Virus record (IMG/VR): IMGVR_UViG_3300008107_000208 | Span: 1-64,000 of that record | Reading direction: 5' to 3' (one strand) | DNA from: a virus | Length of the DNA stretch: 64,000 bases | Part shown: in pieces, positions 1 through 64,000 of the stretch | Numbering within the stretch: position 1 is the stretch's first letter | Layout: every line of letters begins with the position of its first letter | Made by a program: the position numbers and the translations under genes | Notes under the pieces: model-generated | What the model was told of the DNA's origin: nothing | Seen by the model: only the letters and a program-made list of their open reading frames with translations | Databases searched by the model: none

Positions 1-118
1 ACAATAATCTACCCACGAATGCCCGACTCCTTAATAAACATAAGGATGAAGAGATAGTCTGAACTTACTGGCGACAGTAAGAAGTAAAGAATAAAGAGTC
101 TTTACGATAACACATTTG
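1..118 (+). ncRNA. Group I intron in psbA, 3' portion
   Basis: The 3' domain of a self-splicing group I intron is visible. P8 pairs CCTTA (29-33) with TAAGG (41-45). A P7-like stretch GAGATAGTCTGAA follows at 51-63. P9 is a perfect 7-bp hairpin, 64-70 with 75-81, capped by a GCGA tetraloop. P9.1 pairs GTAAAGA (84-90) with TCTTTAC (99-105). The predicted last intron base is G118, because the psbA reading frame resumes at 119. Group I introns at this end of psbA are known in some cyanomyoviruses such as S-PM2. The 5' half lies outside the window. The exact splice point is inferred. Confidence 0.85.
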
Positions 119-190
119 CACAATTTCCCACTTGATCTTGCTGCTGCCGAGTCAACTCCTGTTGCACTCACCGCACCTGCAATTGGTTGA
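119..190 (+). CDS. psbA: Photosystem II D1 protein PsbA, last exon (partial)
   Basis: After the intron the frame reads [18 protein letters not shown] and ends APAIG-stop. This is the conserved C-terminal tail of D1, including the processing region after DLA. D1 is the reaction-centre protein that turns over fastest under light, and phage copies keep photosynthesis running during infection. Only 23 codons plus the stop are in the window; the rest is upstream of the intron. A terminator follows 27 bases after the stop, so psbA probably ends its own transcript. Confidence 0.9.
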
Positions 191-216
191 TATAAAACCA
201 AATATATGATATAATT

Positions 217-243
217 AAGGGACCCCAAAAGGGTCCTTTTTTT
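217..243 (+). terminator. Intrinsic terminator after psbA
   Basis: GGACCC (220-225) pairs with GGGTCC (231-236), extended by A-T and G-T pairs, and is followed by a run of seven Ts. The loop is CAAAA. Confidence 0.85.
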
Positions 244-250
244 ATAAATA
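243..250 (+). promoter_or_regulatory. T4-like late promoter
   Basis: TATAAATA is an exact match to the T4-type late promoter core. It lies directly after the psbA terminator and 27 bases before the endonuclease start. Confidence 0.6.
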
Positions 251-276
251 GTTTTGGAAAGTTATGAGCAACCTTT

Positions 277-855
277 ATGGACCTCCACGAATTAGTAATA
301 TCTGAATGTGAAAGACGGGGTTTAGAACTTATCTACCTTCCTGAAAGACTTGTGCGTCGCTCAACCGATGTAGTGGTTAAATGCCCTTGCACAGGACAGA
401 GAAATATGAGTATAAGAAACTTTATTTTCACCTATGAAAAAGGTGGAGAAGCATTTTGTTGCAAAAGAAAATCAAAACTTGGTAAAAATAATCCAGCATT
501 TGGGAAACCAACTTGGAATGCTGGAACGGTTGGTATATCAAAAAGTTATGGATTTTTCGGTTTTAAGGAGGAATGGTCTGATAGAGAAGATTACTTATAT
601 TTTATTGAAACCATATACGGAACTTATAAAATAGGTAGGTCTTTTCACGGAATAAAATATCGCTTTACTGAAACTGTAAAAGAACTTGGCGAATGGAAAG
701 CGTCCCACAAAAAAGTATTTGAGTGTGAAAGATATATCTTGGATACTTATAAGCAGTATCAAAAAAAGATTGATGGTATAATAGGAGGGTCAGAGCATTT
801 TGTAAAAGAACTTCCAATACAAGAAATCATAGAATATGCTAATAGTTGTTTGTAA
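277..855 (+). CDS. GIY-YIG/T5orf172-like homing endonuclease
   Basis: This 192-residue protein lies just downstream of the intron-bearing psbA, where cyanophages may carry a free-standing homing endonuclease. Residues 69-77 (GKNNPAFGK) resemble a NUMOD3 DNA-binding motif. Residues 107-122 (YLYFIETIYGTYKIGR) resemble the GIY-YIG-like core of the T5orf172/MUG113 family. Cysteines at 36, 38, 61 and 62 could bind metal. The endonuclease described in this position in S-PM2 (F-CphI) is recalled as an EDxHD enzyme, so this one may be a different class. It probably cuts an intron-less psbA and so spreads the intron. The start codon lacks a strong ribosome-binding site. Confidence 0.65.
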   Translation: MDLHELVISECERRGLELIYLPERLVRRSTDVVVKCPCTGQRNMSIRNFIFTYEKGGEAFCCKRKSKLGKNNPAFGKPTWNAGTVGISKSYGFFGFKEEWSDREDYLYFIETIYGTYKIGRSFHGIKYRFTETVKELGEWKASHKKVFECERYILDTYKQYQKKIDGIIGGSEHFVKELPIQEIIEYANSCL

Positions 856-863
856 TAAAACTA

Positions 864-986
864 ATGTCTCATAATACCGAAAACGAACCTATGCCTAACT
901 GGGTCATCTGGGCAGGTGTAGGTATGATGATATTCACAGTTATTATTTTCGTTGCGTTCACTCTTAGCGTCATTTATTGGGGATGA
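864..986 (+). CDS. Tiny single-span membrane protein (40 aa)
   Basis: ATG at 864 opens a 40-residue frame: a polar N-terminus (MSHNTENEPMPNW), then one hydrophobic span of about 25 residues ending in IYWG. It sits between the psbA region and psbD. Its size and topology resemble small thylakoid subunits of photosystem II or cytochrome b6f, but no family can be assigned by eye. Its coding status rests on the intact frame, the clean membrane span and the tight fit between genes. Confidence 0.55.
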   Translation: MSHNTENEPMPNWVIWAGVGMMIFTVIIFVAFTLSVIYWG

Positions 987-1025
987 GCACAAACACCCAT
1001 TGACTTCTTTGTTAAGGAATGTTAA

Positions 1026-1052
1026 GATAAATATGAGAAACGATACAGGAGG
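1026..1052 (+). promoter_or_regulatory. Late promoter and ribosome-binding site of psbD
   Basis: GATAAATA (1026-1033) is a T4-like late promoter core. AGGAGG (1047-1052) is a full Shine-Dalgarno sequence only two bases before the ATG at 1055, an unusually short spacing. Confidence 0.6.
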
Positions 1053-1054
1053 TT

Positions 1055-2116
1055 ATGACTTCTTCAACTCTTTCACCGCCCATTTCACAGAGAGGTTGGT
1101 TCGATGTCCTTGATGACTGGCTTAAACGCGATCGCTTCATATTTGTGGGTTGGTCTGGACTACTACTTTTTCCCACTGCTTATCTTGCCCTTGGTGGCTG
1201 GCTTACTGGCACGACGTTTGTTACAAGCTGGTACACCCACGGGTTGGCGTCTAGTTACCTTGAGGGCGCTAATTTCCTTACAGCTGCTGTGTCGTCGCCT
1301 GCAGATTCTATGGGTCATTCTCTTCTTTTACTTTGGGGTCCAGAGTCTCAGGGAGATATCGTCCGTTGGTTCCAACTTGGGGGACTCTGGACTTTTGTGG
1401 CGCTCCACGGAGCCTTTGCCCTTATAGGTTTCATGCTTCGCCAGTTTGAGATTGCTCGCCTGGTTGGTATCAGACCTTATAACGCAATCGCATTCTCAGG
1501 TCCTATTGCTGTGTTCGTCAGCGTATTCCTGATGTATCCTCTGGGTCAATCCAGTTGGTTCTTCGCACCTTCCTTTGGTGTTGCTGCTATCTTCAGGTTC
1601 CTTCTGTTCCTTCAGGGTTTCCACAATTGGACGCTAAACCCCTTCCATATGATGGGAGTTGCTGGTATACTAGGAGGAGCACTACTCTGTGCTATTCACG
1701 GTGCAACAGTTGAGAACACACTTTATGAAGACAGTGATCAATCAAATACTTTCAAAGCGTTTGAGCCTACCCAAGAAGAAGAAACTTATTCAATGGTTAC
1801 TGCCAACAGATTTTGGTCCCAGATCTTTGGTATTGCTTTTTCTAATAAACGTTGGCTGCATTTCTTTATGCTTTTTGTACCCGTTATGGGCCTTTGGACT
1901 TCTTCTATCGGCATCATTGGTCTTGCTCTTAACCTAAGAGCTTATGATTTTGTATCTCAGGAAGTTAGAGCGGCAGAAGATCCAGAGTTTGAAACTTTCT
2001 ACACGAAGAATATATTATTAAACGAGGGCTTGCGTGCTTGGATGGCTCCTGTGGATCAGATTCATGAAAATTTTGTATTTCCAGATGAGGTTCTCCCAAG
2101 AGGGAATGCTCTCTAA
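1055..2116 (+). CDS. psbD: Photosystem II D2 protein PsbD
   Basis: Full-length D2 (353 residues against 352 in the host), the reaction-centre partner of D1 in thylakoid photosystem II. The N-terminus matches from [16 protein letters not shown] onward. His190, His198 and His215 keep the spacing of host D2 H189, H197 and H214, which position tyrosine D, chlorophyll and the non-haem iron/QA site. Tyr161 corresponds to tyrosine D. The C-terminus [12 protein letters not shown] is typical. The gene has its own late promoter and a terminator, so it is a single-gene unit. Together with psbA it lets the phage renew both core subunits during infection. Confidence 0.98.
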
Positions 2117-2132
2117 ATATGTCGTATAATAC

Positions 2133-2161
2133 AAGACCCCCCCTCAAAGGGGTCTTTTTTT
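2133..2161 (+). terminator. Intrinsic terminator after psbD
   Basis: AAGACCCC (2133-2140) pairs with GGGGTCTT (2149-2156), followed by a T run. Confidence 0.85.
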
Positions 2162-2167
2162 AACTCT

Positions 2168-2422
2168 ATGAAGAAACAAAAAACACTCTGGCGTTTGTGG
2201 GCAAAAGCACTTGGCGAGAAGTCAGGTAAAAACGATAGAGAGTCTGATACTATTGCTATTATACGCACCCTTATTTTTATCACATACCTGATTACAAATA
2301 TCGCAATCGTAGCAAACGCAATAAGACACTGGAATGATAACAACGGAAACACCATACAAACTCGCAGAGATAATACGGGATACTTGGCCAAATCTTTACA
2401 GACCGCCAAAAAAGAAGTATAA
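2168..2422 (+). CDS. Small membrane protein, unknown function
   Basis: An 84-residue protein with a basic N-terminal stretch and one likely membrane span around residues 31-53 (IIRTLIFITYLITNIAIVANA). The C-terminal part is polar. It begins just after the psbD terminator and is followed 24 bases later by another small gene in the same direction. I do not recognise the family. Confidence 0.6.
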   Translation: MKKQKTLWRLWAKALGEKSGKNDRESDTIAIIRTLIFITYLITNIAIVANAIRHWNDNNGNTIQTRRDNTGYLAKSLQTAKKEV

Positions 2423-2445
2423 TGAAGAGAGACTAGAAAAACCAG

Positions 2446-2727
2446 ATGATCGGAAACCTTGAACCTGAGGAAAATGTAATGAGAAGTGCTGATTGGGTAG
2501 AACATCTTAATAGTGCTCTTCAAAAATTGAAATGGACTGCTGATGATGATATTGCTGTTGAAATCGGTGGAGTTGCTTTCAGTGGTATTAAGCAAACCGA
2601 AAGTGCAAATCCAAAGTGGTCAAAACCATACGGAACAATTTCCTATCAGAATGATGCCTTCATTGTAATTAAAAATAAAAGTAGAAGTCCAGTAGTTCCT
2701 TCGCAACCTAATAATGAAAAAGTATAA
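2446..2727 (+). CDS. Hypothetical protein (93 aa)
   Basis: An acidic, soluble small protein with no signal or membrane segment. The central part (DDDIAVEIGGVAFSG ... PYGTISYQNDAFIV) looks like a compact beta-rich fold. Its end overlaps the start of the next gene by 14 bases, which suggests translational coupling. An alternative internal ATG lies at 2479. Function unknown. Confidence 0.55.
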   Translation: MIGNLEPEENVMRSADWVEHLNSALQKLKWTADDDIAVEIGGVAFSGIKQTESANPKWSKPYGTISYQNDAFIVIKNKSRSPVVPSQPNNEKV

Positions 2728-3037
2728 TGACGAGCACTTTACAGTAAGAGAAAGAAGAACTCATAAAAAAATTTGTGACTGTGGTAGTTTTGAAGATGCA
2801 AGAATGATGATGAGTCTGGACGGACCAAATCGTGAGATTGTAAAAAACAAGGTGCTGATGGACCAGGTAATAGATATTGAAACTCCAAAGGCACTTCCAA
2901 CCAATGAGATTGTCGTCAATATGGATGGTGGTGTTGGTGGTTCTTGGAAGGAAATATATGAAGAATTTGATGATGCGTTTGGTGTTGAAAATCAAAAACA
3001 ATTAAACCAGAGCGATGCCAAAGTTTTCGTACCCTAA
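2714..3037 (+). CDS. Hypothetical protein (107 aa)
   Basis: It begins MKKYNDEHFTVRERRTHKKI and carries two close cysteines (CDCGSFEDA). It overlaps the previous gene by 14 bases and the next small gene by 23 bases, so all three are probably co-translated. No family recognised. Confidence 0.55.
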   Translation: MKKYNDEHFTVRERRTHKKICDCGSFEDARMMMSLDGPNREIVKNKVLMDQVIDIETPKALPTNEIVVNMDGGVGGSWKEIYEEFDDAFGVENQKQLNQSDAKVFVP

Positions 3038-3164
3038 TGACCCAAAGGATTCCAAGTGTCCTTATTGTGGTGAGTCTGGTAAACTTTGCTCTCATGTAGA
3101 TAGTATGGCACGGGCATGGGCACGAGGAGCATGTAAGAGAATAAATATAGATAAGTCGCAGTAA
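3015..3164 (+). CDS. Small zinc-ribbon-like protein (49 aa)
   Basis: ATG at 3015 gives 49 residues with CPYCGESGKLC near residues 15-25, a compact cysteine cluster (C-x2-C-x6-C) followed by a histidine and a later cysteine. This could bind zinc. It overlaps the preceding frame by 23 bases and stops three bases before the HNH gene. Coding is inferred from the cysteine motif and tight packing. Confidence 0.5.
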   Translation: MPKFSYPNDPKDSKCPYCGESGKLCSHVDSMARAWARGACKRINIDKSQ

Positions 3165-3167
3165 TTT

Positions 3168-3539
3168 ATGGGACCTCTACACTCTCCAAAAGAATACTTG
3201 TTTAATCTATACACAACAAGTTCTGGAGAGGCAAAACGAATGTGGAAGAAACATATAAAAGAGCAATGGAATCATCAATGTGCTTATTGTGGATCAGGAG
3301 AAAATCTCACAATAGACCACATTGTTCCACAGTCCAAAGGTGGAATGGACTTCACAAAGAATGTAGTTTGCTGCTGTCACTCCTGTAATCAAGATAAGGG
3401 GTACGAGCATTGGAAACTGTGGTATGTTCAGCAAGAATTTTATAGTGAAGAAAGGATCAATAAAATAGAAGAGTGGATGAAACCAGATCCACCAGTAAAC
3501 CTATTTAAATATCGTCCGAGAAGAAATAATTTTTCTTAA
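3168..3539 (+). CDS. HNH endonuclease
   Basis: A 123-residue HNH nuclease. C38-x2-C41 and C70-x2-C73 form the zinc site. ID-H51-IVPQSKGG, N65 and the HSCNQDKG tail carry the HNH catalytic core. It could be a free-standing mobile endonuclease or act in DNA processing; its place at the end of a run of small genes, just before the fibre block, favours a mobile one. Confidence 0.85.
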   Translation: MGPLHSPKEYLFNLYTTSSGEAKRMWKKHIKEQWNHQCAYCGSGENLTIDHIVPQSKGGMDFTKNVVCCCHSCNQDKGYEHWKLWYVQQEFYSEERINKIEEWMKPDPPVNLFKYRPRRNNFS

Positions 3540-3566
3540 TAAATATAAGGAGCAGTATATACTGCT
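3538..3566 (+). promoter_or_regulatory. Late promoter with a 16-base palindrome in the leader
   Basis: AATAAATA (3538-3545) is a late promoter core for the structural genes that follow. Six bases later, AGCAGTATATACTGCT (3551-3566) is a perfect palindrome that would fold near the 5' end of the mRNA. Confidence 0.6.
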
Positions 3567-3591
3567 ATTAAGGTAAATACCGAATCTAGTA

Positions 3592-4365
3592 ATGGCAGAT
3601 CCTAAGATTATAATTAGGCGTAGTGCTACGCCTGGTAAAGTTCCTACTGAAAGTCAGCTATCTCTTGGTGAGTTAGCTATTAACACATATGACGGTAAAC
3701 TTTATCTTGAGCAGGATCAGACATCAACAGGATTAGGTGTCACCGTAATAGCAGTTAATCCTTGGAGTGTTGGGATTGGCAGCACTGCATATAATACTTA
3801 TTTTACCTCAGGTAATGTCGGTCTTGGATTAACAAATCCAACACAAAGATTGGACATTGATGGGGGAATAAGAATTCGTGGTGCATTATATGATAGTAAT
3901 AATGTTGTAGGTGCTGCCGGATCAATCCTTACTTCAACTGGAATTGGAGTTAGTTGGACTACACCTTCTGCTGGTTCTGGTGGAAGTAGTGAATCCTATT
4001 GGTCATCTACCGTATTAGGAATACATACTCTTTCTAATGTTGGTATAGGAACTGAAATTCCAACATCAAAACTGACTGTTTCTGGTGATGTAAATGTAAG
4101 TGGAGTAGTAACAGCTAGTGCATTTGTCGGTGATGGATCTGGACTAACTGGGATTGTTGCTGTTGGGTCTGGTATTGCAATTCAAGATGAAGGAATACAA
4201 GTTGGATCTGCAAGTACGACTCTTAATTTTGTTGGAACTGGTGTTTCTGCGTTTATTGTAGGTAATATAACAGAAGTTGTTATAGATTTGCAAGGAAATC
4301 TTGATGGTGGATCGCCATCATCAAATTATGGTGGAATAGAAAATGTTAATGGAGGAGGCATTTAA
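3592..4365 (+). CDS. Virion structural protein with Mtd-like N-terminal domain
   Basis: A 257-residue protein. The first 40 residues (IIIRRSATPGKVPTESQL ... GELAINTYDGKLYL) match the N-terminal domain pattern of major-tropism-determinant-type fibre proteins. The rest is Gly, Ser, Thr and Val rich with repeated short beta segments such as NVGLGLTNPTQRLDIDGG and NVGIGTEIPTSKLTVSG, a typical trimeric fibre shaft. It is the first gene after a late promoter and is followed six bases later by a similar gene. A tail-fibre or accessory fibre role is inferred. Confidence 0.65.
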   Translation: MADPKIIIRRSATPGKVPTESQLSLGELAINTYDGKLYLEQDQTSTGLGVTVIAVNPWSVGIGSTAYNTYFTSGNVGLGLTNPTQRLDIDGGIRIRGALYDSNNVVGAAGSILTSTGIGVSWTTPSAGSGGSSESYWSSTVLGIHTLSNVGIGTEIPTSKLTVSGDVNVSGVVTASAFVGDGSGLTGIVAVGSGIAIQDEGIQVGSASTTLNFVGTGVSAFIVGNITEVVIDLQGNLDGGSPSSNYGGIENVNGGGI

Positions 4366-4370
4366 AAAAA

Positions 4371-5072
4371 ATGGCAACTAGAATTCAAATTAGAAGAGGA
4401 AGTTCTGCAGACTGGACAAATGCCAATCCAGTGCTTGCTGAAGGTGAGTTGGGTTTAGAATTAGATACTGGAAGAATTAAAGTTGGTTTAGGAACCACAT
4501 CATGGAATTATCTTGATTATCGGTACGGTACTGCATCTGCTGGATCTAATACTGAAGTTATTTTCAATGATAATTTAACTCTTGGAGCATCTTCTAACTT
4601 CACATTCGATAAAAACACTTCGGATCTTAAAATTGGTGGAGTCAGTGGAATAGGAATTAATACTAGCACTATTAAAATCAATGGAACAGATGTTCTTTCA
4701 TCAAATACACTTGGTTCTGGTATAGTTAATTCTTCACTTACATCTGTTGGTACTCTCAACCAGTTAAGTGTTTCTGGTATTGTAACCATAAGCACTTTAG
4801 ATGTAACAACTGGTACTATTGATTACTTATCTGGTACTAATGTTTCCTATAGTGGTATTGGTACTATTGAAGGGACTTTAAATGTTGGAGCAGCTGGGAC
4901 AGTTATTACCACATCTATTGGTGGTGAAGTTGGAATAAATTCCACTGTACCTACATATAAATTAGATGTTGGTGGAGATATAAATAGTTCGACAGATCTT
5001 AAAATTGATGGAATTAGTGTTCTTACCACAGCAAGTAATGATGCACTTGCACTTGCAATCGCACTAGGATAA
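4371..5072 (+). CDS. Virion structural protein with Mtd-like N-terminal domain
   Basis: A 233-residue relative of the preceding gene. Its N-terminus RIQIRRGSSADWTNANP then LAEGELGLELDTGRIKVG is the same Mtd-type module. The beta-rich C-terminal part contains a segment (VGINSTVPTYKLDVGGDI) that recurs in the neighbouring fibre genes. It probably forms a trimeric fibre or fibre adaptor. Confidence 0.65.
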   Translation: MATRIQIRRGSSADWTNANPVLAEGELGLELDTGRIKVGLGTTSWNYLDYRYGTASAGSNTEVIFNDNLTLGASSNFTFDKNTSDLKIGGVSGIGINTSTIKINGTDVLSSNTLGSGIVNSSLTSVGTLNQLSVSGIVTISTLDVTTGTIDYLSGTNVSYSGIGTIEGTLNVGAAGTVITTSIGGEVGINSTVPTYKLDVGGDINSSTDLKIDGISVLTTASNDALALAIALG

Positions 5073-5077
5073 TAAAA

Positions 5078-5407
5078 ATGGCAAATTTATTTAAAAGTTA
5101 TACTAAAGCAAATGTAGGAACTGCTGCAAGTGATATTTACACTGTTCCCGGCGCGACTACATCCGTAATTGTGGGACTGTGTTTGGTAAACACAGTAGAA
5201 TATCCTATAAATGCTAATGTTCTTGTAGACAAGGCAGGTGCTTCTGATACAGTTTATCTTGCTAAAAGTTTAGAACTTTCAGATGGATCTCTTTATGAGT
5301 TTAATGGTGGCAATAAAATCATTTTAGAGACCGGTGATAAATTGCAGGTATTTTCCAATATATCTTCCAGTATTGATGTAATGTTGAGTATTCTAGAACA
5401 AACTTAG
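5078..5407 (+). CDS. Small virion protein, unknown role
   Basis: A 109-residue beta-rich protein beginning MANLFKSYTKANVGTAASDI, placed between fibre genes with gaps of 5 and 11 bases. It has no membrane segment. Position and composition suggest a small structural component or fibre connector; no function can be shown. Confidence 0.5.
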   Translation: MANLFKSYTKANVGTAASDIYTVPGATTSVIVGLCLVNTVEYPINANVLVDKAGASDTVYLAKSLELSDGSLYEFNGGNKIILETGDKLQVFSNISSSIDVMLSILEQT

Positions 5408-5418
5408 GGGTAAGATAG

Positions 5419-8400
5419 ATGGCATATTTCGGTAAGAAACCAGAAAGACTTCGTGGTAAGGTTTACGATTATAATAATCAGGTTGGAGTAGCTGGATCCG
5501 TTTTAGTTTCTACAGGATCTTCTGTAGAATGGACATCTAGTAGTAGTGTTGTATCGCTAGGAATAGGAACAAATAGAAATGCTGAATTTCAGCAAGTTAA
5601 TGTTTCAGGAGTAACCACTTCAGCAGGTGGTTTTGTAGGTAATTTAACTGGAACTGCAACAACAGCAACAAATCTTTCTGATGCTGCAAATATTACTACT
5701 GGAACTATTAATGCCTCTAGATTATCTGGATCTTATGATATTGATATAAGTGGCAATGCTGCAACTGCAGATTATGCTGATGTATCGGGTATTTCTACAT
5801 ATTCCACATCAGCAGGTATAGCAACTTATGCAACTACTGCGGGTATTGCAACAGCACTTCAGAACTCAAGAACATTTGAAATTACAGGAGACGTTGTTGC
5901 ATCAGCGATCAGTTTTGATGGAACTGGAAATGTTTCATTAGCGGCAACTATTCAACCAAATTCAGTTGGATTGGGAACCGATACGACTGGAGATTATGTA
6001 AGAGATATTACAGGAACTGCAAATCAAATTACCATAACTGGTGGCACTGGTGAAGGTTCGACACCAACATTAAGTATTCCAAATCAATTCACAGTACCAC
6101 AGGATATAGAAGTTACAAGAGATCTTCAAGTCAATCGTAATTTAAATGTTAACGGAAACATTACTATTGGTGGAACAACAGCGACATTACTTACAAGTGA
6201 ATTAAAAATTTATGATCCAGATATTGTTCTTGGTTTTAGAACTGATGCATTTGGTAATGATGCTTCTAATGATAATACTGCAAATCATGGTGGTATTGCT
6301 GTTGCATCAACTGAAGGTTCTCCACTAGTTAATCTTTTTATTGCTGGTATTGAAACTACGCCTACCACATATAAAAAGATTATGTGGTTCAAGGCGGGTG
6401 AATTTTCTGGACTTGGAACTGATGCTTGGTTATCAAACTATGCCGTTGGTATTGGTTCTACGCAAGTTCCTAATGGTGTTAGACTTGCTGCTGGAGCAGT
6501 CCAATTTACTGAAAGAGATTTAATTTCTGTTAGAAATATTAATTCATCCGGTATTATTACTTCGGATAGTGGGATTAGTGTATCTAATGGCGGGATTAAT
6601 ATAACAGGTGTCTCTACATTTGTTGATAGTGTTAAATTTAATTCAACTTTAAAAGATTATTTTGGTAATGTTGGTGCAGCTTCTTCTGTTTTAATTTCAA
6701 CGGGGTCTGGAATTAAATGGGAATCAATTGAAACTGCGGCTTTACAAGGTGCTGAAGGTGCTCAAGGAACTACAGGTGCTGAAGGTGCTCAAGGTGCTGT
6801 AGGGGATCAAGGTGCTCAAGGTGCTCAAGGATCTACAGGTGCTCAAGGTGCTCAAGGATCTACAGGTGCTGAAGGTGCTCAAGGAACCGCTGGTGCTCAA
6901 GGAACCGCTGGTGCTCAAGGAACCGCTGGTGCTCAAGGAACCGCTGGTGCTCAAGGATCTACAGGTGCTGAAGGTGCTCAAGGTGCTGTAGGGGATCAAG
7001 GTGCTCAAGGTGCTCAAGGAACCGCTGGTGCTCAAGGAACTACAGGTGCTGAAGGTGCTCAAGGTGCTCAAGGATCTACAGGTGCTCAAGGTGCTCAAGG
7101 ATCTACAGGTGCTCAAGGTGCTCAAGGATCTACAGGTGCTCAAGGTGCTCAAGGATCTACAGGTGCTGAAGGTGCTCAAGGTGCTGTAGGGGATCAAGGT
7201 GCTCAAGGATCTACAGGTGCTCAAGGTGCTCAAGGAACCGCTGGTGCTCAAGGTGCTGAAGGTGCTCAAGGTGCTCAAGGAACCGCTGGTGCTCAAGGTG
7301 CTGAAGGTGCTCAAGGTTCCACAGGTGCTACTGGTGCTCAAGGAGTTCAGGGTGCTGATGGAAACTTTGGTGGTGCTACCTTCGACTATACATTTTCTAC
7401 AAATACTACCGATAGCGACCCAGGAACAGGAACTCTGAAGTTTAGTGAGTCTCCTTTCTCTGGAGCACTAAACCTTTATATTGATTATACTGACGACAAT
7501 GGAACTGATATTCAGTCGTTCTTGAGAACTATTGATGACTCTACCTCTACTATTAAGGGTCACTTTAGAATTTCAAACCGACTTGATGCCTCAGACTTTG
7601 CTCTGTTTACTATTTCTTCAGTAACAGAGAACACTGGATATTTTGATGTAAGTTCTTCATACGTTTCAGGAAGTGCTACATCATTCTCCAATGGTGAAGA
7701 CGTTATTATTACTTTTGCTAGAACTGGTGATAAGGGTGATACTGGAGCACAAGGAACCGCTGGTGCTCAAGGTTCCACAGGTGCTACTGGTGCTCAAGGT
7801 CCTCAAGGAACCGCTGGTGCTGAAGGTGCTCAAGGTGCTCAAGGAACCGCTGGTGCTGAAGGTGCTCAAGGTGCTCAAGGAACCGCTGGTGCTGAAGGTG
7901 CTCAAGGAACCGCTGGTGCTCAAGGTGCTGTAGGGGATCAAGGTGCTCAAGGAACCGCTGGTGCTCAAGGAACCGCTGGTGCTCAAGGAACCGCTGGTGC
8001 TCAAGGTCCTCAAGGAACCGCTGGTGCTGAAGGTGCTCAAGGTGCTCAAGGCGCCACTGGATCTGGTGCTCAAGGTGCTGATGGAGCACAAGGTTCAATA
8101 GGTGCCACCGGTGCTCAAGGTTCTACTGGTGTCACTGGTGCTCAAGGTTCTACTGGTGCTCAAGGTTCCACAGGTGTCACTGGAGCACAAGGTAATGCTG
8201 GTGCCCAAGGTTCCACAGGTGCTACCGGTGCACAAGGTTCTATAGGTGCTCAAGGTTCCACAGGTTCCACAGGTGCTCAAGGTGCTGATGGAGCACAAGG
8301 TTCCACAGGTGCCACTGGAGCACAAGGTTCCACAGGTGTCACTGGAGCACAAGGTAATGCTGGTGCCCAAGGTTCTACTGGTTCTATAGGTGCTCAAGGT

Positions 8401-11400
8401 TCCACAGGTTCCACAGGTGCTCAAGGTGCTGATGGAGCACAAGGATCTACAGGCTCTACAGGTGCTCAAGGTACAGCAGGAGCACAAGGATCTCAAGGAA
8501 CTGCTGGTGCACAAGGTACGGCAGGAGCACAAGGATCTACAGGTTCTACAGGTGCTCAAGGTGCTGATGGAAACTTTGGTGGTGCTGCTTTTGATTACAC
8601 ATTTGATAGTTCAACAGTAGATAGCGATCCAACACAAGGTAAATTAAGATTAAATCAAGTTGGAATAACAACAGCAAGTTATCTTTATATTCATAATGAT
8701 GATGATAATAATGTAGATATTACAAGTTATTTACAAACAATTGATGATTCAACTTCTAATATTAAGGGACATTTCACAATTGCACAAAAAGGAAATACTG
8801 CATATTTTGGATTATTTTCAATTGTAGGTCTTCATACTGAATATACAAATTACTTTGCAGTTCCTATTTCTTATGTTTCTGGTATTACGACATCATTTAC
8901 CAATAACCTTGATGTAATTATCACATTTGCTAGAACTGGTGATAAAGGAGATACAGGTGCACAAGGTTCTACCGGTTCCACTGGAGCACAAGGATCTACA
9001 GGTTCCACTGGAGCACAAGGATCTACAGGTTCCACTGGAGCACAAGGAACTGCTGGTGCTCAAGGTGCTGATGGATCTCAAGGTTCTACTGGTGTCACCG
9101 GTGCTCAAGGTTCCACAGGTGCCACTGGTGCTCAAGGTTCCACAGGTGCCACAGGTGCTCAAGGTGCTGATGGAGCACAAGGTTCAATAGGTGCCACCGG
9201 TGCTCAAGGTTCTACTGGTGTCACTGGTGCTCAAGGTTCTACTGGTGCTCAAGGTGCTGAAGGTGCTGAAGGTGCTCAGGGTGCTGAAGGTGCTCAAGGA
9301 ACCGCTGGTGCTCAAGGTTCCACAGGTGCTCAAGGTGCTGAAGGTGCTCAGGGTGCTGAAGGTGCTCAAGGAACCGCTGGTGCTCAAGGAACTGCTGGTG
9401 CTCAAGGATCTACAGGTGCTGAAGGTGCTCAAGGATCTACAGGTGCTGAAGGTGCTCAAGGAACCGCTGGTGCTCAAGGAACTGCTGGTGCTCAAGGTTC
9501 CACAGGTGCTACTGGTGCTGAAGGTGCTCAAGGAACCGCTGGTGCTCAAGGAACTGCTGGTGCTCAAGGTTCCACAGGTGCTACTGGTGCTGAAGGTGCT
9601 CAAGGTTCCACAGGTGCTACTGGTGCTGAAGGTGCTCAAGGAACCGCTGGTGCTCAAGGAACTGCTGGTGCTCAAGGTGCACAGGGTGCTGTTGGAGCAC
9701 AAGGAGCTGATGGTAACTTCGGTGGCGCTACATTTGACTATACTTTCTCTACAAACATTACTGCTAGTGACCCAGGAACTGGAATACTAAAGCTCAATAA
9801 CGCTACAGTTTCATCTGCTACGGTTCTATACATTGATGATGTTGACGATAACTCTACAGATATTCAGTCATTCTTAAGAACTATTGATGACTCTACTTCT
9901 ACTATTAAGGGTCACTTTAGAATTTCTAATAGACTGAATGCTGACGACTTTGCTCTGTTCACTATCTCTAGTGTGACTGAGAACACTGGATACTTCACAG
10001 TCAGTTGTGGATATGTATCTGGTAGTGCTTCTTCATTCAGTGATAGTGAAGACGTTATCATCACCTTTGCTAGGACTGGTGATAAAGGTGATGTAGGTGC
10101 TCAAGGATCTACAGGTGCTCAAGGTGCTCAAGGAACCGCTGGTGCTGAAGGTGCTCAAGGTGCTCAAGGTGCCACTGGATCTGGTGCTCAAGGTGCTCAG
10201 GGATCTACAGGTGCTCAAGGATCTATAGGTGCTCAAGGTGCCACTGGATCTGGTGCTCAAGGTGCTCAAGGAACCGCTGGTGCTGAAGGTGCTCAAGGTG
10301 CTCAAGGATCTACAGGTGCTCAAGGTGCCACTGGATCTGGTGCTCAAGGTGCTCAGGGATCTACAGGTGCTCAAGGATCTATAGGTGCTCAAGGATCTAC
10401 AGGTACTCAAGGTGCTCAAGGATCTACAGGTGCTCAAGGTGCCACTGGATCTGGTGCTCAAGGTGCTCAAGGAACCGCTGGTGCTGAAGGTGCTCAAGGT
10501 GCTCAAGGACCTGCAGGAGAGGGTGGCAGTGGATCTGGTGCTCAAGGTGCTCAAGGTGCTACTGGTGCTCAAGGTTTAGTAGGAGCACAAGGATCTACAG
10601 GTGCTCAAGGTGCTCAAGGATCTACAGGTGCTCAAGGATCTACAGGTGCTCAAGGTGCCACTGGATCTGGTGCTCAAGGATCTACAGGTGCTACTGGTGC
10701 TCAAGGATCTACAGGTGCTCAAGGTGCCACTGGATCTGGTGCTCAAGGATCTACAGGTGCTACTGGTGCTCAAGGATCTACAGGTGCTACTGGTGCTCAA
10801 GGTGCTCAAGGACCTGCAGGAGAGGGTGGCAGTGGATCTGGTGCTCAAGGTGCTCAAGGTGCTCAAGGTGCTCAAGGATCTACAGGTGCTCAAGGATCTA
10901 CAGGTACTCAAGGTGCTCAAGGATCTACAGGTGCTCAAGGATCTACAGGTGCTCAAGGTGCCACTGGATCTGGTGCTCAAGGTGCTCAAGGAACCGCTGG
11001 TGCTACTGGTGCTCAAGGTGCTCAAGGACCTGCAGGAGGGGGTGTCGGTGGCGGTGGAGAATTCATTTTAAGTGGTTCTTGTGGGACCATTTACAGTTCA
11101 GAAGCAGGAACTGGTGGCACTGGACTCAATAATTTCTTTGCTGGTTATTGTGCTGGTCAATCCAACACCAGTGGATCCTTTAACTTCTTTGCTGGACAAT
11201 GTGCTGGTGCCTGTAACACCACTGGATCCAATAACAACTTTATTGGACAAGGTGCTGGTGCCTGTAACACCACTGGATCCTTCAACAACTTCATTGGACA
11301 ATGTGCTGGTCGATGCAACAGCACTGGAACTAACAACAACTTCTTTGGACGATTTGCTGGATTCCGCAACACCATTGGAAACTACAACAACTTCATTGGA

Positions 11401-12657
11401 AATTATGCTGGTCGATACAACAGCACTGGAACTAACAACAACTTCATTGGATTTAGTGCTGGTTATAGCAACACCACTGGAACCTGCAACAACTTCATTG
11501 GACGATGTGCTGGTTTCAGCAACACCACTGGATCCAATAACAACTTCATTGGAGCTTATACTGGTCAATCCAACATCGGTGGAGCCAACAACAACTTCTT
11601 TGGATCTAATGCTGGTCGATGCAACACCAGTGGAACTCATAACTTCTTTGCTGGACAATGTGCTGGTTTCAGCAACACCAGTGGATCCTACAACAACTTC
11701 TTTGGACGATTTGCTGGTCGATGCAACACCAGTGGAGCCAACAACAACTTCTTTGGATCTAATGCTGGTCAATCCAACACCATTGGAACCTGCAACAACT
11801 TCATTGGACGACTTGCTGGATCCAACAACACCACTGGATCCAATAACACCTTCATTGGAGCTTATGCTGGTTTCGGCAACACCACTGGATCCAATAACAA
11901 CTTTATTGGATTTAGTGCTGGTTACTGCAACACCGGTGGATCCTTTAACTTCTTTGCTGGACGATGTGCTGGTTTCAGCAACACCACTGGATCCAATAAC
12001 AACTTTATTGGATTTAGTGCCGGTCAATGCAACACCACTGGAGCCTTTAACAACTTCATTGGACAATGTGCTGGATTCCGCAACACCAGTGGAACCTTTA
12101 ACATCTTCATTGGAGCTTATACTGGTATCTGCAACACCAGTGGATGCAACAACACCTTTATTGGACGTAATGCTGGTTACTGCAACACCACTGGAACTAA
12201 TAATCTTTTCTTCGGACAAAATGCTGGAACGGGTTCTACAGGACTTTGTAATGTTACAACAGAATCCAATTACATCATTATGGGTAACAACAGTCATGCA
12301 TGTGCTCTTATCCAGGTTGCTTGGACAGCAGTTTCTGATTGCCGTGACAAGTGCATTTTTGGACCTGTTCCTCATGGTAGAGGTTTCCTTCATAATATTA
12401 CTCCAATTGAATATGCCTTTAAGGACCGTGATACTGATGAATTAAAGGACATAGAAGGAAAGCGTAGGTATGGATTCAGTGCCCAGAATGTCCTTGAAGC
12501 AGAAGGAGAAAATCCTGTTATTGTAGACTCAAATGATCCAGAGCATCTCAAACTGACATCAGATCATATGATTCCAGTTCTTGTAAATGCAGTGAAGGAA
12601 TTATCAGAGGAAGTTGATGTATTAAAATCAAGATTGGATATATTGGAAAATTCGTGA
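5419..12657 (+). CDS. Giant collagen-like tail fibre with self-cleaving chaperone
   Basis: A 2412-residue fibre. Residues 1-443 are a beta-rich base. Four Gly-X-Y blocks (about 444-646, 775-1049, 1179-1430 and 1559-1880) use almost only [12 protein letters not shown] and GAT triplets. They are separated by three copies of a domain of about 128 residues (647-774, 1050-1178, 1431-1558) starting DGNFGGA and ending ARTGDKGD. Residues 1904-2274 are a 15-16-residue repeat (NNFIGxxAGxxNTTGSN). Residues 2306-2412 are an S74 endosialidase-type intramolecular chaperone. Ser2306-Asp2307 (SDCRDK) is the expected cleavage site, and the tail ([13 protein letters not shown]) is a coiled coil. The chaperone should trimerise the fibre and then cut itself off. 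It may be a long host-recognition fibre. Confidence 0.9.
6748..11058 (+). repeat. Collagen-like DNA repeat blocks with three inserted domains
   Basis: The coding DNA is built from 9-base units such as GGTGCTCAA, GGATCTACA, GGAACCGCT and GGTGCTGAA. Long exact direct repeats occur within and between blocks. Three unique domain inserts interrupt them at 7357-7740, 8566-8952 and 9709-10092. Related units recur in four other fibre genes of the window, which gives much scope for slippage and recombination. Confidence 0.9.
11128..12240 (+). repeat. Tandem NNFIG/NTTGSN repeat array
   Basis: About two dozen copies of a 45-48-base unit. Each encodes Asn-Asn-Phe-(Ile/Phe)-Gly, two variable residues, Ala-Gly, then a cysteine- or serine-containing turn and N-T-(T/S)-G. 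Regular spacing and Asn ladders suggest a beta-solenoid. Cysteines recur at a fixed place in many units. Confidence 0.85.
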
Positions 12658-12697
12658 TATAATAGTCTCATACATACTGTATGATACGTGAGAATAT

Positions 12698-13339
12698 ATG
12701 AAAAAAGTTTTAATTGCTACACCATGCCTTGATCAAAAAGTTGATGCTTATTTTGTTCACAGTTTATGTGAATCTATTAAATTAGGAATCAAAAATGACT
12801 TAGATATTAGATGTGTTTTTTTAGCTAATGAAAGTATTCTTCCAATGGCTAGAAATGAGTTATTTAAATTATCTTATACTGATAATTATGATGTAATGGT
12901 GTTTATTGATGATGATGAATATTGGGATGAAAAAGCATTAATTGAAATTATTCAATCTGAAAAGGATGTTATAACAATACCTGTTGTGAATAAGGAAGAT
13001 AAAAAAATTAAATATAATGTATGGTTAAATAATGACATTCAAAAAGATACCGATGGATATATTAAAATTGAAAAATGTGGGACAGGATTTCTTAAATTGA
13101 CTCGTAAGGTTATTATTGATTTGTGGAATACAAACACAGAATTACTATTTCGTAACAGTCCTTTAAAAAATATTTGTGAATATACCTTTGAAAATGGAAG
13201 TTTTATCGGAGAGGATGTCGCATTAACTAGAAAAATAAAGGAATTGGGATATGATATTTGGTTAAATCCAAAACACACAGTATCACATATTGGAAATAAA
13301 ATATATAAAGGAAATTTTGAAAAGAGTTATAATTTATGA
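12698..13339 (+). CDS. Glycosyltransferase, GT-A type
   Basis: A 213-residue protein that starts with a Rossmann-like strand (KKVLIATPCLD) and has VFIDDDEYW around residues 67-75, the DxD-type motif that binds a metal and sugar nucleotide. A later acidic site (GSFIGEDVALTRKIK) fits the acceptor region. It opens the AT-rich sugar block and overlaps the next gene by four bases (ATGA), so the two are coupled. A TATAAT-like sequence lies just upstream at 12659-12664. The substrate is unknown; fibre or lipopolysaccharide modification is possible. Confidence 0.75.
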   Translation: MKKVLIATPCLDQKVDAYFVHSLCESIKLGIKNDLDIRCVFLANESILPMARNELFKLSYTDNYDVMVFIDDDEYWDEKALIEIIQSEKDVITIPVVNKEDKKIKYNVWLNNDIQKDTDGYIKIEKCGTGFLKLTRKVIIDLWNTNTELLFRNSPLKNICEYTFENGSFIGEDVALTRKIKELGYDIWLNPKHTVSHIGNKIYKGNFEKSYNL

Positions 13340-14634
13340 TCGATCTCATTATTCCAACAATGTGGTTTGCAAATAAATTTGAAGAATCTTTGCAAACTTA
13401 TGTAAGTCATAACTCAATTAACAAAATTATTATCGTTGACAATAATAAATTAAAAAGACCATCTTATGAGATTTTAAATCACTCAAAAATTGAAATTATT
13501 TCATATGGTAAAAATATTTTTGTAAATCCTGCTTGGAATGAGGGATATTTTCGATCAAAATCTAAAATTATTGGAATATTAAATGATGATATTAAAGTGT
13601 CATCAGAAATATTTGATATGATTATTGATTTTAATCTTTCAAATGGAGATTTGATTGGTGTAAATTTACAGGGAAGGCAAAATAATTATAAAATTGATGA
13701 TTATATTGATACAAAAGAAGAGATTGTAAAATTAAATTATGATCCCACAAAACCTATTGGAGGTCAGTCGTGGGCATTCGGAATCTGTATGTTTATGTTA
13801 AGAGAATCATATAAAGTTATACCATCTCTATATCAAGTTTGGTATGGTGATGATTTTTTTGTACAATATGCAAAAAACATTTACGCGATTAATTCAAATA
13901 AAATTAAAGGAACTATTTCGGAAACACTTACAAAGTTTGAAGACCCCGACAGTGATATTTCAAAAAGAATTGAATTAGATTCAAAAAACTTGATATCATA
14001 TGATCATTTTATCAATGGAAAAAATTGGGAAATCCCACACAATATGATAAAACTTTATGAACATCAACGTAAAGATAAAAATATAAAATCAGGTGTATTT
14101 GATTTAGAGTATCAAAGAGCAAGGAAAATACCAAGTGATATCAACGAAAATGTTCATGAACTTTATGAATTAGCAAAAGAATGTAAGACCGTAGTGGAAA
14201 TGGGAGTTAGAACAGGAGTTAGTACTAGAGCATTTTTAAACACTAATGCTAAACTTTTTTCCTTTGATATCATATTAGATTCAAATGTTCAAAAACTTTT
14301 TGATCTTGCTAAACGACAAGGAAAATCTGCGGAATATATTCAAGCAGATGTTCTCGATATAGAAATTGAAGAGACTGATTTATTGTTTATTGATACTTTT
14401 CACATATATGATCAACTTAAACGGGAATTAAATCTTCACGGAAACAAGGCACAAAAATATATTGTATTTCATGACACATATACATTTGGTCTTAAAGGAG
14501 AAGATGGAAAAGATGATAAAGGATTGTTATCTGCGGTTATTGAGTTTGTAATGAAGAATCCACACTGGAAATTTTATAAGTATAAAACAAACAATAATGG
14601 ATTGACAGTTTTAAAAAGAGATGATATAATATAA
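13336..14634 (+). CDS. Glycosyltransferase-like / SAM methyltransferase fusion
   Basis: A 432-residue two-domain protein. Residues 1 to about 240 look like a GT-A glycosyltransferase (IILVDNN-type strand, then GILNDDIKVSSEI as metal motif and WYGDDFF later). Residues about 270-430 match a class I methyltransferase of the Methyltransf_24 type: VVEMGVRTGVSTRAF is the SAM loop, and LLFIDTFHIYDQ and YIVFHDTYTFG follow in order. It would add and methylate a sugar. It overlaps the upstream glycosyltransferase by four bases. Base composition is very AT rich compared with the baseplate genes. Confidence 0.75.
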   Translation: MIDLIIPTMWFANKFEESLQTYVSHNSINKIIIVDNNKLKRPSYEILNHSKIEIISYGKNIFVNPAWNEGYFRSKSKIIGILNDDIKVSSEIFDMIIDFNLSNGDLIGVNLQGRQNNYKIDDYIDTKEEIVKLNYDPTKPIGGQSWAFGICMFMLRESYKVIPSLYQVWYGDDFFVQYAKNIYAINSNKIKGTISETLTKFEDPDSDISKRIELDSKNLISYDHFINGKNWEIPHNMIKLYEHQRKDKNIKSGVFDLEYQRARKIPSDINENVHELYELAKECKTVVEMGVRTGVSTRAFLNTNAKLFSFDIILDSNVQKLFDLAKRQGKSAEYIQADVLDIEIEETDLLFIDTFHIYDQLKRELNLHGNKAQKYIVFHDTYTFGLKGEDGKDDKGLLSAVIEFVMKNPHWKFYKYKTNNNGLTVLKRDDII

Positions 14635-14694
14635 TGCACCATAAATTGATAATAATATTTTATAAGTAGACCCATTCAAGTTAATCATTCATTT

Positions 14695-15597
14695 ATGAAA
14701 TCAAAATATAGTATTTTTCATGTGCAGGGTGGTATTGGAAAACATATTGCGGCCACCGCAGTAGCAAAAGCAATTAAAGCAAATCACCCAGATCGTAAAT
14801 TAGTTATAGTCTGTGCATATGCAGATATTTTTATAAATCTTCCTTATGTTCATAGAGTTTATACCATAGGAACAACGCAGTATTTTTATCAAGAATATAT
14901 TCAAGATAAAGATTCTATTCTATTTCATAATGAACCATATTATACAACTAATCATATTCATAAACGTAAACGTTTAATTGAGAATTGGTGTGATATGTAT
15001 GGTATTAAATATTCTAGAGAAAGACCAGAAATAAGATTTAATAAACTTCAACAAAATATATCCAGAGAAGTTTGGAAACGAAAAAAACCAGTTATGATTA
15101 TTCATACTAACGGTGGAGTTATGACCACTGATTCGAAACCATATTCTTGGACAAGAGATATGCCATTTGATCTTGCAGAAAAACTTGTAGATTATTATAA
15201 ATCTGAATATCATATTATTCAACTTACAAAAGTTAATTCGCCAAAACTAGAAGGTGTCGAGCACATTTTTGCAACACCAGAAAAATCTTTATCTTTGATG
15301 GAATACTTTAGTATTGTTCTTCATGCTAAAAAAAGAATCTTAATTGATTCTTGTGTTCAACATGCTGCTGCCGCACTAAATAAAAAATCAACAGTTCTTT
15401 GGAATGGGACTAGTCCAAAAGTATTTGGATATGATCTGCATGATAATATCTCCACAACAGTTCCATATGATTTTAAATTACCGGGGAGTTATCTTTTTGA
15501 TTTTGACTTTGATGGTAATGAAGTTGAGTATCCTTATGAAGAGGGAACCGAACTGTTTGATTTTAATGAAATTGTTAAATCCGTTGATGCTCAGTAA
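14695..15597 (+). CDS. Glycosyltransferase family 9-like (heptosyltransferase-type)
   Basis: A 300-residue GT-B-like protein. The N-terminus HVQGGIGKHIAATAVAKAIK is the glycine-rich acceptor-side motif, as in ADP-heptose transferases. The C-terminal half has MEYFSIVLHAKKRILIDSC then VQHAAAALNKKSTVLWNGT, matching the donor-binding pattern in which a conserved acidic residue and an HAA follow. The family transfers heptose or related sugars. Sixty bases of AT-rich DNA with no evident promoter precede it. Confidence 0.75.
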   Translation: MKSKYSIFHVQGGIGKHIAATAVAKAIKANHPDRKLVIVCAYADIFINLPYVHRVYTIGTTQYFYQEYIQDKDSILFHNEPYYTTNHIHKRKRLIENWCDMYGIKYSRERPEIRFNKLQQNISREVWKRKKPVMIIHTNGGVMTTDSKPYSWTRDMPFDLAEKLVDYYKSEYHIIQLTKVNSPKLEGVEHIFATPEKSLSLMEYFSIVLHAKKRILIDSCVQHAAAALNKKSTVLWNGTSPKVFGYDLHDNISTTVPYDFKLPGSYLFDFDFDGNEVEYPYEEGTELFDFNEIVKSVDAQ

Positions 15598-15606
15598 ATT
15601 AAGTCT

Positions 15607-16521
15607 ATGGTAGAACCAGTGCAAAAAACTTATTATTTTATGGCGGGACTTCCTCGCTCTGGAAGTACAATTTTATCTAGCATTTTAAATCAAAATCCAA
15701 GGTTTTATTCTGGTCCTAGTTCTCCTGTGACTGGGTTGATGATTATGTTAGAACAACAATTGTCTCAGGACGAGTTGTTTTTGGCATATCCAAAACCAGA
15801 ACAAGCATCAATGATTATTTCCAATATTATTCATCAATATTATTTTGATGTAAAAAAACCAGTAATTTTTGACAAGAATAGATCTTGGGTAAATCGAATT
15901 CATTACATTGAAGGTTACTTGGGAATTACACCAAAAATTATTTGTCCTGTTAGAAACATTGATGAAATTTTAGCATCTTTTATTTCGATGCATCGTCGTA
16001 ATCCATATGAAGTAAATGGAAAAATAAACTTTATTGATGATATGTTAGTTAAATCTAATATTTTATTAACGGATGATAATCGTTGTGAATTTCTTGTAAG
16101 TGAATCTGGAATTCTTGGACAAAGTTATTTGGGAATTCGTGATGTACTAACGAAAGGGCAGGAAAAATATTTGCATTTTGTTGAATATGATGATCTTGTT
16201 AGTTTTCCAGAAAAAACAATGAAGAAAATTTATGAGTTTCTTGATGAAGAATATTATGAACACGAATTTGATAATCTTATTAACATTAATGAGGAAAATG
16301 ATGCCTCTACTTATGGTTTAAGTGATATGCATTATGTTAGAAAGGAGTTGAAAAAAACTTCTTTATCTCCAAAAGAAATTCTTTCCGATGAAATCTTATC
16401 AAGATGTAAAGGACTTGAATTTTGGAGAGATCTTGAATCAATTGATTATGAAGATATTGAATTGAATATAAATGCAAATAATCAGGTCTTTGAAGATTCA
16501 AAAAACTTTATAGGAGCTTAA
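15607..16521 (+). CDS. Sulfotransferase
   Basis: A 304-residue PAPS-dependent sulfotransferase-like protein. The 5'-phosphosulfate loop is AGLPRSGSTIL at residues 13-23. The 3'-phosphate site is seen at CPVRNIDEILASF (Arg116) with a following basic patch. KNRSWVNR (90-97) is also typical. It would transfer sulfate to a sugar hydroxyl or to tyrosine. It lies nine bases after a glycosyltransferase, which points to sulfation of a glycan. A second sulfotransferase-like gene lies at 58136. Confidence 0.8.
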   Translation: MVEPVQKTYYFMAGLPRSGSTILSSILNQNPRFYSGPSSPVTGLMIMLEQQLSQDELFLAYPKPEQASMIISNIIHQYYFDVKKPVIFDKNRSWVNRIHYIEGYLGITPKIICPVRNIDEILASFISMHRRNPYEVNGKINFIDDMLVKSNILLTDDNRCEFLVSESGILGQSYLGIRDVLTKGQEKYLHFVEYDDLVSFPEKTMKKIYEFLDEEYYEHEFDNLININEENDASTYGLSDMHYVRKELKKTSLSPKEILSDEILSRCKGLEFWRDLESIDYEDIELNINANNQVFEDSKNFIGA

Positions 16522-16524
16522 AAA

Positions 16525-16794
16525 ATGGCAAGAACTCAAGAACAAATTTTGCAAACAATTACTGTAGCTAAAGATAGTGTTTGGGTGATTGAAGATGCTA
16601 TTGAAAAATTAGATGGTGGAGAAACGCCCTCCAAAGACTTAAAATCTAATATTGATCGTAATGTTGGACACCTTAAACTTGTTGTTACTGACCAAGAAAT
16701 TGTAGATTCTGGAGAAGATATTTCAGATCTAGAATCTGCAATTATAACTGGCGAAGCAAAACTTGCTGAAAACATTTGGTTAACTAATCTTTGA
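16525..16794 (+). CDS. Hypothetical protein (89 aa)
   Basis: A small, mostly helical acidic protein (ARTQEQILQTITVAKDSVWV ... DISDLESAIITGEAKLAEN) directly after the sulfotransferase. It has no membrane segment or known motif. It is probably co-transcribed with the sugar block; the duplicated element A follows it. Confidence 0.5.
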   Translation: MARTQEQILQTITVAKDSVWVIEDAIEKLDGGETPSKDLKSNIDRNVGHLKLVVTDQEIVDSGEDISDLESAIITGEAKLAENIWLTNL

Positions 16795-16829
16795 TGATGG
16801 GTGTACGTTCTCTTTAAGGTCTTCAAGAT

Positions 16830-16888
16830 TCCTTGTATCTTTGGGAATGAAGACCCTCTCTGTGGTGGGAGAGGTGAGTTGGTGGTTA
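16830..16888 (+). repeat. Duplicated 59-base element, copy A
   Basis: Identical at 58 of 59 positions to 58905-58963 (G16874 is A in the other copy). It contains CTCTC ... GAGAG hairpin arms and is followed at once by an intrinsic terminator and a promoter. No consensus promoter is seen before it. It may be a small RNA or a leader; see copy B. Confidence 0.8.
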
Positions 16889-16892
16889 AAAA

Positions 16893-16918
16893 AGGAGAGT
16901 TTTATACTCTCTTTTTTT
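16893..16918 (+). terminator. Intrinsic terminator after element A
   Basis: GAGAGT (16895-16900) pairs with ACTCTC (16906-16911), followed by seven Ts. Confidence 0.8.
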
Positions 16919-16920
16919 AT

Positions 16921-16978
16921 TTGACTTTATGTATGATATTGGTTATAATCCTTTAAGAATTCAAAGAAAAGATAAATA
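16921..16978 (+). promoter_or_regulatory. Early sigma-70-type and late promoters for the collar-tip fibre
   Basis: TTGACT (16921-16926), a 17-base spacer and TATAAT (16944-16949) form a near-consensus host-type promoter. GATAAATA (16971-16978) is a late promoter core. Both lie upstream of the fibre gene at 17006. Confidence 0.7.
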
Positions 16979-17005
16979 ACTTGAAAGGAATATAGTGGTT
17001 AGATA

Positions 17006-18367
17006 ATGGCTCTAAACTTTCCAGATAGTCCATCAGTAAATGATATTTTTACATCTAGTAACTCCAGATGGATATGGAATGGAACATCTTGGGTTAGGCA
17101 GGGAACACCTGGAACTCAAGGTGCTCAAGGATCTACAGGTGCTCAAGGTGCTCAAGGATCTACAGGTGCTCAAGGTGCTCAAGGTGCTGTAGGGGATCAA
17201 GGTGCTCAAGGATCTACAGGTGCTGAAGGTGCTCAAGGTGCTCAAGGTTCAGTAGGAGCACAAGGATCTACAGGTGTACAAGGCACAGTTGGTGCTCAAG
17301 GTTCAGTAGGAGCACAAGGATCTACAGGTGCTCAAGGTGCTCAAGGTGCTCAAGGTGCTCAAGGTGCTCAAGGTGCTCAAGGAACCGCAGGTACATCAGG
17401 ATCTCAAGGTACTATAGGTGCTCAAGGTGCTCAAGGTGCTACTGGTGCTCAAGGAACCGCAGGTGCATCAGGATCTCAAGGTTCCACAGGTGCTCAAGGT
17501 GATGTAGGTGCTCAAGGTGCTCAAGGTGATGTAGGTGCTCAAGGATCTACAGGTGTACAAGGCACAGTTGGTGCTCAAGGTTCCACAGGTGCTCAAGGTG
17601 CTACTGGTGCTCAAGGTGCTACTGGTGCTCAAGGTTCAGTAGGAGCACAAGGATCTACAGGTGCTCAAGGTGCTCAAGGTTCCACAGGTGCTCAAGGTGC
17701 TCAAGGTTCCACAGGTGCTCAAGGTGCTCAAGGAACCGCAGGTACATCAGGATCTCAAGGTACTATAGGTGCTCAAGGTGCTCAAGGATCTACAGGTACT
17801 CAAGGTGCTCAAGGATCTACAGGTGCTCAAGGTGCTGTAGGTGCACAGGGTGCTGTTGGATCTCAAGGTACTTCTGGCGCTATAACTTTTGCATCAGGCA
17901 CTTTGATGTTATTCCAACAGACAGCAGCACCTACTGGTTGGACCAAACAAACAACTCATAATAATAAAGCACTTAGAGTAGTAAGTGGATCTGCAAGTTC
18001 TGGTGGTACGACCGCATTTACAAGTGTATTTGCTTCTAGGACACCATCTGGTTCTGTTTCGGTTTCTGGATCTAACTCTGGCGGTTCTGTAAGTAATACT
18101 ACACTAACCACTTCAGAGATGCCATCCCACAACCACTCATCAACATCTGGGCAATTTTTGCTTGATAATGGTGGAGGTGGTTCTCAAGGATTTGCCGGTG
18201 GTGGTACAATTGTTGGTCTCAGCCCAAATACCACATCAACTGGTGGTGGAAACTCTCACGGACACGGATTTACTAATCCATCTTGGTCTGGTTCAGCATC
18301 TTTTACAGGTACAGCAATGGACTTTGCTGTCCAATATGTTGACTTAATTATTGCTTCTAAAGACTAA
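17006..18367 (+). CDS. Collagen-like fibre with tail-collar-type tip
   Basis: A 453-residue fibre. Residues 1-34 ([12 protein letters not shown] ... [12 protein letters not shown]) are an N-terminal module shared with the fibres at 52371 and 55366. Gly-X-Y repeats run from about residue 36 to 290. The tip (about 295-453) contains [20 protein letters not shown], a glycine-rich stretch and SHGHGF, ending [16 protein letters not shown]. This resembles phage tail-collar receptor tips with metal-binding histidines (T4 gp12-like). It is probably a short tail fibre or accessory adhesin, with both an early-type and a late promoter. Confidence 0.8.
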
Positions 18368-18392
18368 TACTGATATAATATAATTTTTAGAT

Positions 18393-18737
18393 ATGGCTAA
18401 AATTAAACCAGGAAACTTTTGTCCACTTATTAAGAAAGACTGCATTGGTCTTAAGTGTTCATGGTACACTCAGATGAGAGGTACTAATCCAAACACAGGA
18501 GAACCAGTTGATGAGTGGGGGTGTGCAGTAACTTGGATGCCTTTTATGGCAGTTGAAATAGCACAAAAATCAAATCAGACTGGAGCAGCAGTAGAGAGTT
18601 TTAGGAATGAAGTTGTGCGAGCAAACTATCAAAACCAAGAACTTTATAAAGAAGCACTTAAGCAACAAATTATTCCTGCACAAATTACACCACTCAATCA
18701 ACCTATAAATATCTTAGAAGAAGGTAAAGAAGAATGA
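18393..18737 (+). CDS. Conserved hypothetical protein (114 aa)
   Basis: A soluble protein with an N-terminal cysteine set (NFCPLIKKDCIGLKCSWY) and a later Cys in DEWGCAVTWMP, which may bind metal, followed by a helical C-terminal half. It lies between a fibre gene and a tail-assembly-chaperone-like gene and overlaps the latter by four bases (ATGA). Function unknown. Confidence 0.55.
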   Translation: MAKIKPGNFCPLIKKDCIGLKCSWYTQMRGTNPNTGEPVDEWGCAVTWMPFMAVEIAQKSNQTGAAVESFRNEVVRANYQNQELYKEALKQQIIPAQITPLNQPINILEEGKEE

Positions 18738-19249
18738 GAATTACACTTATTCCAAGTGATAAAACAATTGGAATTGATAATGAGTTTTATCGTAATATTG
18801 AACAGGATTTTTCTTGGATTCCGTCAAATATTCATGCTGTTCAATGGTATGATACCTGGGGTGAGATTGAGTATATTGATGGATCTCCCAATAAAAGAAT
18901 TGAGGAGTTGGGTATTTTTGAACAGGCAGTTTTGGATTTTAATAATGAAAAGGAAAGAATTGATACTGAACTTGAGGCATTAAATAAAGAGAATGAGGAG
19001 AAAAAAATTTTAGAAGAATTGGCATTGGAAGCAGCAAGAAATTACTGGAAAGAATTTAGAAATATAAGAGATAGTCTTTTATCTAGATGTGATTGGACTC
19101 AATCTCCAGATTCCCCACTAACAGAAGAAAAGAAAGATGAGTGGGCAACATATCGTCAGATATTGCGAGATCTCCCAGTTATTATTAGTGATCCAAAACC
19201 AATGGTTAATGATTTAAATCACGAGAATTGGCCAACTAAACCAGATTAA
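18734..19249 (+). CDS. Tail fibre assembly chaperone-like protein
   Basis: A 171-residue protein. The C-terminal part (RDSLLSRCDWTQSPDSPLTE then WATYRQILRDLP) matches the phage tail-assembly chaperone pattern seen next to tail fibre genes in many phages. The middle is a charged helical segment (about residues 65-110). It overlaps the upstream gene by four bases. It probably helps fold or attach the fibre encoded just upstream. Confidence 0.7.
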   Translation: MRITLIPSDKTIGIDNEFYRNIEQDFSWIPSNIHAVQWYDTWGEIEYIDGSPNKRIEELGIFEQAVLDFNNEKERIDTELEALNKENEEKKILEELALEAARNYWKEFRNIRDSLLSRCDWTQSPDSPLTEEKKDEWATYRQILRDLPVIISDPKPMVNDLNHENWPTKPD

Positions 19250-19250
19250 T

Positions 19251-19568
19251 ATGATATTTTTTGATAATGATGTTTTTAAGTTAAGTGAGAAGTTGAATGT
19301 CACAACCATAAATTATGGTTTGACTGATATTAGTATACTTGATAATTTTTATTGTGATTTAGATGCGGTTAATTGTGAGATAGAAAAACTACCTATAACT
19401 TTAGTGGGTGGTCTTTACAAACCAGATAATGGTAAAAAATATATTGATGGTAGAAAAATTTATATTCAGAACATGAGGGGAACTGAACTACCATATCTAG
19501 TGAATGATCAGTTAAAAAAAGTAGTTTCAAAAATTTCAAAAAATAGTTTGACTGAACCAACTACATAA
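19251..19568 (+). CDS. Possible truncated DUF6445-like protein
   Basis: A 105-residue protein. The segment ILDNFYCDLDAVNCEIE parallels VVDNFYANPYAVREFAL in the 2OG-oxygenase-like protein at 22977, and GKKYIDGRKIYI fits the next block. The C-terminal double-stranded beta-helix with the iron ligands is missing. It could be a remnant of a full-length gene or a stand-alone N-terminal domain. Confidence 0.45.
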   Translation: MIFFDNDVFKLSEKLNVTTINYGLTDISILDNFYCDLDAVNCEIEKLPITLVGGLYKPDNGKKYIDGRKIYIQNMRGTELPYLVNDQLKKVVSKISKNSLTEPTT

Positions 19569-19599
19569 GGTATAATACTTCTATATCACCTTTACTTGA

Positions 19600-20832
19600 A
19601 TGGATTATAAGTTCAGCATTATTTCGCCATCCCACAAGAACACTCCCTACCTTCAAGAACTCTACGAAAGTCTGTGTGCTCAGACTTATGAGAACTGGGA
19701 GTGGATTTTGTGGTTGAATGGTAAGTTTAACCGTAGCAAACTCTCTCCAGAAATTGAGAATGATGGGAGGGTAAAGATCTACGAGTGTAATGAAAATAAT
19801 CCTAACGTTGGGTTTCACAAGAGCAAGGCATTCCATCTTGGTTCTGGTGATGTCCTTGTGGAAGTTGACCATGATGATATGATCACACCAGACTGTCTGG
19901 AAGAACTTAACAAGGCATACCAAGACGAGAGTGTTGGTTTTGTGTACAGTGATGTTGCTGTGTATGATGATAACTTTGTTCCTTATAATGAGCAGCATGG
20001 TTGGTCTTACTACTTCTACAATTTTCGTGGTAAAGACCGTTATGTGATGAACTCTTGGCGTCCAACTAGTCAGGCATTATCATTCATCTGGTATTCTCCT
20101 GACCATGTTAGATCTTGGAGAAGGAGTGTTTATCAATCAATCGGTGGGCATAATGTTCAATTAAGTATATGTGATGACCACGAGTTGATGATAAGAACCT
20201 ATCTGAATACGAAGATGTATCATATTCAAAAACCTCTTTACATCTATAGGGTTTATGGTGACAATACTTACCTAGAAAGAAATGCTCAAATTCAAACTAA
20301 GACCGTAGACCTTTATTATGAGTATGGATATCAACTTGCAGAGAAAGATGCAGAAGACCGTGGACTTCTGAAAGTTGATATTGGTGGTGGACTTTATCCT
20401 CGTCCTGGTTATGTAACCATTGACCAGGAGGGTGCTGATATTACTTGTGACCTGAATGATGGCATCCCACTTCCTGATAATAGTGTTGGTGTTTTGAATG
20501 CAAGTCATGTTCTAGAGCACCTGAGAGACCCTGTTAAGTCAATGAGAGAAATTCATCGGGTCCTTGCACACGGTGGTTGGGCAATGATTGAGGTTCCTTC
20601 TACTGATGGTAGGGGTGCATTCCAAGACCCAACTCACGTTAGCTTCTGGAATGAACATAGTTTCTGGTATTATACCAACAAACAGCTAGCAAACTTCATT
20701 AGAAACTATGATATTCGCTTTCAAACGTATCGGTTAAATACTTGGGAAATGGCACCACATATTCCTGTTGTCACTGCTTGGTTGACAGCAATTAAGGATG
20801 AAGAACGTTTCCCTGGAATTCTTGCAATTTAA
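19600..20832 (+). CDS. Glycosyltransferase family 2 / methyltransferase fusion
   Basis: A 410-residue two-domain enzyme. Residues 1 to about 235 are a GT2 domain: FSIISPSHKNTPYLQELYES, the metal site VEVDHDDMITPDCLEEL, and CDDHELMIRTY near the end. Residues about 255-400 are a class I methyltransferase of the Methyltransf_11 type: KVDIGGGLYPRPGYVTID is motif I and VLNASHVLEHLRDPVKSM is the post-motif. Its GC content appears higher than in the first sugar block, so it may have a different origin. It is followed by glf six bases on. Confidence 0.85.
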   Translation: MDYKFSIISPSHKNTPYLQELYESLCAQTYENWEWILWLNGKFNRSKLSPEIENDGRVKIYECNENNPNVGFHKSKAFHLGSGDVLVEVDHDDMITPDCLEELNKAYQDESVGFVYSDVAVYDDNFVPYNEQHGWSYYFYNFRGKDRYVMNSWRPTSQALSFIWYSPDHVRSWRRSVYQSIGGHNVQLSICDDHELMIRTYLNTKMYHIQKPLYIYRVYGDNTYLERNAQIQTKTVDLYYEYGYQLAEKDAEDRGLLKVDIGGGLYPRPGYVTIDQEGADITCDLNDGIPLPDNSVGVLNASHVLEHLRDPVKSMREIHRVLAHGGWAMIEVPSTDGRGAFQDPTHVSFWNEHSFWYYTNKQLANFIRNYDIRFQTYRLNTWEMAPHIPVVTAWLTAIKDEERFPGILAI

Positions 20833-20837
20833 TTTTT

Positions 20838-21863
20838 ATGGCACTTGCATATGTAATCGGCGCAGGAACAGCAGGTTCAACTGCCGCTAGAATTTTAAAA
20901 GATAATGGGTGGGATGTAGAAGTATTTGAAACTAGATCTTATATTTCTGGTAATTGCTACGACTATATTGATGAAAAGACCCGTTGTATTGTCCATGCAC
21001 ATGGTCCACACGCAATTCATACTAATAGTGAGAAAGTCTGGAACTGGTTGCATCAGTTTTCGGAGTTTAATGATTTCTCAGTCAAGGTCTGGGCAAATAC
21101 TAAACTGGGTAAAATCCCCATTCCTTATAATGATACGTCTGATAGAATTATTGGACGACGACTTTCTGATGAAGAAATTATTGATTTAGTCTTCAGGGAT
21201 TATTCTGAAAAGATGTGGAATACTCCCTTTGAGGAACTTCCTCAGAGTATTCTTGCACGACTAGCAGTAAGAAATCCTGGTGAAGAAACTTACTTTGTGA
21301 ATAACAAGTATCAGGGTCTTCCTAAGTATGGATTTGTTCGGATGTTTGAAAACATTCTGGATGGTATCCCCGTTCATTTGGATACACCCAGAGATGAGTG
21401 GAGAAAACTGAAAGACAAGTGTGACCTGTTGGTTTATACTGGTAAGGTTGATAATTACTTTGATTATCAGTTTGGCGAATTAACTTATCGCTCTTTGAAT
21501 TTTGAACACGTCTATTGCCCTAAAACTCTTTATATTCAACTGAATGAATGTAATAAAGAGAATGGATGGAACCGTGCAATTGACCATTCCTACTGGTATA
21601 AACAGGATGTAGAAACAACAATTGTCACAAGAGAGTATCCTGTTCCTCACGTTGATGGTGTGAACAATCCATATTATCCAATGATATTTGGTGAGTATCT
21701 CAGTCAGTTCAGACTGTATGAACCTCTGATGCAGGCAGAAAAGAACACAGTATTCACTGGAAGAACTGCTACTTATGAATATCTGACGATTGATGAAACC
21801 ATCATCAAGACTGCTAAAAAACTGAAGAAACTTGGACTATCTGATTCTATTTTAACGCCATGA
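20838..21863 (+). CDS. glf: UDP-galactopyranose mutase
   Basis: A 341-residue FAD enzyme that turns UDP-galactopyranose into UDP-galactofuranose. The FAD-binding loop is VIGAGTAGSTAA at residues 6-17, and SGNCYDY and HAHGPHAIHT follow as in the family. YSEKMWNTPFEELP and the ETTIVTREYP segment fit the substrate region. Its last four bases overlap the next glycosyltransferase, which implies that galactofuranose is a donor used by the local transferases. Galactofuranose in phage-modified glycans is inference. Confidence 0.9.
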   Translation: MALAYVIGAGTAGSTAARILKDNGWDVEVFETRSYISGNCYDYIDEKTRCIVHAHGPHAIHTNSEKVWNWLHQFSEFNDFSVKVWANTKLGKIPIPYNDTSDRIIGRRLSDEEIIDLVFRDYSEKMWNTPFEELPQSILARLAVRNPGEETYFVNNKYQGLPKYGFVRMFENILDGIPVHLDTPRDEWRKLKDKCDLLVYTGKVDNYFDYQFGELTYRSLNFEHVYCPKTLYIQLNECNKENGWNRAIDHSYWYKQDVETTIVTREYPVPHVDGVNNPYYPMIFGEYLSQFRLYEPLMQAEKNTVFTGRTATYEYLTIDETIIKTAKKLKKLGLSDSILTP

Positions 21864-22975
21864 AGAAAACTAAACTATGTCTCAATGTAATGCTTGGAAA
21901 TGAGGAGCACGTCGTTGAGAGAATGCTTAATTCTTGTTATAAGCACATTGACTATTGGATTATCCAGTGTAATGGTAACGACCGCACTCAACAGATGGTT
22001 GAAGACTTTTTTCAACAAAAAGGTATTCCTGGATTTACCTACAATGTAGAATGGCACTATCCTGGTTGGAATAGTGATGACTTGGTTCAGAAATGTACAG
22101 AGACTGACCACGGTTGTGACTGGTTATTCAGAATTGATGCTGATGAACAACTACACGTTGATGATGACTTTGATTGGAGTGTTTTAGAAGATACTTCAAT
22201 TGATGCCTGGGATGTTACGGCACAGTCTGATAATTGTATTTGGTATCGTTGCCGTCTATGGAATACAAAAATTCCCTGGAGGTTTAGGCACGACAAGAGG
22301 CACGAGTGTATTCTGAAACCTGGATGTGTTCCAACGGGAGAAGAGTTTCCAAGAATAAGTCTGGCAAGAGGATTTAGACACATCATTATTAACGATGGTC
22401 GGACTTGGGTAAATCCAACTAAGTTCTTTACTGATGCTGTTGAACTTGAGAACCAACACATTTCCAACAACACAATGCTAGAGGATGTTTATCACTTCTG
22501 GTATATTGCTAAAAGTTATAATGATGCTGCTTATGGTACTTATCCTTTAGGTGAAACGCATAATCAGGAGATGGCACGTCGTGCTTTATTTTATTATGAA
22601 GAGTATCTGAATTATCGATTTAATTATCATCAACTTGGATATGTAACTGGTATTGATGAGATGGCATATTTTACTTTATGTGCTATGGGAGACTTGAATC
22701 GAACTTGCAATAATTTTGAAAAAGCAATTGACTGCTATATTCGTGCAGAAGAATGGTGTCCACCAAGAAATGAACATCTTGTGGGATTATCTGAGTGCTA
22801 CAGAACTTTAGGTGATTATCAGATGATGAAGATGCAGACGGAAAGATTGATTGATCCGAGCAGAGTTAATCCTTTTCCCACATATCACTTCCTTGTCAAT
22901 AGTAACTATTATATAGATACCGGTGATTATGGAAAATCGCTTCATCAAATCGTATGTGAAAACTTATGCAATTGA
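21860..22975 (+). CDS. Glycosyltransferase family 2 with TPR-like tail
   Basis: A 371-residue protein. The GT2 domain starts LCLNVMLGNEEHVVERML, with WLFRIDADEQLHVDDDF as the metal-binding DxD site. The pattern is close to SunS/WaaE-type transferases that act on proteins or lipopolysaccharide. The C-terminal third (MAYFTLCAMGDLNRTCNNFEK ... RAEEWCPPRNEHLVGLSE) is TPR-like. It overlaps glf by four bases. Confidence 0.8.
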   Translation: MKKTKLCLNVMLGNEEHVVERMLNSCYKHIDYWIIQCNGNDRTQQMVEDFFQQKGIPGFTYNVEWHYPGWNSDDLVQKCTETDHGCDWLFRIDADEQLHVDDDFDWSVLEDTSIDAWDVTAQSDNCIWYRCRLWNTKIPWRFRHDKRHECILKPGCVPTGEEFPRISLARGFRHIIINDGRTWVNPTKFFTDAVELENQHISNNTMLEDVYHFWYIAKSYNDAAYGTYPLGETHNQEMARRALFYYEEYLNYRFNYHQLGYVTGIDEMAYFTLCAMGDLNRTCNNFEKAIDCYIRAEEWCPPRNEHLVGLSECYRTLGDYQMMKMQTERLIDPSRVNPFPTYHFLVNSNYYIDTGDYGKSLHQIVCENLCN

Positions 22976-22976
22976 T

Positions 22977-23561
22977 ATGAAATACCTTCCAGTCTCATCA
23001 ATAAATAGACAGTCGCAGAAAACTATATGGGTTGTTGATAATTTTTATGCTAACCCATATGCTGTAAGAGAATTTGCTCTTCAGCAAGAGTTTTCTGAAG
23101 ATTTAAATTATTTCAAAGGAAGTCGTTCAAAAGAACAATACTTCGTTCCTGGAACAAAAGAAGCATTTGAAAAAATCATGGGTATCAAAATCCGTGAATG
23201 GGAGTCTCATGGAATGTGTGGTCGTTTTCAATACTGTACCTCACAAGATGCCCTTGTCTATCATCACGATGGTCAAACCTGGGCTGCTATGATATATCTC
23301 AACCCAGATGCTCCTTATTGTACAGGAACTTCTCTTTACGCTAGTAAGAATGGTGCTAGGAGAACTGGTGACCCCAACTTTACGGATGATGTATTTGCTG
23401 GTGGTTTTTACGATGAAACCAAGTTTGAGTTAGTTGACTCTATTGGTAATGTCTTCAATAGACTATTCATCTTTGACGCTCAAAATATTCACGCAGCATC
23501 AAAATACTTTGGTCAAACCAAAGAAGATTCACGACTCTTTCACATTTTCTTTTTCGACTAA
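22977..23561 (+). CDS. 2OG-Fe(II) oxygenase-like protein (DUF6445 type)
   Basis: A 194-residue protein with the marks of a 2-oxoglutarate/iron(II) oxygenase: H96-H-D98 in VYHHDG, distal His172 (NIHAAS) and Arg186 (SRLFHIFFF). The beta strands WAAMIYLNP and RLFIFDAQ fit the jelly-roll. Start 22977 is chosen because it falls just after the upstream stop; an upstream GTG at 22923 and ATG at 22929 would give up to 212 residues. Such enzymes hydroxylate proteins or sugars. The substrate is unknown; the setting in a sugar block next to collagen-like fibres is suggestive. Confidence 0.7.
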   Translation: MKYLPVSSINRQSQKTIWVVDNFYANPYAVREFALQQEFSEDLNYFKGSRSKEQYFVPGTKEAFEKIMGIKIREWESHGMCGRFQYCTSQDALVYHHDGQTWAAMIYLNPDAPYCTGTSLYASKNGARRTGDPNFTDDVFAGGFYDETKFELVDSIGNVFNRLFIFDAQNIHAASKYFGQTKEDSRLFHIFFFD

Positions 23562-23563
23562 AA

Positions 23564-23806
23564 ATGAATTTTACAGTTTACTCAAAAGAAGGTTGTCCAT
23601 ATTGCGACAAAGTAAAAAAAGTCTTAGAGTTGACAAACACTCAGTTTGTCGTGTATACTCTTAGTGAGGACTTTACTAGAGAAGAATTCTATTCTGAATT
23701 TGGTGAAGGTTCTACCTTCCCTCAGGTTATTTGTGATGATAAAAAGCTAGGAGGTTCCGTTGACACAATCAGATTCCTCAAAGAACAACAAGTCATCAAG
23801 TCATAA
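23564..23806 (+). CDS. Glutaredoxin
   Basis: An 80-residue glutaredoxin. The redox site is C11-P-Y-C14, the cis-proline is in T51-F-P53, and LGGSVD is the glutathione-binding loop. It reduces disulfides, most likely for ribonucleotide reductase or other phage enzymes. It follows the oxygenase by two bases. Confidence 0.92.
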   Translation: MNFTVYSKEGCPYCDKVKKVLELTNTQFVVYTLSEDFTREEFYSEFGEGSTFPQVICDDKKLGGSVDTIRFLKEQQVIKS

Positions 23807-23814
23807 CATAAATA
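23807..23814 (+). promoter_or_regulatory. Late promoter core
   Basis: CATAAATA lies directly after the glutaredoxin stop and 10 bases before a strongly structured stretch. It would start a transcript that begins with that structure. Confidence 0.5.
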
Positions 23815-23823
23815 AAAACAAGA

Positions 23824-23987
23824 GTCACGTAAACCGTGGCGTTGATTTACTGCTTAATGGAGGTAAGAGAAAGCAAACGCAACCATTCCATATCATCTTC
23901 GAAAAGATGGTTTGCTTTCTGAATCGGGAAGTTACCATCTATTTTGAATTTTCCTTTAAGTCAAGGAAAAGAATAGTAGTTTCCCGA
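23824..23987 (+). ncRNA. Candidate structured RNA or 5' leader, three hairpins
   Basis: Hairpin 1: GTCACG (23824-23829) with CGTGGC (23835-23840). Hairpin 2: an 11-bp perfect stem AGAAAGCAAAC (23868-23878) with GTTTGCTTTCT (23910-23920), stacked on CATCTT-CGAA-AAGATG (23894-23909), with a 15-base bulge on the 5' side. Hairpin 3: TCGGGAA (23924-23930) with TTCCCGA (23981-23987), then CTATT with AATAG, then TTTTCCTT (23949-23956) with AAGGAAAA (23963-23970). It fills the gap between glutaredoxin and the gene at 23998. No known RNA family is recognised. An open frame also crosses the region. Confidence 0.65.
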
Positions 23988-23997
23988 GGCAAAAGAA

Positions 23998-24228
23998 ATG
24001 TTAGCAGTTAGTCTAGTTTTTGGTTCATTCATGACCGTATTGTTTCTTATTGTGGGACTTATAGGTGGTTGGGTAGCAAGAGAATATATGATGAACTATC
24101 GGGAGATTCCAAGACCTCACCCCGAAATGTTCGATAACCAGGGTAACCTGATTCCAGATGAGGTGATTGCATTTAACTTTGAAAACTATCATGACTACGA
24201 AATCAACGACGAAGAAGACGACGAGTAA
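23998..24228 (+). CDS. Small membrane-anchored protein (76 aa)
   Basis: One N-terminal membrane span (LAVSLVFGSFMTVLFLIVGL, with GGWVAREY after it) and an acidic cytoplasmic tail ending NDEEDDE. Its start follows the structured leader at once. It overlaps the next gene by 38 bases. Function unknown; the fold resembles small inner-membrane phage proteins. Confidence 0.65.
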   Translation: MLAVSLVFGSFMTVLFLIVGLIGGWVAREYMMNYREIPRPHPEMFDNQGNLIPDEVIAFNFENYHDYEINDEEDDE

Positions 24229-24805
24229 CACTACCAATACAAAACCAAGGACTGTTAAGGTTTCTACCTCACTAGAACTCCCTAATAATCCACTGGTTTT
24301 TGAGGTTCTTGATCTAGTATCGAAACAAAAAACCAAAGCAAAAAAAGTCGAAGTTCTGAAAAAATATGAGGATATGTCTCTTAAGATCATCCTCATTTGG
24401 AACTTTGATGAGAGTGTTGTAAGTGTTCTTCCACCAGGGGAAGTTCCATATTCCTCTTATGATGAACAAACTGTAAACTCTGGTACACTTTCTACCAAAA
24501 TCAGTCAAGAGACACGTAGAATGTATGAGACTGGTTCATTCTCAATGGGAGTGACTGATCAGCAGGCTAGAACTACTATTCGTAAAGAGGCGAAGAACTT
24601 TTATTTCTTTGTGAAAGGTGGTAATGATAGTATGAACAGCATTCGTAGAGAAAGTATGTTTATCAATCTTCTCCAAGGTTTACACCCACTTGAAGCAGAG
24701 ATTATTTGTCTTGTAAAAGATAAAAAACTAACCGACAAATACAATCTTACTCAGGATGATGTTGCTGAAGCATTCCCCGATATTCAGTGGGGCAATCGTT
24801 CTTGA
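24191..24805 (+). CDS. DUF6433-like conserved phage protein
   Basis: A 204-residue protein. After a lysine- and threonine-rich start it reads LELPNNPLVFEVLDLVSKQK, KAKKVEVLKKYEDMSLKIIL and WNFDESVVSVLPPGEVPY, which I associate with a family (DUF6433) common in T4-like phages of cyanobacteria. The C-terminal part has MNSIRRESMFINLLQGLHP. Start 24191 (ATG) is preferred over the frame's upstream codons because it lies within the end of the previous gene in a coupled arrangement. Its role is unknown. Confidence 0.7.
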   Translation: MTTKSTTKKTTSNTTNTKPRTVKVSTSLELPNNPLVFEVLDLVSKQKTKAKKVEVLKKYEDMSLKIILIWNFDESVVSVLPPGEVPYSSYDEQTVNSGTLSTKISQETRRMYETGSFSMGVTDQQARTTIRKEAKNFYFFVKGGNDSMNSIRRESMFINLLQGLHPLEAEIICLVKDKKLTDKYNLTQDDVAEAFPDIQWGNRS

Positions 24806-24806
24806 T

Positions 24807-25067
24807 ATGGGAAAGGGTATCAATATTATTCACATAAATTGTGATCCTTCTTTTGCTGACGATAAGAGTCTTCCAAGAGATTCTTATCTAGTATCTTATG
24901 GTGATAATGATGAAGAAAAGTTTGATGTAGTTCAAGGTCTTCGCTCTGATATCTTTGACCACTATTGGGATAAGTATCGTGATGTAAGACGAATGGATTG
25001 GACTCAAGGTACAGTCAATCCAAAGTCATGGGGTTATAATGTGCCTGAAAAGAAAAAGCGAAAGTAG
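24807..25067 (+). CDS. Hypothetical protein (86 aa)
   Basis: ATG at 24807, two bases after the previous stop, gives an 86-residue charged protein (GKGINIIHINCDPSFADD ... SYLVSYGDNDEEKFDV) ending in a basic KKKRK tail. No motif is recognised. It ends a transcription unit closed by a terminator-like hairpin. Confidence 0.6.
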   Translation: MGKGINIIHINCDPSFADDKSLPRDSYLVSYGDNDEEKFDVVQGLRSDIFDHYWDKYRDVRRMDWTQGTVNPKSWGYNVPEKKKRK

Positions 25068-25107
25068 TTTCCAATATCGCTAATAATTTTTCCGGCAAAA
25101 TTTTCTT

Positions 25108-25140
25108 GCGTGAGGGTTTTCACAAATCTTCACGCTTTTT
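25108..25140 (+). terminator. Terminator-like hairpin
   Basis: GCGTGA (25108-25113) pairs with TCACGC (25130-25135), followed by five Ts; the loop is 16 bases. Confidence 0.55.
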
Positions 25141-25200
25141 AGTATAATATAGATACCATTTAGTATCTTATGTTACTGTTTTCACACATATAAGACCTAT

Positions 25201-25244
25201 ATAGGATGAATAGGGGTATAATAATCCCCTAACGTTCATCCTAT
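25201..25244 (+). promoter_or_regulatory. Hairpin with embedded TATAAT before the small-gene cluster
   Basis: ATAGGATGAA (25201-25210) is fully complementary to TTCATCCTAT (25235-25244), and TAGGGG (25211-25216) to CCCCTA (25226-25231), with a 3-base ACG bulge. The loop holds TATAAT (25217-25222). If this is the -10 element, transcription starts near 25229 and the mRNA begins just before the riboswitch-like CGTTC at 25233, with the ATG only about 14 bases in. Confidence 0.5.
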
Positions 25245-25485
25245 GACTAAAGCACTTTTGCTTTTAGCATGGGTTCCACTTCTTTCTGTTTCAACGCCAC
25301 GACTTATACAGAATCCATATCCTGTGACTATAAGTTGTGACGCAGCGTGGGAACTAATGGACATCGTTAAAAACGACGATGTAGTAGACCAAAGAAGAGA
25401 AGACCGATTGCTATTAGAACTCCGAAAGGATGTTGTTCAAAGGTGCTAAAAACTGAATAGGACGCAAGTAAGCCGACTCGGAACG
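25233..25485 (+). ncRNA. Glutamine-II (downstream-peptide) riboswitch-like unit 1, split by an ORF
   Basis: P1 would be CGTTC (25233-25237) with GAACG (25481-25485). P2 would be TCCTAT (25239-25244) with ATAGGA (25457-25462). After P2 comes CGCAAGTAAGCCGACTC (25463-25479), close to the conserved core of glutamine riboswitches (CGnAAGUAGG ... GGAACG). Uniquely, the P2 loop of about 212 bases contains the complete gene 25243-25449. The pairing was read by eye and needs folding and covariance tests. Confidence 0.6.
25243..25449 (+). CDS. Small protein with signal-like N-terminus (68 aa)
   Basis: It starts TKALLLLAWVPLLSVSTP, a hydrophobic leader resembling a signal peptide or anchor. It continues with YPVTISCDAAWELMDIVKN and a basic, charged helix ending VVQRC. 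The start codon overlaps the 5' strand of riboswitch-like P2, so folding of the unit could hide it. No known family. Confidence 0.6.
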   Translation: MTKALLLLAWVPLLSVSTPRLIQNPYPVTISCDAAWELMDIVKNDDVVDQRREDRLLLELRKDVVQRC

Positions 25486-25488
25486 GAT

Positions 25489-25660
25489 CGTTCATCTATG
25501 GAGCAACTCTTTTTATCTTGCTTACAGGCACAACTTCTCATTAGTAGAGTTAATGCTAGTAACTTCGTCACTGACCATGAAAAAATTGGTCTCATATTAG
25601 AAATTGAACAAGTCACAAAGAAAGGTTGTTTCATAGACGCAAAAGCCGACTGAAGGAACG
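25489..25660 (+). ncRNA. Glutamine-II riboswitch-like unit 2, split by an ORF
   Basis: P1: CGTTC (25489-25493) with GAACG (25656-25660). P2: TCTATG (25495-25500) with CATAGA (25632-25637). The core CGCAAAAGCCGACTGAAG (25638-25655) matches unit 1 (CGCAAGTAAGCCGACTCG) closely. The P2 bases differ from unit 1 yet still pair perfectly, which is compensatory evidence for the fold. The loop holds gene 25498-25653, whose ATG lies wholly inside P2 and whose stop lies in the core. Only three bases separate units 1 and 2. Confidence 0.6.
25498..25653 (+). CDS. Small protein (51 aa) inside riboswitch-like unit 2
   Basis: Reads EQLFLSCLQAQLLISRVNAS, then a helical acidic segment, and ends CFIDAKAD. The final codons (GACGCAAAAGCCGAC) are also the conserved riboswitch core, so protein and RNA constraints overlap. 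No recognised family. The ATG is base-paired in the proposed structure. Confidence 0.5.
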   Translation: MEQLFLSCLQAQLLISRVNASNFVTDHEKIGLILEIEQVTKKGCFIDAKAD

Positions 25661-25694
25661 GGACTAACCATCTCATTTCTTTAGGAGAAAACCA

Positions 25695-25832
25695 ATGTCG
25701 AAAGTAGTTTATCGTGGTGCTGAATACGATACCGAAAAGCGTATCGCATATCAACAACAGATGATGCAACAACCCCAACAATACAACGAAACCTATCGTG
25801 GTGTTAAGTATGTAAAGGAGGGGCACAAATGA
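25695..25832 (+). CDS. DUF4278-like small protein (45 aa)
   Basis: It has an AGGAG ribosome-binding site at 25683-25687 and starts MSKVVYRGAEYDTEKR. It carries two YRG-x-x-Y motifs (YRGAEY and YRGVKY), the hallmark of the cyanobacterial DUF4278 family, separated by a glutamine-rich stretch. It follows riboswitch-like unit 2 and overlaps the next gene (ATGA). Function unknown. Confidence 0.65.
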   Translation: MSKVVYRGAEYDTEKRIAYQQQMMQQPQQYNETYRGVKYVKEGHK

Positions 25833-25927
25833 AGAAACTAAACTTCTTGCAAATCATTAAAGAGCAAAAACAAAAAGAAGAGCGTCGTCATCAAGCCCAA
25901 CTAGCACAATTAGTAGGAGCAAGGTAA
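25829..25927 (+). CDS. Very small basic helical protein (32 aa)
   Basis: ATG follows a strong AAGGAGG site inside the previous gene. The product MKKLNFLQIIKEQKQKEERR then HQAQLAQLVGAR is a single charged helix. It overlaps its neighbours by four bases and one base. Coding is supported only by the ribosome-binding site and tight packing. Confidence 0.45.
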   Translation: MKKLNFLQIIKEQKQKEERRHQAQLAQLVGAR

Positions 25928-26013
25928 TGGTACAGTTCATGGTATCAACTACTGCTGCGATTGCTTTAACAACCGTATTTTTATCAATGTATGTTCAGTG
26001 GTTGGACAAATAA
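25927..26013 (+). CDS. Very small single-span membrane protein (28 aa)
   Basis: The product is almost entirely one membrane span (VQFMVSTTAAIALTTVFLSM) followed by YVQWLDK. Start and stop overlap the neighbouring genes by one base each. Function unknown. Confidence 0.45.
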   Translation: MVQFMVSTTAAIALTTVFLSMYVQWLDK

Positions 26014-26168
26014 TGGACAACTACAAATATCATTATGATGATATGGATAAGGACAATAGACCTCCTGCTTGCTATCAACTAACATACAGGGGTTGTAATT
26101 ATTGGTCCTGTTATACTATTCATCTAGATGAGTGGTTTGAAAAAATGTTTAAGTTTGAGGGAGATTGA
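26013..26168 (+). CDS. Small DUF4278-like protein (51 aa)
   Basis: A tyrosine- and aspartate-rich start (MDNYKYHYDDMDKDN) followed by YQLTYRGCNYW, the same YRG-x-x-Y motif as the gene at 25695. Its stop codon lies inside the following terminator stem. Confidence 0.55.
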   Translation: MDNYKYHYDDMDKDNRPPACYQLTYRGCNYWSCYTIHLDEWFEKMFKFEGD

Positions 26169-26184
26169 CTCTCCCTCTTTTTTT
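26157..26184 (+). terminator. Intrinsic terminator of the small-gene cluster
   Basis: GAGGGAGA (26157-26164) pairs with TCTCCCTC (26170-26177), loop TTGAC, then seven Ts. Confidence 0.9.
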
Positions 26185-26321
26185 ATGTCTATAAGTTTCT
26201 CTAATAGGCATAAATTTTTGTATCCTAAGTAACATATCTAATATACATATGGTAGAATAATGAGGTCATACAAATGAGCGAAAATTATTTGTTATGATTA
26301 TCCTTGTGCGTGGAGGACATT

Positions 26322-26495
26322 ATGCACAACCTTGTCTCTTACAATCAACTTGCAGAATGGCGACACTTTGAGCAAACAGTTGACCGTTGTAATGATGAAA
26401 TGGAGTTAGTCAATGATTATTTTAACTGTCTAATAGAATGTGATGATGACCAACAAACTTGTAAACGGGTATGTAGAAATATGCTGAGTGAGTAA
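26322..26495 (+). CDS. Hypothetical protein (57 aa)
   Basis: ATG at 26322 is preceded by GGAGG (26311-26315). The product is acidic and helical with four cysteines in the C-terminal half (FNCLIECDDDQQTCKRVC), possibly two disulfides or a metal site. It is a single-gene unit with a terminator at each side. The 150 bases before it hold a TAGAATAAT-like promoter stretch near 26253 but no clear gene. Confidence 0.55.
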   Translation: MHNLVSYNQLAEWRHFEQTVDRCNDEMELVNDYFNCLIECDDDQQTCKRVCRNMLSE

Positions 26496-26502
26496 TAAGA
26501 TG

Positions 26503-26530
26503 GGGAGGTCTTGACGACCTCCCTTTTTTT
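26503..26530 (+). terminator. Intrinsic terminator
   Basis: GGGAGGTC (26503-26510) pairs with GACCTCCC (26516-26523), loop TTGAC, followed by seven Ts. The loop sequence is the same as in the terminator at 26157. Confidence 0.9.
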
Positions 26531-26560
26531 GTGTAAAATGAGTTGAGAGAACCCTATCTT

Positions 26561-26731
26561 ATGGACAAAGAAAAACTTAAACTCATCGTCCGTAATCTTG
26601 AATTACTTGTAGATTCTCTCAAAGCTGAAGTATACTCTGATACTCAGAGTTATCTCAACTATGAGGAAGTAAAAGTAGGTCTACAAGACTACGATGAAAT
26701 TTTTGACGATGATGATGGATATGCAGATTAA
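26561..26731 (+). CDS. Hypothetical acidic protein (56 aa)
   Basis: ATG at 26561 opens DKEKLKLIVRNLELLVDSLK, a helical segment, and the protein ends in a run of aspartates (DEIFDDDDGYAD). It is the first gene of the thyX unit and shares one base with the next start. Function unknown. Confidence 0.6.
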   Translation: MDKEKLKLIVRNLELLVDSLKAEVYSDTQSYLNYEEVKVGLQDYDEIFDDDDGYAD

Positions 26732-26895
26732 TGACTAGTAGATCTAAAAAACTTGTAAAGTTGCTTGAGCGTCTCATCAAGCAAGACCATCTCTATACCG
26801 ATGAAAAGATTCGTGAGATGAAAGTGCAACTTCGTGAGTTGAAAGAACAACTCGCAGACTTAGAAAAGAAAACATCAAAAGGATTTGGTAAATGA
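26731..26895 (+). CDS. Small coiled-coil protein (54 aa)
   Basis: A basic N-terminus (TSRSKKLVKLLERLIKQDH) is followed by a heptad-like helix (IREMKVQLRELKEQLADLEK). It overlaps the thyX start by four bases (ATGA), so it is translationally coupled to thyX. Confidence 0.55.
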   Translation: MTSRSKKLVKLLERLIKQDHLYTDEKIREMKVQLRELKEQLADLEKKTSKGFGK

Positions 26896-27545
26896 CTGTA
26901 AAACTGGTTAGTGTAACTCCAGACGCCGAAAAGACAATGGCGTATGTAGCAAGAGTCAGTAATCCTGCAAATCAAGACAACGAAAACTATTCCAAGTTGC
27001 TTGCTTATTGCATCAAGCACAACCATTGGTCTGTGTTTGAGCAGAGTTTTATGACTCTTGAGATTGAAACCAATCGTGGTATCGCAGCTCAAATTTTGCG
27101 TCACCGTAGTTTCACATATCAAGAGTTCTCACAACGCTATGCTGATACTTCACTGATTTCAGAGTATATTCCCGTTCCCGATCTTCGTCGTCAGGATACC
27201 AAGAATCGTCAAAACTCTATTGATGATATTGGCGAATATGAAAAACTGACGCTACAAAGTAAGATTCAAGACCATTTTGCGGAGGGTATGCGCCTCTACA
27301 AGGAACTTCTTGCTCACGGAGTAGCAAAAGAGTCTGCTCGCTTTGTGCTTCCTCTGGCGACTCCTACTCGTCTTTATATGGCGGGTAGTTGCAGGTCTTG
27401 GATCACATATATTGCACTCCGAGAAAAAAATGGAACGCAAAAAGAGCATATGGATATTGCTAAAGAATGTAAAAAAATCTTTGCCGAGCAATTTCCTATC
27501 TGTACAGAAGCACTTGGGGGAGTAGAAAATCAATGGGTTCTGTAA
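26892..27545 (+). CDS. thyX: Flavin-dependent thymidylate synthase ThyX
   Basis: A 217-residue FAD enzyme that makes dTMP from dUMP with methylene-tetrahydrofolate and NADPH. The signature is R70-H-R-S-F-T-Y-Q-E-F-S80-Q-R82, which fits RHRxxSxxxxSxR except for Thr75 at the first serine position. PLATPTRLYMAGSCRSWITY carries the C-terminal substrate-binding arginine. The length is normal. It supplies thymidine for phage DNA. A mobile HNH gene follows directly. Confidence 0.95.
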   Translation: MTVKLVSVTPDAEKTMAYVARVSNPANQDNENYSKLLAYCIKHNHWSVFEQSFMTLEIETNRGIAAQILRHRSFTYQEFSQRYADTSLISEYIPVPDLRRQDTKNRQNSIDDIGEYEKLTLQSKIQDHFAEGMRLYKELLAHGVAKESARFVLPLATPTRLYMAGSCRSWITYIALREKNGTQKEHMDIAKECKKIFAEQFPICTEALGGVENQWVL

Positions 27546-27584
27546 TGTATCCATATTATAAATATAAGTAGTTGGATACATTAC
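27542..27584 (+). repeat. 11-bp inverted repeat enclosing a late promoter
   Basis: GTAATGTATCC (27542-27552) is perfectly complementary to GGATACATTAC (27574-27584). TATAAATA (27557-27564) lies between the arms. The left arm includes the thyX stop codon, and the right arm ends five bases before the HNH start. Confidence 0.75.
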
Positions 27585-27588
27585 TACT

Positions 27589-28167
27589 ATGGGAAGAAAA
27601 TCATCTATTAGTGTTGGAGATGTCATAGGCAACTTTACCGTATTGGATGTAATACCAGCAAAAGGTCCAGGTCATCATGTTAAAGGGAAAGTAAAATGTT
27701 CTATATGTGGTGGGACTAAAGAAATGTATAGTTTTAACATAAGAAGAAGATATTCTTGTGGATGTTCTCAAAGAGATGTATCTACTTGGAAATCAAAAGG
27801 GGCAAAAAATATGCCTTGGAAATTATCTTATGGTGAAGCCGCAAAAAACGACCTATACTCCACATATAGAACTTCTGCTAATAGAAGAGGATTAAACTTT
27901 GACATTGATGTAAATTTTTTTACAGAAAATGTAGTAAAATCTTGTTCTTATTGTGGTGATTCATTATCTTCCGTAAAAAAATCGCAATCAAAAACTGGCG
28001 GTGATTTTTTATATACTGGAATTGATAGGATTGATAGTACTAAAGGTTATACAGAAGATAATTGTACCCCTTGCTGTAAAATTTGTAATGTGATGAAGTG
28101 GGATTTATCTTTGGAAGATTTTACCAATCATATTATGAAAATATCTTCTCATTTAAACAATAAATAA
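27589..28167 (+). CDS. HNH homing-type endonuclease
   Basis: A 192-residue protein. The N-terminal part has a zinc-like site (KCSICGG ... SCGC) and an IGNFTVLDVIP start often seen in phage HNH homing enzymes. The HNH core has C119-x2-C122, GIDRID (144-149), N158 and C163/C166 (PCCKICN). It is AT rich, has its own late promoter within an inverted repeat, and interrupts an otherwise tight thyX-phoH run, which suggests a recent insertion. Confidence 0.85.
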   Translation: MGRKSSISVGDVIGNFTVLDVIPAKGPGHHVKGKVKCSICGGTKEMYSFNIRRRYSCGCSQRDVSTWKSKGAKNMPWKLSYGEAAKNDLYSTYRTSANRRGLNFDIDVNFFTENVVKSCSYCGDSLSSVKKSQSKTGGDFLYTGIDRIDSTKGYTEDNCTPCCKICNVMKWDLSLEDFTNHIMKISSHLNNK

Positions 28168-28193
28168 GTTCATATCATTAGGAGGTGAAAATT

Positions 28194-28442
28194 TTGGCAA
28201 CATATCCTGTAGTCCACAAAGAAACTGGTGAACAAAAAGAAGTGACGATGAGCGTCAACGAATGGGACCAGTGGAAAGTGGAAAATCCAGAATGGATTCG
28301 AGACTGGTCTGATCCTTCTACCTGCCCACAACCTGGTGAAGTGGGTGAGTGGAAGGACAAACTCAGGAAGAAGAATCCTGGATGGAACGATGTGCTGCAC
28401 CGTGCAGCGAAAATGCCTGGTTCTAAAGTAAACAAAATCTAA
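28194..28442 (+). CDS. Hypothetical conserved protein (82 aa)
   Basis: TTG at 28194 is chosen because AGGAGG at 28180-28185 is well spaced; the GTG at 28185 overlaps that site. The protein has a Trp-rich, acidic core (VNEWDQWKVENPEWIRDWSD, PGEVGEWKDKLRKKNPGWND) and a basic end. It overlaps phoH by one base. The family is common beside phoH in cyanomyoviruses as far as I recall; no function is known. Confidence 0.65.
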   Translation: MATYPVVHKETGEQKEVTMSVNEWDQWKVENPEWIRDWSDPSTCPQPGEVGEWKDKLRKKNPGWNDVLHRAAKMPGSKVNKI

Positions 28443-29200
28443 TGGCAAGAAGAAAAAGATCGTCTGCAGAGCAACCTATCGGGGTTGGTCTCACTGCAAA
28501 GCAGATGAAGAGGAAGAAACCTCTAAGTTCCGATTACCTTATTGATATTGATCCCCTTACGGATAATCAAAAAAGATTATTTAATTCCTATCAAGAAGGT
28601 AAACATTTAGTAGCATATGGTTGTGCTGGTACTGGTAAAACCTTTATCACACTTTATAATGCTCTTCAAGATGTATTGAATGAACATACACCTTATGAAC
28701 GCATTTACCTTGTTCGTTCTCTAGTTGCTACCAGAGAGATTGGGTTCCTTCCTGGTTCTCATGAAGATAAGGCGGATATTTACCAAATTCCTTATAAGAA
28801 TATGGTGAAATATATGTTCCAGATGCCTAGTGATGCTGATTTCGAGATGCTCTATGGTAATCTCAAGTCACAAGAAACAATCAAGTTTTGGAGTACTTCG
28901 TTCCTTCGTGGAACTACACTTGATAACTCTATTATTATTGTTGATGAATATCAGAACCTAAACTTCCATGAATTAGACTCTATTATCACTCGTGTTGGTG
29001 AAAATACTAGAATTTGTTTCTGTGGTGATGCGGTTCAGTCTGATTTGCAGAAGTCAAATGAGCGTAATGGTATTCATGATTTTATGAGTGTATTGCGTAA
29101 AATGCCTTCTTTTGATATAATTGAATTTGGGGTTGATGATATTGTCCGCTCTGGACTTGTTAAAGAATACATTCTCGCAAAAATGGAAGCAGGTTTTTAA
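28442..29200 (+). CDS. phoH: PhoH-like ATPase
   Basis: A 252-residue P-loop ATPase. Walker A is G60-CAGTGKT and Walker B is IIIVDE (164-169). FCGDAVQSDL is a motif III-like element, and the RNG...L segment follows. Phage PhoH proteins are widespread in marine phages and have a PhoH/helicase-like fold; their role in infection is unclear, possibly linked to phosphate stress or RNA metabolism. It overlaps both neighbours by one base. Confidence 0.95.
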   Translation: MARRKRSSAEQPIGVGLTAKQMKRKKPLSSDYLIDIDPLTDNQKRLFNSYQEGKHLVAYGCAGTGKTFITLYNALQDVLNEHTPYERIYLVRSLVATREIGFLPGSHEDKADIYQIPYKNMVKYMFQMPSDADFEMLYGNLKSQETIKFWSTSFLRGTTLDNSIIIVDEYQNLNFHELDSIITRVGENTRICFCGDAVQSDLQKSNERNGIHDFMSVLRKMPSFDIIEFGVDDIVRSGLVKEYILAKMEAGF

Positions 29201-29877
29201 TGTTCAGTCATGTTGATATTGATCTCCCTCAACTTGAGAGGGAGACTATTGATGGTGTAAGGTATTACAGAGTTCCTACAGAAGAAGAACTTCTTAGACT
29301 GGTCTCCATCACTTCGGTGACCAGTCATTTTAATAGGGAGATTTTCGTCAACTGGAGAAAGAAAGTCGGTGATGAAGAAGCAGATCGTATCACGAAGGCA
29401 GCAACAAGTCGTGGTACAGACATGCATACTCTGGTAGAACATCATCTGAAGAATGAAGAACTACCAAAAGTACAACCAATTTCTGATTTCCTCTTTAAAA
29501 TTTCAAAATCAGACTTAAATCGTATAAATAATATTTACGCCCTTGAAGGGTCCCTATATAGTAAGCAACTAGGTATTGCTGGGACAGTTGACTGCATCGC
29601 TGAATATGACGGTGAGTTAGCTATAATCGACTTTAAGACTTCTAAAAAACCAAAACCACGAGAGTGGATCGAACACTATTTTGTTCAATGTATGGCTTAC
29701 GGATGTATGCTGTACGAACTGACTGGTATTTCAGTTAAAAAACTTGTAATCATCATGGCTTGTGAAAATGGAGAATGCGTCGTCTATGAAGAACGAGACA
29801 AATCAAAGTACATCAAACTTCTCAGCGAATACATTAGAAAGTTTGTTAGAGATAAACTGGAACTCTATGGAAAATAA
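29200..29877 (+). CDS. PD-(D/E)XK exonuclease (RecB/Cas4-like)
   Basis: A 225-residue nuclease. RGTDMHTLVEHHL carries the N-terminal His motif. GIAGTVDCIAEYDGELAIIDFKTSKK provides the D...D-x-K catalytic pair, and HYFVQCMAYG is the conserved Q/Y helix. The pattern resembles RecB-family or mitochondrial-maintenance-type exonucleases. It probably acts in phage DNA repair, recombination or host DNA breakdown. Confidence 0.8.
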   Translation: MFSHVDIDLPQLERETIDGVRYYRVPTEEELLRLVSITSVTSHFNREIFVNWRKKVGDEEADRITKAATSRGTDMHTLVEHHLKNEELPKVQPISDFLFKISKSDLNRINNIYALEGSLYSKQLGIAGTVDCIAEYDGELAIIDFKTSKKPKPREWIEHYFVQCMAYGCMLYELTGISVKKLVIIMACENGECVVYEERDKSKYIKLLSEYIRKFVRDKLELYGK

Positions 29878-30127
29878 CAAAGAACTAGAACAAGCAATAG
29901 AAAGTAAGTTTCTGACTCCTTCTAAATTCGCTCTTGAAATTGAGAAGATTGTGATTGAAGAAAACTTCAACTACATTGATGCTATCTGTCACTATTGTGA
30001 AATTAACAGTCTTGAGGTAGAATCAGTCACGAAGCTTATCTCAAAACCATTAAAAGAGAGATTGAAGTGGGATGCTATCCGTCTCAACTTTATGAAGAAG
30101 ACTTCGAAGGCAAAACTTCCTCTGTAA
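29867..30127 (+). CDS. 33: Late transcription coactivator gp33-like
   Basis: An 86-residue protein starting at ATG 29867, which overlaps the exonuclease by 11 bases. FALEIEKIVIEENFNYIDAI then CEINSLEVESVTKLISKPLK and the LNFMKKTSKAKLPL tail match the phage late-transcription coactivator family as I recall it in cyanomyoviruses. T4 gp33 bridges RNA polymerase and the sliding clamp to fire late promoters. Many NATAAATA motifs in this window fit such a factor. Confidence 0.75.
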   Translation: MENNKELEQAIESKFLTPSKFALEIEKIVIEENFNYIDAICHYCEINSLEVESVTKLISKPLKERLKWDAIRLNFMKKTSKAKLPL

Positions 30128-30128
30128 A

Positions 30129-30135
30129 CTAAATA
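30129..30135 (+). promoter_or_regulatory. Late promoter core
   Basis: CTAAATA directly after the gp33 stop, 19 bases before the next start codon. Confidence 0.45.
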
Positions 30136-30153
30136 CATAAAAGACAACTTCAA

Positions 30154-30669
30154 ATGAAAACGTTTAATCAGTTTATATCTGTAATAAACGAAATGAAAGC
30201 TGGATATATCACTGGTGACGAAACTCACGGAGGATATGATCCAAGTCATGGTGGTAAAAATTATCATGATCATTTGGAGTTTGATGATAAAAAGACTAGA
30301 GATGCTGCTATAGCATGGATGAAAAAACAGGGTTGGGAGATTGGTTCCACCTCTGGAGGAAAGCACTCTAAAGGATCAAGGCACTATTCTGATAGAGCAT
30401 TTGATATCCCAATGTATAGACCTTCTGGTGGGGTACAAAAAGGTTTCTCTGATGATAAGATTGGAGAAAGAGCAATGAGTTCCTCAATTCGCAATGATTT
30501 AGCAAGAGCTGGATTTAGCATTTCTTCTGTATATGGCGGTGGTTATACCCCACCAAAAGTTCTTTCAAAACTAAAGGGAGTTGAGGGAACTGGTGTTGGT
30601 AAAGACTTTGTTGCTAGACAATGGAGTGATACTGAAAAATCAAGATATACTGCTTGGGGAGGAAAGTAA
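30154..30669 (+). CDS. Peptidase M15-like protein
   Basis: A 171-residue protein. GSRHYSDRAFDIP (74-86) fits the S-x-H-x-x-G-x-A-x-D zinc-binding signature of D-Ala-D-Ala/M15 peptidases, with His77 and Asp84 as likely ligands. More histidines lie in HGGYDPSHGGKNYHDH. It may cut peptidoglycan, either as an endolysin component or as a virion enzyme, as its late promoter would suggest. The glycine at one motif position is an aspartate here, so activity is not certain. Confidence 0.6.
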   Translation: MKTFNQFISVINEMKAGYITGDETHGGYDPSHGGKNYHDHLEFDDKKTRDAAIAWMKKQGWEIGSTSGGKHSKGSRHYSDRAFDIPMYRPSGGVQKGFSDDKIGERAMSSSIRNDLARAGFSISSVYGGGYTPPKVLSKLKGVEGTGVGKDFVARQWSDTEKSRYTAWGGK

Positions 30670-30684
30670 TTTTTGAAGTTTATT

Positions 30685-31275
30685 ATGTCACCATTTGAAA
30701 CTTATCAAACTTATCTTTCGATGAAAAGTCATTTTACGAACAGTAAATATGACTTTTTTAAGTATGGAGGAAAGTCACGGGCAACTGTGACTTCTTTCAA
30801 TAAACGTAAAGACAAATACTGGTTTGAGAAGACCAGCCGTAAATATTCTGATGAGGAAGTCAAAGACTTTCTACTTGCAAATTTTGTATCCGCAGACAAC
30901 CCACAAAACTTATGGATTGGAGAAATTATCAATTCTGGCGAAAGAACATACGCAGAGTGGATGAGGCGTCAACAGAGTTTGACCTACTTATTCAAAGAGC
31001 AAAGCAACGAATTGTTATCGGAGAACGAGTTAGAGAGTTTGTTCAACTGTACCAAAGGTCACCCTCCGATACTCAAAAAGTTTCTAAGCGGGCAACTATC
31101 GCTAGAAACTTTCACAATCTACGAAAAAATATTCCATTTCTCAAACGATTTTGATAAGAAACTTCTGGACCCTGTGTGGGAAACCGTAAGTTTGAAATTG
31201 AAAAAATATTCCCCATTCCTAAATATTGATGTGTTCAACTACCGAAAGATTTTGCGGTCCATTATCAATGAGTGA
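30685..31275 (+). CDS. 59: gp59 helicase loader
   Basis: A T4 gp59-like protein of 196 residues. SPFETYQTYLSMKSHFTN, YDFFKYGGKSR and FNKRKDKYWFEK form the typical N-terminal half. gp59 loads the gp41 helicase onto gp32-coated fork DNA. ATG 30685 is chosen because related proteins begin at this M-x-PFE; a TTG at 30673 has a better-placed GGAGG and would add four residues. Confidence 0.85.
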   Translation: MSPFETYQTYLSMKSHFTNSKYDFFKYGGKSRATVTSFNKRKDKYWFEKTSRKYSDEEVKDFLLANFVSADNPQNLWIGEIINSGERTYAEWMRRQQSLTYLFKEQSNELLSENELESLFNCTKGHPPILKKFLSGQLSLETFTIYEKIFHFSNDFDKKLLDPVWETVSLKLKKYSPFLNIDVFNYRKILRSIINE

Positions 31276-31600
31276 ATTTTTTAAATCCGATATTATTCAA
31301 GAAGAACTTGAAGAAATTAATAATCTTCAAGAACAAATCTATGGAAGTATCCTTACCTTTGGTGTAATGGATAATGAAACCAAGAAAGAACACGTTGAAA
31401 AGTTACAGACCTTGCTAGAAAAGCAAAGGATCATGTATACTAGATTGTCTCTTTCAGATGACCCACAGGCGGTTGAGATGAAAGAGAATCTTCGCAAATC
31501 GGTAGCACTGATGGGATTCCCACCAGAGACCGATATGCAAGTTTTATTCGACAGTATGAATCAGACAATCGAATCCCTCAAGCAATATCTTGACGACTGA
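31268..31600 (+). CDS. DUF1825-like protein
   Basis: A 110-residue protein starting at ATG 31268, overlapping the gp59 end by eight bases. FFKSDIIQEELEEINNLQEQ, KKEHVEKLQTLLEKQRIMYTR and MGFPPETDMQVLFDSMNQ follow the layout of cyanobacterial DUF1825 proteins. It is all-helical. Its role is unknown; similar genes in cyanobacteria suggest acquisition from a host. Confidence 0.7.
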   Translation: MSEFFKSDIIQEELEEINNLQEQIYGSILTFGVMDNETKKEHVEKLQTLLEKQRIMYTRLSLSDDPQAVEMKENLRKSVALMGFPPETDMQVLFDSMNQTIESLKQYLDD

Positions 31601-31659
31601 GGGCATCCCTGTTATACTATCCGAGTAATCCCCCGAATCCAATTAATCCGAGGTAATCC
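31590..31659 (+). promoter_or_regulatory. gp32 promoter and repeated AATCC leader
   Basis: TTGACG (31590-31595), a 17-base spacer and TATACT (31613-31618) form a host-type promoter. The leader contains AATCC four times at 31627, 31636, 31645 and 31655, spaced 9, 9 and 10 bases up to the start codon. It may be an autogenous gp32 binding site. Confidence 0.6.
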
Positions 31660-31661
31660 AA

Positions 31662-32591
31662 ATGTCTTTCGCAGACCTTAAGAAGCAATCTAAGCTTGGC
31701 TCCCTGACCGCAAAACTGGTCAAGGAAGTCGAAAAAATGAATAACAATGGCGGTTCCAGTGGCGATGAGCGCCTGTGGAAACTAGAATGTGATAAGAGCG
31801 GCAATGGTTATGCCGTCATCCGTTTCCTGCCTGCTCCGAACGGTGAGGACCTTCCGTTCGTGAAACTCTACAGTCACGCATTCCAAGGTCCTGGTGGTTG
31901 GTATATTGAGAACTCTCTGACCACTCTGGGTCAGAAGGATCCTGTGTCTGAGCACAACACGATGCTGTGGAACAACGGCACTGATGTGGGTAAAGAACAG
32001 GCACGTAAACAGAAGCGTAAACTGACTTACATTGCTAACATCTATGTGGTCAAGGATCCCGCTAACCCCTCTAACGAAGGTAAAGTCTTCCTGTATAAGT
32101 TCGGTAAGAAGATCTTCGACAAACTCACTGCTGCGATGCAACCTGAGTTTGAGGATGAGGAAGCAATTGATCCGTTCGATTTCTGGCAGGGTGCTAACTT
32201 CAAACTGAAGGCAAAGAACGTTGCTGGTTATCGTAACTACGACTCCAGTGAGTTTGCTCGTCCCGATGCTCTTCTGGAAGATGACGATGCGATGGAAGCA
32301 ATCTGGAAGAAGCAGTATTCTCTCGCTGAACTTGTTGCTGCTGATCAGTTCAAGTCTTATGATGATCTGAAGAAGCGCCTTGACTATGTTCTTGGTAACA
32401 AGGGCACTCCTCGCTATCAAGATCCTGATGAGGGTGAAGAAGAAGAATACACTCGTGGTTCTTCCCGTGAACTCACGGAAGATCTTCGTGGAGAACTGAA
32501 TTCTCTTCAACCTACTCGCACTGTATCTTCTGCTGACGAAGATGAGGATGATGATACTCTTTCTTACTTTGCACGACTTGCTGAAGAGTGA
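31662..32591 (+). CDS. 32: Single-stranded DNA-binding protein gp32
   Basis: A 309-residue T4 gp32-like protein. The N-terminus (SFADLKKQSKLGSLTAKLVK) is the cooperative-binding B domain. NIYVVKDPANPSNEGKVFLY then KFGKKIFDKL is the conserved OB-fold core, and the acidic C-terminus (ADEDEDDDTLSYFARLAEE) recruits partners. The zinc-binding Cys residues of T4 gp32 are absent; only one cysteine occurs in the protein. gp32 coats single strands during replication and recombination and acts with gp59 just upstream. Confidence 0.95.
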   Translation: MSFADLKKQSKLGSLTAKLVKEVEKMNNNGGSSGDERLWKLECDKSGNGYAVIRFLPAPNGEDLPFVKLYSHAFQGPGGWYIENSLTTLGQKDPVSEHNTMLWNNGTDVGKEQARKQKRKLTYIANIYVVKDPANPSNEGKVFLYKFGKKIFDKLTAAMQPEFEDEEAIDPFDFWQGANFKLKAKNVAGYRNYDSSEFARPDALLEDDDAMEAIWKKQYSLAELVAADQFKSYDDLKKRLDYVLGNKGTPRYQDPDEGEEEEYTRGSSRELTEDLRGELNSLQPTRTVSSADEDEDDDTLSYFARLAEE

Positions 32592-32620
32592 AGTATAATC
32601 AAATCTGCCTAATACTTTTA
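32591..32620 (+). terminator. Weak terminator-like hairpin after gp32
   Basis: AAGTAT (32591-32596) pairs with ATACTT (32612-32617), with a short T run. Confidence 0.3.
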
Positions 32621-32652
32621 GTTGTAGCAGCATACATTAATTTACTGTTCAA

Positions 32653-32967
32653 GTGAAAACAGATTATTACATTGACCGTGTAAGTAAATCCGAAGCCGCA
32701 GAGTTACTTCTGCGGTTTCATTATCTTAAGGACTTTTCTAAAGGATTTAAGAGCGGATATAACTACGGTTTATATGAGAGCAATGATTTTAGCCCACTGA
32801 ATATTGGTGGTATTAAAGGAGTCTGTATCTTTACAGGTCTCCCTGTCCCAGAAGTAGCACAAGGAGCATTTGGACTAGCACGAAATGAGCAAGAAGGACT
32901 CTTTGAACTTTCACGCCTTTGCGTACACCCTGAAACCCAACGAGCAGAATATTGTGATGATATTTGA
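32653..32967 (+). pseudogene. Truncated Mom-like acyltransferase
   Basis: A 104-residue frame with a GTG start. YYIDRVSKSEAAELLLRFHY, GVCIFTGLPVPEVAQGAFG and FELSRLCVHPETQR are the N-terminal blocks of the Mom-like (GNAT-fold) DNA-modification family found in cyanophages. After ETQR the frame ends in seven unrelated residues. Full-length relatives continue roughly as far again, so the C-terminal half with the rest of the acyl-CoA site is lost. It abuts the end of the convergent gp53 gene, so a deletion between the two is likely. Confidence 0.6.
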
Positions 32968-32980
32968 TAAGAATTTAGAG

Positions 32981-33631
32981 TTACTGTGGTGAAGTGTTTC
33001 TAGTATTTTCAGTAGCAGCAAGTTGCTTATTGATATATTGAGAAGACTTTTCATACTTCATAATTCTTCTCATATCACTAAGATAGAGTTGTAGGTAGTC
33101 TGGTTTTAATAGATAGACCTGTCTCTTTTGCTCATTTAGTCTTACTTCATACTCATAGTTAGTAACACCACCAACAGGATTTAAATTTGCTGTTGGTATA
33201 TTTGGATTTGGAATTGAGAAATTTGAATCTACAACTTTACCTTTAGGAAGAATAAGCCTTCCAGAAGAATCTTTCACTTCAGTTGTTTCATAGAATCTAA
33301 TTGTATTCAGATTACTACCATACTTATTTTCTGCATACTTATAAAGTTCGTAATCTGAAAGTGGCCACTGGTCTCTAACATTTACAATACCAGCGGTTAA
33401 AAGAACAACCCAATCATAAGATACGTCACCATAAAGTCTATTGGCGACAGTTTCTGGTCTTTCTCCTTGTTGGATTTGGTATTTGTTGAATAGAGTAAAA
33501 ACATTCTGTAAGTCATCACGAAGTTTGACTCTTCTAAAAAGATTCTTTACTCTTACATATTCGGTAGATGAAGTTCTATCTTTAAATGGGGACTGATAGA
33601 ATAAGTCTGGTAGTTCTCTAAAGTAACTCAT
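32981..33631 (-). CDS. 53: Baseplate wedge protein gp53
   Basis: A 216-residue protein like T4 gp53, which joins baseplate wedges into the hexagonal baseplate. SYFRELPDLFYQSPFKDRTS and VKNLFRRVKLRDDLQNVFT lead to RPETVANRLYGDVSYDWVVL, a LysM-like segment that is diagnostic. The minus-strand cluster gp4, 135-aa gene, gp48 and gp53 is tightly packed and transcribed leftward. Confidence 0.9.
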   Translation of the reverse strand: MSYFRELPDLFYQSPFKDRTSSTEYVRVKNLFRRVKLRDDLQNVFTLFNKYQIQQGERPETVANRLYGDVSYDWVVLLTAGIVNVRDQWPLSDYELYKYAENKYGSNLNTIRFYETTEVKDSSGRLILPKGKVVDSNFSIPNPNIPTANLNPVGGVTNYEYEVRLNEQKRQVYLLKPDYLQLYLSDMRRIMKYEKSSQYINKQLAATENTRNTSPQ

Positions 33632-33632
33632 T

Positions 33633-34709
33633 TTAGTAACCTACAGCATGACCTTGGTTCACTGGATCTTCACCTGGAGCATATGGACCACTATATTGCT
33701 CCTCGTTATAATCTTCAAAGTATATTGGATTAAGTTCTTTAAATGATAAAGACATTGTTATATGAGTTGGTGTTCCATCCCAGAAGGTTGAATAAGTTCC
33801 AGAACCTGTGTAGTTCACTTGTAGATCTACCAGAGCCATTGGTTTAAACTTATTCAATATTGGGTGGTTTTTACCACCTTTCATATAAGTCAGTTGGAAA
33901 AGATCTGGAGCGGAAATGAAGACACCTTGAATCTTAGAGTTTCCACTTGCGTTTTTCTTAGCACTCATTCTTGCTTTCAGGGTACGAATAATAAGAATGA
34001 CTTGTTCCGCTTCTTTCTTATTTCTTGGAAAGAATTCAAAGCTAAACTGGAAATTTCTAAGACCAACACCATCAAATAATAGTTCCAGGTTTGGATTAAA
34101 TACTTGACCAGTTGCTCTTGAAATTAATTCATTAGCACTTACGTTACCACCTAAGACACCAATTGCGGTAGAGGAAACAACATTCTGTATGGCTTTCAAT
34201 GCTTGTGAATCAGCTCCAATTCCACTTACTCCATCCGTCAACGCCTTTAGGGCAGCATTTAATGCTGCTGTTGGATTATCTTGAAATTGATTACCAAAAC
34301 CAATACCAAAGGCTTCTGCTGGATTTAATTTTCCCTCTCCCCAACTAATTTGTGTGGTATCACCTATTTGTTCTGGTATTGGTAGATAAATTGTATGAAG
34401 TATTCCTTTCGTTCTTTTAGTTTCTTCTACTTTTGAAGATATCGTAGGTAATTGAAAGTTTGCCTTCTCTTTTATTTTTACAGTTGGATTTTCTACATTC
34501 TGATCTGTTGGAACATCAAAAAGAGAATCTAAGTTAATTGCTGGAGACTCATATTTGATTATCTCAATTCTCAAATAATCAGAGTCGTTATCGATTCTAG
34601 CATATGGATACCTTAAAACCTTGTCCTTTTGAGCAGTTGCTTTCTCTCCAGGTTTAGGTGAATTTGGTTGATTTCCTTGATATGGAATTACATCTAAGGG
34701 TATCGCCAT
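33633..34709 (-). CDS. 48: Baseplate tail tube cap gp48
   Basis: A 358-residue protein. NPNLELLFDGVGLRNFQFSF then FEFFPRNKKEAEQVI is a strong tail-tube-fold signature shared by the gp48/gp54/gp19 family. The C-terminal KPMALVDLQVNYTGSGTYST segment fits as well. It caps the baseplate hub where the tail tube starts. A minus-strand late core (CTAAATA, 34724-34730) lies 15 bases before the start. Confidence 0.8.
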   Translation of the reverse strand: MAIPLDVIPYQGNQPNSPKPGEKATAQKDKVLRYPYARIDNDSDYLRIEIIKYESPAINLDSLFDVPTDQNVENPTVKIKEKANFQLPTISSKVEETKRTKGILHTIYLPIPEQIGDTTQISWGEGKLNPAEAFGIGFGNQFQDNPTAALNAALKALTDGVSGIGADSQALKAIQNVVSSTAIGVLGGNVSANELISRATGQVFNPNLELLFDGVGLRNFQFSFEFFPRNKKEAEQVILIIRTLKARMSAKKNASGNSKIQGVFISAPDLFQLTYMKGGKNHPILNKFKPMALVDLQVNYTGSGTYSTFWDGTPTHITMSLSFKELNPIYFEDYNEEQYSGPYAPGEDPVNQGHAVGY

Positions 34710-34718
34710 TTATGTTTT

Positions 34719-35126
34719 TTAAGTATTTAGTCGAAAATTAGCAAAAGGTATCATCTGCAAATCTTTCACTTCCGATGGATAGACTTCATACAACCCACCA
34801 GCAACTTCATTCCAAGTATATTGTCTGGTCTCACCCCAATGGAAGTTCAGACCACGAAAACCCCACTGGAATACATCAGTAACAGCAACAAAAGGGTTTT
34901 GATCATAGTTCAGTGATGCTGTCTTGGCGCTGTAAACAAAGATATAAATCTTACCTGCTTCAGGTATCTTAGGTCCTTCATTTAGAACTGCTAAGAGTTC
35001 TACCATAATATCATCAGGGTCTTTGATACCAATAATACTATCACTTATCCCACGGACTCGGTTTACATTTGTATCCGTATCTGTGGGTCTTTTTGTTGTT
35101 TGTTGCTTGACTGTCTTTCTAGGCAT
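34719..35126 (-). CDS. Conserved structural-cluster protein (135 aa)
   Basis: A basic, Thr-rich N-terminus (PRKTVKQQTTKRPTDTD) is followed by a compact domain with GKIYIFVYSAKTASLNYDQN and FQWGFRGLNFHWGETRQYTW. It lies between gp4 and gp48 and shares one base with gp4. Position suggests a head or tail completion factor; no function can be shown. Confidence 0.65.
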   Translation of the reverse strand: MPRKTVKQQTTKRPTDTDTNVNRVRGISDSIIGIKDPDDIMVELLAVLNEGPKIPEAGKIYIFVYSAKTASLNYDQNPFVAVTDVFQWGFRGLNFHWGETRQYTWNEVAGGLYEVYPSEVKDLQMIPFANFRLNT

Positions 35127-35563
35127 TACTTGATACCTAATTCTTTCTCAGTAAAGACTCTGAACTCATAACCCCTATCAAGACACCATTCTTTTGCTGC
35201 TTCCCACTTTGCCTGGTTTTTAGCATACTCGTATGCCTCACGCAAGTAACCTTGAGTTTGTCTCTTTGGTTTTGGTGGAGGTGCAGTTTGACGTAGAGGT
35301 TTAATCTCAATAATATACTTTTTAATGTTTCCAGTTGATTCTTTTACTTTAATGTAAAAGTCTGGAAAATATCTATGTGGTTTATTGTCTACTGGAGACT
35401 TATACCACACATACATTTCTTCACTACCCCATTCTAATATATTTGGGTTATTATCACAGTAACGACAAAACTTTCTTTCCCATAATGATCTATAGATTAT
35501 ATTTGATGGGTCACCTTTGTATTTTTTTGGGTTAGAAGGTTGATACTTTCCCTTATATGCCAT
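35126..35563 (-). CDS. 4: Head completion protein gp4
   Basis: A 145-residue T4 gp4-like protein. IIYRSLWERKFCRYCDNNPN, WGSEEMYVWYKSP and HRYFPDFYIKVK then YIIEIKPLRQT form a nuclease-like (TnsA/PD-(D/E)XK-type) core with D-x(n)-E-x-K. gp4 is needed to finish heads before tail joining. It is the first gene of the leftward unit. Confidence 0.9.
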   Translation of the reverse strand: MAYKGKYQPSNPKKYKGDPSNIIYRSLWERKFCRYCDNNPNILEWGSEEMYVWYKSPVDNKPHRYFPDFYIKVKESTGNIKKYIIEIKPLRQTAPPPKPKRQTQGYLREAYEYAKNQAKWEAAKEWCLDRGYEFRVFTEKELGIK

Positions 35564-35603
35564 CTAAATAACTAATAATGTAAGACTCGTATAAGGTATT
35601 TAG
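35564..35603. promoter_or_regulatory. Crossed divergent late promoters
   Basis: On the plus strand CTAAATA (35564-35570) points right. On the minus strand the same core (plus-strand TATTTAG, 35597-35603) points left. The start codons at 35605 (+) and 35563 (-) are each about 34 bases beyond their own core, so the two transcripts would overlap at their 5' ends. Confidence 0.65.
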
Positions 35604-35604
35604 A

Positions 35605-36405
35605 GTGGCAGCACCTAGACCAAGAAGGATATCGGATTTTAAACCAGCACTAACAAATCTAGCGCAAACTTCACATTATCAGGTTGTTTTTGGTGGTCTA
35701 CCATTACCTTTAAGACAACATTTGAATGTCCGTGGAGTTGGTTATAGGTTTATTACTGAGACATCAGGACTTCTGTGCTATTCTGCTTCGTTACCTGGAA
35801 GTGCTCTTGCTACTGCGAATATTAAGGGAAACTTTATGGGAGTCGTTGAAAATATGGCTCACACAAGATTGTTTACTGAGATAGGTCTTGAGTTTTATGT
35901 TGATAATGAGTATAAAACTCTGAAGTTCTTAGAACATTGGATGGACTTCATTTCTAATGGATCCGCACATAGAAAAGCATCTGATGATTATTATTTTAGG
36001 ATGGAATATCCAGAAGATTATAAATCAAACCAAACAAAAATTATTAAGTTTGATAGAGATTATAAAGAAGATATAGAATATACTTTCTGGGGTCTTTTTC
36101 CAAGAGATCTTTCATCAACAGTAGTGAAATATGATGCATCGGAGATATTAAAAGCATCAGTACGCTTTAGTTACGACAGATATATTTGTGGTAGAAGTGA
36201 TAGTTACTCTATTCACAGAGGAACTGATGATAATAAGAAAAATGATAATTCAAATCAATCAACTGGTAATGAAGGACAGAGATATGTTCCAGTTTCTGCT
36301 GGTGCTGCTCAGGCTGGTGGAGTTAGATTTATTCCTGAAGGTATGACTTATGCTGAAGCACTTAACAAGGGACAAGTCTACAATAGCCCCTATGGACCTA
36401 GATAA
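35605..36405 (+). CDS. 54: Baseplate tail tube initiator gp54-like
   Basis: A 266-residue protein with a GTG start. TSHYQVVFGGLPLPLRQHLN, LCYSASLPGSALATANIKGN and MAHTRLFTEIGLEFYVDNEY are typical of T4 tail-tube-like proteins. Size and position opposite gp4 and before gp26 favour gp54, the protein on which the tail tube starts to polymerise. The C-terminal extension with MTYAEALNKGQVYN is extra. Tail tube gp19 is an alternative but is usually shorter. Confidence 0.65.
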   Translation: MAAPRPRRISDFKPALTNLAQTSHYQVVFGGLPLPLRQHLNVRGVGYRFITETSGLLCYSASLPGSALATANIKGNFMGVVENMAHTRLFTEIGLEFYVDNEYKTLKFLEHWMDFISNGSAHRKASDDYYFRMEYPEDYKSNQTKIIKFDRDYKEDIEYTFWGLFPRDLSSTVVKYDASEILKASVRFSYDRYICGRSDSYSIHRGTDDNKKNDNSNQSTGNEGQRYVPVSAGAAQAGGVRFIPEGMTYAEALNKGQVYNSPYGPR

Positions 36406-36408
36406 ATA
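36401..36408 (+). promoter_or_regulatory. Late promoter core
   Basis: GATAAATA overlaps the stop of the upstream gene and lies 27 bases before the gp26 start. Confidence 0.55.
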
Positions 36409-36434
36409 TTTTTAACTGAACTTTTTGGGTTGTT

Positions 36435-37151
36435 ATGCCTTTACCAAAAATATCTACACCAACCTATGAGTTGGAACTTCCTTCTAATGGAAAGAAAATT
36501 AGATATCGCCCTTTTCTTGTAAGAGAAGAAAAGATTCTTATCATCGCAATGGAAAGCGAAGATGATAAGCAAATCACAAATGCTGTTAAGGAAGTTATTT
36601 CTAACTGTATCCTAAGCAGAGGAATTAAAATCGAACAACTGTCTACATTTGATATTGAATATATCTTTTTGAACATCAGAGGTAAATCTGTTGGCGAAGA
36701 AGTGGAAGTTATTGTAACATGTCCAGATGATGGAACTACCCAAGTTCCCGTAACAATCAACTTAGATGATATCAAAGTTGAGACTGGAAAGAACCATAAT
36801 AGAGATATCAAACTTGATAATGATCTTATTCTGAGGATGAAGTATCCATCTATGGAAGAATTTGTGAAAAATAATTTCAGCACCGAAGAGCTAAACTTAG
36901 ATAATACTTTTGATCTAATCTCTTCCTGCATTGAGCAAGTCTATTCTGAGGAAGAGTCTTGGTCAGCATCGGACTGTTCTAAGAAAGAACTTAGAGAATT
37001 TCTTGAGCAGTTGAGTTCAAAACAATTCAAAGAGATTGAAACATTCTTTGAGACAATGCCAAAATTGTCTCATACTGTTACGGTGATGAATCCAAATACA
37101 AAGGTTGAAAATGAAATTGTTCTGGAGGGATTAAATGCTTTTTTCGGGTAA
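36435..37151 (+). CDS. 26: Baseplate hub assembly protein gp26
   Basis: A 238-residue protein matching the T4 gp26 family: PTYELELPSNGKKIRYRPFL, VREEKILIIAMESEDDKQI and SKKELREFLEQLSSKQFKEI. In T4, gp26 is part of the hub assembly pathway with gp51, which follows two bases later. It has its own late promoter. Confidence 0.85.
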   Translation: MPLPKISTPTYELELPSNGKKIRYRPFLVREEKILIIAMESEDDKQITNAVKEVISNCILSRGIKIEQLSTFDIEYIFLNIRGKSVGEEVEVIVTCPDDGTTQVPVTINLDDIKVETGKNHNRDIKLDNDLILRMKYPSMEEFVKNNFSTEELNLDNTFDLISSCIEQVYSEEESWSASDCSKKELREFLEQLSSKQFKEIETFFETMPKLSHTVTVMNPNTKVENEIVLEGLNAFFG

Positions 37152-37153
37152 GT

Positions 37154-37336
37154 ATGGCTCATGAAGATCTTGAGTCATACTACAAGATAAATTTTGCCTT
37201 GATGCAGCATCATAAATACTCATTGACTGAACTAGAGAATATGATACCTTGGGAAAGAGAAGTTTATCTCACTTTCCTAAAACAATATATTGAGGAAGAA
37301 AATTTAAAACAACAGCAATCTGAACTAAATGGCTGA
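37154..37336 (+). CDS. 51: Baseplate hub assembly catalyst gp51-like
   Basis: A 60-residue helical protein (DLESYYKINFALMQHHKYSL then TELENMIPWEREVYLTFLKQ). This short form next to gp26 is annotated as gp51 in related cyanophages, as I recall. It overlaps the next gene by eight bases. Confidence 0.7.
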   Translation: MAHEDLESYYKINFALMQHHKYSLTELENMIPWEREVYLTFLKQYIEEENLKQQQSELNG

Positions 37337-38741
37337 GTTTTCATCGCCAATCACAACTGGTTTAAGAGTAAGAAGAACTAGAGTATCCTCTTTTTCGTTT
37401 CTGAATCGTCCCCAAGACCAACAGCCAAGGGAAGATTATGGAACTACGCTTGCGCTGCAGCAGAATAGACTTGCTTTTGATAATATTAATTCTTCCCTTA
37501 TAAATCTTAGTAATCAAGTTAGTGCTCTAAGTGCTTCTCTGAATGGTATTGCTGAAAGAGTAAGAGAAGATTCTGCATTAGATCAGGCAAGAGAATCTCA
37601 GAAGATAAGACAGGAAGAAATCTTAGCAGAGCAGAAAATCAGAGAAGGTAAAGAAAGCGTCGTTGAACGCAAAATGCAGTCTGCTCTTTTGACTCCGATT
37701 AAAAAAGTTGGCGATAAAGCAAGATTTACTCTAGGTAGATTATCAAGCTTCTTTATGATTCTCCTAGGTGGTTTCCTAGGAAATATGGCGCTATCAACTA
37801 TTAGTGCCTTGATATCTGGTGATAAAGAAAGACTAGAAGAACTTAAGCAAAAGTTCTTGAAGAATATTGGTGTTGTAACTGGTATTTTCTTATTGTTTAG
37901 TGGTGGATTTAGAACTATACTTGGTTATCTTACCAGACTTACTTCTAAGTTGGGTAGTTCTATTTTTAGAAACTTATTAATTAGACCTGTTGCTGCACTA
38001 CTCAATTTAGTTAAAACTGCTGCTGCAGGTATAGCGGCAGGAATAGGTTTAAAACCAAAAACAAAACCAACTCCAACAAAACCAAAACCATCAGCACCAC
38101 CAGCAAAAACTTCACCTGGAGGTAAAGCAGGATCTAGTGGAGCTCCACCTGCTTCATCTGGTTCTAAAGGAAGTCCTTTTGGTTCATCAGTACTTAAAGG
38201 TGGTTTATTCGCTGCAGGTGCGTCTGCAATATACGATACGCTTTTTGGATCATCTGTTGGTGAAATGATCGCTGGTTCTGGTACAGGTTTTGCTGCTGGC
38301 GGTGCTCTATCAGCATTAAACTATGTTCTAGGTCCAAAATTCACAATACCGTTAACAATAGCTGGAACATTTGCTATTCCAGCATTGATTGGTCTTGGTA
38401 AGGAATTTTATAAGGGAAGCGATATTGGTAAAGATAATCCATTCTTGAATACAGAGATTAATTTACTAGATGCGTTTACTGGACAAGGACCATTATTTAA
38501 AACACCATCTCCAGAAATAAATGCACCACCAAAAAAATCTAATGATAATCTCCAGTCATTAAAAAGTTCAGACTCTGGAGGTAATGTAACAGTAATTAAT
38601 AATGAATCTACTGCTAGTGCAAGAAATGTACCAACACAAGATCTAGGTTCTGCTAACTATCTGCCTAGCATTGCTACTTCAGATCCAGATAATTTTCACA
38701 AGTATACTTCGTATCGTTACTTTAATACTGGATGGGCATAA
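37329..38741 (+). CDS. Tape-measure-like tail protein
   Basis: A 470-residue protein. Residues about 45-120 are a coiled coil (QQNRLAFDNINSSLINLSNQ ...). Two strongly hydrophobic stretches follow (FFMILLGGFLGNMALSTISA and GVVTGIFLLFSGGFRTILGY), then an Ala/Pro/Lys linker, and a Gly/Ala-rich segment (GTGFAAGGALSALNYVLGP). In T4 order the tape measure (gp29) lies here, between gp51/gp27 and gp48/gp54. The coiled coil plus membrane-seeking segments fit a tape measure or hub plug; no sequence match to gp29 is visible. Confidence 0.5.
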   Translation: MAEFSSPITTGLRVRRTRVSSFSFLNRPQDQQPREDYGTTLALQQNRLAFDNINSSLINLSNQVSALSASLNGIAERVREDSALDQARESQKIRQEEILAEQKIREGKESVVERKMQSALLTPIKKVGDKARFTLGRLSSFFMILLGGFLGNMALSTISALISGDKERLEELKQKFLKNIGVVTGIFLLFSGGFRTILGYLTRLTSKLGSSIFRNLLIRPVAALLNLVKTAAAGIAAGIGLKPKTKPTPTKPKPSAPPAKTSPGGKAGSSGAPPASSGSKGSPFGSSVLKGGLFAAGASAIYDTLFGSSVGEMIAGSGTGFAAGGALSALNYVLGPKFTIPLTIAGTFAIPALIGLGKEFYKGSDIGKDNPFLNTEINLLDAFTGQGPLFKTPSPEINAPPKKSNDNLQSLKSSDSGGNVTVINNESTASARNVPTQDLGSANYLPSIATSDPDNFHKYTSYRYFNTGWA

Positions 38742-38746
38742 GTTAA

Positions 38747-40300
38747 ATGGCGTATCGTTCTTCCATAAATGTAACTAGCATTAATAAGTCTTTATCTGGA
38801 CTTAACAAAAGTCTTCTTAGGACAAGAGAATCTGCTGCAACTGTTAGAACAACAATTATACAGTCTACAACAAATAAGAGAAAATCTTTTTCAGCGAGTA
38901 TAAAAGCATTTAATCAGAGAAGAGAAGCGACAAGAAGAAAAGAAAGAGAGGATATTGTAGAGGCATCATCAATTCAGGGTGCAATATCAAGATCTACTAG
39001 TGCTGTAGCAAATAGCACAAGAGGTTTCTTGGGTAGAATACTTGATTTTCTTGGAACATTACTAGTTGGATGGGCTTTGACCAATCTCCCAAATATCATT
39101 AAAATGGCTCAAGCTCTCATTGAGAGGATGAAGACATATTTCCAATATCTCAATAATTTTAGAGAGGGTCTTCAAAACTTTTTGATAGGATTTGGTGATA
39201 TGGTTGGTGAAATTTCTTCTGGTCTTGTTAGATTTGATTTTAATGCTGTAAGAGTAGCAGTAGACAAAGGAATGAATCAAATGAAGGATTCCTTCGTCCA
39301 AATGGATAATTCAATAAATTCTGTAATACTTTTACTTAAGCAGGATGTTAAGAAATTACTTGGAATTGAGGATTATGAATTTGATAGAGGTAGTGATGAT
39401 GGTGGAGGTGGTGGAGTAGATCCTGGAGGAGGTTCAGCACAACTTCCAGATCCAAAGTCTGCTGAAATGTATCGTATCGCTGCGGCACTCACCACAGAAG
39501 GTAGTAGTGACCAGGGATACGCCGACATGCTGCAGGTGGTTGCTAATAGAGTTGCACACCCTGGATATGGTACTAACTATACTGATGTTCTTGGTGCTCC
39601 CGGACAGTTTCAAGGTGTGTACACTAGAGGTAGTGGAGCATTTAAATCAATACGTACTTTAGGGCAAGCATCTGCATGGTCTGGTCAAAGTCAGGCAACT
39701 CTATTAAAAGTTATTAGTCTTCTATCCGATCCAAAAAGACAAGCAAGTGCAGCAAAATTTGTTGGCGGTGCTCTAGAGTTTAGAGGTAGTCCAGCAACAG
39801 TTAGGGCAGTTAATAGTGATAGCGATCCACGAAATAATATTCGGGCAGATGCTAATGGAATAATTCCTGGTTCCGTCTGGCGTGGTACAAACCAAGATAA
39901 CCAGTTCCTTGTGGATCCATCCAAAGATCCGATGCTTAGTGGTCCAGCATCACTTAACCTACCAAAACCACAACCACAAGCACCACCACCAAAAAGCCCC
40001 CCAAAACGAAATACTGCTATGCCTGATGCGAGTAAAGAGGGTGCTCCCGGAATTCCTGGAGATCCTAAGTCTCCAAAAATTGGTGAATGGGTAGGTTCAT
40101 CTAAAAAAGACTATTCATCTCAACTTGCTATGGCTTTGCAAAATGCAAAACCACAACCAAGAACAAATACTTTAATTTTAAATAATACTGTAAAGCAAAC
40201 AGAATATGTTGGTGGAGAAACAAATAGTGGTTCTGTTATTATAGTTGCTGGGGTAAATAGTAATAATATAAAAAATAAGTTCCTTTCTAGTGTAGTATAA
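38747..40300 (+). CDS. Tail protein with SleB-like cell wall hydrolase domain
   Basis: A 517-residue protein. The N-terminal 230 residues are helical with a hydrophobic segment (GRILDFLGTLLVGWALTNLP), like the preceding gene. Residues about 238-350 resemble the SleB/Hydrolase_2 cell-wall hydrolase fold: RIAAALTTEGSSDQGYADML has the catalytic Glu251, then VVANRVAHPG and YTDVLGAPGQFQGVYTRGSG. A Pro-rich linker and a small beta-rich end follow. It would open the host wall during injection, replacing the lysozyme domain missing from gp5. Confidence 0.7.
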   Translation: MAYRSSINVTSINKSLSGLNKSLLRTRESAATVRTTIIQSTTNKRKSFSASIKAFNQRREATRRKEREDIVEASSIQGAISRSTSAVANSTRGFLGRILDFLGTLLVGWALTNLPNIIKMAQALIERMKTYFQYLNNFREGLQNFLIGFGDMVGEISSGLVRFDFNAVRVAVDKGMNQMKDSFVQMDNSINSVILLLKQDVKKLLGIEDYEFDRGSDDGGGGGVDPGGGSAQLPDPKSAEMYRIAAALTTEGSSDQGYADMLQVVANRVAHPGYGTNYTDVLGAPGQFQGVYTRGSGAFKSIRTLGQASAWSGQSQATLLKVISLLSDPKRQASAAKFVGGALEFRGSPATVRAVNSDSDPRNNIRADANGIIPGSVWRGTNQDNQFLVDPSKDPMLSGPASLNLPKPQPQAPPPKSPPKRNTAMPDASKEGAPGIPGDPKSPKIGEWVGSSKKDYSSQLAMALQNAKPQPRTNTLILNNTVKQTEYVGGETNSGSVIIVAGVNSNNIKNKFLSSVV

Positions 40301-41590
40301 ATGGCAGCAAGAGACGCATCAATATTCGAACAAATTACCATAGAGTCTGGTGATGGTACAAGAACCATTGATATGAGACTCGGTGTAGTTGCTATCAAAT
40401 ATTATGAAGATGTTTTTTCACCAACTATCACAGCAGAGATTACCGTATCTAATACGGGAGGAACAATTCCTGGAAAAGATGGTTCATTGCAGTCAATCTA
40501 CAGTGGTCTTCCGTTAAGAGGTGGCGAAAGAGTATTCATAAAAATTGCTGGTAACAGTGATAAAAATAAATCTGGTATTGATCTTGTTGATGAACCATTG
40601 TACGTCTCTAAAATTACAAATGTTATCAGAGAAGGTCAAAGAGAAACATTTACATTAAAGTTAGTATCAAGAGAAGCAATTACTAATGAAACTTCAAGAC
40701 TATACAAAAAATTTCCAAGAGCTCAAATAACTGATCATATAGAAAACATTATAAAGGAAGGTTTACAATCTCAAAAAACATTGAAATCTGATGTCGTTAG
40801 TAATCAATATAGTTTTATTGGAAACTTGAGAAGACCTTTCGATGTTCTGACTTGGTTAGCATCAAAGTCTATTCCAGATACCAATGTTCCTGGATACTTT
40901 TTCTATGAAACTATAGATGGATACAACTTCAGATCTATCGACAAACTTATTATTGATGGAAAAGCAAGTCCAAAAGCAGAATATTATCATCAAGAGGACC
41001 AAGATATTGAGAAGTCAACTGATCAAAGGATATTGAGTTATTCTGTTAATAGAAATAATGACTTATTAGAAAAACTTAGACTAGGAACGTATGCATCATT
41101 CTTTACTGAATATGATCCATATCAAAGTAAGTTTAGTCTTCAGCAAGAAGGAAAGAGAACAATAACTGATTTTGCTAAGAACGCAACATTCCTTGGTGAC
41201 GATCCAGATATTCCTAAAATTTTTGGTTCTGGTAACTTCTCTTTTGACACTGTTCCAAGTAGAATTATCTCATCAGTTCTCGATGTTGGTGTGTTGGAGA
41301 AAGATGTGAGCAAACAACCTGGTAATGATGCTAAGTTATATCAAAGAGACGCTTTCTTTAGATACAATTATTTGTTCATGCAAACACTCAATATGACTGT
41401 TCCATTAAATAATAATTTAAGATCTGGTGATGTTATACGATGCAATTTCCTTAAAATTTCAGCAAACAGTAATGATTTTGACCCTGAGAATAGTGGTCTA
41501 TATATGATAAAAGAACTCTGTCATTATTTTGATGGTACACAATCTCTAACATCAATGAAGCTACTTAGAGATACATTCAGGGATATTTAA
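40301..41590 (+). CDS. 27: Baseplate hub protein gp27-like
   Basis: A 429-residue protein. MRLGVVAIKYYEDVFSPTIT, LPLRGGERVFIKIAGNSDKN and FTLKLVSREAITNETSRLYK resemble the ring-forming beta domains of T4 gp27 and related hub proteins. NMTVPLNNNLRSGDVIRCNF fits the C-terminal hub domain. It is followed by gp5 ten bases on, as expected for the hub pair. Confidence 0.7.
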   Translation: MAARDASIFEQITIESGDGTRTIDMRLGVVAIKYYEDVFSPTITAEITVSNTGGTIPGKDGSLQSIYSGLPLRGGERVFIKIAGNSDKNKSGIDLVDEPLYVSKITNVIREGQRETFTLKLVSREAITNETSRLYKKFPRAQITDHIENIIKEGLQSQKTLKSDVVSNQYSFIGNLRRPFDVLTWLASKSIPDTNVPGYFFYETIDGYNFRSIDKLIIDGKASPKAEYYHQEDQDIEKSTDQRILSYSVNRNNDLLEKLRLGTYASFFTEYDPYQSKFSLQQEGKRTITDFAKNATFLGDDPDIPKIFGSGNFSFDTVPSRIISSVLDVGVLEKDVSKQPGNDAKLYQRDAFFRYNYLFMQTLNMTVPLNNNLRSGDVIRCNFLKISANSNDFDPENSGLYMIKELCHYFDGTQSLTSMKLLRDTFRDI

Positions 41591-41599
41591 AAGTAACAA

Positions 41600-43651
41600 A
41601 TGGAAGATCTTTCACTTAAAACTAATTTTGTAGGCAGAGATGGATTTGTTTGGTGGATAGGGCAGATTCCACCTATTGAATCATGGGACCAACAAGCAAC
41701 TGGTCCAGGTTGGGGCATTAGATATAAAGTCCGCATTATGGGATATCATCCTTATAGTGAAGCGGAACTAAGTAATGAGGACTTACCATGGGCACATGTG
41801 ATGCTACCACCAGGTCATGGAACTGGTTCGGCAAATACATTCAAGAGTATTCGTTTTAACCCTGGTGATACTGTAATTGGTTTCTTTCTAGATGGAGCAG
41901 ATGGTCAGCATCCAGTTATTATGGGTGCATTCGCCAATTCAATCGACGCTGTAAAGGATGGTGAGAAACTACCATTCGCACCATTCTCCGGATACAATAA
42001 GTATATCAAAGAACCAGCGAAAGGCTCACTATCAAAGAGTGAGTCTGGAGATCAGAATGCTGCAACTGCAAAACAACCAATAGGTGTTAGTCCTTCTGAT
42101 GCTAAAAAGGTAGATCCAAGCAATCCAGCAGCAAAGAGAACTTCTGATGGAAAGGTGATACGATTACCTTGTGGTACAGAAGGTGAAGATACTAAAGGTA
42201 ATAAAGGAACAATTACCAAGATCAAAAATGCTATTGAAGGATTTGTTAAGTTTCTCCAAGACTTAAAGGCACAGTTTGATGAGGGACTTGAGTATTATAG
42301 AGACTGGGTAGATAGAGAGATTGATATTAGGGCAGAACAAATAACTACCGCTGCAACCAAAATGATCAGTGGTATGATTAATAAGTTATTTAAGAAACTT
42401 GAACCAATTCTAAGCAAGGGTCTTGATCTTCTCTATGCTTCTGTATATGCTACAGTCTTCGCTGCAACTTTAAATCCAGTAGCAGCACACCTTGCTGGAG
42501 TAGCGGCACAAACTGCTATGCTTCAACCAGTAAAAATACTTCAAGATCTTATCCCTTGTATTGTTAATCAAATCTTAGACAAAGTATTTAATCTTGTAAA
42601 AGATCTTTTAAAGTCTATTGCTAATAATGTCCTAAACTTTGTCGATTGTGTTGCTGATCAAACTGTCGGTGCAATGATCAATGGTATTATTGGTCTTATT
42701 GATAATGCATTGCTACCAGCAATTAATGGAATATCTAAGATTCTTCAATTCTTCGAAGACTTTAGTGTTGAGGGTCTACTACGGAATGGTATTGATGCAC
42801 TTCTTGGACTTGTTGGTCTTAAGTCTTGTAATAAAAAGAATCAGAAAGACAAGTATGGCGCTTGCAAATATAAACTAGGATATGGACCAGTATTTCAAGA
42901 TGAGCCAGATCTCAAAGGAATTATTGATAATGCTAATACTGCTAAGTCAATATCAACAGCAGCAAAGCTTGCTGGTTTCCCATTAGACGGAGTTCAAGAT
43001 ATTGCTGGAGCATATGACTTCATATCTGGAACAGTTAAAGATCCAAACTTTATTGGTGATCTTGGTTCTTGTTATACTGGACCACCAATTGTTTGTGGAC
43101 CACCAAAGATCAATATTTTTGGTGGGGGTGGTACAGGAGCAAGTGCTGTTCCTATTCTTGGTGGTATTATCGGTGAAGATAAGTATAAAACAGGAAGTAT
43201 TATAAGTGTTAAGGTAACCAATCCAGGAAGTGGATATACCTTCCCACCATTTGTAGAAGTTGTAGATAGTTGTAACCAAGGATATGGTGCTATTGCTAGA
43301 GCTATTGTTAAGAATGGTCAGGTAGATACCATTTATGTTGTGTCTGAGGGTGAGAACTATCCAGCAGATAAAGAGATTCCATATGTTGTTGATAGCGTAA
43401 CAGTTATTGATCCAGGGCAAGACTTTGAAGATGGAGATACTGTAGTTGATGACCAAGGAAATGAGTATGATGTTCTTATCCAGTCTGGTGCTATCATCAA
43501 GGTGACCCCAATAAATAGTAGAGATGTAACTAATATTCCTGTACTTGAGGTCATTTCAAAGAATGGTTCTGGAGCAATCCTTGCTGCTAACCTAGGAGAA
43601 AGACCACCATTTGATGGAGAAGTTAAGCAAGTAATTGATTGTATTACCTAA
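41600..43651 (+). CDS. 5: Baseplate hub/spike protein gp5-like, no lysozyme domain
   Basis: A 683-residue protein. The N-terminus (FVGRDGFVWWIGQIPP, YKVRIMGYHPYSEAELSNED, LPWAHVMLPPGHGTGSAN, GDTVIGFFLDGADGQHPVIM) is the OB-fold of T4 gp5. No lysozyme motif is seen after it. The middle is a long helical and hydrophobic region (about 210-420), and the C-terminal part has repeated beta units (SIISVKVTNPGSGYTFPPFV, VIDPGQDFEDGDTVVDD). The spike helix seems to be encoded by the next gene. Confidence 0.8.
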   Translation: MEDLSLKTNFVGRDGFVWWIGQIPPIESWDQQATGPGWGIRYKVRIMGYHPYSEAELSNEDLPWAHVMLPPGHGTGSANTFKSIRFNPGDTVIGFFLDGADGQHPVIMGAFANSIDAVKDGEKLPFAPFSGYNKYIKEPAKGSLSKSESGDQNAATAKQPIGVSPSDAKKVDPSNPAAKRTSDGKVIRLPCGTEGEDTKGNKGTITKIKNAIEGFVKFLQDLKAQFDEGLEYYRDWVDREIDIRAEQITTAATKMISGMINKLFKKLEPILSKGLDLLYASVYATVFAATLNPVAAHLAGVAAQTAMLQPVKILQDLIPCIVNQILDKVFNLVKDLLKSIANNVLNFVDCVADQTVGAMINGIIGLIDNALLPAINGISKILQFFEDFSVEGLLRNGIDALLGLVGLKSCNKKNQKDKYGACKYKLGYGPVFQDEPDLKGIIDNANTAKSISTAAKLAGFPLDGVQDIAGAYDFISGTVKDPNFIGDLGSCYTGPPIVCGPPKINIFGGGGTGASAVPILGGIIGEDKYKTGSIISVKVTNPGSGYTFPPFVEVVDSCNQGYGAIARAIVKNGQVDTIYVVSEGENYPADKEIPYVVDSVTVIDPGQDFEDGDTVVDDQGNEYDVLIQSGAIIKVTPINSRDVTNIPVLEVISKNGSGAILAANLGERPPFDGEVKQVIDCIT

Positions 43652-44197
43652 ATGGCAAAGCGCCCAGAAGATAAACAAAACTGGTATTTGAGAGAGTGTA
43701 TCTCTTATAACCCAAAAGTAAGGGAAGAAATATGTAATCCTTCCTTTGGATATTTGGGAGCTTCCAATTATTTTTTATATACAGTATCCGATAAGAATTT
43801 AAAAACTTCTATCGACATTACGGATGCTGGAAAATTTATTCTAAACTCCGACGAATCCATTGAAATGGTTGCTGGAGAGCGTTCTGGCGACAAAAGTGAG
43901 AACATTCTAATTCACGCTAGACGTGGTAATGTATCAATAACAGCAGATAGAACTGGAAATATTCGCATATCGGGTAATAATGTAGTAGTTGAGTCTAATG
44001 GTGATCTCGAATATGTGGCTGGTAATGATTTTATTGTTGATGCCGCTAACATGAGGTTTCAAGGGAACAGTATTGAATCTGATGCACTAACAGGAAGTAT
44101 GGTTCCACCACAGAAACAGTTTTTATTTAAAGTCTTCGCCAACTCCTTTGTTGGTGGTGGAGTAATACTAAAAGCACTTGGATTATTCATAGGATAA
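43652..44197 (+). CDS. Spike-like beta-helix protein after gp5
   Basis: A 181-residue protein starting one base after the gp5 stop. The centre (KFILNSDESIEMVAGERSGD, GNVSITADRTGNIRISGNNV then VVESNGDLEYVAGNDFIV) is a repeat of short strands as in the triple-stranded helix of gp5/VgrG spikes. The C-terminal end is hydrophobic (FVGGGVILKALGLFIG). It may be the detached spike shaft. Confidence 0.6.
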   Translation: MAKRPEDKQNWYLRECISYNPKVREEICNPSFGYLGASNYFLYTVSDKNLKTSIDITDAGKFILNSDESIEMVAGERSGDKSENILIHARRGNVSITADRTGNIRISGNNVVVESNGDLEYVAGNDFIVDAANMRFQGNSIESDALTGSMVPPQKQFLFKVFANSFVGGGVILKALGLFIG

Positions 44198-44198
44198 G

Positions 44199-47100
44199 AT
44201 GGCAGAAAACATCTGGGTACAAGGACAAGAGTCATATTTTAATGAAGACGCTAAGTTCTTCAAAGACGTATACATTTACGGAAAACTTTATTATGACTTT
44301 GAAGGTCTTGGAGATGATTTAACTCTTGATAATCTTACTGTTAATAACCAAGCAAATATAAATGACCTATATGTAGCAGGTCTCTCTACTTTCATAGGAG
44401 CATCTCAATTTAATAGCGTAGTTTCTTTTGGAAACACTGCTACTTTCCAAACCGATGTTAACATTCTAGGAACACTAGATGTAGATAATATTGATGTTGG
44501 AATTGCTACAGTCAGACAACGTTTTGAACTTACTAGTGATGGCGGAACTAATTACTTAGTTGGTTTTGCTACTGGATCCCGCGCTGGTAATATTGGTATT
44601 GGAAGCACGTTACCTGAACAACTACTTGATATTGGTAACTCTATTCGTATTGTTAGGAATATCTTTGACTCTGCTAACTTTCCTGGTGATAATGGATACT
44701 TCCTATCCCGCGATGCTAATGGTATTCGTTGGATTTCTGCACCACCAAATGCTAAGACTGATGGATTCTTCGCACGAAATGAAGGTATAAACGTCGGTGT
44801 TGGTTCATTTACAACTATTAACTTCATTGGTAATGGTAGTGGTGGAGACGTTGTTAATGCTACAGTAAATACTTCAGACTCCAATGTCCTTGATGTTAAT
44901 ATCATAGACCATTGGATAAGAAATGGTGCTGGTATTCACACAACAGTTAATGTTGGTGTTAATGTAATTTCCCCACAAACACAGCTTGATGTTAACGGAA
45001 TTGCTTGGTTCAGGGATGAACTGAGAGTATCTGGGGTATCAACATTTACTCAGTTGGTTAGAATAGATGCTCCACTGAGAGTACATAATAATCTTATTGT
45101 AGGTACAGCAACAACAGCAATATACGCAAATAACTCTGGTATTGCTACATATGCAGATAGGGCAGGTTTCTCTACAGTAGCAGGAATCTCAACGTTTGCT
45201 ATCCAGTCTGGTTTCTCTACAGTATCAGGCATTGCTACATACGCTATTCAGTCTGGCTTCTCTACAGTATCAGGCATCTCTACTTTTGCTATTCAAGCAG
45301 GATTTGCTACCGTATCTGGTATATCGACTTTTGCTATTCAAGCAGGTTTCGCAACAGTAGCAGGAATCTCAACGTTTGCTATTCAGGCAGGATTTGCTAC
45401 TGTATCTGGTATATCGACTTTTGCTATTCAGTCTGGTTTCTCTACAGTATCAGGTATTGCTACCTTTGCTATCCAGTCTGGATTTGCTACAGTAGCAGGT
45501 TTCGCAACAAATGCCGCTAGAGCAGGCATTTCTACATTCATTCAAACTACTGAGACTCTCACAAACCAAGACTTCTTCATTCCATTTGTTGAAAACTCAA
45601 CTAGTCAAACAAGTGAGACTGTAAGAGTTGATAGTGGTATTACATATAACCCATCAACCAATGCTTTGGGTATTGATGGATCTTTACAGGTTGGATCTGC
45701 TGCTACAGTTATTGCTACTAATGCATCTGGTGATATTGGTTTCAACAGCACAACTCCAACAAGAGCAGTTGACTTCCAAAAAGATGTTCGCTTCCAGCAG
45801 GCATTATATGATCTAAATGATAATGTTGGATTTAGAACTGAAAAGTATCAGGTTCCAAGAAATGTCCTAACAACTGTTGGAGTTGATACGACAGGAAACA
45901 TTATTGGTGGAAGATTCTATGATGCCGCAAACCTAATACGACTAAACTTAGACTACATTGCTAATGAATCTATTGGTTTCTTAACAAGTACAGACTATAA
46001 GAGTCCAGCATTTGCCCTATCTTCGGCAGACTACACTTCCTGTAAGGATGATATTAAGGATATTCTGAAAGCTATTACCTATGATATCACAAGAGGTGGT
46101 AACTCCCGTTGTGTTGGTGCTGGTCAGTCTTATTATAATGGAGCAACTCTACAGCACATCACTGGAACTGATATAAACGGTTACAGTATCAAGGAAGCAA
46201 CTATTGTTGCTATCACGACTGCTGCTCAAGTAGCAAGATATGTTATCAATAACTTACCAGCACCAAGATCTTATCAGGGTGTAGGCAATAGTGTTTCTCT
46301 CATTCGTGATCTAACATTACAAGACGACCCTGCTGTTGGTTTCAACACTGATCCAGGCGGTTGTTCTAATGTTGTTTCTGCTATTACTGTTTGTGCAGGT
46401 ATTGTTACTAATATTATTCAACTTGGTGCATCTGCATTCACCACTATTGGTTTTACCACAACAGCACCAAATGGTAAGATTGTTTGGGCTCCTGCAGGTG
46501 CTGACTCTAGAAACATTATCTGGGTTTCTAAGTATGGTAACGATGATAATGATGGTAGAACAGAAGGTTCAGCAAAACTAACTATCGGTTCCGCCGCTGA
46601 AGCAGCACAACCTGGCGATACTATTATGGTTCGCTCTGGTGTTTATGCTGAGAACAATCCTATTGGTTTAAGAACTGATGTTTCGGTTATTGGTCAAGAC
46701 TTAAGACTGGTTACTATTTACCCACAAAACAATGATGATGTCTTTTATGTTAGAAGAGGATGTTTGATTGATAGTTTGAGTTTTGCTTACAGTAAAGATC
46801 CTTATGATGATTCTGCACCATTGTCTATTACTGGTGCTGCTGTTGCTTTCCCACCACCAGCTGGTATTGGTAGTGCTAGATCTGGTTTCTTGGATCCTGG
46901 TCCTTGCAATGAAGGTCCAAGTGGAAGATGGAGATCTCCATATGTTCGTAACTGTACGAACTTTATGAGTAACAGTATTGGTATGAAGATAGACGGAGAC
47001 CATGTTGCTGCTGCCTTTACCGGAACTAATAATCTTGGGCAAGACCTCAAGTGTATGGTTTGTGACTCATTTACTCAATATAACCAAAATGGTATTGGCG

Positions 47101-48113
47101 TTTCTATCACTAACAAAGCATATGCTCAGTTAGTTTCTATTTTTACTATCAACTCTAAGATTGGTATCTTTGCTGGTAGTGGTGGACAATGTGACCTAAC
47201 AAACTCTAACTCCTCATTTGGTGATTATGGTTTGTATGCTGATGGAACCAGTGGTGATGAGTTTACTGGAATTACTACTGGGACAACAGTTGCTGCGGAA
47301 CAAGATACTTATACCTTCTTCGATATGAGAGATGATCTATCGAATATAAGAAAACCATTTGATGGTCAGGGTGCTTTCTTCAAGATAAACCTTGACGATT
47401 ATGTTAATACTGGAGGAAAGAGTGGTATTGTTATGGAACCACTTAGAACTATTAGAACAATTAATGTTACCAATGGAGGTTCTGGATATAGTGCATCAGC
47501 TCCTCCTAATGTAACTGTATCTGCACCATTTGGTCCTGAAGGAATTCTTGCCGAACTATCTGCTAATGTGAGTGCTGCCGGAACTATTAGTTCTATTGAT
47601 ATTATTGCTAGTGGTAGAAACTTCCTTCCCGCAGGTAGTGGATCTAATCAACAGGATATTGTTATCACCATTTCTGGTTCTGGTGGAGCAACTGCCGAAG
47701 CGATTACGGATCCAATACTTTACACTATAAACACTGCAACAGAACCAACAAATACTGGTGTTACAACTGTTACTTTCAATGAATTTGTTCCTTATTCTGT
47801 TGGTGTTGGTGTGAGTGTTTCACTGAGAAGACTAAGTAGAATCATCACCAGTTCTCACTCCTTTGAATATATCGGTGCTGGTACAGACATAAATAGAGCA
47901 AACCCCTTCCAGGGTGGTGTGCCTATTCCTGAAAATGAAATAGTTGCTATTAATGGCGGTCAAATTCCATTCACCAGCACAGATCAAAAAGGAAACTTTA
48001 GAATTGGACAAGGACTAACTATTGACCAAACTACCTCTACTATTTCTGGAAGAGACTTTAACAGAGCGATACAAGCAAACTTAACACCACTGATACTTGC
48101 TTTGGGAGGATAA
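44199..48113 (+). CDS. Large virion fibre-like protein (1304 aa)
   Basis: A modular structural protein. Residues 1-310 are beta-rich. Residues 319-447 are an eight- to nine-fold 15-residue repeat (AIQSGFSTVSGIATF type). A helical segment (SCKDDIKDILKAITYDITRG) lies near 600-720. Residues about 770-960 look like a right-handed beta-helix (WVSKYGNDDNDGRTEGSAKL, DTIMVRSGVYAENNPIGL). The C-terminal region ends GRDFNRAIQANLTPLILALG. The beta-helix resembles that in the gene beginning at 60165. A baseplate or fibre role is inferred. Confidence 0.7.
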   Translation: MAENIWVQGQESYFNEDAKFFKDVYIYGKLYYDFEGLGDDLTLDNLTVNNQANINDLYVAGLSTFIGASQFNSVVSFGNTATFQTDVNILGTLDVDNIDVGIATVRQRFELTSDGGTNYLVGFATGSRAGNIGIGSTLPEQLLDIGNSIRIVRNIFDSANFPGDNGYFLSRDANGIRWISAPPNAKTDGFFARNEGINVGVGSFTTINFIGNGSGGDVVNATVNTSDSNVLDVNIIDHWIRNGAGIHTTVNVGVNVISPQTQLDVNGIAWFRDELRVSGVSTFTQLVRIDAPLRVHNNLIVGTATTAIYANNSGIATYADRAGFSTVAGISTFAIQSGFSTVSGIATYAIQSGFSTVSGISTFAIQAGFATVSGISTFAIQAGFATVAGISTFAIQAGFATVSGISTFAIQSGFSTVSGIATFAIQSGFATVAGFATNAARAGISTFIQTTETLTNQDFFIPFVENSTSQTSETVRVDSGITYNPSTNALGIDGSLQVGSAATVIATNASGDIGFNSTTPTRAVDFQKDVRFQQALYDLNDNVGFRTEKYQVPRNVLTTVGVDTTGNIIGGRFYDAANLIRLNLDYIANESIGFLTSTDYKSPAFALSSADYTSCKDDIKDILKAITYDITRGGNSRCVGAGQSYYNGATLQHITGTDINGYSIKEATIVAITTAAQVARYVINNLPAPRSYQGVGNSVSLIRDLTLQDDPAVGFNTDPGGCSNVVSAITVCAGIVTNIIQLGASAFTTIGFTTTAPNGKIVWAPAGADSRNIIWVSKYGNDDNDGRTEGSAKLTIGSAAEAAQPGDTIMVRSGVYAENNPIGLRTDVSVIGQDLRLVTIYPQNNDDVFYVRRGCLIDSLSFAYSKDPYDDSAPLSITGAAVAFPPPAGIGSARSGFLDPGPCNEGPSGRWRSPYVRNCTNFMSNSIGMKIDGDHVAAAFTGTNNLGQDLKCMVCDSFTQYNQNGIGVSITNKAYAQLVSIFTINSKIGIFAGSGGQCDLTNSNSSFGDYGLYADGTSGDEFTGITTGTTVAAEQDTYTFFDMRDDLSNIRKPFDGQGAFFKINLDDYVNTGGKSGIVMEPLRTIRTINVTNGGSGYSASAPPNVTVSAPFGPEGILAELSANVSAAGTISSIDIIASGRNFLPAGSGSNQQDIVITISGSGGATAEAITDPILYTINTATEPTNTGVTTVTFNEFVPYSVGVGVSVSLRRLSRIITSSHSFEYIGAGTDINRANPFQGGVPIPENEIVAINGGQIPFTSTDQKGNFRIGQGLTIDQTTSTISGRDFNRAIQANLTPLILALGG
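45153..45540 (+). repeat. 45-base tandem repeat in the 1304-aa protein
   Basis: Eight to nine units of 45 bases encode (A/S)IQ(S/A)GF(S/A)TV(S/A)GI(S/A)T(F/Y). A related run ([18 protein letters not shown]) is found near the N-terminus of the 2412-residue fibre. Confidence 0.85.
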
Positions 48114-48122
48114 TAAGATAAG

Positions 48123-48782
48123 ATGGCAATCGCACCAGTCAATAAGTTTCTTACAGTCGCTGTTCCTGTGGCTCCAGGAGAACAGAAAATATACGAGGTC
48201 CCTACAGGCACTTCTGCTATTTTACTCTATGCACAAGTATCTAATGTGGGAGTTGGAACCTATCCGACTACAACTCTGATACACAGAAGAGAAAGTAGAA
48301 GTACAGGTAATACAAGAGATATTAGAATTATAAAAAATATTGAAGTTCCACCAAACGATGCTGCTATTCTTATTGATGGTCGTTTGGTTTTAGAAAAAAC
48401 TGCTACAGTTCTAGATAGACTTTATATCACTGGAACACAGACTGGTATTGTAACGATTACAAATGTAACTTATGATGAACCAACTGGTGTTTCAACTATT
48501 ACAACTTTAACAGCACATAACTTTACTGTTGGTTCTGATATCACTATGTCTGGTATTGCTATGACCTGCCCATCAGGTTCTGGTATTACCACAACTATTT
48601 TCCCAAGTCCACAAAAGTCTTATGTTGTAGACAACATAACTAGTGATGTTGGAGGTTCGAAAACATTCACAACAACTGTAGGAAGCGCCAATGGAATTAT
48701 CCATACATATGTAAGCGGCGGTCTTGTTGGTCCACTACAAATGGAATTTATTGGTAGTTTCCTAGAAAATAGCACCACTTAA
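48123..48782 (+). CDS. Virion structural protein (219 aa)
   Basis: A beta-rich protein. IYEVPTGTSAILLYAQVSNV and TTTLIHRRESRSTGNTRDI, then ILIDGRLVLEKTATVLDRLY, resemble small head or tail decoration proteins. A second half (GSDITMSGIAMTCPSGSGI) looks like an inserted beta domain. It lies between the 1304-residue protein and a fibre. Function unknown. Confidence 0.6.
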   Translation: MAIAPVNKFLTVAVPVAPGEQKIYEVPTGTSAILLYAQVSNVGVGTYPTTTLIHRRESRSTGNTRDIRIIKNIEVPPNDAAILIDGRLVLEKTATVLDRLYITGTQTGIVTITNVTYDEPTGVSTITTLTAHNFTVGSDITMSGIAMTCPSGSGITTTIFPSPQKSYVVDNITSDVGGSKTFTTTVGSANGIIHTYVSGGLVGPLQMEFIGSFLENSTT

Positions 48783-48788
48783 TAAGAA

Positions 48789-50654
48789 ATGGCAGATAAT
48801 ACAAGAAAGCCGACACAGCGATATATAAGTGGTAGAGTAAAGATAGCAGGAACTGAAGCGTTATCTTCAGACCGTCATTTATATGTTCATCCAGGTGAGG
48901 TCGAACCCAACTTAGGTTATGTTGGAGAAAAATTAATACCACTTGCTGATAAGTATTATCAGTTGATTACCGTTAATAACGGTACAACTTATGATAGATA
49001 CTGGCAGGAACAGCCTGGTTTACAACCTGGTGGAATAAGTATCTTTGACGAAGGATTTCTTGTTGGAACTGCCAATAGTATATCAAAACTAAACTTTGTA
49101 GGAACTGGTGTAACTGCCATTGCAAGTGGATCTATTTCTACAATTACAATATCTCCCAGAGTTACTGTTAGTGCAGAACCACCAAGTGGAGTAAGTCAGG
49201 GAGATCTTTGGTGGGATAGTGATGTAGGTGAACTATATCTTTACTATCAGGATGGAAATAGTGAACAGTGGGTTGAAACATCTGGTGGTAGTGAGACTGT
49301 AACTATTAGCGATACTGCTCCAAGTTCTCCAAATATTGGAGACTTATGGTGGGAAAGTGATACTGGAGATTTAAAAGTATATTATAATGATGGTTCTAGT
49401 TCTCAATGGGTATCTGCAAATAGTTCTGATACACTAGTACAAATATCAACATCATCTCCATCATCACCACAACCAGGCGATCTTTGGTGGAATAGTGAGT
49501 CTGGTAACCTTTACGTTTACTATGAAGATGCAGACACATCTCAATGGGTTACGGCAAGCAATGCTATTGAAGGACCACAAGGATCTACAGGTGCTCAAGG
49601 TACTGCTGGACCACAAGGAGCACAAGGTTATCAAGGTGCTCAAGGTGCAGTAGGAGCACAAGGATCTACAGGTGCTCAAGGTGCTACTGGTGCTCAAGGT
49701 TCAGTAGGAGCACAAGGATCTACAGGTGCTCAAGGTGCTCAAGGTACGGCAGGTACATCAGGATCTCAAGGTACTATAGGTGCTCAAGGTGCTCAAGGTG
49801 CTCAAGGTCGTCAGGGTGCTGTTGGTGCTCAAGGTGCTACTGGTGCTCAAGGTTCAGTAGGAGCACAAGGATCTACAGGTGCTCAAGGTACGGCAGGTAC
49901 ATCAGGATCTCAAGGTACTGTAGGTGCTCAAGGTGCACAAGGTTATCAAGGTGTTCAGGGTGCTGTTGGTGCTCAAGGTGCTCAAGGTGCTACTGGTGCT
50001 CAAGGTTCAGTAGGAGCACAAGGATCTACAGGTGCTCAAGGTGCTCAAGGAACCGCAGGTGCTCAAGGTGCTCAAGGTACGGCAGGTACATCAGGATCTC
50101 AAGGTACTATAGGTGCTCAAGGTGCTACTGGTGCTCAAGGTGCTCAAGGAACCGCAGGTGCATCAGGATCTCAAGGTACTACTGGTGCTCAAGGTGCTCA
50201 AGGAACCGCAGGATCTCAAGGTACTATAGGTGCTCAAGGTACTATAGGTGCTCAAGGTTCAGTAGGAGCACAGGGTGCTCAAGGTCGTCAGGGTGCTACT
50301 GGTGCTCAAGGTGCTCAAGGTACGGCAGGTGCTCAAGGATCCGATGGAACAAGACCTCTAACTGTAACCACAAAATCTTCATCATATGTTTTAGTTGCAG
50401 GAGACGCTGGAACTATTATAAGTATAACTGCAGGAGGAGTTACTGTTCCTTCTGATACTTTTACTGCAGGAAATACCGTATTAATTTACAATAACTCCGC
50501 TTCTTCACAAACAATCACACAGGGTACTTCTACAACATTAAGACTTCCTGGAACTTCTGATACTGGCAATAGAACTTTACAGCAAAGAGGTTTGGCAACG
50601 GTTTTATGTATAGCAAGTAACGAATTTGTAATTTCTGGTAGCGGATTGTTGTAA
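48789..50654 (+). CDS. Collagen-stalk fibre with GDLWW repeats (cassette 1)
   Basis: A 621-residue fibre. The N-terminus (KPTQRYISGRVKIAGTEALS ...) is followed by three repeats of a 40-45-residue unit around GDLWW(D/E/N)S and LYxYYxDGxSxQWV (about 135-260). Gly-X-Y repeats run from about 262 to 520. The last 100 residues (SSYVLVAGDAGTIISITAGG ... GNRTLQQRGLATVLCIASNE, ending ISGSGLL) form a tip domain shared with the fibres at 52371 and 55366. The adhesin gene starts three bases after the stop. Confidence 0.8.
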   Translation: MADNTRKPTQRYISGRVKIAGTEALSSDRHLYVHPGEVEPNLGYVGEKLIPLADKYYQLITVNNGTTYDRYWQEQPGLQPGGISIFDEGFLVGTANSISKLNFVGTGVTAIASGSISTITISPRVTVSAEPPSGVSQGDLWWDSDVGELYLYYQDGNSEQWVETSGGSETVTISDTAPSSPNIGDLWWESDTGDLKVYYNDGSSSQWVSANSSDTLVQISTSSPSSPQPGDLWWNSESGNLYVYYEDADTSQWVTASNAIEGPQGSTGAQGTAGPQGAQGYQGAQGAVGAQGSTGAQGATGAQGSVGAQGSTGAQGAQGTAGTSGSQGTIGAQGAQGAQGRQGAVGAQGATGAQGSVGAQGSTGAQGTAGTSGSQGTVGAQGAQGYQGVQGAVGAQGAQGATGAQGSVGAQGSTGAQGAQGTAGAQGAQGTAGTSGSQGTIGAQGATGAQGAQGTAGASGSQGTTGAQGAQGTAGSQGTIGAQGTIGAQGSVGAQGAQGRQGATGAQGAQGTAGAQGSDGTRPLTVTTKSSSYVLVAGDAGTIISITAGGVTVPSDTFTAGNTVLIYNNSASSQTITQGTSTTLRLPGTSDTGNRTLQQRGLATVLCIASNEFVISGSGLL

Positions 50655-50657
50655 TTT

Positions 50658-51518
50658 ATGACTATTGCATCTGTTCCTCATTTACTATCTTCAGAATTAA
50701 TTCATCACATTACAACCAATCAAGAGAATTTAAATTTACAAACTCTTTTTGGATCAAGTAAGTATTCAGCAGGTATTAATAAAAGAGTTGTCATTGCTAG
50801 TGGAGTTACTATTGGAGCCACGAGCACAGGAAATTATGCTTTAAACATTCCGTCAGGATTTGGTGGAAGAATACTTTTGGTAAATGAGGGTTCTATTCTT
50901 GGTGCTGGTGGTGCCGCAAATAGTGGAACTGGTGGAAATGCTATTAATGCTGGTGCCTCTAATATTTTCATTGATAATCGTGGCACTATTTCCTCTGGTG
51001 GTGGAGGAGGAGGAGTTGGTGGCACTGGTGGTGGAGGATATTATCAATCATCTGGAGAATCATATTGGGCAAATACTGTTTGTAGCGGAAACAGTATGCC
51101 TTGTTATCAATTAAATCCACCACACCCTTGTAACTGTCAAGATGAATGTAGAAGAATAAGAGCTTGTGGTGATGGTAGAAACTATACATTATGGGAAAAA
51201 GTATGTAAATATTGCTATACAAATACTTACTATACCTCAGGTGGTTCTGGTGGTAATGGTGGAAGAGGTGAAGGTTATGATGGTGCTGCTGCATCTGGTT
51301 CTTCTGGAAGTGCAGGTGGCACAAATGCTGGTGCTGGTGGAACAGGTGGAACTGGTGGTTCTTACGGAAACAGTGGTAATACTGGTAACACCGGTGCAAA
51401 CGGCAACAATGGGTCTGGTGCCGCAGGAACTGCTGGTGGTTTAGCAGGATTTTATATCGTTAACAATGGAAATGTTACTTGGGTTGCAAATGGCACAAGA
51501 AATGGTAGAATAGGATAA
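50658..51518 (+). CDS. Glycine-rich adhesin with Cys-rich insert
   Basis: A 286-residue protein. The N-terminal part (about 1-95) is beta-rich. It then has poly-glycine stretches (ISSGGGGGGVGGTGGGGYY, GGTNAGAGGTGGTGGSYGNS), as in the gp38-type adhesins that cap long fibres in phages such as S16. Between them lies an insert with eight cysteines (SGNSMPCYQLNPPHPCNCQD, ECRRIRACGDGRNY, VCKYCYTN). The end (GGLAGFYIVNNGNVTWVANG) closes the fold. It probably sits at the tip of the fibre encoded just upstream and binds the host. Confidence 0.7.
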   Translation: MTIASVPHLLSSELIHHITTNQENLNLQTLFGSSKYSAGINKRVVIASGVTIGATSTGNYALNIPSGFGGRILLVNEGSILGAGGAANSGTGGNAINAGASNIFIDNRGTISSGGGGGGVGGTGGGGYYQSSGESYWANTVCSGNSMPCYQLNPPHPCNCQDECRRIRACGDGRNYTLWEKVCKYCYTNTYYTSGGSGGNGGRGEGYDGAAASGSSGSAGGTNAGAGGTGGTGGSYGNSGNTGNTGANGNNGSGAAGTAGGLAGFYIVNNGNVTWVANGTRNGRIG

Positions 51519-51521
51519 ATA
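51514..51521 (+). promoter_or_regulatory. Late promoter core
   Basis: GATAAATA overlaps the adhesin stop and lies 23 bases before the next start. Confidence 0.55.
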
Positions 51522-51543
51522 CTTGTAAATTTATTGATACATA

Positions 51544-52098
51544 ATGAAGTATATAATCAAAGAAGTTCTTCCTGGTCAAATCAGGGTTGAGTTTGAAGAT
51601 AATTCGTGGGCAATCGTGCCTATTGGAGAAAATTTTTCTCTAGAAGATGTTGATGACGCAGTATCTTATTATGATCCAGAATTTATACCAGACCCACAAA
51701 CTTTGATTAATTCGAATGTTTCTGTAGATTTAGAAAGGCAATCTACTAGAAAGGAAAATTCTGTATTGCCAAATACAATTTTTGAAAAATCTATTCAAAC
51801 TCAAGCATCAACTAGTGATAATGTTCCAGATGTAGATTTAACACCAATTACAACTGAATTATATGGCGGTTTACCACTACCAAATTTTCACAAAGACCAA
51901 ATTATCATATCATATGTAATGGCAGATTACTTTATCAAGAAAAATGATGATTATAGATTGAAAGAAGAGTTGGATAAGAAAATTGAGGAATATGTCGTAA
52001 CAAATAGTATTACTGTTGAAGATGCAATAGAAAGTTTAATTTTTGAAAATGATGATTTAATCGTAGAACTTGCAGAGGAGCAATTGAAAAATGAATGA
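51544..52098 (+). CDS. Hypothetical protein (184 aa)
   Basis: Begins KYIIKEVLPGQIRVEFEDNS, a small beta domain found at the start of several cyanophage tail-region proteins. The middle is low complexity, and the C-terminal half is an acidic helical bundle (YRLKEELDKKIEEYVVTNSI). It overlaps the next small gene by eight bases. It may be a fibre-assembly helper; unproven. Confidence 0.5.
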   Translation: MKYIIKEVLPGQIRVEFEDNSWAIVPIGENFSLEDVDDAVSYYDPEFIPDPQTLINSNVSVDLERQSTRKENSVLPNTIFEKSIQTQASTSDNVPDVDLTPITTELYGGLPLPNFHKDQIIISYVMADYFIKKNDDYRLKEELDKKIEEYVVTNSITVEDAIESLIFENDDLIVELAEEQLKNE

Positions 52099-52246
52099 AA
52101 AAATTCAGTTAGCTGTTGATAGAATGAAACTTTGCTTACAGTGCGAACATTTCTTCAAACCAACTAGACAGTGTAAGAAGTGTGGGTGTTTTATGCCGAT
52201 TAAGGTAAGACTTAGCAATTCTTCGTGTCCTGTTGGGAAATGGTAG
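52091..52246 (+). CDS. Small zinc-ribbon protein (51 aa, DUF6171-like)
   Basis: ATG at 52091 gives a 51-residue product with CLQCEHFF, CKKCGCFM and CPVGKW: C-x2-C, C-x2-C-x-C and a final C-P. This resembles small DUF6171-type zinc ribbons often seen near phage tail genes. About 120 AT-rich bases without a gene follow, ending in a late promoter. Confidence 0.65.
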   Translation: MNEKIQLAVDRMKLCLQCEHFFKPTRQCKKCGCFMPIKVRLSNSSCPVGKW

Positions 52247-52345
52247 TTTATTGTTGATGATAAAAATCTTAATTAATATTAACTAAAGTGATTGGTTGGC
52301 AAAAAAGTTACAGATTTAATGTTGCATTTCTAATTACATGCTAAG

Positions 52346-52353
52346 AATAAATA
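52346..52353 (+). promoter_or_regulatory. Late promoter core for fibre cassette 2
   Basis: AATAAATA, 18 bases before the start codon at 52371. Confidence 0.6.
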
Positions 52354-52370
52354 TCTAAAAACCGTAGATA

Positions 52371-53270
52371 ATGGCTGCATTAAATTTTCCTGCTAGTCCT
52401 ACTTTAAATGATGAGTATAACGCTAATGGTGCTACTTGGCGTTGGAATGGAACTGCTTGGGTAAGACTTGGTGATCCTGGAGCACAAGGTGCTCAAGGTT
52501 CCACAGGTGCTACTGGTGCTCAAGGTGCTCAAGGGACCGCTGGTGCTCAAGGTGCTGTAGGGGCTCAAGGTGCTCAAGGTTCCACAGGTGCTACTGGTGC
52601 TCAAGGTTCCACAGGTGCTACTGGCGCACAAGGTTCAGTAGGAGCACAAGGAACCGCTGGTGCTCAAGGTGCTACTGGTGCTACTGGTGCTCAGGGTGCT
52701 GTAGGTGCTACTGGTGCTCAGGGTGCTGCAGGTGCATCAGGATCTCAAGGTACTATAGGTGCTCAAGGTGCTACTGGTGCTCAGGGTGCTGTAGGTGCTA
52801 CTGGTGCTCAAGGTGCTCAAGGTACGGCAGGTGCTCAAGGTACTATAGGTGCTCAAGGTGCATCAGGATCTCAAGGTACTATAGGTGCTCAAGGTGCTAC
52901 TGGTGCTCAGGGTGCTGTAGGTGCTACTGGTGCTCAAGGTGCTCAAGGTGTACAGGGTTCACCTGGAACTCTAACTCTTAATGAAAAGTCTTCAAATTAT
53001 ACATTAGTAGCATCAGATAATAGTAAAATTATTTCAATTACTGCAGCAATTAGTATCACCGTTCCATCTGGAGTATTTTCTGCTGGAGATACTGTAACCA
53101 TAGTAAATAACACAAATGCAACCAGATCAATAGTTCAAGGATCTGGTGTTACTATGTACACTGCAGGAACTTCTACTACAGGAAATAAATCTTTAATTCA
53201 AAGAGGAATTGCTACGGTAATTTGCGTATCTTCCGATACTTTTTTCATTAGTGGAGCTGGTCTTGTATAA
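52371..53270 (+). CDS. Collagen-stalk fibre (cassette 2)
   Basis: A 299-residue fibre. N-terminal module: [20 protein letters not shown] then [15 protein letters not shown], shared with 17006 and 55366. Gly-X-Y repeats cover about residues 37-200 ([15 protein letters not shown]). The conserved tip ([20 protein letters not shown] ... [20 protein letters not shown], ending ISGAGLV) matches cassettes 1 and 3. Its stop codon overlaps the start of the adhesin gene. Confidence 0.85.
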
Positions 53271-55333
53271 TGGGTCATCCACAACAATATACAATATTTA
53301 ATACTCAACTGAATGATCTTCCGTCGTTGGAGAATTGTATTTATTATTATAATATTAGTAGTGTGTATGGGATATATAACAGACCTAATGGAAATATTTT
53401 ACAAAGTCTTGCACCTGGACATCCCTTTGCTGTAAATGCAGGATCTAGTAATCGTAATGGTTCTAGGTTTGGTCAAACTGAAACTCCATATAATTATTAT
53501 CCAACTTTATCCAGTAATTCTAATGGAGAATATTTGGATATGTCTGTGAATAATAATTGGAATCCTGATACTTCTGGAGTTCTTGCTGGTTTTGTTGGTC
53601 CAGCAATTGGCGCTAAAAACCAAATGAATTGGCCAAATAGTAGTATGACATTTACATTTTGGGTTACTTATGAACACAATAATATTGCAAAACAAGCTTT
53701 AATGGGAGTAGATACAATTCCAAGTTCTGGTCAAAGATATGTTGGATTTTATTTTGTTTCTGGAAAACTTGTATACACTAGTTATGATTATACAGCAGGA
53801 TGGCAAGAAGAACATACATTTGACTATACTTTTTCAACTTCAGTTCTGTATAATATAACTATAACATTCAATTCTTCTGGTGTAATTAGTTTATATGTGA
53901 ATGGAACCTTTGAAGATAATTATACTGAGACTGAATCTGTCAATACTCCAGTAGGATCTAGAACTGGATATGGTGTAAGTGCTGATGTTTATGGTGATGG
54001 TGCCTTTAGTGGAAAATACTATAAATCGGCAGCGTGGGCAACACTTTTAAATTCTACTCAAATTACAGAAGTTTATGATGCTGGACCTGGAGTTAATCCA
54101 GATTCTTCGTATTGGATAAGTAGTGTTGGTTATAGTAGTCTTGAGAGAGGTACTGCTGGTGTATATTATGATGGACATTACTATGGTTTTGGTGATACAA
54201 ATAGGGGAAGTGGTGGACATGATGATTGGTTTATCTATAAAATAAATGAATATGGTGCGATTGTTTGGCAAAAATATATTGGTGCTGGTAATTATGAATA
54301 TGGTCTTGGAATAGATATTGATTCTAGTGGTAATATTTACATCTTTGGTGCTCAGTCATCGGAATTATACAAACCGTTCTGGACAATGCAATTAAGCTCT
54401 TCGACTGGAGCAATTCAATGGCAAAGACAAATTACAACAGGATATGCTAATAATGTAGCTTATGATTTAAGATGTGATTCAAGTGGAAATGTTTATTGGA
54501 CTGGATACGTCAATTCTCCAGCAACTGCCGGTAATGAACAAATGTATCTTGTAAAATATAATTCTTCAGGAACTTTACAGTGGACTAAAACATCAGGTAC
54601 TGGTTACTCTGGAATGGTTGTTTTTGTAGATAGAACAACTGATGATGTTTATGTTGGATTTGGTAATAATGTTTCTCATTTCAATTCATCGGGAACTCTT
54701 CAAAAGACGGTACAGTTTTCTACAATACTTTCCAATAGTGGAATTAGAGGATTATGTGTTGATAGTAGTGGAAATATATTTGTGGGTGCTATTGATAGTA
54801 ATAATGATGGATATGTATTGAAAACAAATTCTTCTGGCGTAATTCAATGGCAGATTAAGCATAGCTCTGAAAGTAGAATCTATGCTACAGCAATGACTTT
54901 GGATGATGATGGCAATCTTTACGTTGGAGGATCTCTTCTACAAACAAGTCCATCAGTTGTTCTCAGGTCTTTTCTTTTTAAATATAACCAATCCAATGGA
55001 AACATTTCTTGGAAGAGATCTATATCCCATTCAACTAATTTTGTACAAAGTAATTCTCACCATCTTTATGTTGTTAGAAATAGTATTTACTTTGTTGGTA
55101 TGAATCAGTCTACTGCTGGAAATTGGGATCATATGGTAGCAAAACTTCCAATAGATGGTTCTTTTACTGGAACGTATGGTGGATTTACGTTAGCATCTTA
55201 TACAACAACTGATTCTACTCCAACTATTACATCTTCAACACCAAGTCTATCCTTTGGAACACTTGGATCATCAAGCACATCATCACTTTCAATATCAGAT
55301 GCTTCTGCTACTCAAATTATTCGGTACTTATAA
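53270..55333 (+). CDS. LamG-like plus beta-propeller adhesin
   Basis: A 687-residue protein. Residues about 90-260 resemble a LamG/concanavalin fold (MTFTFWVTYEHNN, YNITITFNSSGVISLYVNGT). Residues about 275-620 contain repeated blades of SBBP/PQQ-propeller type (YGLGIDIDSSGNIYIFGAQS, DLRCDSSGNVYWTGYVNSP, GLCVDSSGNIFVGAIDSNND, MTLDDDGNLYVGGSL). A Ser/Thr-rich end follows. Such domains bind glycans or proteins. Its start overlaps the fibre stop, so it is translated with that fibre and is likely its receptor-binding cap. Confidence 0.75.
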   Translation: MGHPQQYTIFNTQLNDLPSLENCIYYYNISSVYGIYNRPNGNILQSLAPGHPFAVNAGSSNRNGSRFGQTETPYNYYPTLSSNSNGEYLDMSVNNNWNPDTSGVLAGFVGPAIGAKNQMNWPNSSMTFTFWVTYEHNNIAKQALMGVDTIPSSGQRYVGFYFVSGKLVYTSYDYTAGWQEEHTFDYTFSTSVLYNITITFNSSGVISLYVNGTFEDNYTETESVNTPVGSRTGYGVSADVYGDGAFSGKYYKSAAWATLLNSTQITEVYDAGPGVNPDSSYWISSVGYSSLERGTAGVYYDGHYYGFGDTNRGSGGHDDWFIYKINEYGAIVWQKYIGAGNYEYGLGIDIDSSGNIYIFGAQSSELYKPFWTMQLSSSTGAIQWQRQITTGYANNVAYDLRCDSSGNVYWTGYVNSPATAGNEQMYLVKYNSSGTLQWTKTSGTGYSGMVVFVDRTTDDVYVGFGNNVSHFNSSGTLQKTVQFSTILSNSGIRGLCVDSSGNIFVGAIDSNNDGYVLKTNSSGVIQWQIKHSSESRIYATAMTLDDDGNLYVGGSLLQTSPSVVLRSFLFKYNQSNGNISWKRSISHSTNFVQSNSHHLYVVRNSIYFVGMNQSTAGNWDHMVAKLPIDGSFTGTYGGFTLASYTTTDSTPTITSSTPSLSFGTLGSSSTSSLSISDASATQIIRYL

Positions 55334-55338
55334 TCTAG

Positions 55339-55346
55339 AATAAATA
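55339..55346 (+). promoter_or_regulatory. Late promoter core for fibre cassette 3
   Basis: AATAAATA, 20 bases before the start codon at 55366. Confidence 0.6.
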
Positions 55347-55365
55347 ATCAAAAAGTTTGTAATAA

Positions 55366-56313
55366 ATGGCGCTAGATTTTCCATCCAGCCCTAGTTTAAA
55401 CGATTATTATGTCGCCAATGGGCGTAGGTGGCAATGGAATGGGACTGCCTGGCAACGAATACCAGACCCTGGAGCACAAGGTGTTCAAGGTTCCACAGGT
55501 ACTACTGGTGCTCAAGGTGCTCAAGGTGCCACTGGATCTGGTGCTCAAGGAACCGCTGGTGCTCAAGGAACCGCTGGTGCTCAAGGATCTACAGGTGCTC
55601 AAGGTGCCACTGGATCTGGTGCTCAAGGATCTACAGGTGCTCAAGGTGCTACTGGTGCTCAAGGAACTCAAGGTAGTATAGGTTCAACAGGTGCTCAAGG
55701 TTCTACTGGAGCAACTGGAGCACAGGGTGCAACAGGTTCTACTGGAGCACAAGGAAGTACAGGAGCAACAGGTGCACAGGGTGCAACAGGTTCTACAGGT
55801 GCTCAAGGTGCTCAAGGTTCCACAGGTGCTACTGGTGCTCAAGGAGCACAAGGATCTACAGGTGCTCAAGGTTCCACAGGTGCTACTGGTGCTCAAGGAG
55901 CACAAGGATCTACAGGTGCTCAAGGTTCCACAGGTGCTACTGGTGCTCAAGGTGCTCAAGGTTCCACAGGTGCTACTGGCGCACAGGGTGCACAAGGTGT
56001 TGCTGGACCATCAACAATTCCTCAAAATTCCCAAACAACAGGATACACTTTGGTATCTGGTGATGTTGGAAAGCATATATCAATAACTACTGGTGGAGTT
56101 ACTGTTCCAAACTCAGTGTTTAATGTTGGAGATGCGGTGTCTATATATAATAATTCTGGTAGTAATCAAACAATTACTCAAGGAGCATCTACTACTTTAC
56201 GTTCAGCAGGAACGGCAAATACAGGAAACAGAACATTAGCACAATATGGAGTATGTACAATTTTGTGTGTAGGGTCTAATACATTTGTAATATTTGGAGC
56301 AGGATTAACATAA
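55366..56313 (+). CDS. Collagen-stalk fibre (cassette 3)
   Basis: A 315-residue fibre with the N-terminal module [20 protein letters not shown] then [15 protein letters not shown]. Gly-X-Y repeats run to about residue 215. The tip ([20 protein letters not shown] ... [20 protein letters not shown], ending FGAGLT) is the same as in cassettes 1 and 2. The next adhesin starts one base after the stop. Confidence 0.85.
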
Positions 56314-56314
56314 T

Positions 56315-57166
56315 ATGTCTATTATTCAATCATTTTTTATGGGATCATCTTCATCACCATTGAGTGTTGAAGTTCTTATGATGGGTGGTGGTGGTGGAGC
56401 ATCATCTCTTCTAGCAATTAATCCTATTGCTAGAGATGACGATGTTTATTGGCCAAATTACTATGGAGGCGGCGGGGGTGGTGCTGGGGGATTATATATT
56501 TACTCGGCAACATTAAATCCTGGAAGCAGTTCTACAGTCACAATTGGTGGAGGTGGAAGTGGTTCTGCCGATGGATCTCCAACTTCATTTACTGGTGCTT
56601 CTAATGCTGTTGGTGGTGGATATGGAGCAGCAAGTGATACTGGTGTAGCCTGGACAGGCCGACCTGGTGGATCTGGAAGTGGTGGTAGCAGTGGTGGCGC
56701 CGGCGGATCCGGAACTTCTGGTCAAGGAAATTCTGGTGGATCATCCACTAGTAACGCGCAATGGGGAGCAGGAGGTGGTGGAGGAAAAGGTGGTGCTGGT
56801 AGTCCAGGACCATATCCTGTCGGTGGTGCTGGAGGACCTGGTTATGATTTAGCAACTTTTAGAGGAGGGACTTCACTAACAGTTGCTTTTGGAGGGGGTG
56901 GTGCCGGATGGAGTAGTGTCGGAAATAATGGTGATGGAACCACGACTCAATCACCTGCTTCTAATACAGGGGGTGGTGCTAGAAATGCTATCGGAAATTA
57001 CTTGGGCCCTGCAGGTACTTTCTCTGGTGGATCAGGAAGAGTCATCGTTCGCTATGCTGGATCTACACAAAGAGCAACAGGAGGAACTGTAACAACAGCG
57101 ACTGTTGGTGGATCTCCTTATACTATTCACGATTTCACCGCAAATGGTACATTCTCTGTAACTTAA
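56315..57166 (+). CDS. Glycine-rich adhesin (cassette 3)
   Basis: A 283-residue protein that starts with SVEVLMMGGGGGASSL and then YYGGGGGGAGGLYIYSATLN, the hallmark of glycine-rich phage adhesin domains. Several more poly-glycine segments (GGAGGSGTSGQGNSGGSS, AGGGGGKGGAG, AFGGGGAGWSS) suggest stacked polyglycine helices. It ends with YTIHDFTANGTFSVT. It differs from the cassette 1 adhesin and lacks the Cys insert. A host-binding tip is inferred. Confidence 0.75.
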   Translation: MSIIQSFFMGSSSSPLSVEVLMMGGGGGASSLLAINPIARDDDVYWPNYYGGGGGGAGGLYIYSATLNPGSSSTVTIGGGGSGSADGSPTSFTGASNAVGGGYGAASDTGVAWTGRPGGSGSGGSSGGAGGSGTSGQGNSGGSSTSNAQWGAGGGGGKGGAGSPGPYPVGGAGGPGYDLATFRGGTSLTVAFGGGGAGWSSVGNNGDGTTTQSPASNTGGGARNAIGNYLGPAGTFSGGSGRVIVRYAGSTQRATGGTVTTATVGGSPYTIHDFTANGTFSVT

Positions 57167-57179
57167 TATAGTAATAATT

Positions 57180-57686
57180 ATGGCACATTTCGCAGAACTA
57201 GATGAAAATAATATAGTACTTCAAGTAACAGTAGTCAATAACTCTGATATTTTGGATGAAAATGGAAATGAGTCAGAAGAGATTGGAATTCAATTCAATA
57301 AAAACTTATTAGGACAAGATACAAAGTGGGTTCAAACTTCTTATAATTCAAATTTTAGATATAAGTATGCTGGGATAGGTGACTTCTATGATGAAGTTCA
57401 TCAAGTTTTTATTCCACCAGGATATCATTATGATGAAGAATATAATCGAGTTGTTTTAGATGGTTCTTTATATAATGAAGAATTTGATGAATTTATTTTA
57501 CCTCAACCACATCCTTTATGGTGGTATGATCCAGAAAGAAAAAAATGGAGACCACCATTTCCAAAACCAATGACTACTCATCAATATGAATGGGATGAAT
57601 CTATTTCAGATTGGAAACAAGTTGAAGGTTCTTCCTGGATACATTCATGGAGCAGTTCATCCAGAAACAGGAGAGATTTTAACTAA
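57180..57686 (+). CDS. Conserved tail-region protein (168 aa)
   Basis: Begins AHFAELDENNIVLQVTVVNN, a start that I recall as very common in marine cyanophages. WVQTSYNSNFRYKYAGIGDF and PHPLWWYDPERKKWRPPFPK follow. The Trp- and Pro-rich C-terminal part is typical. Its exact role is unknown; it lies close to fibre genes. The last 100 bases overlap the next frame. Confidence 0.65.
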   Translation: MAHFAELDENNIVLQVTVVNNSDILDENGNESEEIGIQFNKNLLGQDTKWVQTSYNSNFRYKYAGIGDFYDEVHQVFIPPGYHYDEEYNRVVLDGSLYNEEFDEFILPQPHPLWWYDPERKKWRPPFPKPMTTHQYEWDESISDWKQVEGSSWIHSWSSSSRNRRDFN

Positions 57687-58146
57687 ATCTAGGTCTATAC
57701 AATTAGATATCTCTTATAATGATAAAAATCTTTCCAATATTATAACGGTAACTCAAAAGTTATTCAATCATGGGTTTTTGAATATCTTTTATGATAGGTT
57801 TCCACAACATAAAAAAATTCTAAACACTAATTATTGCTACACAAAAGTTAGATATTATCATGATGGAGACTATTATGCTCCCCATACTGATATAAATCAT
57901 GACTTTTTAGCGTTCAGTTATTTCAATAGAGAACCTAGAAAGTTTACGGGTGGTGAATTATTTTTTCCAGAGTATGGTGATTATGAATTTAAATGTATGA
58001 ACAATAGTTTAATTCTGTTACCATCATATGTTACTCATGGAGTTAAGTGGGTAAGTATAGAAGATACAGATTATTATTCTGGAAATGGTAGATATTGTAT
58101 ATCTCATTTCTTTGGTATTGATTATCAAAAAGCACATGAAAATTAA
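57586..58146 (+). CDS. 2OG-Fe(II) oxygenase (prolyl hydroxylase-like)
   Basis: A 186-residue frame. The iron ligands are H100-T-D102 (YYAPHTDIN) and His151 (YVTHGVKW), with Arg169 (GRYCISHFF) for 2-oxoglutarate. FTGGELFFPEYGDYEF is the typical strand pair of prolyl-4-hydroxylase-type enzymes. The true start is unclear: the first ATG (57586) gives a 101-base overlap with the upstream gene, a TTG lies at 57622, and a frameshift fusion cannot be excluded. It may hydroxylate phage fibre or host protein. Confidence 0.8.
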   Translation: MNGMNLFQIGNKLKVLPGYIHGAVHPETGEILTKSRSIQLDISYNDKNLSNIITVTQKLFNHGFLNIFYDRFPQHKKILNTNYCYTKVRYYHDGDYYAPHTDINHDFLAFSYFNREPRKFTGGELFFPEYGDYEFKCMNNSLILLPSYVTHGVKWVSIEDTDYYSGNGRYCISHFFGIDYQKAHEN

Positions 58147-58846
58147 TCAAATTTACCACACATCTCACTGTGGTTCTACTTTAATGGCAACATTATTGGC
58201 GAATTCTACAACTGTTTATTGCGAACCATCATGGTCTTCTAGGTTATTAAATGGTGAGTTGGAACTTGATGATGCCACTATTAAATTTGGAAGTGGATGG
58301 TGTCCGTTTTCACATCAACTACCGGGTAAAAAAGTTTTCTTGTATAGGAAATTAAAACATCATCTGTTTAAAATAAAATCATCAAACTATATTAATCGTA
58401 TTGTATCTACAAAGTATGAACATCATCTAAAACATTGTCACCCATCTTTAAAGGAATATCAGTTTACAACTGATCTTGAGAAAATTACTTTTATGTGGTT
58501 GAATAATGTTCAATGGATAAGTGATATTGGTGATGTCTTATGGGTAGAATCAAATAGTTTTTTTGAGAATAAAAAAGAAACTATGGATAAAGTATGTGAT
58601 CACTTTAATTTAGATAGAGTAAAAAACTATGAACTATCTAATGTTTATGTGAAGTCTTTTGGTCTGATAGGGAAAGAAAAATCAATTAATGAAACTGAGA
58701 TACCAAATTTAGGTACAGTAAAATCTTTATACCCTTCTTTTGGTATCATTGATGATGACTTATGTGATCTATGTCCTGAAATTAATGATTTAGTTTCATG
58801 GATTAAAAAAGAAATACCCAGTATGCAAATTGATTTTCTAAATTAA
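58136..58846 (+). CDS. Sulfotransferase-like protein
   Basis: ATG 58136 gives 236 residues and overlaps the oxygenase by 11 bases. QIYHTSHCGSTLMATLLANS fits the sulfotransferase phosphate-binding loop (the GST sits as in PRSGST), followed by VYCEPSWSS. VSTKYEHHLKH and WVESNSFFENKKETMDKVCD are compatible with later family motifs. It forms a coupled pair with the oxygenase. The assignment is weaker than for the sulfotransferase at 15607. Confidence 0.55.
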   Translation: MKINQIYHTSHCGSTLMATLLANSTTVYCEPSWSSRLLNGELELDDATIKFGSGWCPFSHQLPGKKVFLYRKLKHHLFKIKSSNYINRIVSTKYEHHLKHCHPSLKEYQFTTDLEKITFMWLNNVQWISDIGDVLWVESNSFFENKKETMDKVCDHFNLDRVKNYELSNVYVKSFGLIGKEKSINETEIPNLGTVKSLYPSFGIIDDDLCDLCPEINDLVSWIKKEIPSMQIDFLN

Positions 58847-58859
58847 AAAATTACTAGAC

Positions 58860-58888
58860 TTGACAATCCCCAAATAATCCTTTATAAT
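58860..58888 (+). promoter_or_regulatory. Consensus host-type promoter before element B
   Basis: TTGACA (58860-58865), a 17-base spacer and TATAAT (58883-58888): a full sigma-70 consensus. The start would be near 58895, ten bases before element B. Confidence 0.85.
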
Positions 58889-58904
58889 AATCAAGTCTTT
58901 CAAA

Positions 58905-58963
58905 TCCTTGTATCTTTGGGAATGAAGACCCTCTCTGTGGTGGGAGAGATGAGTTGGTGGTTA
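58905..58963 (+). ncRNA. Duplicated 59-base element, copy B (small RNA or attenuator)
   Basis: It matches copy A at 58 of 59 bases. With its own consensus promoter and terminator it defines a transcript of about 100 bases. AAGACCCTCTCT (58925-58936) is perfectly complementary to AGAGAGGGTCTT (58966-58977), which would compete with the terminator stem. A short frame, MKTLSVVGEMSWWL, with two adjacent Trp codons crosses it. Confidence 0.65.
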
Positions 58964-58965
58964 CT

Positions 58966-58995
58966 AGAGAGGGTCTTAGCACCCTCTCTTTTTTT
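58966..58995 (+). terminator. Intrinsic terminator after element B
   Basis: AGAGAGGGT (58966-58974) pairs with ACCCTCTCT (58981-58989), loop CTTAGC, followed by a T run. Confidence 0.9.
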
Positions 58996-59006
58996 GCCTA
59001 GACCCC

Positions 59007-59035
59007 TTGACACCAGGACCCAGACCCCCTATAAT
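59007..59035 (+). promoter_or_regulatory. Consensus host-type promoter
   Basis: TTGACA (59007-59012), a 17-base spacer and TATAAT (59030-59035). It drives the small gene at 59061, the Phd-like gene and probably the tRNAs. Confidence 0.85.
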
Positions 59036-59060
59036 ACTCAGGTAATCAACGGAACATCCA

Positions 59061-59255
59061 ATGGGAACCGCACAAGAATCTGTCCTGGGCATTGTTATTG
59101 ATGTCTGCACTCGCTCTTTCCTTCTCATTAGTGATGAAGGTAATGAGAAAATGGTAGAGTGTGAAACTGTTCAGGAGTTTATGAATGTCCTGGAAGTTGT
59201 TACTGCTAACCTTGAACCTCATCAAATCGAATACGCTGATATTGCTGTAGAATAA
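59061..59255 (+). CDS. Hypothetical protein (64 aa)
   Basis: A compact acidic protein (SVLGIVIDVCTRSFLLISDE ... QEFMNVLEVVTANLEPHQIE) behind a perfect early promoter. Early expression is likely. No family recognised. The next gene starts two bases after the stop. Confidence 0.6.
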   Translation: MGTAQESVLGIVIDVCTRSFLLISDEGNEKMVECETVQEFMNVLEVVTANLEPHQIEYADIAVE

Positions 59256-59257
59256 TA

Positions 59258-59431
59258 ATGGAAGTGTTTACTGTAAAAGAGTGGGAAGAAAACTTTGATG
59301 CTCTCCTAGAACGAGTAGAACAAGGAGAGCACATTGGTATCATTGGAGAAGATGGTAAGGCAGCAGTTATGATGCCTGCCGATGATGAACTTATACGAAT
59401 ACACACTGAGTTAAACAACGAAGCTCAGTAA
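59258..59431 (+). CDS. Phd/YefM-like antitoxin-type protein (57 aa)
   Basis: FTVKEWEENFDALLERVEQG then EHIGIIGEDGKAAVMMPADD follows the Phd/YefM fold: a short strand, a helix with the N-F-x-x-L-L-x-x-V pattern, then a strand pair with GK-A-V. Such proteins bind DNA and neutralise a Doc or RelE-type toxin. No toxin gene is beside it, so it could be a stand-alone regulator or counter a host toxin. The C-terminal toxin-binding tail is short. Confidence 0.65.
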   Translation: MEVFTVKEWEENFDALLERVEQGEHIGIIGEDGKAAVMMPADDELIRIHTELNNEAQ

Positions 59432-59443
59432 GTTCATCATCTA

Positions 59444-59531
59444 GGAAGTGAGACTTGGTAGTCAGAGGAGTCTTATAAACTCTTTCCGCCAGATTAGCGG
59501 CTTTGAGGTGGTTCGAATCCACCCACTTCTA
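59444..59531 (+). tRNA. Class II tRNA, anticodon UAU by pairing (possibly degenerate Leu)
   Basis: The acceptor stem pairs 59444-59450 with 59524-59530 (one G-T). The T arm GGTGG-TTCGAAT-CCACC is perfect. There is a long variable arm CCGC-CAGATTA-GCGG. The anticodon stem GGAGT/ACTCT encloses the loop CTTATAA, giving anticodon UAU. The long variable arm is a Leu/Ser/Tyr feature, so the anticodon is at odds with its class. The D arm is weak (GAC/GTC with one-base linker). Confidence 0.6.
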
Positions 59532-59541
59532 TTGGTAGTCG

Positions 59542-59623
59542 TTAGGCAGATAGCCTAAAAAGACGCCAACTTCTACTACGGGTATCTTCCGTAGCGTCGT
59601 ATGGGAAGGGCAATGTTCTTCCC
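59542..59623 (+). ncRNA. Three consecutive hairpins between tRNAs
   Basis: TTAGGC/GCCTAA (59542-59558). CTACGG/CCGTAG with a 7-base loop (59576-59594), extended by GACG/CGTC (59562-59565 with 59595-59598). GGGAAG/CTTCCC (59603-59623). No tRNA can be fitted; it may be a processing signal or a small structured RNA. Confidence 0.45.
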
Positions 59624-59634
59624 AATTACATAAA

Positions 59635-59708
59635 GCAGGTTTAGCAATCTGGTAGAATGCTCAGAACTCATAATTCTGCGAAGGCGAGTTCGATCCTCGC
59701 AACCTGCA
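59635..59708 (+). tRNA. tRNA with CAU anticodon (Met or lysidine-modified Ile)
   Basis: The acceptor GCAGGTT/AACCTGC is perfect. The D arm is GCA/TGC, and the anticodon stem CAGAA/TTCTG has loop CTCATAA, so the anticodon is CAU. The T arm GCGAG-TTCGATC-CTCGC is perfect. Sequence alone cannot tell elongator Met from Ile2. Confidence 0.9.
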
Positions 59709-59713
59709 CCTAC

Positions 59714-59787
59714 GCCCGCATAATCCAACAGGCAGAGATAGGGAGCTTAAAACTCCTCCAGTGTCGGTTCGAATCCGACTGTGGGTA
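59714..59787 (+). tRNA. tRNA with UAA anticodon (Leu) but short variable loop
   Basis: The acceptor GCCCGCA/TGTGGGT has two G-T pairs. The D stem is ATC/GAT, and the anticodon stem GGGAG/CTCCT has loop CTTAAAA, so the anticodon is UAA. The variable loop is only CCAGT, and the T arm GTCGG-TTCGAAT-CCGAC is perfect. Bacterial Leu tRNAs normally have a long variable arm, so this class I shape is odd. Confidence 0.85.
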
Positions 59788-59791
59788 TAAA

Positions 59792-59799
59792 AATAAATA
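59792..59799 (+). promoter_or_regulatory. Late promoter core
   Basis: AATAAATA directly after the tRNA array, 22 bases before the next start codon. Confidence 0.6.
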
Positions 59800-59820
59800 T
59801 AAGATACGGGAGTGAAGCCT

Positions 59821-60126
59821 ATGTCTTATAGAATAGACACTGCGTACTGCTGGTATAACGAAGGCAGCATGATAGTGAAAATGTATTTCATTAATCAAGT
59901 CCCATTCACATTTGATGAGATGCCTGATGGGCATTTGGAAGATGATGATCTTAAGAGACTAGCAGATAAAGAAAGATCATTTGAACCAGACGACTTATAC
60001 AGAAGTTCTTTCTACCTTATAGATGAGGAAGTGCATCCTTGTATGTTCCCGATAGAACTAGAAAACCCTGAAGATATGCCTGATGAACTAGAATATTATC
60101 ACGATGAGGAAGATTTGATGGGTTGA
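59821..60126 (+). CDS. Hypothetical acidic protein (101 aa)
   Basis: ATG 59821 is preceded by GGGAG. The protein has SYRIDTAYCWYNEGSMIVKM and is acidic throughout, ending EYYHDEEDLMG. No family recognised. The in-frame GTG at 59812 is a less likely start. It lies alone between two late promoters. Confidence 0.6.
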   Translation: MSYRIDTAYCWYNEGSMIVKMYFINQVPFTFDEMPDGHLEDDDLKRLADKERSFEPDDLYRSSFYLIDEEVHPCMFPIELENPEDMPDELEYYHDEEDLMG

Positions 60127-60132
60127 TAAATA
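60125..60132 (+). promoter_or_regulatory. Late promoter core
   Basis: GATAAATA overlaps the upstream stop and lies 33 bases before the large virion gene. A TATAAT (60156-60161) also sits just before its start codon. Confidence 0.6.
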
Positions 60133-60164
60133 AAACATAGAAATATATTGGCGTATATAATCCG

Positions 60165-63100
60165 ATGCCTTTAAACAAACTGGAAAATTTCATAAAGAAT
60201 ACTGAAGGGCGTATTCTCTATGTTAACCCAAGTGACCTTGATGCTACCGATTCTATCGAGAATCAAGGTAATTCGTTAACAAAACCTTTCAAAACGATTC
60301 AGAGAGCACTGCTAGAGGCAGCGAGATTCTCATATTTGAGGGGAAGTGATAATGATATTGTAGAGAAAACTACAATTCTTTTATTTCCTGGCGAACACGT
60401 CATTGATAATAGACCTGGATATGCTATTAAAGATGTAAGTGGAACTGCTACTGCCGTATCTCCAGCTGGTTCAGAGACCGTAGCATCTACAGAATTAACT
60501 CTTACATCATCTTCAGTATTTGATCTAACGCAGCAAGAAAATATTCTTTATAAGTTTAATAGTATTCATGGTGGTGTTGTTGTACCTAGAGGTACTTCAA
60601 TTGTTGGTTTAGACCTTAGAAAGACTAAGATTCGTCCTAAGTATGTACCAAACCCAACTGATACTAATGTAGCAGGTTCTTCTATTTTCAGAATCACAGG
60701 TGCTTGTTACTTCTGGCAGTTTTCTATCTTTGATGGTGACCAGAGTGGTCTAGTATATACTGATGCATCAAACTTTGGTTCTGGTAATCAGTCAAAACCA
60801 ACATTCTCTCACCACAAACTAACTTGTTTTGAGTATGCTGATGGTGTGAATATCCCTACTGGATATTCCATTACAGACCTCGACATGTATTATAGCAAGC
60901 TTTCGAATGCATTTAATTCGGAAACTGGCAGAAATATTGACCAGAAGTGGCCAGCTGAACCACTAGGTTTTGCTAAGAAGCGTTCTGAGTGGGAAATTGT
61001 TGGCGCATTTGCTGCTGACCCAGTTAATATCTCTACCATTATTTCTGGAGATAGTTTCACTCCTGGTAGTGTTATTACAGTTACTACATCTACAGCACAT
61101 GGTCTTACAACTGGTACACCTATCAAAGTTAAAGGTGTAAGTGTTGATGACTATAATGTATCAACCACAGTTCAAAGTGTAAGCAGCGAAACTCAGTTTA
61201 CTTATCTACTACCATTTGTAAGAAACAATCTTCCTGCTTCTCCTAGTGCTTCTGGAGCAACAGTTACTATCGAGACTGATACTGTTGGTGGTGCTTCTCC
61301 ATATATCTTTAACTGTTCCTTGCGTTCAGTTTATGGTATGAACGGTCTTCATGCCGATGGTGCTAAGGCATCTGGTTTCCGTTCGATGGTTGTTGCTCAG
61401 TTTACTGCTGTTTCTCTACAGAAAGACGACAGAGCATTTGTTAAGTATAATGAGTCTTCTAGAGCGTATGAAGGTATTACGGTTTCTAAAGTAACTGGTG
61501 CATCACTTTCAAGTGAATCTTCATCTACAGATTCTAATAAAGTTTATCACCTAGACTCTGATGCTCTCTATAGAACTGGATGGGAATCTAGTCATATTAA
61601 AGGTTCGAACGATGCCTTTATTCAGGTCGTCTCTGTATTTGCTATTGGTTTTTCATATCACTTTGATGGTAGAACTGGTGCTGACTTCAGTATCACAAAC
61701 TCTAACTCAAACTTTGGTCAGTTCTCACTGAACGCAGAAGGATTTAAGGCAGAAGCATTTGCGAAGGACAATAAAGCATTTATTACTTCTGTTATTACAC
61801 CAAAAGCAATTGTAGCGACAGAAGAGAGTATTGACTGGGTACAACTAGATGTTGGTTTAACAACTTCTGTTGGTATTTCAAGCCATCTATATCTTTATGG
61901 TTACAATGATAAGAACATTGCTCCACCAGTTCTTGTTCAAGGTTATAGAGTTGGTGCTAAACTGAACGATCAACTATCGTTCGTTGGATCTGGAACTACC
62001 TACAGTGCAAATATCCTAATGGTTGATAATGCCATTAGCACATCTGGTATTACCTCTGCTCTAGGAACATCTAGTTCATTTAAACAATACTCTGTAAGTA
62101 GCGTTTCATCTAGCGTTCTGACTATTGGAACACATAACTTACTAACTGGTGAAAAGATTCTACTCATCAGTGATAGTGGAGACCTACCAGAGAATATTAA
62201 TCCACACACCATTTATTATGTTATTAAAGAGTCTTCAACTCAAATTAAGATAGCATCTTCAGCAACGAATGCTGAGAATAGTGCATTCATTACACTATAT
62301 GGTGGAACGAATATTAAAGTTATTAGTAGAGTAAGTGATAAGGCTGCTGGTGAAATTGGTTCACCTATTCAGTTTGATGCTGCAAATAACAATTGGTTTA
62401 TTCATTCATCCCATAATAATGCTATCTACACAGCATTTAATACTCTAGGAACTGGAACTCTTGGTTCTGCATCAAATCCATCATTCTTTAATAGAACAGA
62501 AGATCCAAGAAGTCTTGATGAGAAACTCTATAAGTTTAGAGTTGTAGTTCCAAAAGAGTTTGATAATGCAAAGGATCCAGAAGAAGGATTTGTTATTCAG
62601 GAGTCCAGCACTACTGGAGCAAGATCTAACGCTGACTTTACTGCTACTGGAATTACAACATCTGACTATGATTATAACAGAAACCCAAGATTCATCAGCA
62701 CCTGCTCAACGAGTTCTTCTACAGTTACTGTTATTACAGAACTACCACATAATGTAAGAGTTGGTGAGAAGATTATCATCAGAAATGTAACCAGCACTGG
62801 AAACACTGCTGGAACTGTTAATAAGGGATATAATGGAGTATTTACTGTTGCTTCTGTAGTTGATGATAAGACATTTACTCACTCAACAGCAGATGTTTAT
62901 GGTATAACTCATTCTACTGGTTCATTTACAAATGATACAAGCAGTAGAACAACTGCTCTTCCAAGATTAGAAAGAAATGATTGGAATGAGAACTTCTATG
63001 TTTATAGAAACGAGGTCATCTCTCCATATATTAAGGATGTTCAAGATGGTGTTTATCACTTGTATGTGTTAAATGCTGGTAATACTGTTGAAACTGAATT

Positions 63101-64000
63101 CACTGGACATTCCTATAGTCAAAATGTTAAAGATCTATATCCACAGTTGGATAGAGATAATATCAGTGATAATCCAAACTCAAGTAAAACATACGCTAAG
63201 AGATCTCCTATTGGCGATGTTGTAACTGATGATCTTAAGAAGAGTCTTACAAGAGAAACTGTTGATATTTTACTCCCAGCTCTTGGTATTGGTCTTCCTA
63301 TCACTGGAGTTACAACTTCATTCCCAAGTGCAACTGTTGGAGTTGCAACTTTAACATTCGCTAGAGAGCATGGTTTTAATGGAATTGTAACTTATAGTTC
63401 CTTTACTGGTGGTAGTGGATATACCAATGGAACTTACTATAATGTAAAACTCTTTAATAATGGAACATCAACTTGGGATGGCGCTACCGCCACTGTAACA
63501 GTTGCTGGTAATGCTGTATCCTCTGTAGATATTACTGTTGGTGGTTCTGGTTATACAAATGGCGAAGAACTAGACTTTGATACTGGAAGAATTGGTGGTG
63601 GAGTAGGCGCTGGTTTAACTGTAACAACTGCTGGTATTTCAACAGTTATTGGTAATACCGTTCAAATCACAGGTATTGGAACAACTGCTGGTGGATACTA
63701 TCGTATTACTGGTGTTCCTGCTAAAAATCAAGTTGCTATTGCTATTACTGATAAGGATCCAAGAATTGTTCAAGGGCAATATCTACTGAACATTGCACCT
63801 GAACTAACTGTTTCTTCTTCAGCATTTACTTCAGCAACTGGTATTACCACCTTTACAATGTCTGAACCTCATGGTTTTGTGGTTGGTAATAGACTCACCG
63901 TTAAGAACTCTACAGATCAAAACTTAGGCGACTATCTAGTTACTGGTATCACAACCACAACAGTTAGTGCTAAGACGAGTGCATCACTTACTTCTCCTAA
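60165..64000 (+). CDS. Large virion structural protein, 5' part (runs off the window)
   Basis: The open frame of at least 1278 codons begins PLNKLENFIKNTEGRILYVN then PSDLDATDSIENQGNSLTKP and FKTIQRALLEAARFSYLRG. This is a right-handed beta-helix start (pectate-lyase-like) known in large cyanomyovirus structural proteins. Repeated ALFT/ITTTSG-type strands follow, with GFRSMVVAQFTAVSLQ near residue 405. Its end is outside the window. It is probably a baseplate or long-fibre component; the beta-helix resembles that in the 1304-residue protein. Confidence 0.75.
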   Translation, partial: MPLNKLENFIKNTEGRILYVNPSDLDATDSIENQGNSLTKPFKTIQRALLEAARFSYLRGSDNDIVEKTTILLFPGEHVIDNRPGYAIKDVSGTATAVSPAGSETVASTELTLTSSSVFDLTQQENILYKFNSIHGGVVVPRGTSIVGLDLRKTKIRPKYVPNPTDTNVAGSSIFRITGACYFWQFSIFDGDQSGLVYTDASNFGSGNQSKPTFSHHKLTCFEYADGVNIPTGYSITDLDMYYSKLSNAFNSETGRNIDQKWPAEPLGFAKKRSEWEIVGAFAADPVNISTIISGDSFTPGSVITVTTSTAHGLTTGTPIKVKGVSVDDYNVSTTVQSVSSETQFTYLLPFVRNNLPASPSASGATVTIETDTVGGASPYIFNCSLRSVYGMNGLHADGAKASGFRSMVVAQFTAVSLQKDDRAFVKYNESSRAYEGITVSKVTGASLSSESSSTDSNKVYHLDSDALYRTGWESSHIKGSNDAFIQVVSVFAIGFSYHFDGRTGADFSITNSNSNFGQFSLNAEGFKAEAFAKDNKAFITSVITPKAIVATEESIDWVQLDVGLTTSVGISSHLYLYGYNDKNIAPPVLVQGYRVGAKLNDQLSFVGSGTTYSANILMVDNAISTSGITSALGTSSSFKQYSVSSVSSSVLTIGTHNLLTGEKILLISDSGDLPENINPHTIYYVIKESSTQIKIASSATNAENSAFITLYGGTNIKVISRVSDKAAGEIGSPIQFDAANNNWFIHSSHNNAIYTAFNTLGTGTLGSASNPSFFNRTEDPRSLDEKLYKFRVVVPKEFDNAKDPEEGFVIQESSTTGARSNADFTATGITTSDYDYNRNPRFISTCSTSSSTVTVITELPHNVRVGEKIIIRNVTSTGNTAGTVNKGYNGVFTVASVVDDKTFTHSTADVYGITHSTGSFTNDTSSRTTALPRLERNDWNENFYVYRNEVISPYIKDVQDGVYHLYVLNAGNTVETEFTGHSYSQNVKDLYPQLDRDNISDNPNSSKTYAKRSPIGDVVTDDLKKSLTRETVDILLPALGIGLPITGVTTSFPSATVGVATLTFAREHGFNGIVTYSSFTGGSGYTNGTYYNVKLFNNGTSTWDGATATVTVAGNAVSSVDITVGGSGYTNGEELDFDTGRIGGGVGAGLTVTTAGISTVIGNTVQITGIGTTAGGYYRITGVPAKNQVAIAITDKDPRIVQGQYLLNIAPELTVSSSAFTSATGITTFTMSEPHGFVVGNRLTVKNSTDQNLGDYLVTGITTTTVSAKTSASLTSP

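Follow-up and report, generated by a model that had tools for sequence, protein, structure and literature searches.

In this study, we concluded that positions 25233 to 25661 of the window, the whole analysed stretch of 64,000 nucleotides from a 77,205-base virus record, probably encode one composite glutamine riboswitch, in which two half-aptamers exchange strands and the P2 arms serve as cassettes. Comparison with related cyanophage loci established the pairing of P2, of P3 and of nucleotides 19 and 41, the coding character of the enclosed open reading frames (ORFs) and the conservation of the pocket letters. An earlier sequence-only reading had described the locus as two tandem, self-closing units, and this part of the description was not supported, as the variable base pairs showed a strand-swapped composite. 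On these comparisons, we regard the swapped architecture of the two units as very probable.

Anatomy of the locus and its relatives

The letters on which the earlier reading was built were all found where it had placed them, namely CGTTC at 25233 and 25489, GAACG at 25481 and 25656, the P2 pairs TCCTAT 25239 / ATAGGA 25457 and TCTATG 25495 / CATAGA 25632, and two ORFs, one of 68 codons that starts with the ATG at 25243 and one of 51 codons that starts with the ATG at 25498. The pocket nucleotides are numbered according to PMC6698751, which, like all papers cited here by PMC number, is represented by excerpts. The parts of the locus are as follows.

25211-25231, + strand: 5' inverted repeat, TAGGGG 25211-25216 / CCCCTA 25226-25231, seen in the window fold and abutting the aptamer
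25233-25237, + strand: a1, CGTTC, 5' side of the helix of the outer pocket; its assigned partner is b2 at 25656-25660
25239-25244, + strand: 5' side of arm 1 P2, TCCTAT, overlapping the ATG of ORF1
25243-25449, + strand: ORF1, 68 aa, enclosed by arm 1 P2, with its stop TAA (25447-25449) just 5' of the P2 3' strand
25457-25462, + strand: 3' side of arm 1 P2, ATAGGA, from letters and fold
25463-25470, + strand: linking strand 1, CGCAAGTA, holding pocket nucleotides 17-20; nucleotide 19 of unit 1 is C25465, which pairs with nucleotide 41 of unit 2 (G25661)
25471-25478, + strand: P3 5' strand, AGCCGACT, pairing with 25644-25651 with two C.A mismatches
25481-25485, + strand: b1, GAACG, partner of a2 (25489-25493) in the permuted inner pocket; nucleotide 41 of unit 1 is G25486
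25489-25493, + strand: a2, CGTTC, inner pocket helix, from fold, covariation and 19-41
25495-25507, + strand: 5' side of arm 2 P2, 13 bp with 25625-25637, with the whole ATG (25498-25500) inside
25498-25653, + strand: ORF2, 51 aa, phrog_504-like, ending in DAKAD, with its stop TGA (25651-25653) within the aptamer core
25625-25637, + strand: 3' side of arm 2 P2, from fold and duplex
25638-25643, + strand: linking strand 2, CGCAAA; its nucleotide 19 is C25640, which pairs with nucleotide 41 of unit 1 (G25486)
25644-25651, + strand: P3 3' strand, AGCCGACT, pairing with 25471-25478
25655-25661, + strand: b2, GGAACG plus nucleotide 41 (G25661); GAACG 25656-25660 is assigned to a1
25676-25687, + strand: possible expression platform, in which TTTCTTTAG (25676-25684) is complementary to the core CTGAAGGAA (25650-25658) and which overlaps the Shine-Dalgarno sequence AGGAG (25683-25687)
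25695-25832, + strand: downstream gene, DUF4278-like (YRG...Y), with a Pfam profile match below the cut-off

The inverted repeat at 25211-25231 probably forms a hairpin at the 5' end of the transcript or a dyad of the promoter. A repeat of at least 5 bp occurred in the last 45 nt of 144 of the 153 distinct unit-1 upstream sequences, a count made without a control and by picking the best repeat. By eye, and likewise without a control, its arms vary between phages (TGTGTTA/TAACACA, GGTATG/CATACC, TAGGGG/CCCCTA), and the repeat often ends 0-4 nt 5' of the aptamer and lies on a -10-like element or 3' of a TATATA/TAAATA box. The complement ATAGGATGAA / TTCATCCTAT around this repeat was dropped as a candidate feature, as among the relatives listed only L151, L170 and L181 share it. 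Elsewhere in the window, ARAGORN placed three tRNA genes at 59444-59787 (Ile tat, Met cat, Leu taa), and Rfam called only the last two.

Window positions 25060-25720 matched 137 records of a phage collection, all named as Synechococcus or Prochlorococcus phage, cyanophage or marine virus; among the 40 matches listed, the matched parts were the aptamer cores and the leader that follows. Fetched records that bear a family name were mostly Kyanoviridae. Pattern scans of viral contigs found the unit-1 core in at least 119 stretches and the unit-2 core in at least 120. We collected 347 aptamer-like units from 196 loci. The loop was at most 60 nt in 137 of them and long in 210, of which 196 are distinct; 3' halves with no 5' half within 600 nt (10 of 357) were left out of the unit counts, and one ORF of fewer than 35 aa was left out of the ORF counts (196 to 195). 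Protein-only searches with three families yielded 264, 428 and 332 relatives; the best 80 of each set, in part from contigs already sampled, gave 240 loci, and both aptamer halves flanked the gene in 234 of these, five being cut by contig ends and one (L503) having lost the halves. The association of aptamer and ORF is therefore not tied to the choice of RNA pattern. L503 (1500-1900) retains both ORFs, while its unit-1 3' half and the two unit-2 halves are missing or can no longer be recognised, which counts against the composite. A manA RNA (RF01745) lies near the locus in L003 (419-604), L004 (1339-1524) and L045 (2128-2314).

At least one gene-bearing arm was present in 14 of 16 named isolates, and S-PM2 and S-CAM7 had none; such arms occur in P-HM2, MED4-213, P-SSM4, P-SSM2 and Syn1, and S-PM2 has two short loops. 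An ORF in the loop was not seen as a general trait of glutamine riboswitches, the sampled loops of hosts and other phages being too short. These were scanned with one canonical pattern and judged by loop length against the ORF sizes seen here. No ORF-sized loop was found in at least 120 genome loci, where 84 of 90 three-prime halves had loops of at most 60 nt, five had loops of 65-86 nt and the remaining one (L264) had a 635-nt loop without P2 pairing, probably from a wrong 5' half; nor was one found in at least 120 other viral loci, where the loops of all 99 halves were 15-33 nt.

Pairing between the two units

In the crystal structure, the pocket contains C1-G40, G2-C39 with G18, and a long-range pair 19-41 (PMC6698751). 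The letters C1, G2, G18, C39 and G40 are present in both window units, and the 19-41 pair holds across relatives in the swapped pairing. In 298 distinct tandem pairs, nucleotide 19 of unit 1 and nucleotide 41 of unit 2 were Watson-Crick partners in all 298, and nucleotide 19 of unit 2 and nucleotide 41 of unit 1 in 288, failing in 10, whereas the within-unit pairs were Watson-Crick in only 214 and 215. Both within-unit pairs were broken and both swapped pairs intact in 74 tandem pairs, including L513, in which all four letters are flipped. The window itself, with C and G at these positions of both units, has C:G under either pairing and thus does not discriminate; 84 of the 298 tandem pairs do so for unit 1. 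Loci L197-L436, which were fetched with the canonical pattern, were omitted from this tandem analysis.

P3 also joins the two cores. Among 19 distinct arm combinations, 16 had arms of equal length, and the three with unequal arms (L029, L063 and L111) were represented by one pair each. One end of P3 shows the compensatory changes U-A/G-C/A-U, the opposite end A-U/C-G/G-C; the arms can also shorten jointly (AGUCG:CGACU, AGUCA:UGACU). The 12 combinations of 8+8 nt formed on average 6.17 pairs, against 5.28 with swapped partners (reached in 0 of 5000 swaps), and two C.A-type mismatches are retained in most phages. L029 has three consecutive aptamer-like 3' halves, of which the second and third make the matching P3 pair AGUCA:UGACU, leaving the first without a partner. 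Of the 298 composites, 15 have cores that are not 14/14 nt; these lie outside analysis A8 and enter only the table of P3 arms.

In 16 composites, two-sided changes affected 18 cells of the swapped structure, compared with 6.1 in shuffled alignments (0 of 500 reached it) and 0-3 in slid controls, and the covariation score of this structure also exceeded all shuffles and slides. The within-unit structure of the same composites gave one such cell against 1.9 shuffled (reached by 460 of 500), with no covariation above control, and P3 placed inside a single aptamer likewise showed none above control. Each of the 18 natural pairs in which both loops are short had its lower energy in the swapped fold, and the minimum free energy (MFE) folds of these pairs contained the outer helix in 18 cases, the inner hairpin in 15 and a within-unit P1 in none. 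The linker from b1 to a2 is 3 or 4 nt in 146 of 156 cases, which fits an inner hairpin.

The P1 strands showed no covariation. Their invariance in loci found by pattern follows from the search patterns, which demand those letters, and the protein-selected loci carry the same letters. As the P1 strands, a1 included, are invariant, the outer (a1-b2) and inner P1 pairings were assigned from 19-41, P3 and energy, and 19-41 and P3 fit the swapped pairing instead of the P1 helices proposed earlier (25233 with 25481 and 25489 with 25656). In the predicted unliganded MFE fold of the window leader, both P2 stems and the inner hairpin were formed and the outer P1 was not, a result that fits an off state and would be equally expected without any switch.

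Glutamine doublets have been described as independent tandems (PMC9481103), and two such aptamers, each with a P1 that closes its own ORF-bearing P2, would find every needed strand within each unit. Within-unit AG/CU hairpins could form in 261 and 258 of the 298 pairs, and single short units reach an Rfam gathering score in 6 of 25 cases from 20 loci. Against this stand their own 19-41 pairs, broken in 84 and 83 of the 298 where the swapped ones hold in 298 and 288, the lack of covariation above control and the 0 of 18 MFE folds with their P1. We therefore consider independent aptamers, which were not found to be self-closing here, very unlikely, although they may be possible as a second state of the swapped composite.

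Genes enclosed in the P2 arms

As judged from the aligned cyanophages, the P2 stems are real and their bases covary. The P2 pairing that had been read from the window alone proved to be far above chance in partner-swap, one-per-cluster and duplex-energy tests. At least five consecutive pairs were present in 125 of 136 unit-2-type ORF units (partner-swap mean 36.6, maximum 52 in 2000) and in 31 of 36 when one unit was kept per 60% protein cluster (11.1, maximum 19). The corresponding unit-1-type counts were 43 of 59 (22.8, maximum 33) and 8 of 10 (4.3, reached by 17 of 2000 swaps). Within clusters, the unit-1 count was not significant (38 of 54 against 34.6, reached by 117 of 2000 swaps), and the unit-1 duplex energy was (0 of 300 swaps). 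The 22 nt at either end formed duplexes of -13.4 and -12.5 kcal/mol with natural partners and of -9.7 and -8.1 kcal/mol with swapped ones, and 0 of 300 swaps reached the natural values. The unit-2 P2 of the window has 13 uninterrupted pairs and runs into the gene; many unit-1 families have an internal mismatch in P2 or only 3 strict pairs. The covariation count over 36 cluster representatives (34 distinct) found two-sided changes in each of the four variable P2 pairs and in 47 cells, against 18.1 cells in shuffles. Only the cells and the score exceeded the shuffles, four such pairs being no more than shuffles give (3.8; 381 of 500).

The earlier claim that whole genes replace the P2 loops was borne out, as the ORFs are coding and their starts and, for the most part, their stops fall in or beside the aptamer, with the start codon partly (unit 1) or wholly (unit 2) in P2. 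The substitution pattern points to purifying selection on the enclosed ORFs, and a non-coding loop was ruled out by median Ka/Ks values of 0.20 (536 pairs) and 0.25 (587 pairs), taken from pairs with 60-97% amino-acid identity, Ks of 0.05-1.5 and similar length. For ORF1 and 16 relatives among the matches listed, Ka was 0.04-0.14 and Ks 0.12-0.44. The first ATG lies 3-7 nt past CGUUCA in 195 of 196 distinct long loops and 14 nt past it in one, and a Shine-Dalgarno-like motif was absent before 192 of the 196 inner ATGs. Stops of the unit-1 type fall at +7 in 36 of 59 ORFs, the other 23 ending 4-16 nt before the core. Those of the unit-2 type fall at +14 in 127 of 137, mostly with the C-terminus DAKAD or a near form, and otherwise at +10 or +27 (3), at -4 (6) or 91 nt early (one).

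The enclosed proteins are small and begin with hydrophobic residues, and inspection by eye shows two cysteines in most of them. They form 44 clusters at 60% identity; their PHROG matches are all to families of unknown function. ORF1 has a hydrophobic N-terminus and two Cys, matched nothing in Pfam or PHROG and gave a poor structure model (pLDDT 57). The ORF2 model consists of two helices (83.7) and had no match in the PDB with E 0.001 or better. In L587 (about 1500-1610), a very close relative of the window, ORF2 has an in-frame deletion of 16 codons, with P2 and core intact. ORFs of the arm-1 type stand in arm 2 clearly in L122 and, by eye, in L101, and the arms seem to exchange genes.

Such exchange, together with arms that are short or gene-bearing among related phages, would also be expected if the conserved halves were docking sites for gene swaps and RNA structure were secondary, for which the promoter-stem-loop cassettes (PeSLs) of T4-like phages provide a precedent (PMC4503421). 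Recombination sites, however, would not covary over 143-229 nt or between units, and the compensatory changes track base pairing; we regard docking sites as highly improbable. Synonymous codon choice favours P2, since synonymous codon shuffling dropped the mean P2 probability from 0.751 to 0.442 and 44 of 46 representatives had a natural value above the mean of their own shuffles. This codon choice, the reach of P2 into coding sequence, the missing Shine-Dalgarno-like motifs and the 3-7 nt between CGUUCA and ATG in 195 of 196 loops would also suit a ligand-free latch, in which P2 shuts the inner ORFs once their 3' ends have been made (a translation timer) and the cores are relics. The core letters, 19-41 and P3 are, however, kept in the 18 pairs with two short, ORF-less loops, which makes the latch unlikely.

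Kinship, switching and meaning

Rfam made no call at the locus at gathering score, and its glutamine families gave no match in 25180-25720 even at E up to 10, which we attribute to the ORFs that sit in the loops. Among 25 short-loop units from 20 loci, five reached the gathering score of RF01739 (glnA, glutamine-I) and one that of RF01704, which one further unit, in L004, also reached. Of the earlier term glutamine-II-like, the kinship with glutamine riboswitches stands, whereas the class does not fit as well, as relatives more often reach RF01739 (5 against 1 of 25) and the nested topology is that of glutamine-I. The composite shares with glutamine-I the CGUUCA...CGNAAGUA...GAAGGAACG letters including GAACG, a covarying P2, nested P1/P2/P3, the DUF4278 target and short-loop relatives that pass the gathering score. 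Unlike glutamine-I, its P1 (by assignment) and P3 join two copies, P3 running between two cores instead of inside the P1 of one aptamer, P2 can hold a gene, and a second, permuted pocket lies inside P3. With glutamine-II (RF01704) and its crystal dimer 6QN3 it has in common the pocket letters C1, G2, G18, C19, C39, G40 and G41 and a similar strand exchange, the two-piece form of which binds glutamine (PMC6698751). The second stem of RF01704 (P2 of the crystal, with the loop strand that makes the pseudoknot) was not recognised in Rfam alignments of relatives, which left it mispaired or cut short. The swapped glutamine-II dimer was held by a review to be presumably absent in vivo (PMC7357161); unlike that dimer, the phage copies are covalently linked and covary. 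By analogy with these riboswitches, the composite likely senses glutamine.

A YRG (DUF4278-like) gene comes next in 162 of 164 distinct downstream sequences, nine further units having too short a flank. The window gene matched DUF4278 with E 0.0014 and 19.4 bits, below the cut-off of 25.3, which 3 of 8 tested proteins passed, the window's own being among the five below. Published work names DUF4278 genes among the targets of cyanobacterial glutamine riboswitches, which turn on with glutamine, and reports that one riboswitch of this group activates such a gene (PMC6316151). Complementarity of at least 6 nt between core and leader was found in 105 of 127 leaders, against 13% of mononucleotide-shuffled ones, with few core variants in the comparison; 82 of these 105 stretches end 9-11 nt before the ATG. 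In the predicted unliganded fold of the window, most of b2 ties up the leader beside the Shine-Dalgarno sequence. These data hint at an on-switch in which a1 would take b2 and free the leader, and an on-switch for DUF4278 is the direction that we favour, with some reserve. A leader helix 3' of P1 was not supported as the expression platform (39 of 112, swap mean 31.4, maximum 41).

Considering the results and the behaviour of known glutamine riboswitches, we have proposed a model of the process. The outer pocket, glutamine-I-like, would form from CGUUC 25233 with GAACG 25656 and linking strand 1, which follows arm 1. In the inner pocket, a circularly permuted aptamer, GAACG 25481 would pair with CGUUC 25489 over a 3-nt linker, joined by linking strand 2, which follows arm 2. 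The shared P3 (25471-25478 with 25644-25651) would tie both pockets, the inner one sitting within the P3 of the outer one, and each P2 arm would consist either of a short hairpin or of a complete small gene that makes the stem with its two ends. With glutamine, the pockets would close, a1 would capture b2 and the sequence at the Shine-Dalgarno side of DUF4278 would be freed, turning DUF4278 on, as known glutamine riboswitches do; the inner starts, lacking a Shine-Dalgarno sequence and lying in or by P2, would remain shut, and the enclosed ORFs would be targets of their own aptamer. Without glutamine, or when ribosomes are already on an inner ORF and melt its 3' P2 strand and the stop-bearing core, the inner proteins would be made and the aptamer could not fold. 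That inner translation would open the sensor is suggested by the anatomy, with the start in or by P2, no Shine-Dalgarno sequence and the stop mostly in the core. The ligand, the direction of switching and the antagonism of inner and outer genes are what we infer, and the antagonism is put forward tentatively. Equally tentative is the full picture of an interlocked two-pocket sensor whose arms are the genes that it silences, which would control three proteins in opposite senses and be dismantled by translation of its enclosed genes.

Glutamine doublets, strand swap in a crystal and ORFs in structured RNA are each known; their combination, with genes as aptamer arms, was not found among the open-access literature matches listed, which describe neither an ORF that fills an aptamer loop with its ends as the stem nor a covalently linked, strand-swapped glutamine riboswitch. 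The earlier statement that no description of an aptamer split by its own target ORF was known holds for this arrangement within those matches, and needs correction in that an upstream ORF inside the Mycobacterium tuberculosis metE B12 aptamer has been published (PMC11260477). There, too, a translated ORF within an aptamer affects the downstream gene, but it is short (+123 to +170) and lies in a peripheral P9-P10 extension, and in the excerpt its ends are not described as stem-forming. Tandem glutamine riboswitches likewise carry two successive glutamine aptamers ahead of a single gene; in the excerpt of PMC9481103 they are called pseudo-cooperative tandems, whereas the variable pairs of the phage RNA run between units. 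In group I introns such as T4 td with I-TevI, the end of a peripheral-loop ORF creeps into the conserved core ("core creep"), which needs co-evolution and sets ribosome against fold (PMC3073962); those RNAs, however, are ribozymes with a homing endonuclease, not aptamers, and do not have two arms.

If correct, the composite would be a natural, covalently linked counterpart of the strand-swapped glutamine aptamer known from the crystal, and would mean that aptamer arms can be whole genes, with first and last codons serving as a stem. It would be a clean case of protein code and RNA structure constraining the same bases over about 150-230 nt. The annotation of small phage genes and of riboswitches would be affected, the Rfam search having missed the window locus. 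Furthermore, the proposal could be tested in isolates, as phages with gene-bearing arms (e.g., P-HM2 and P-SSM4) and with two short loops (S-PM2) exist.
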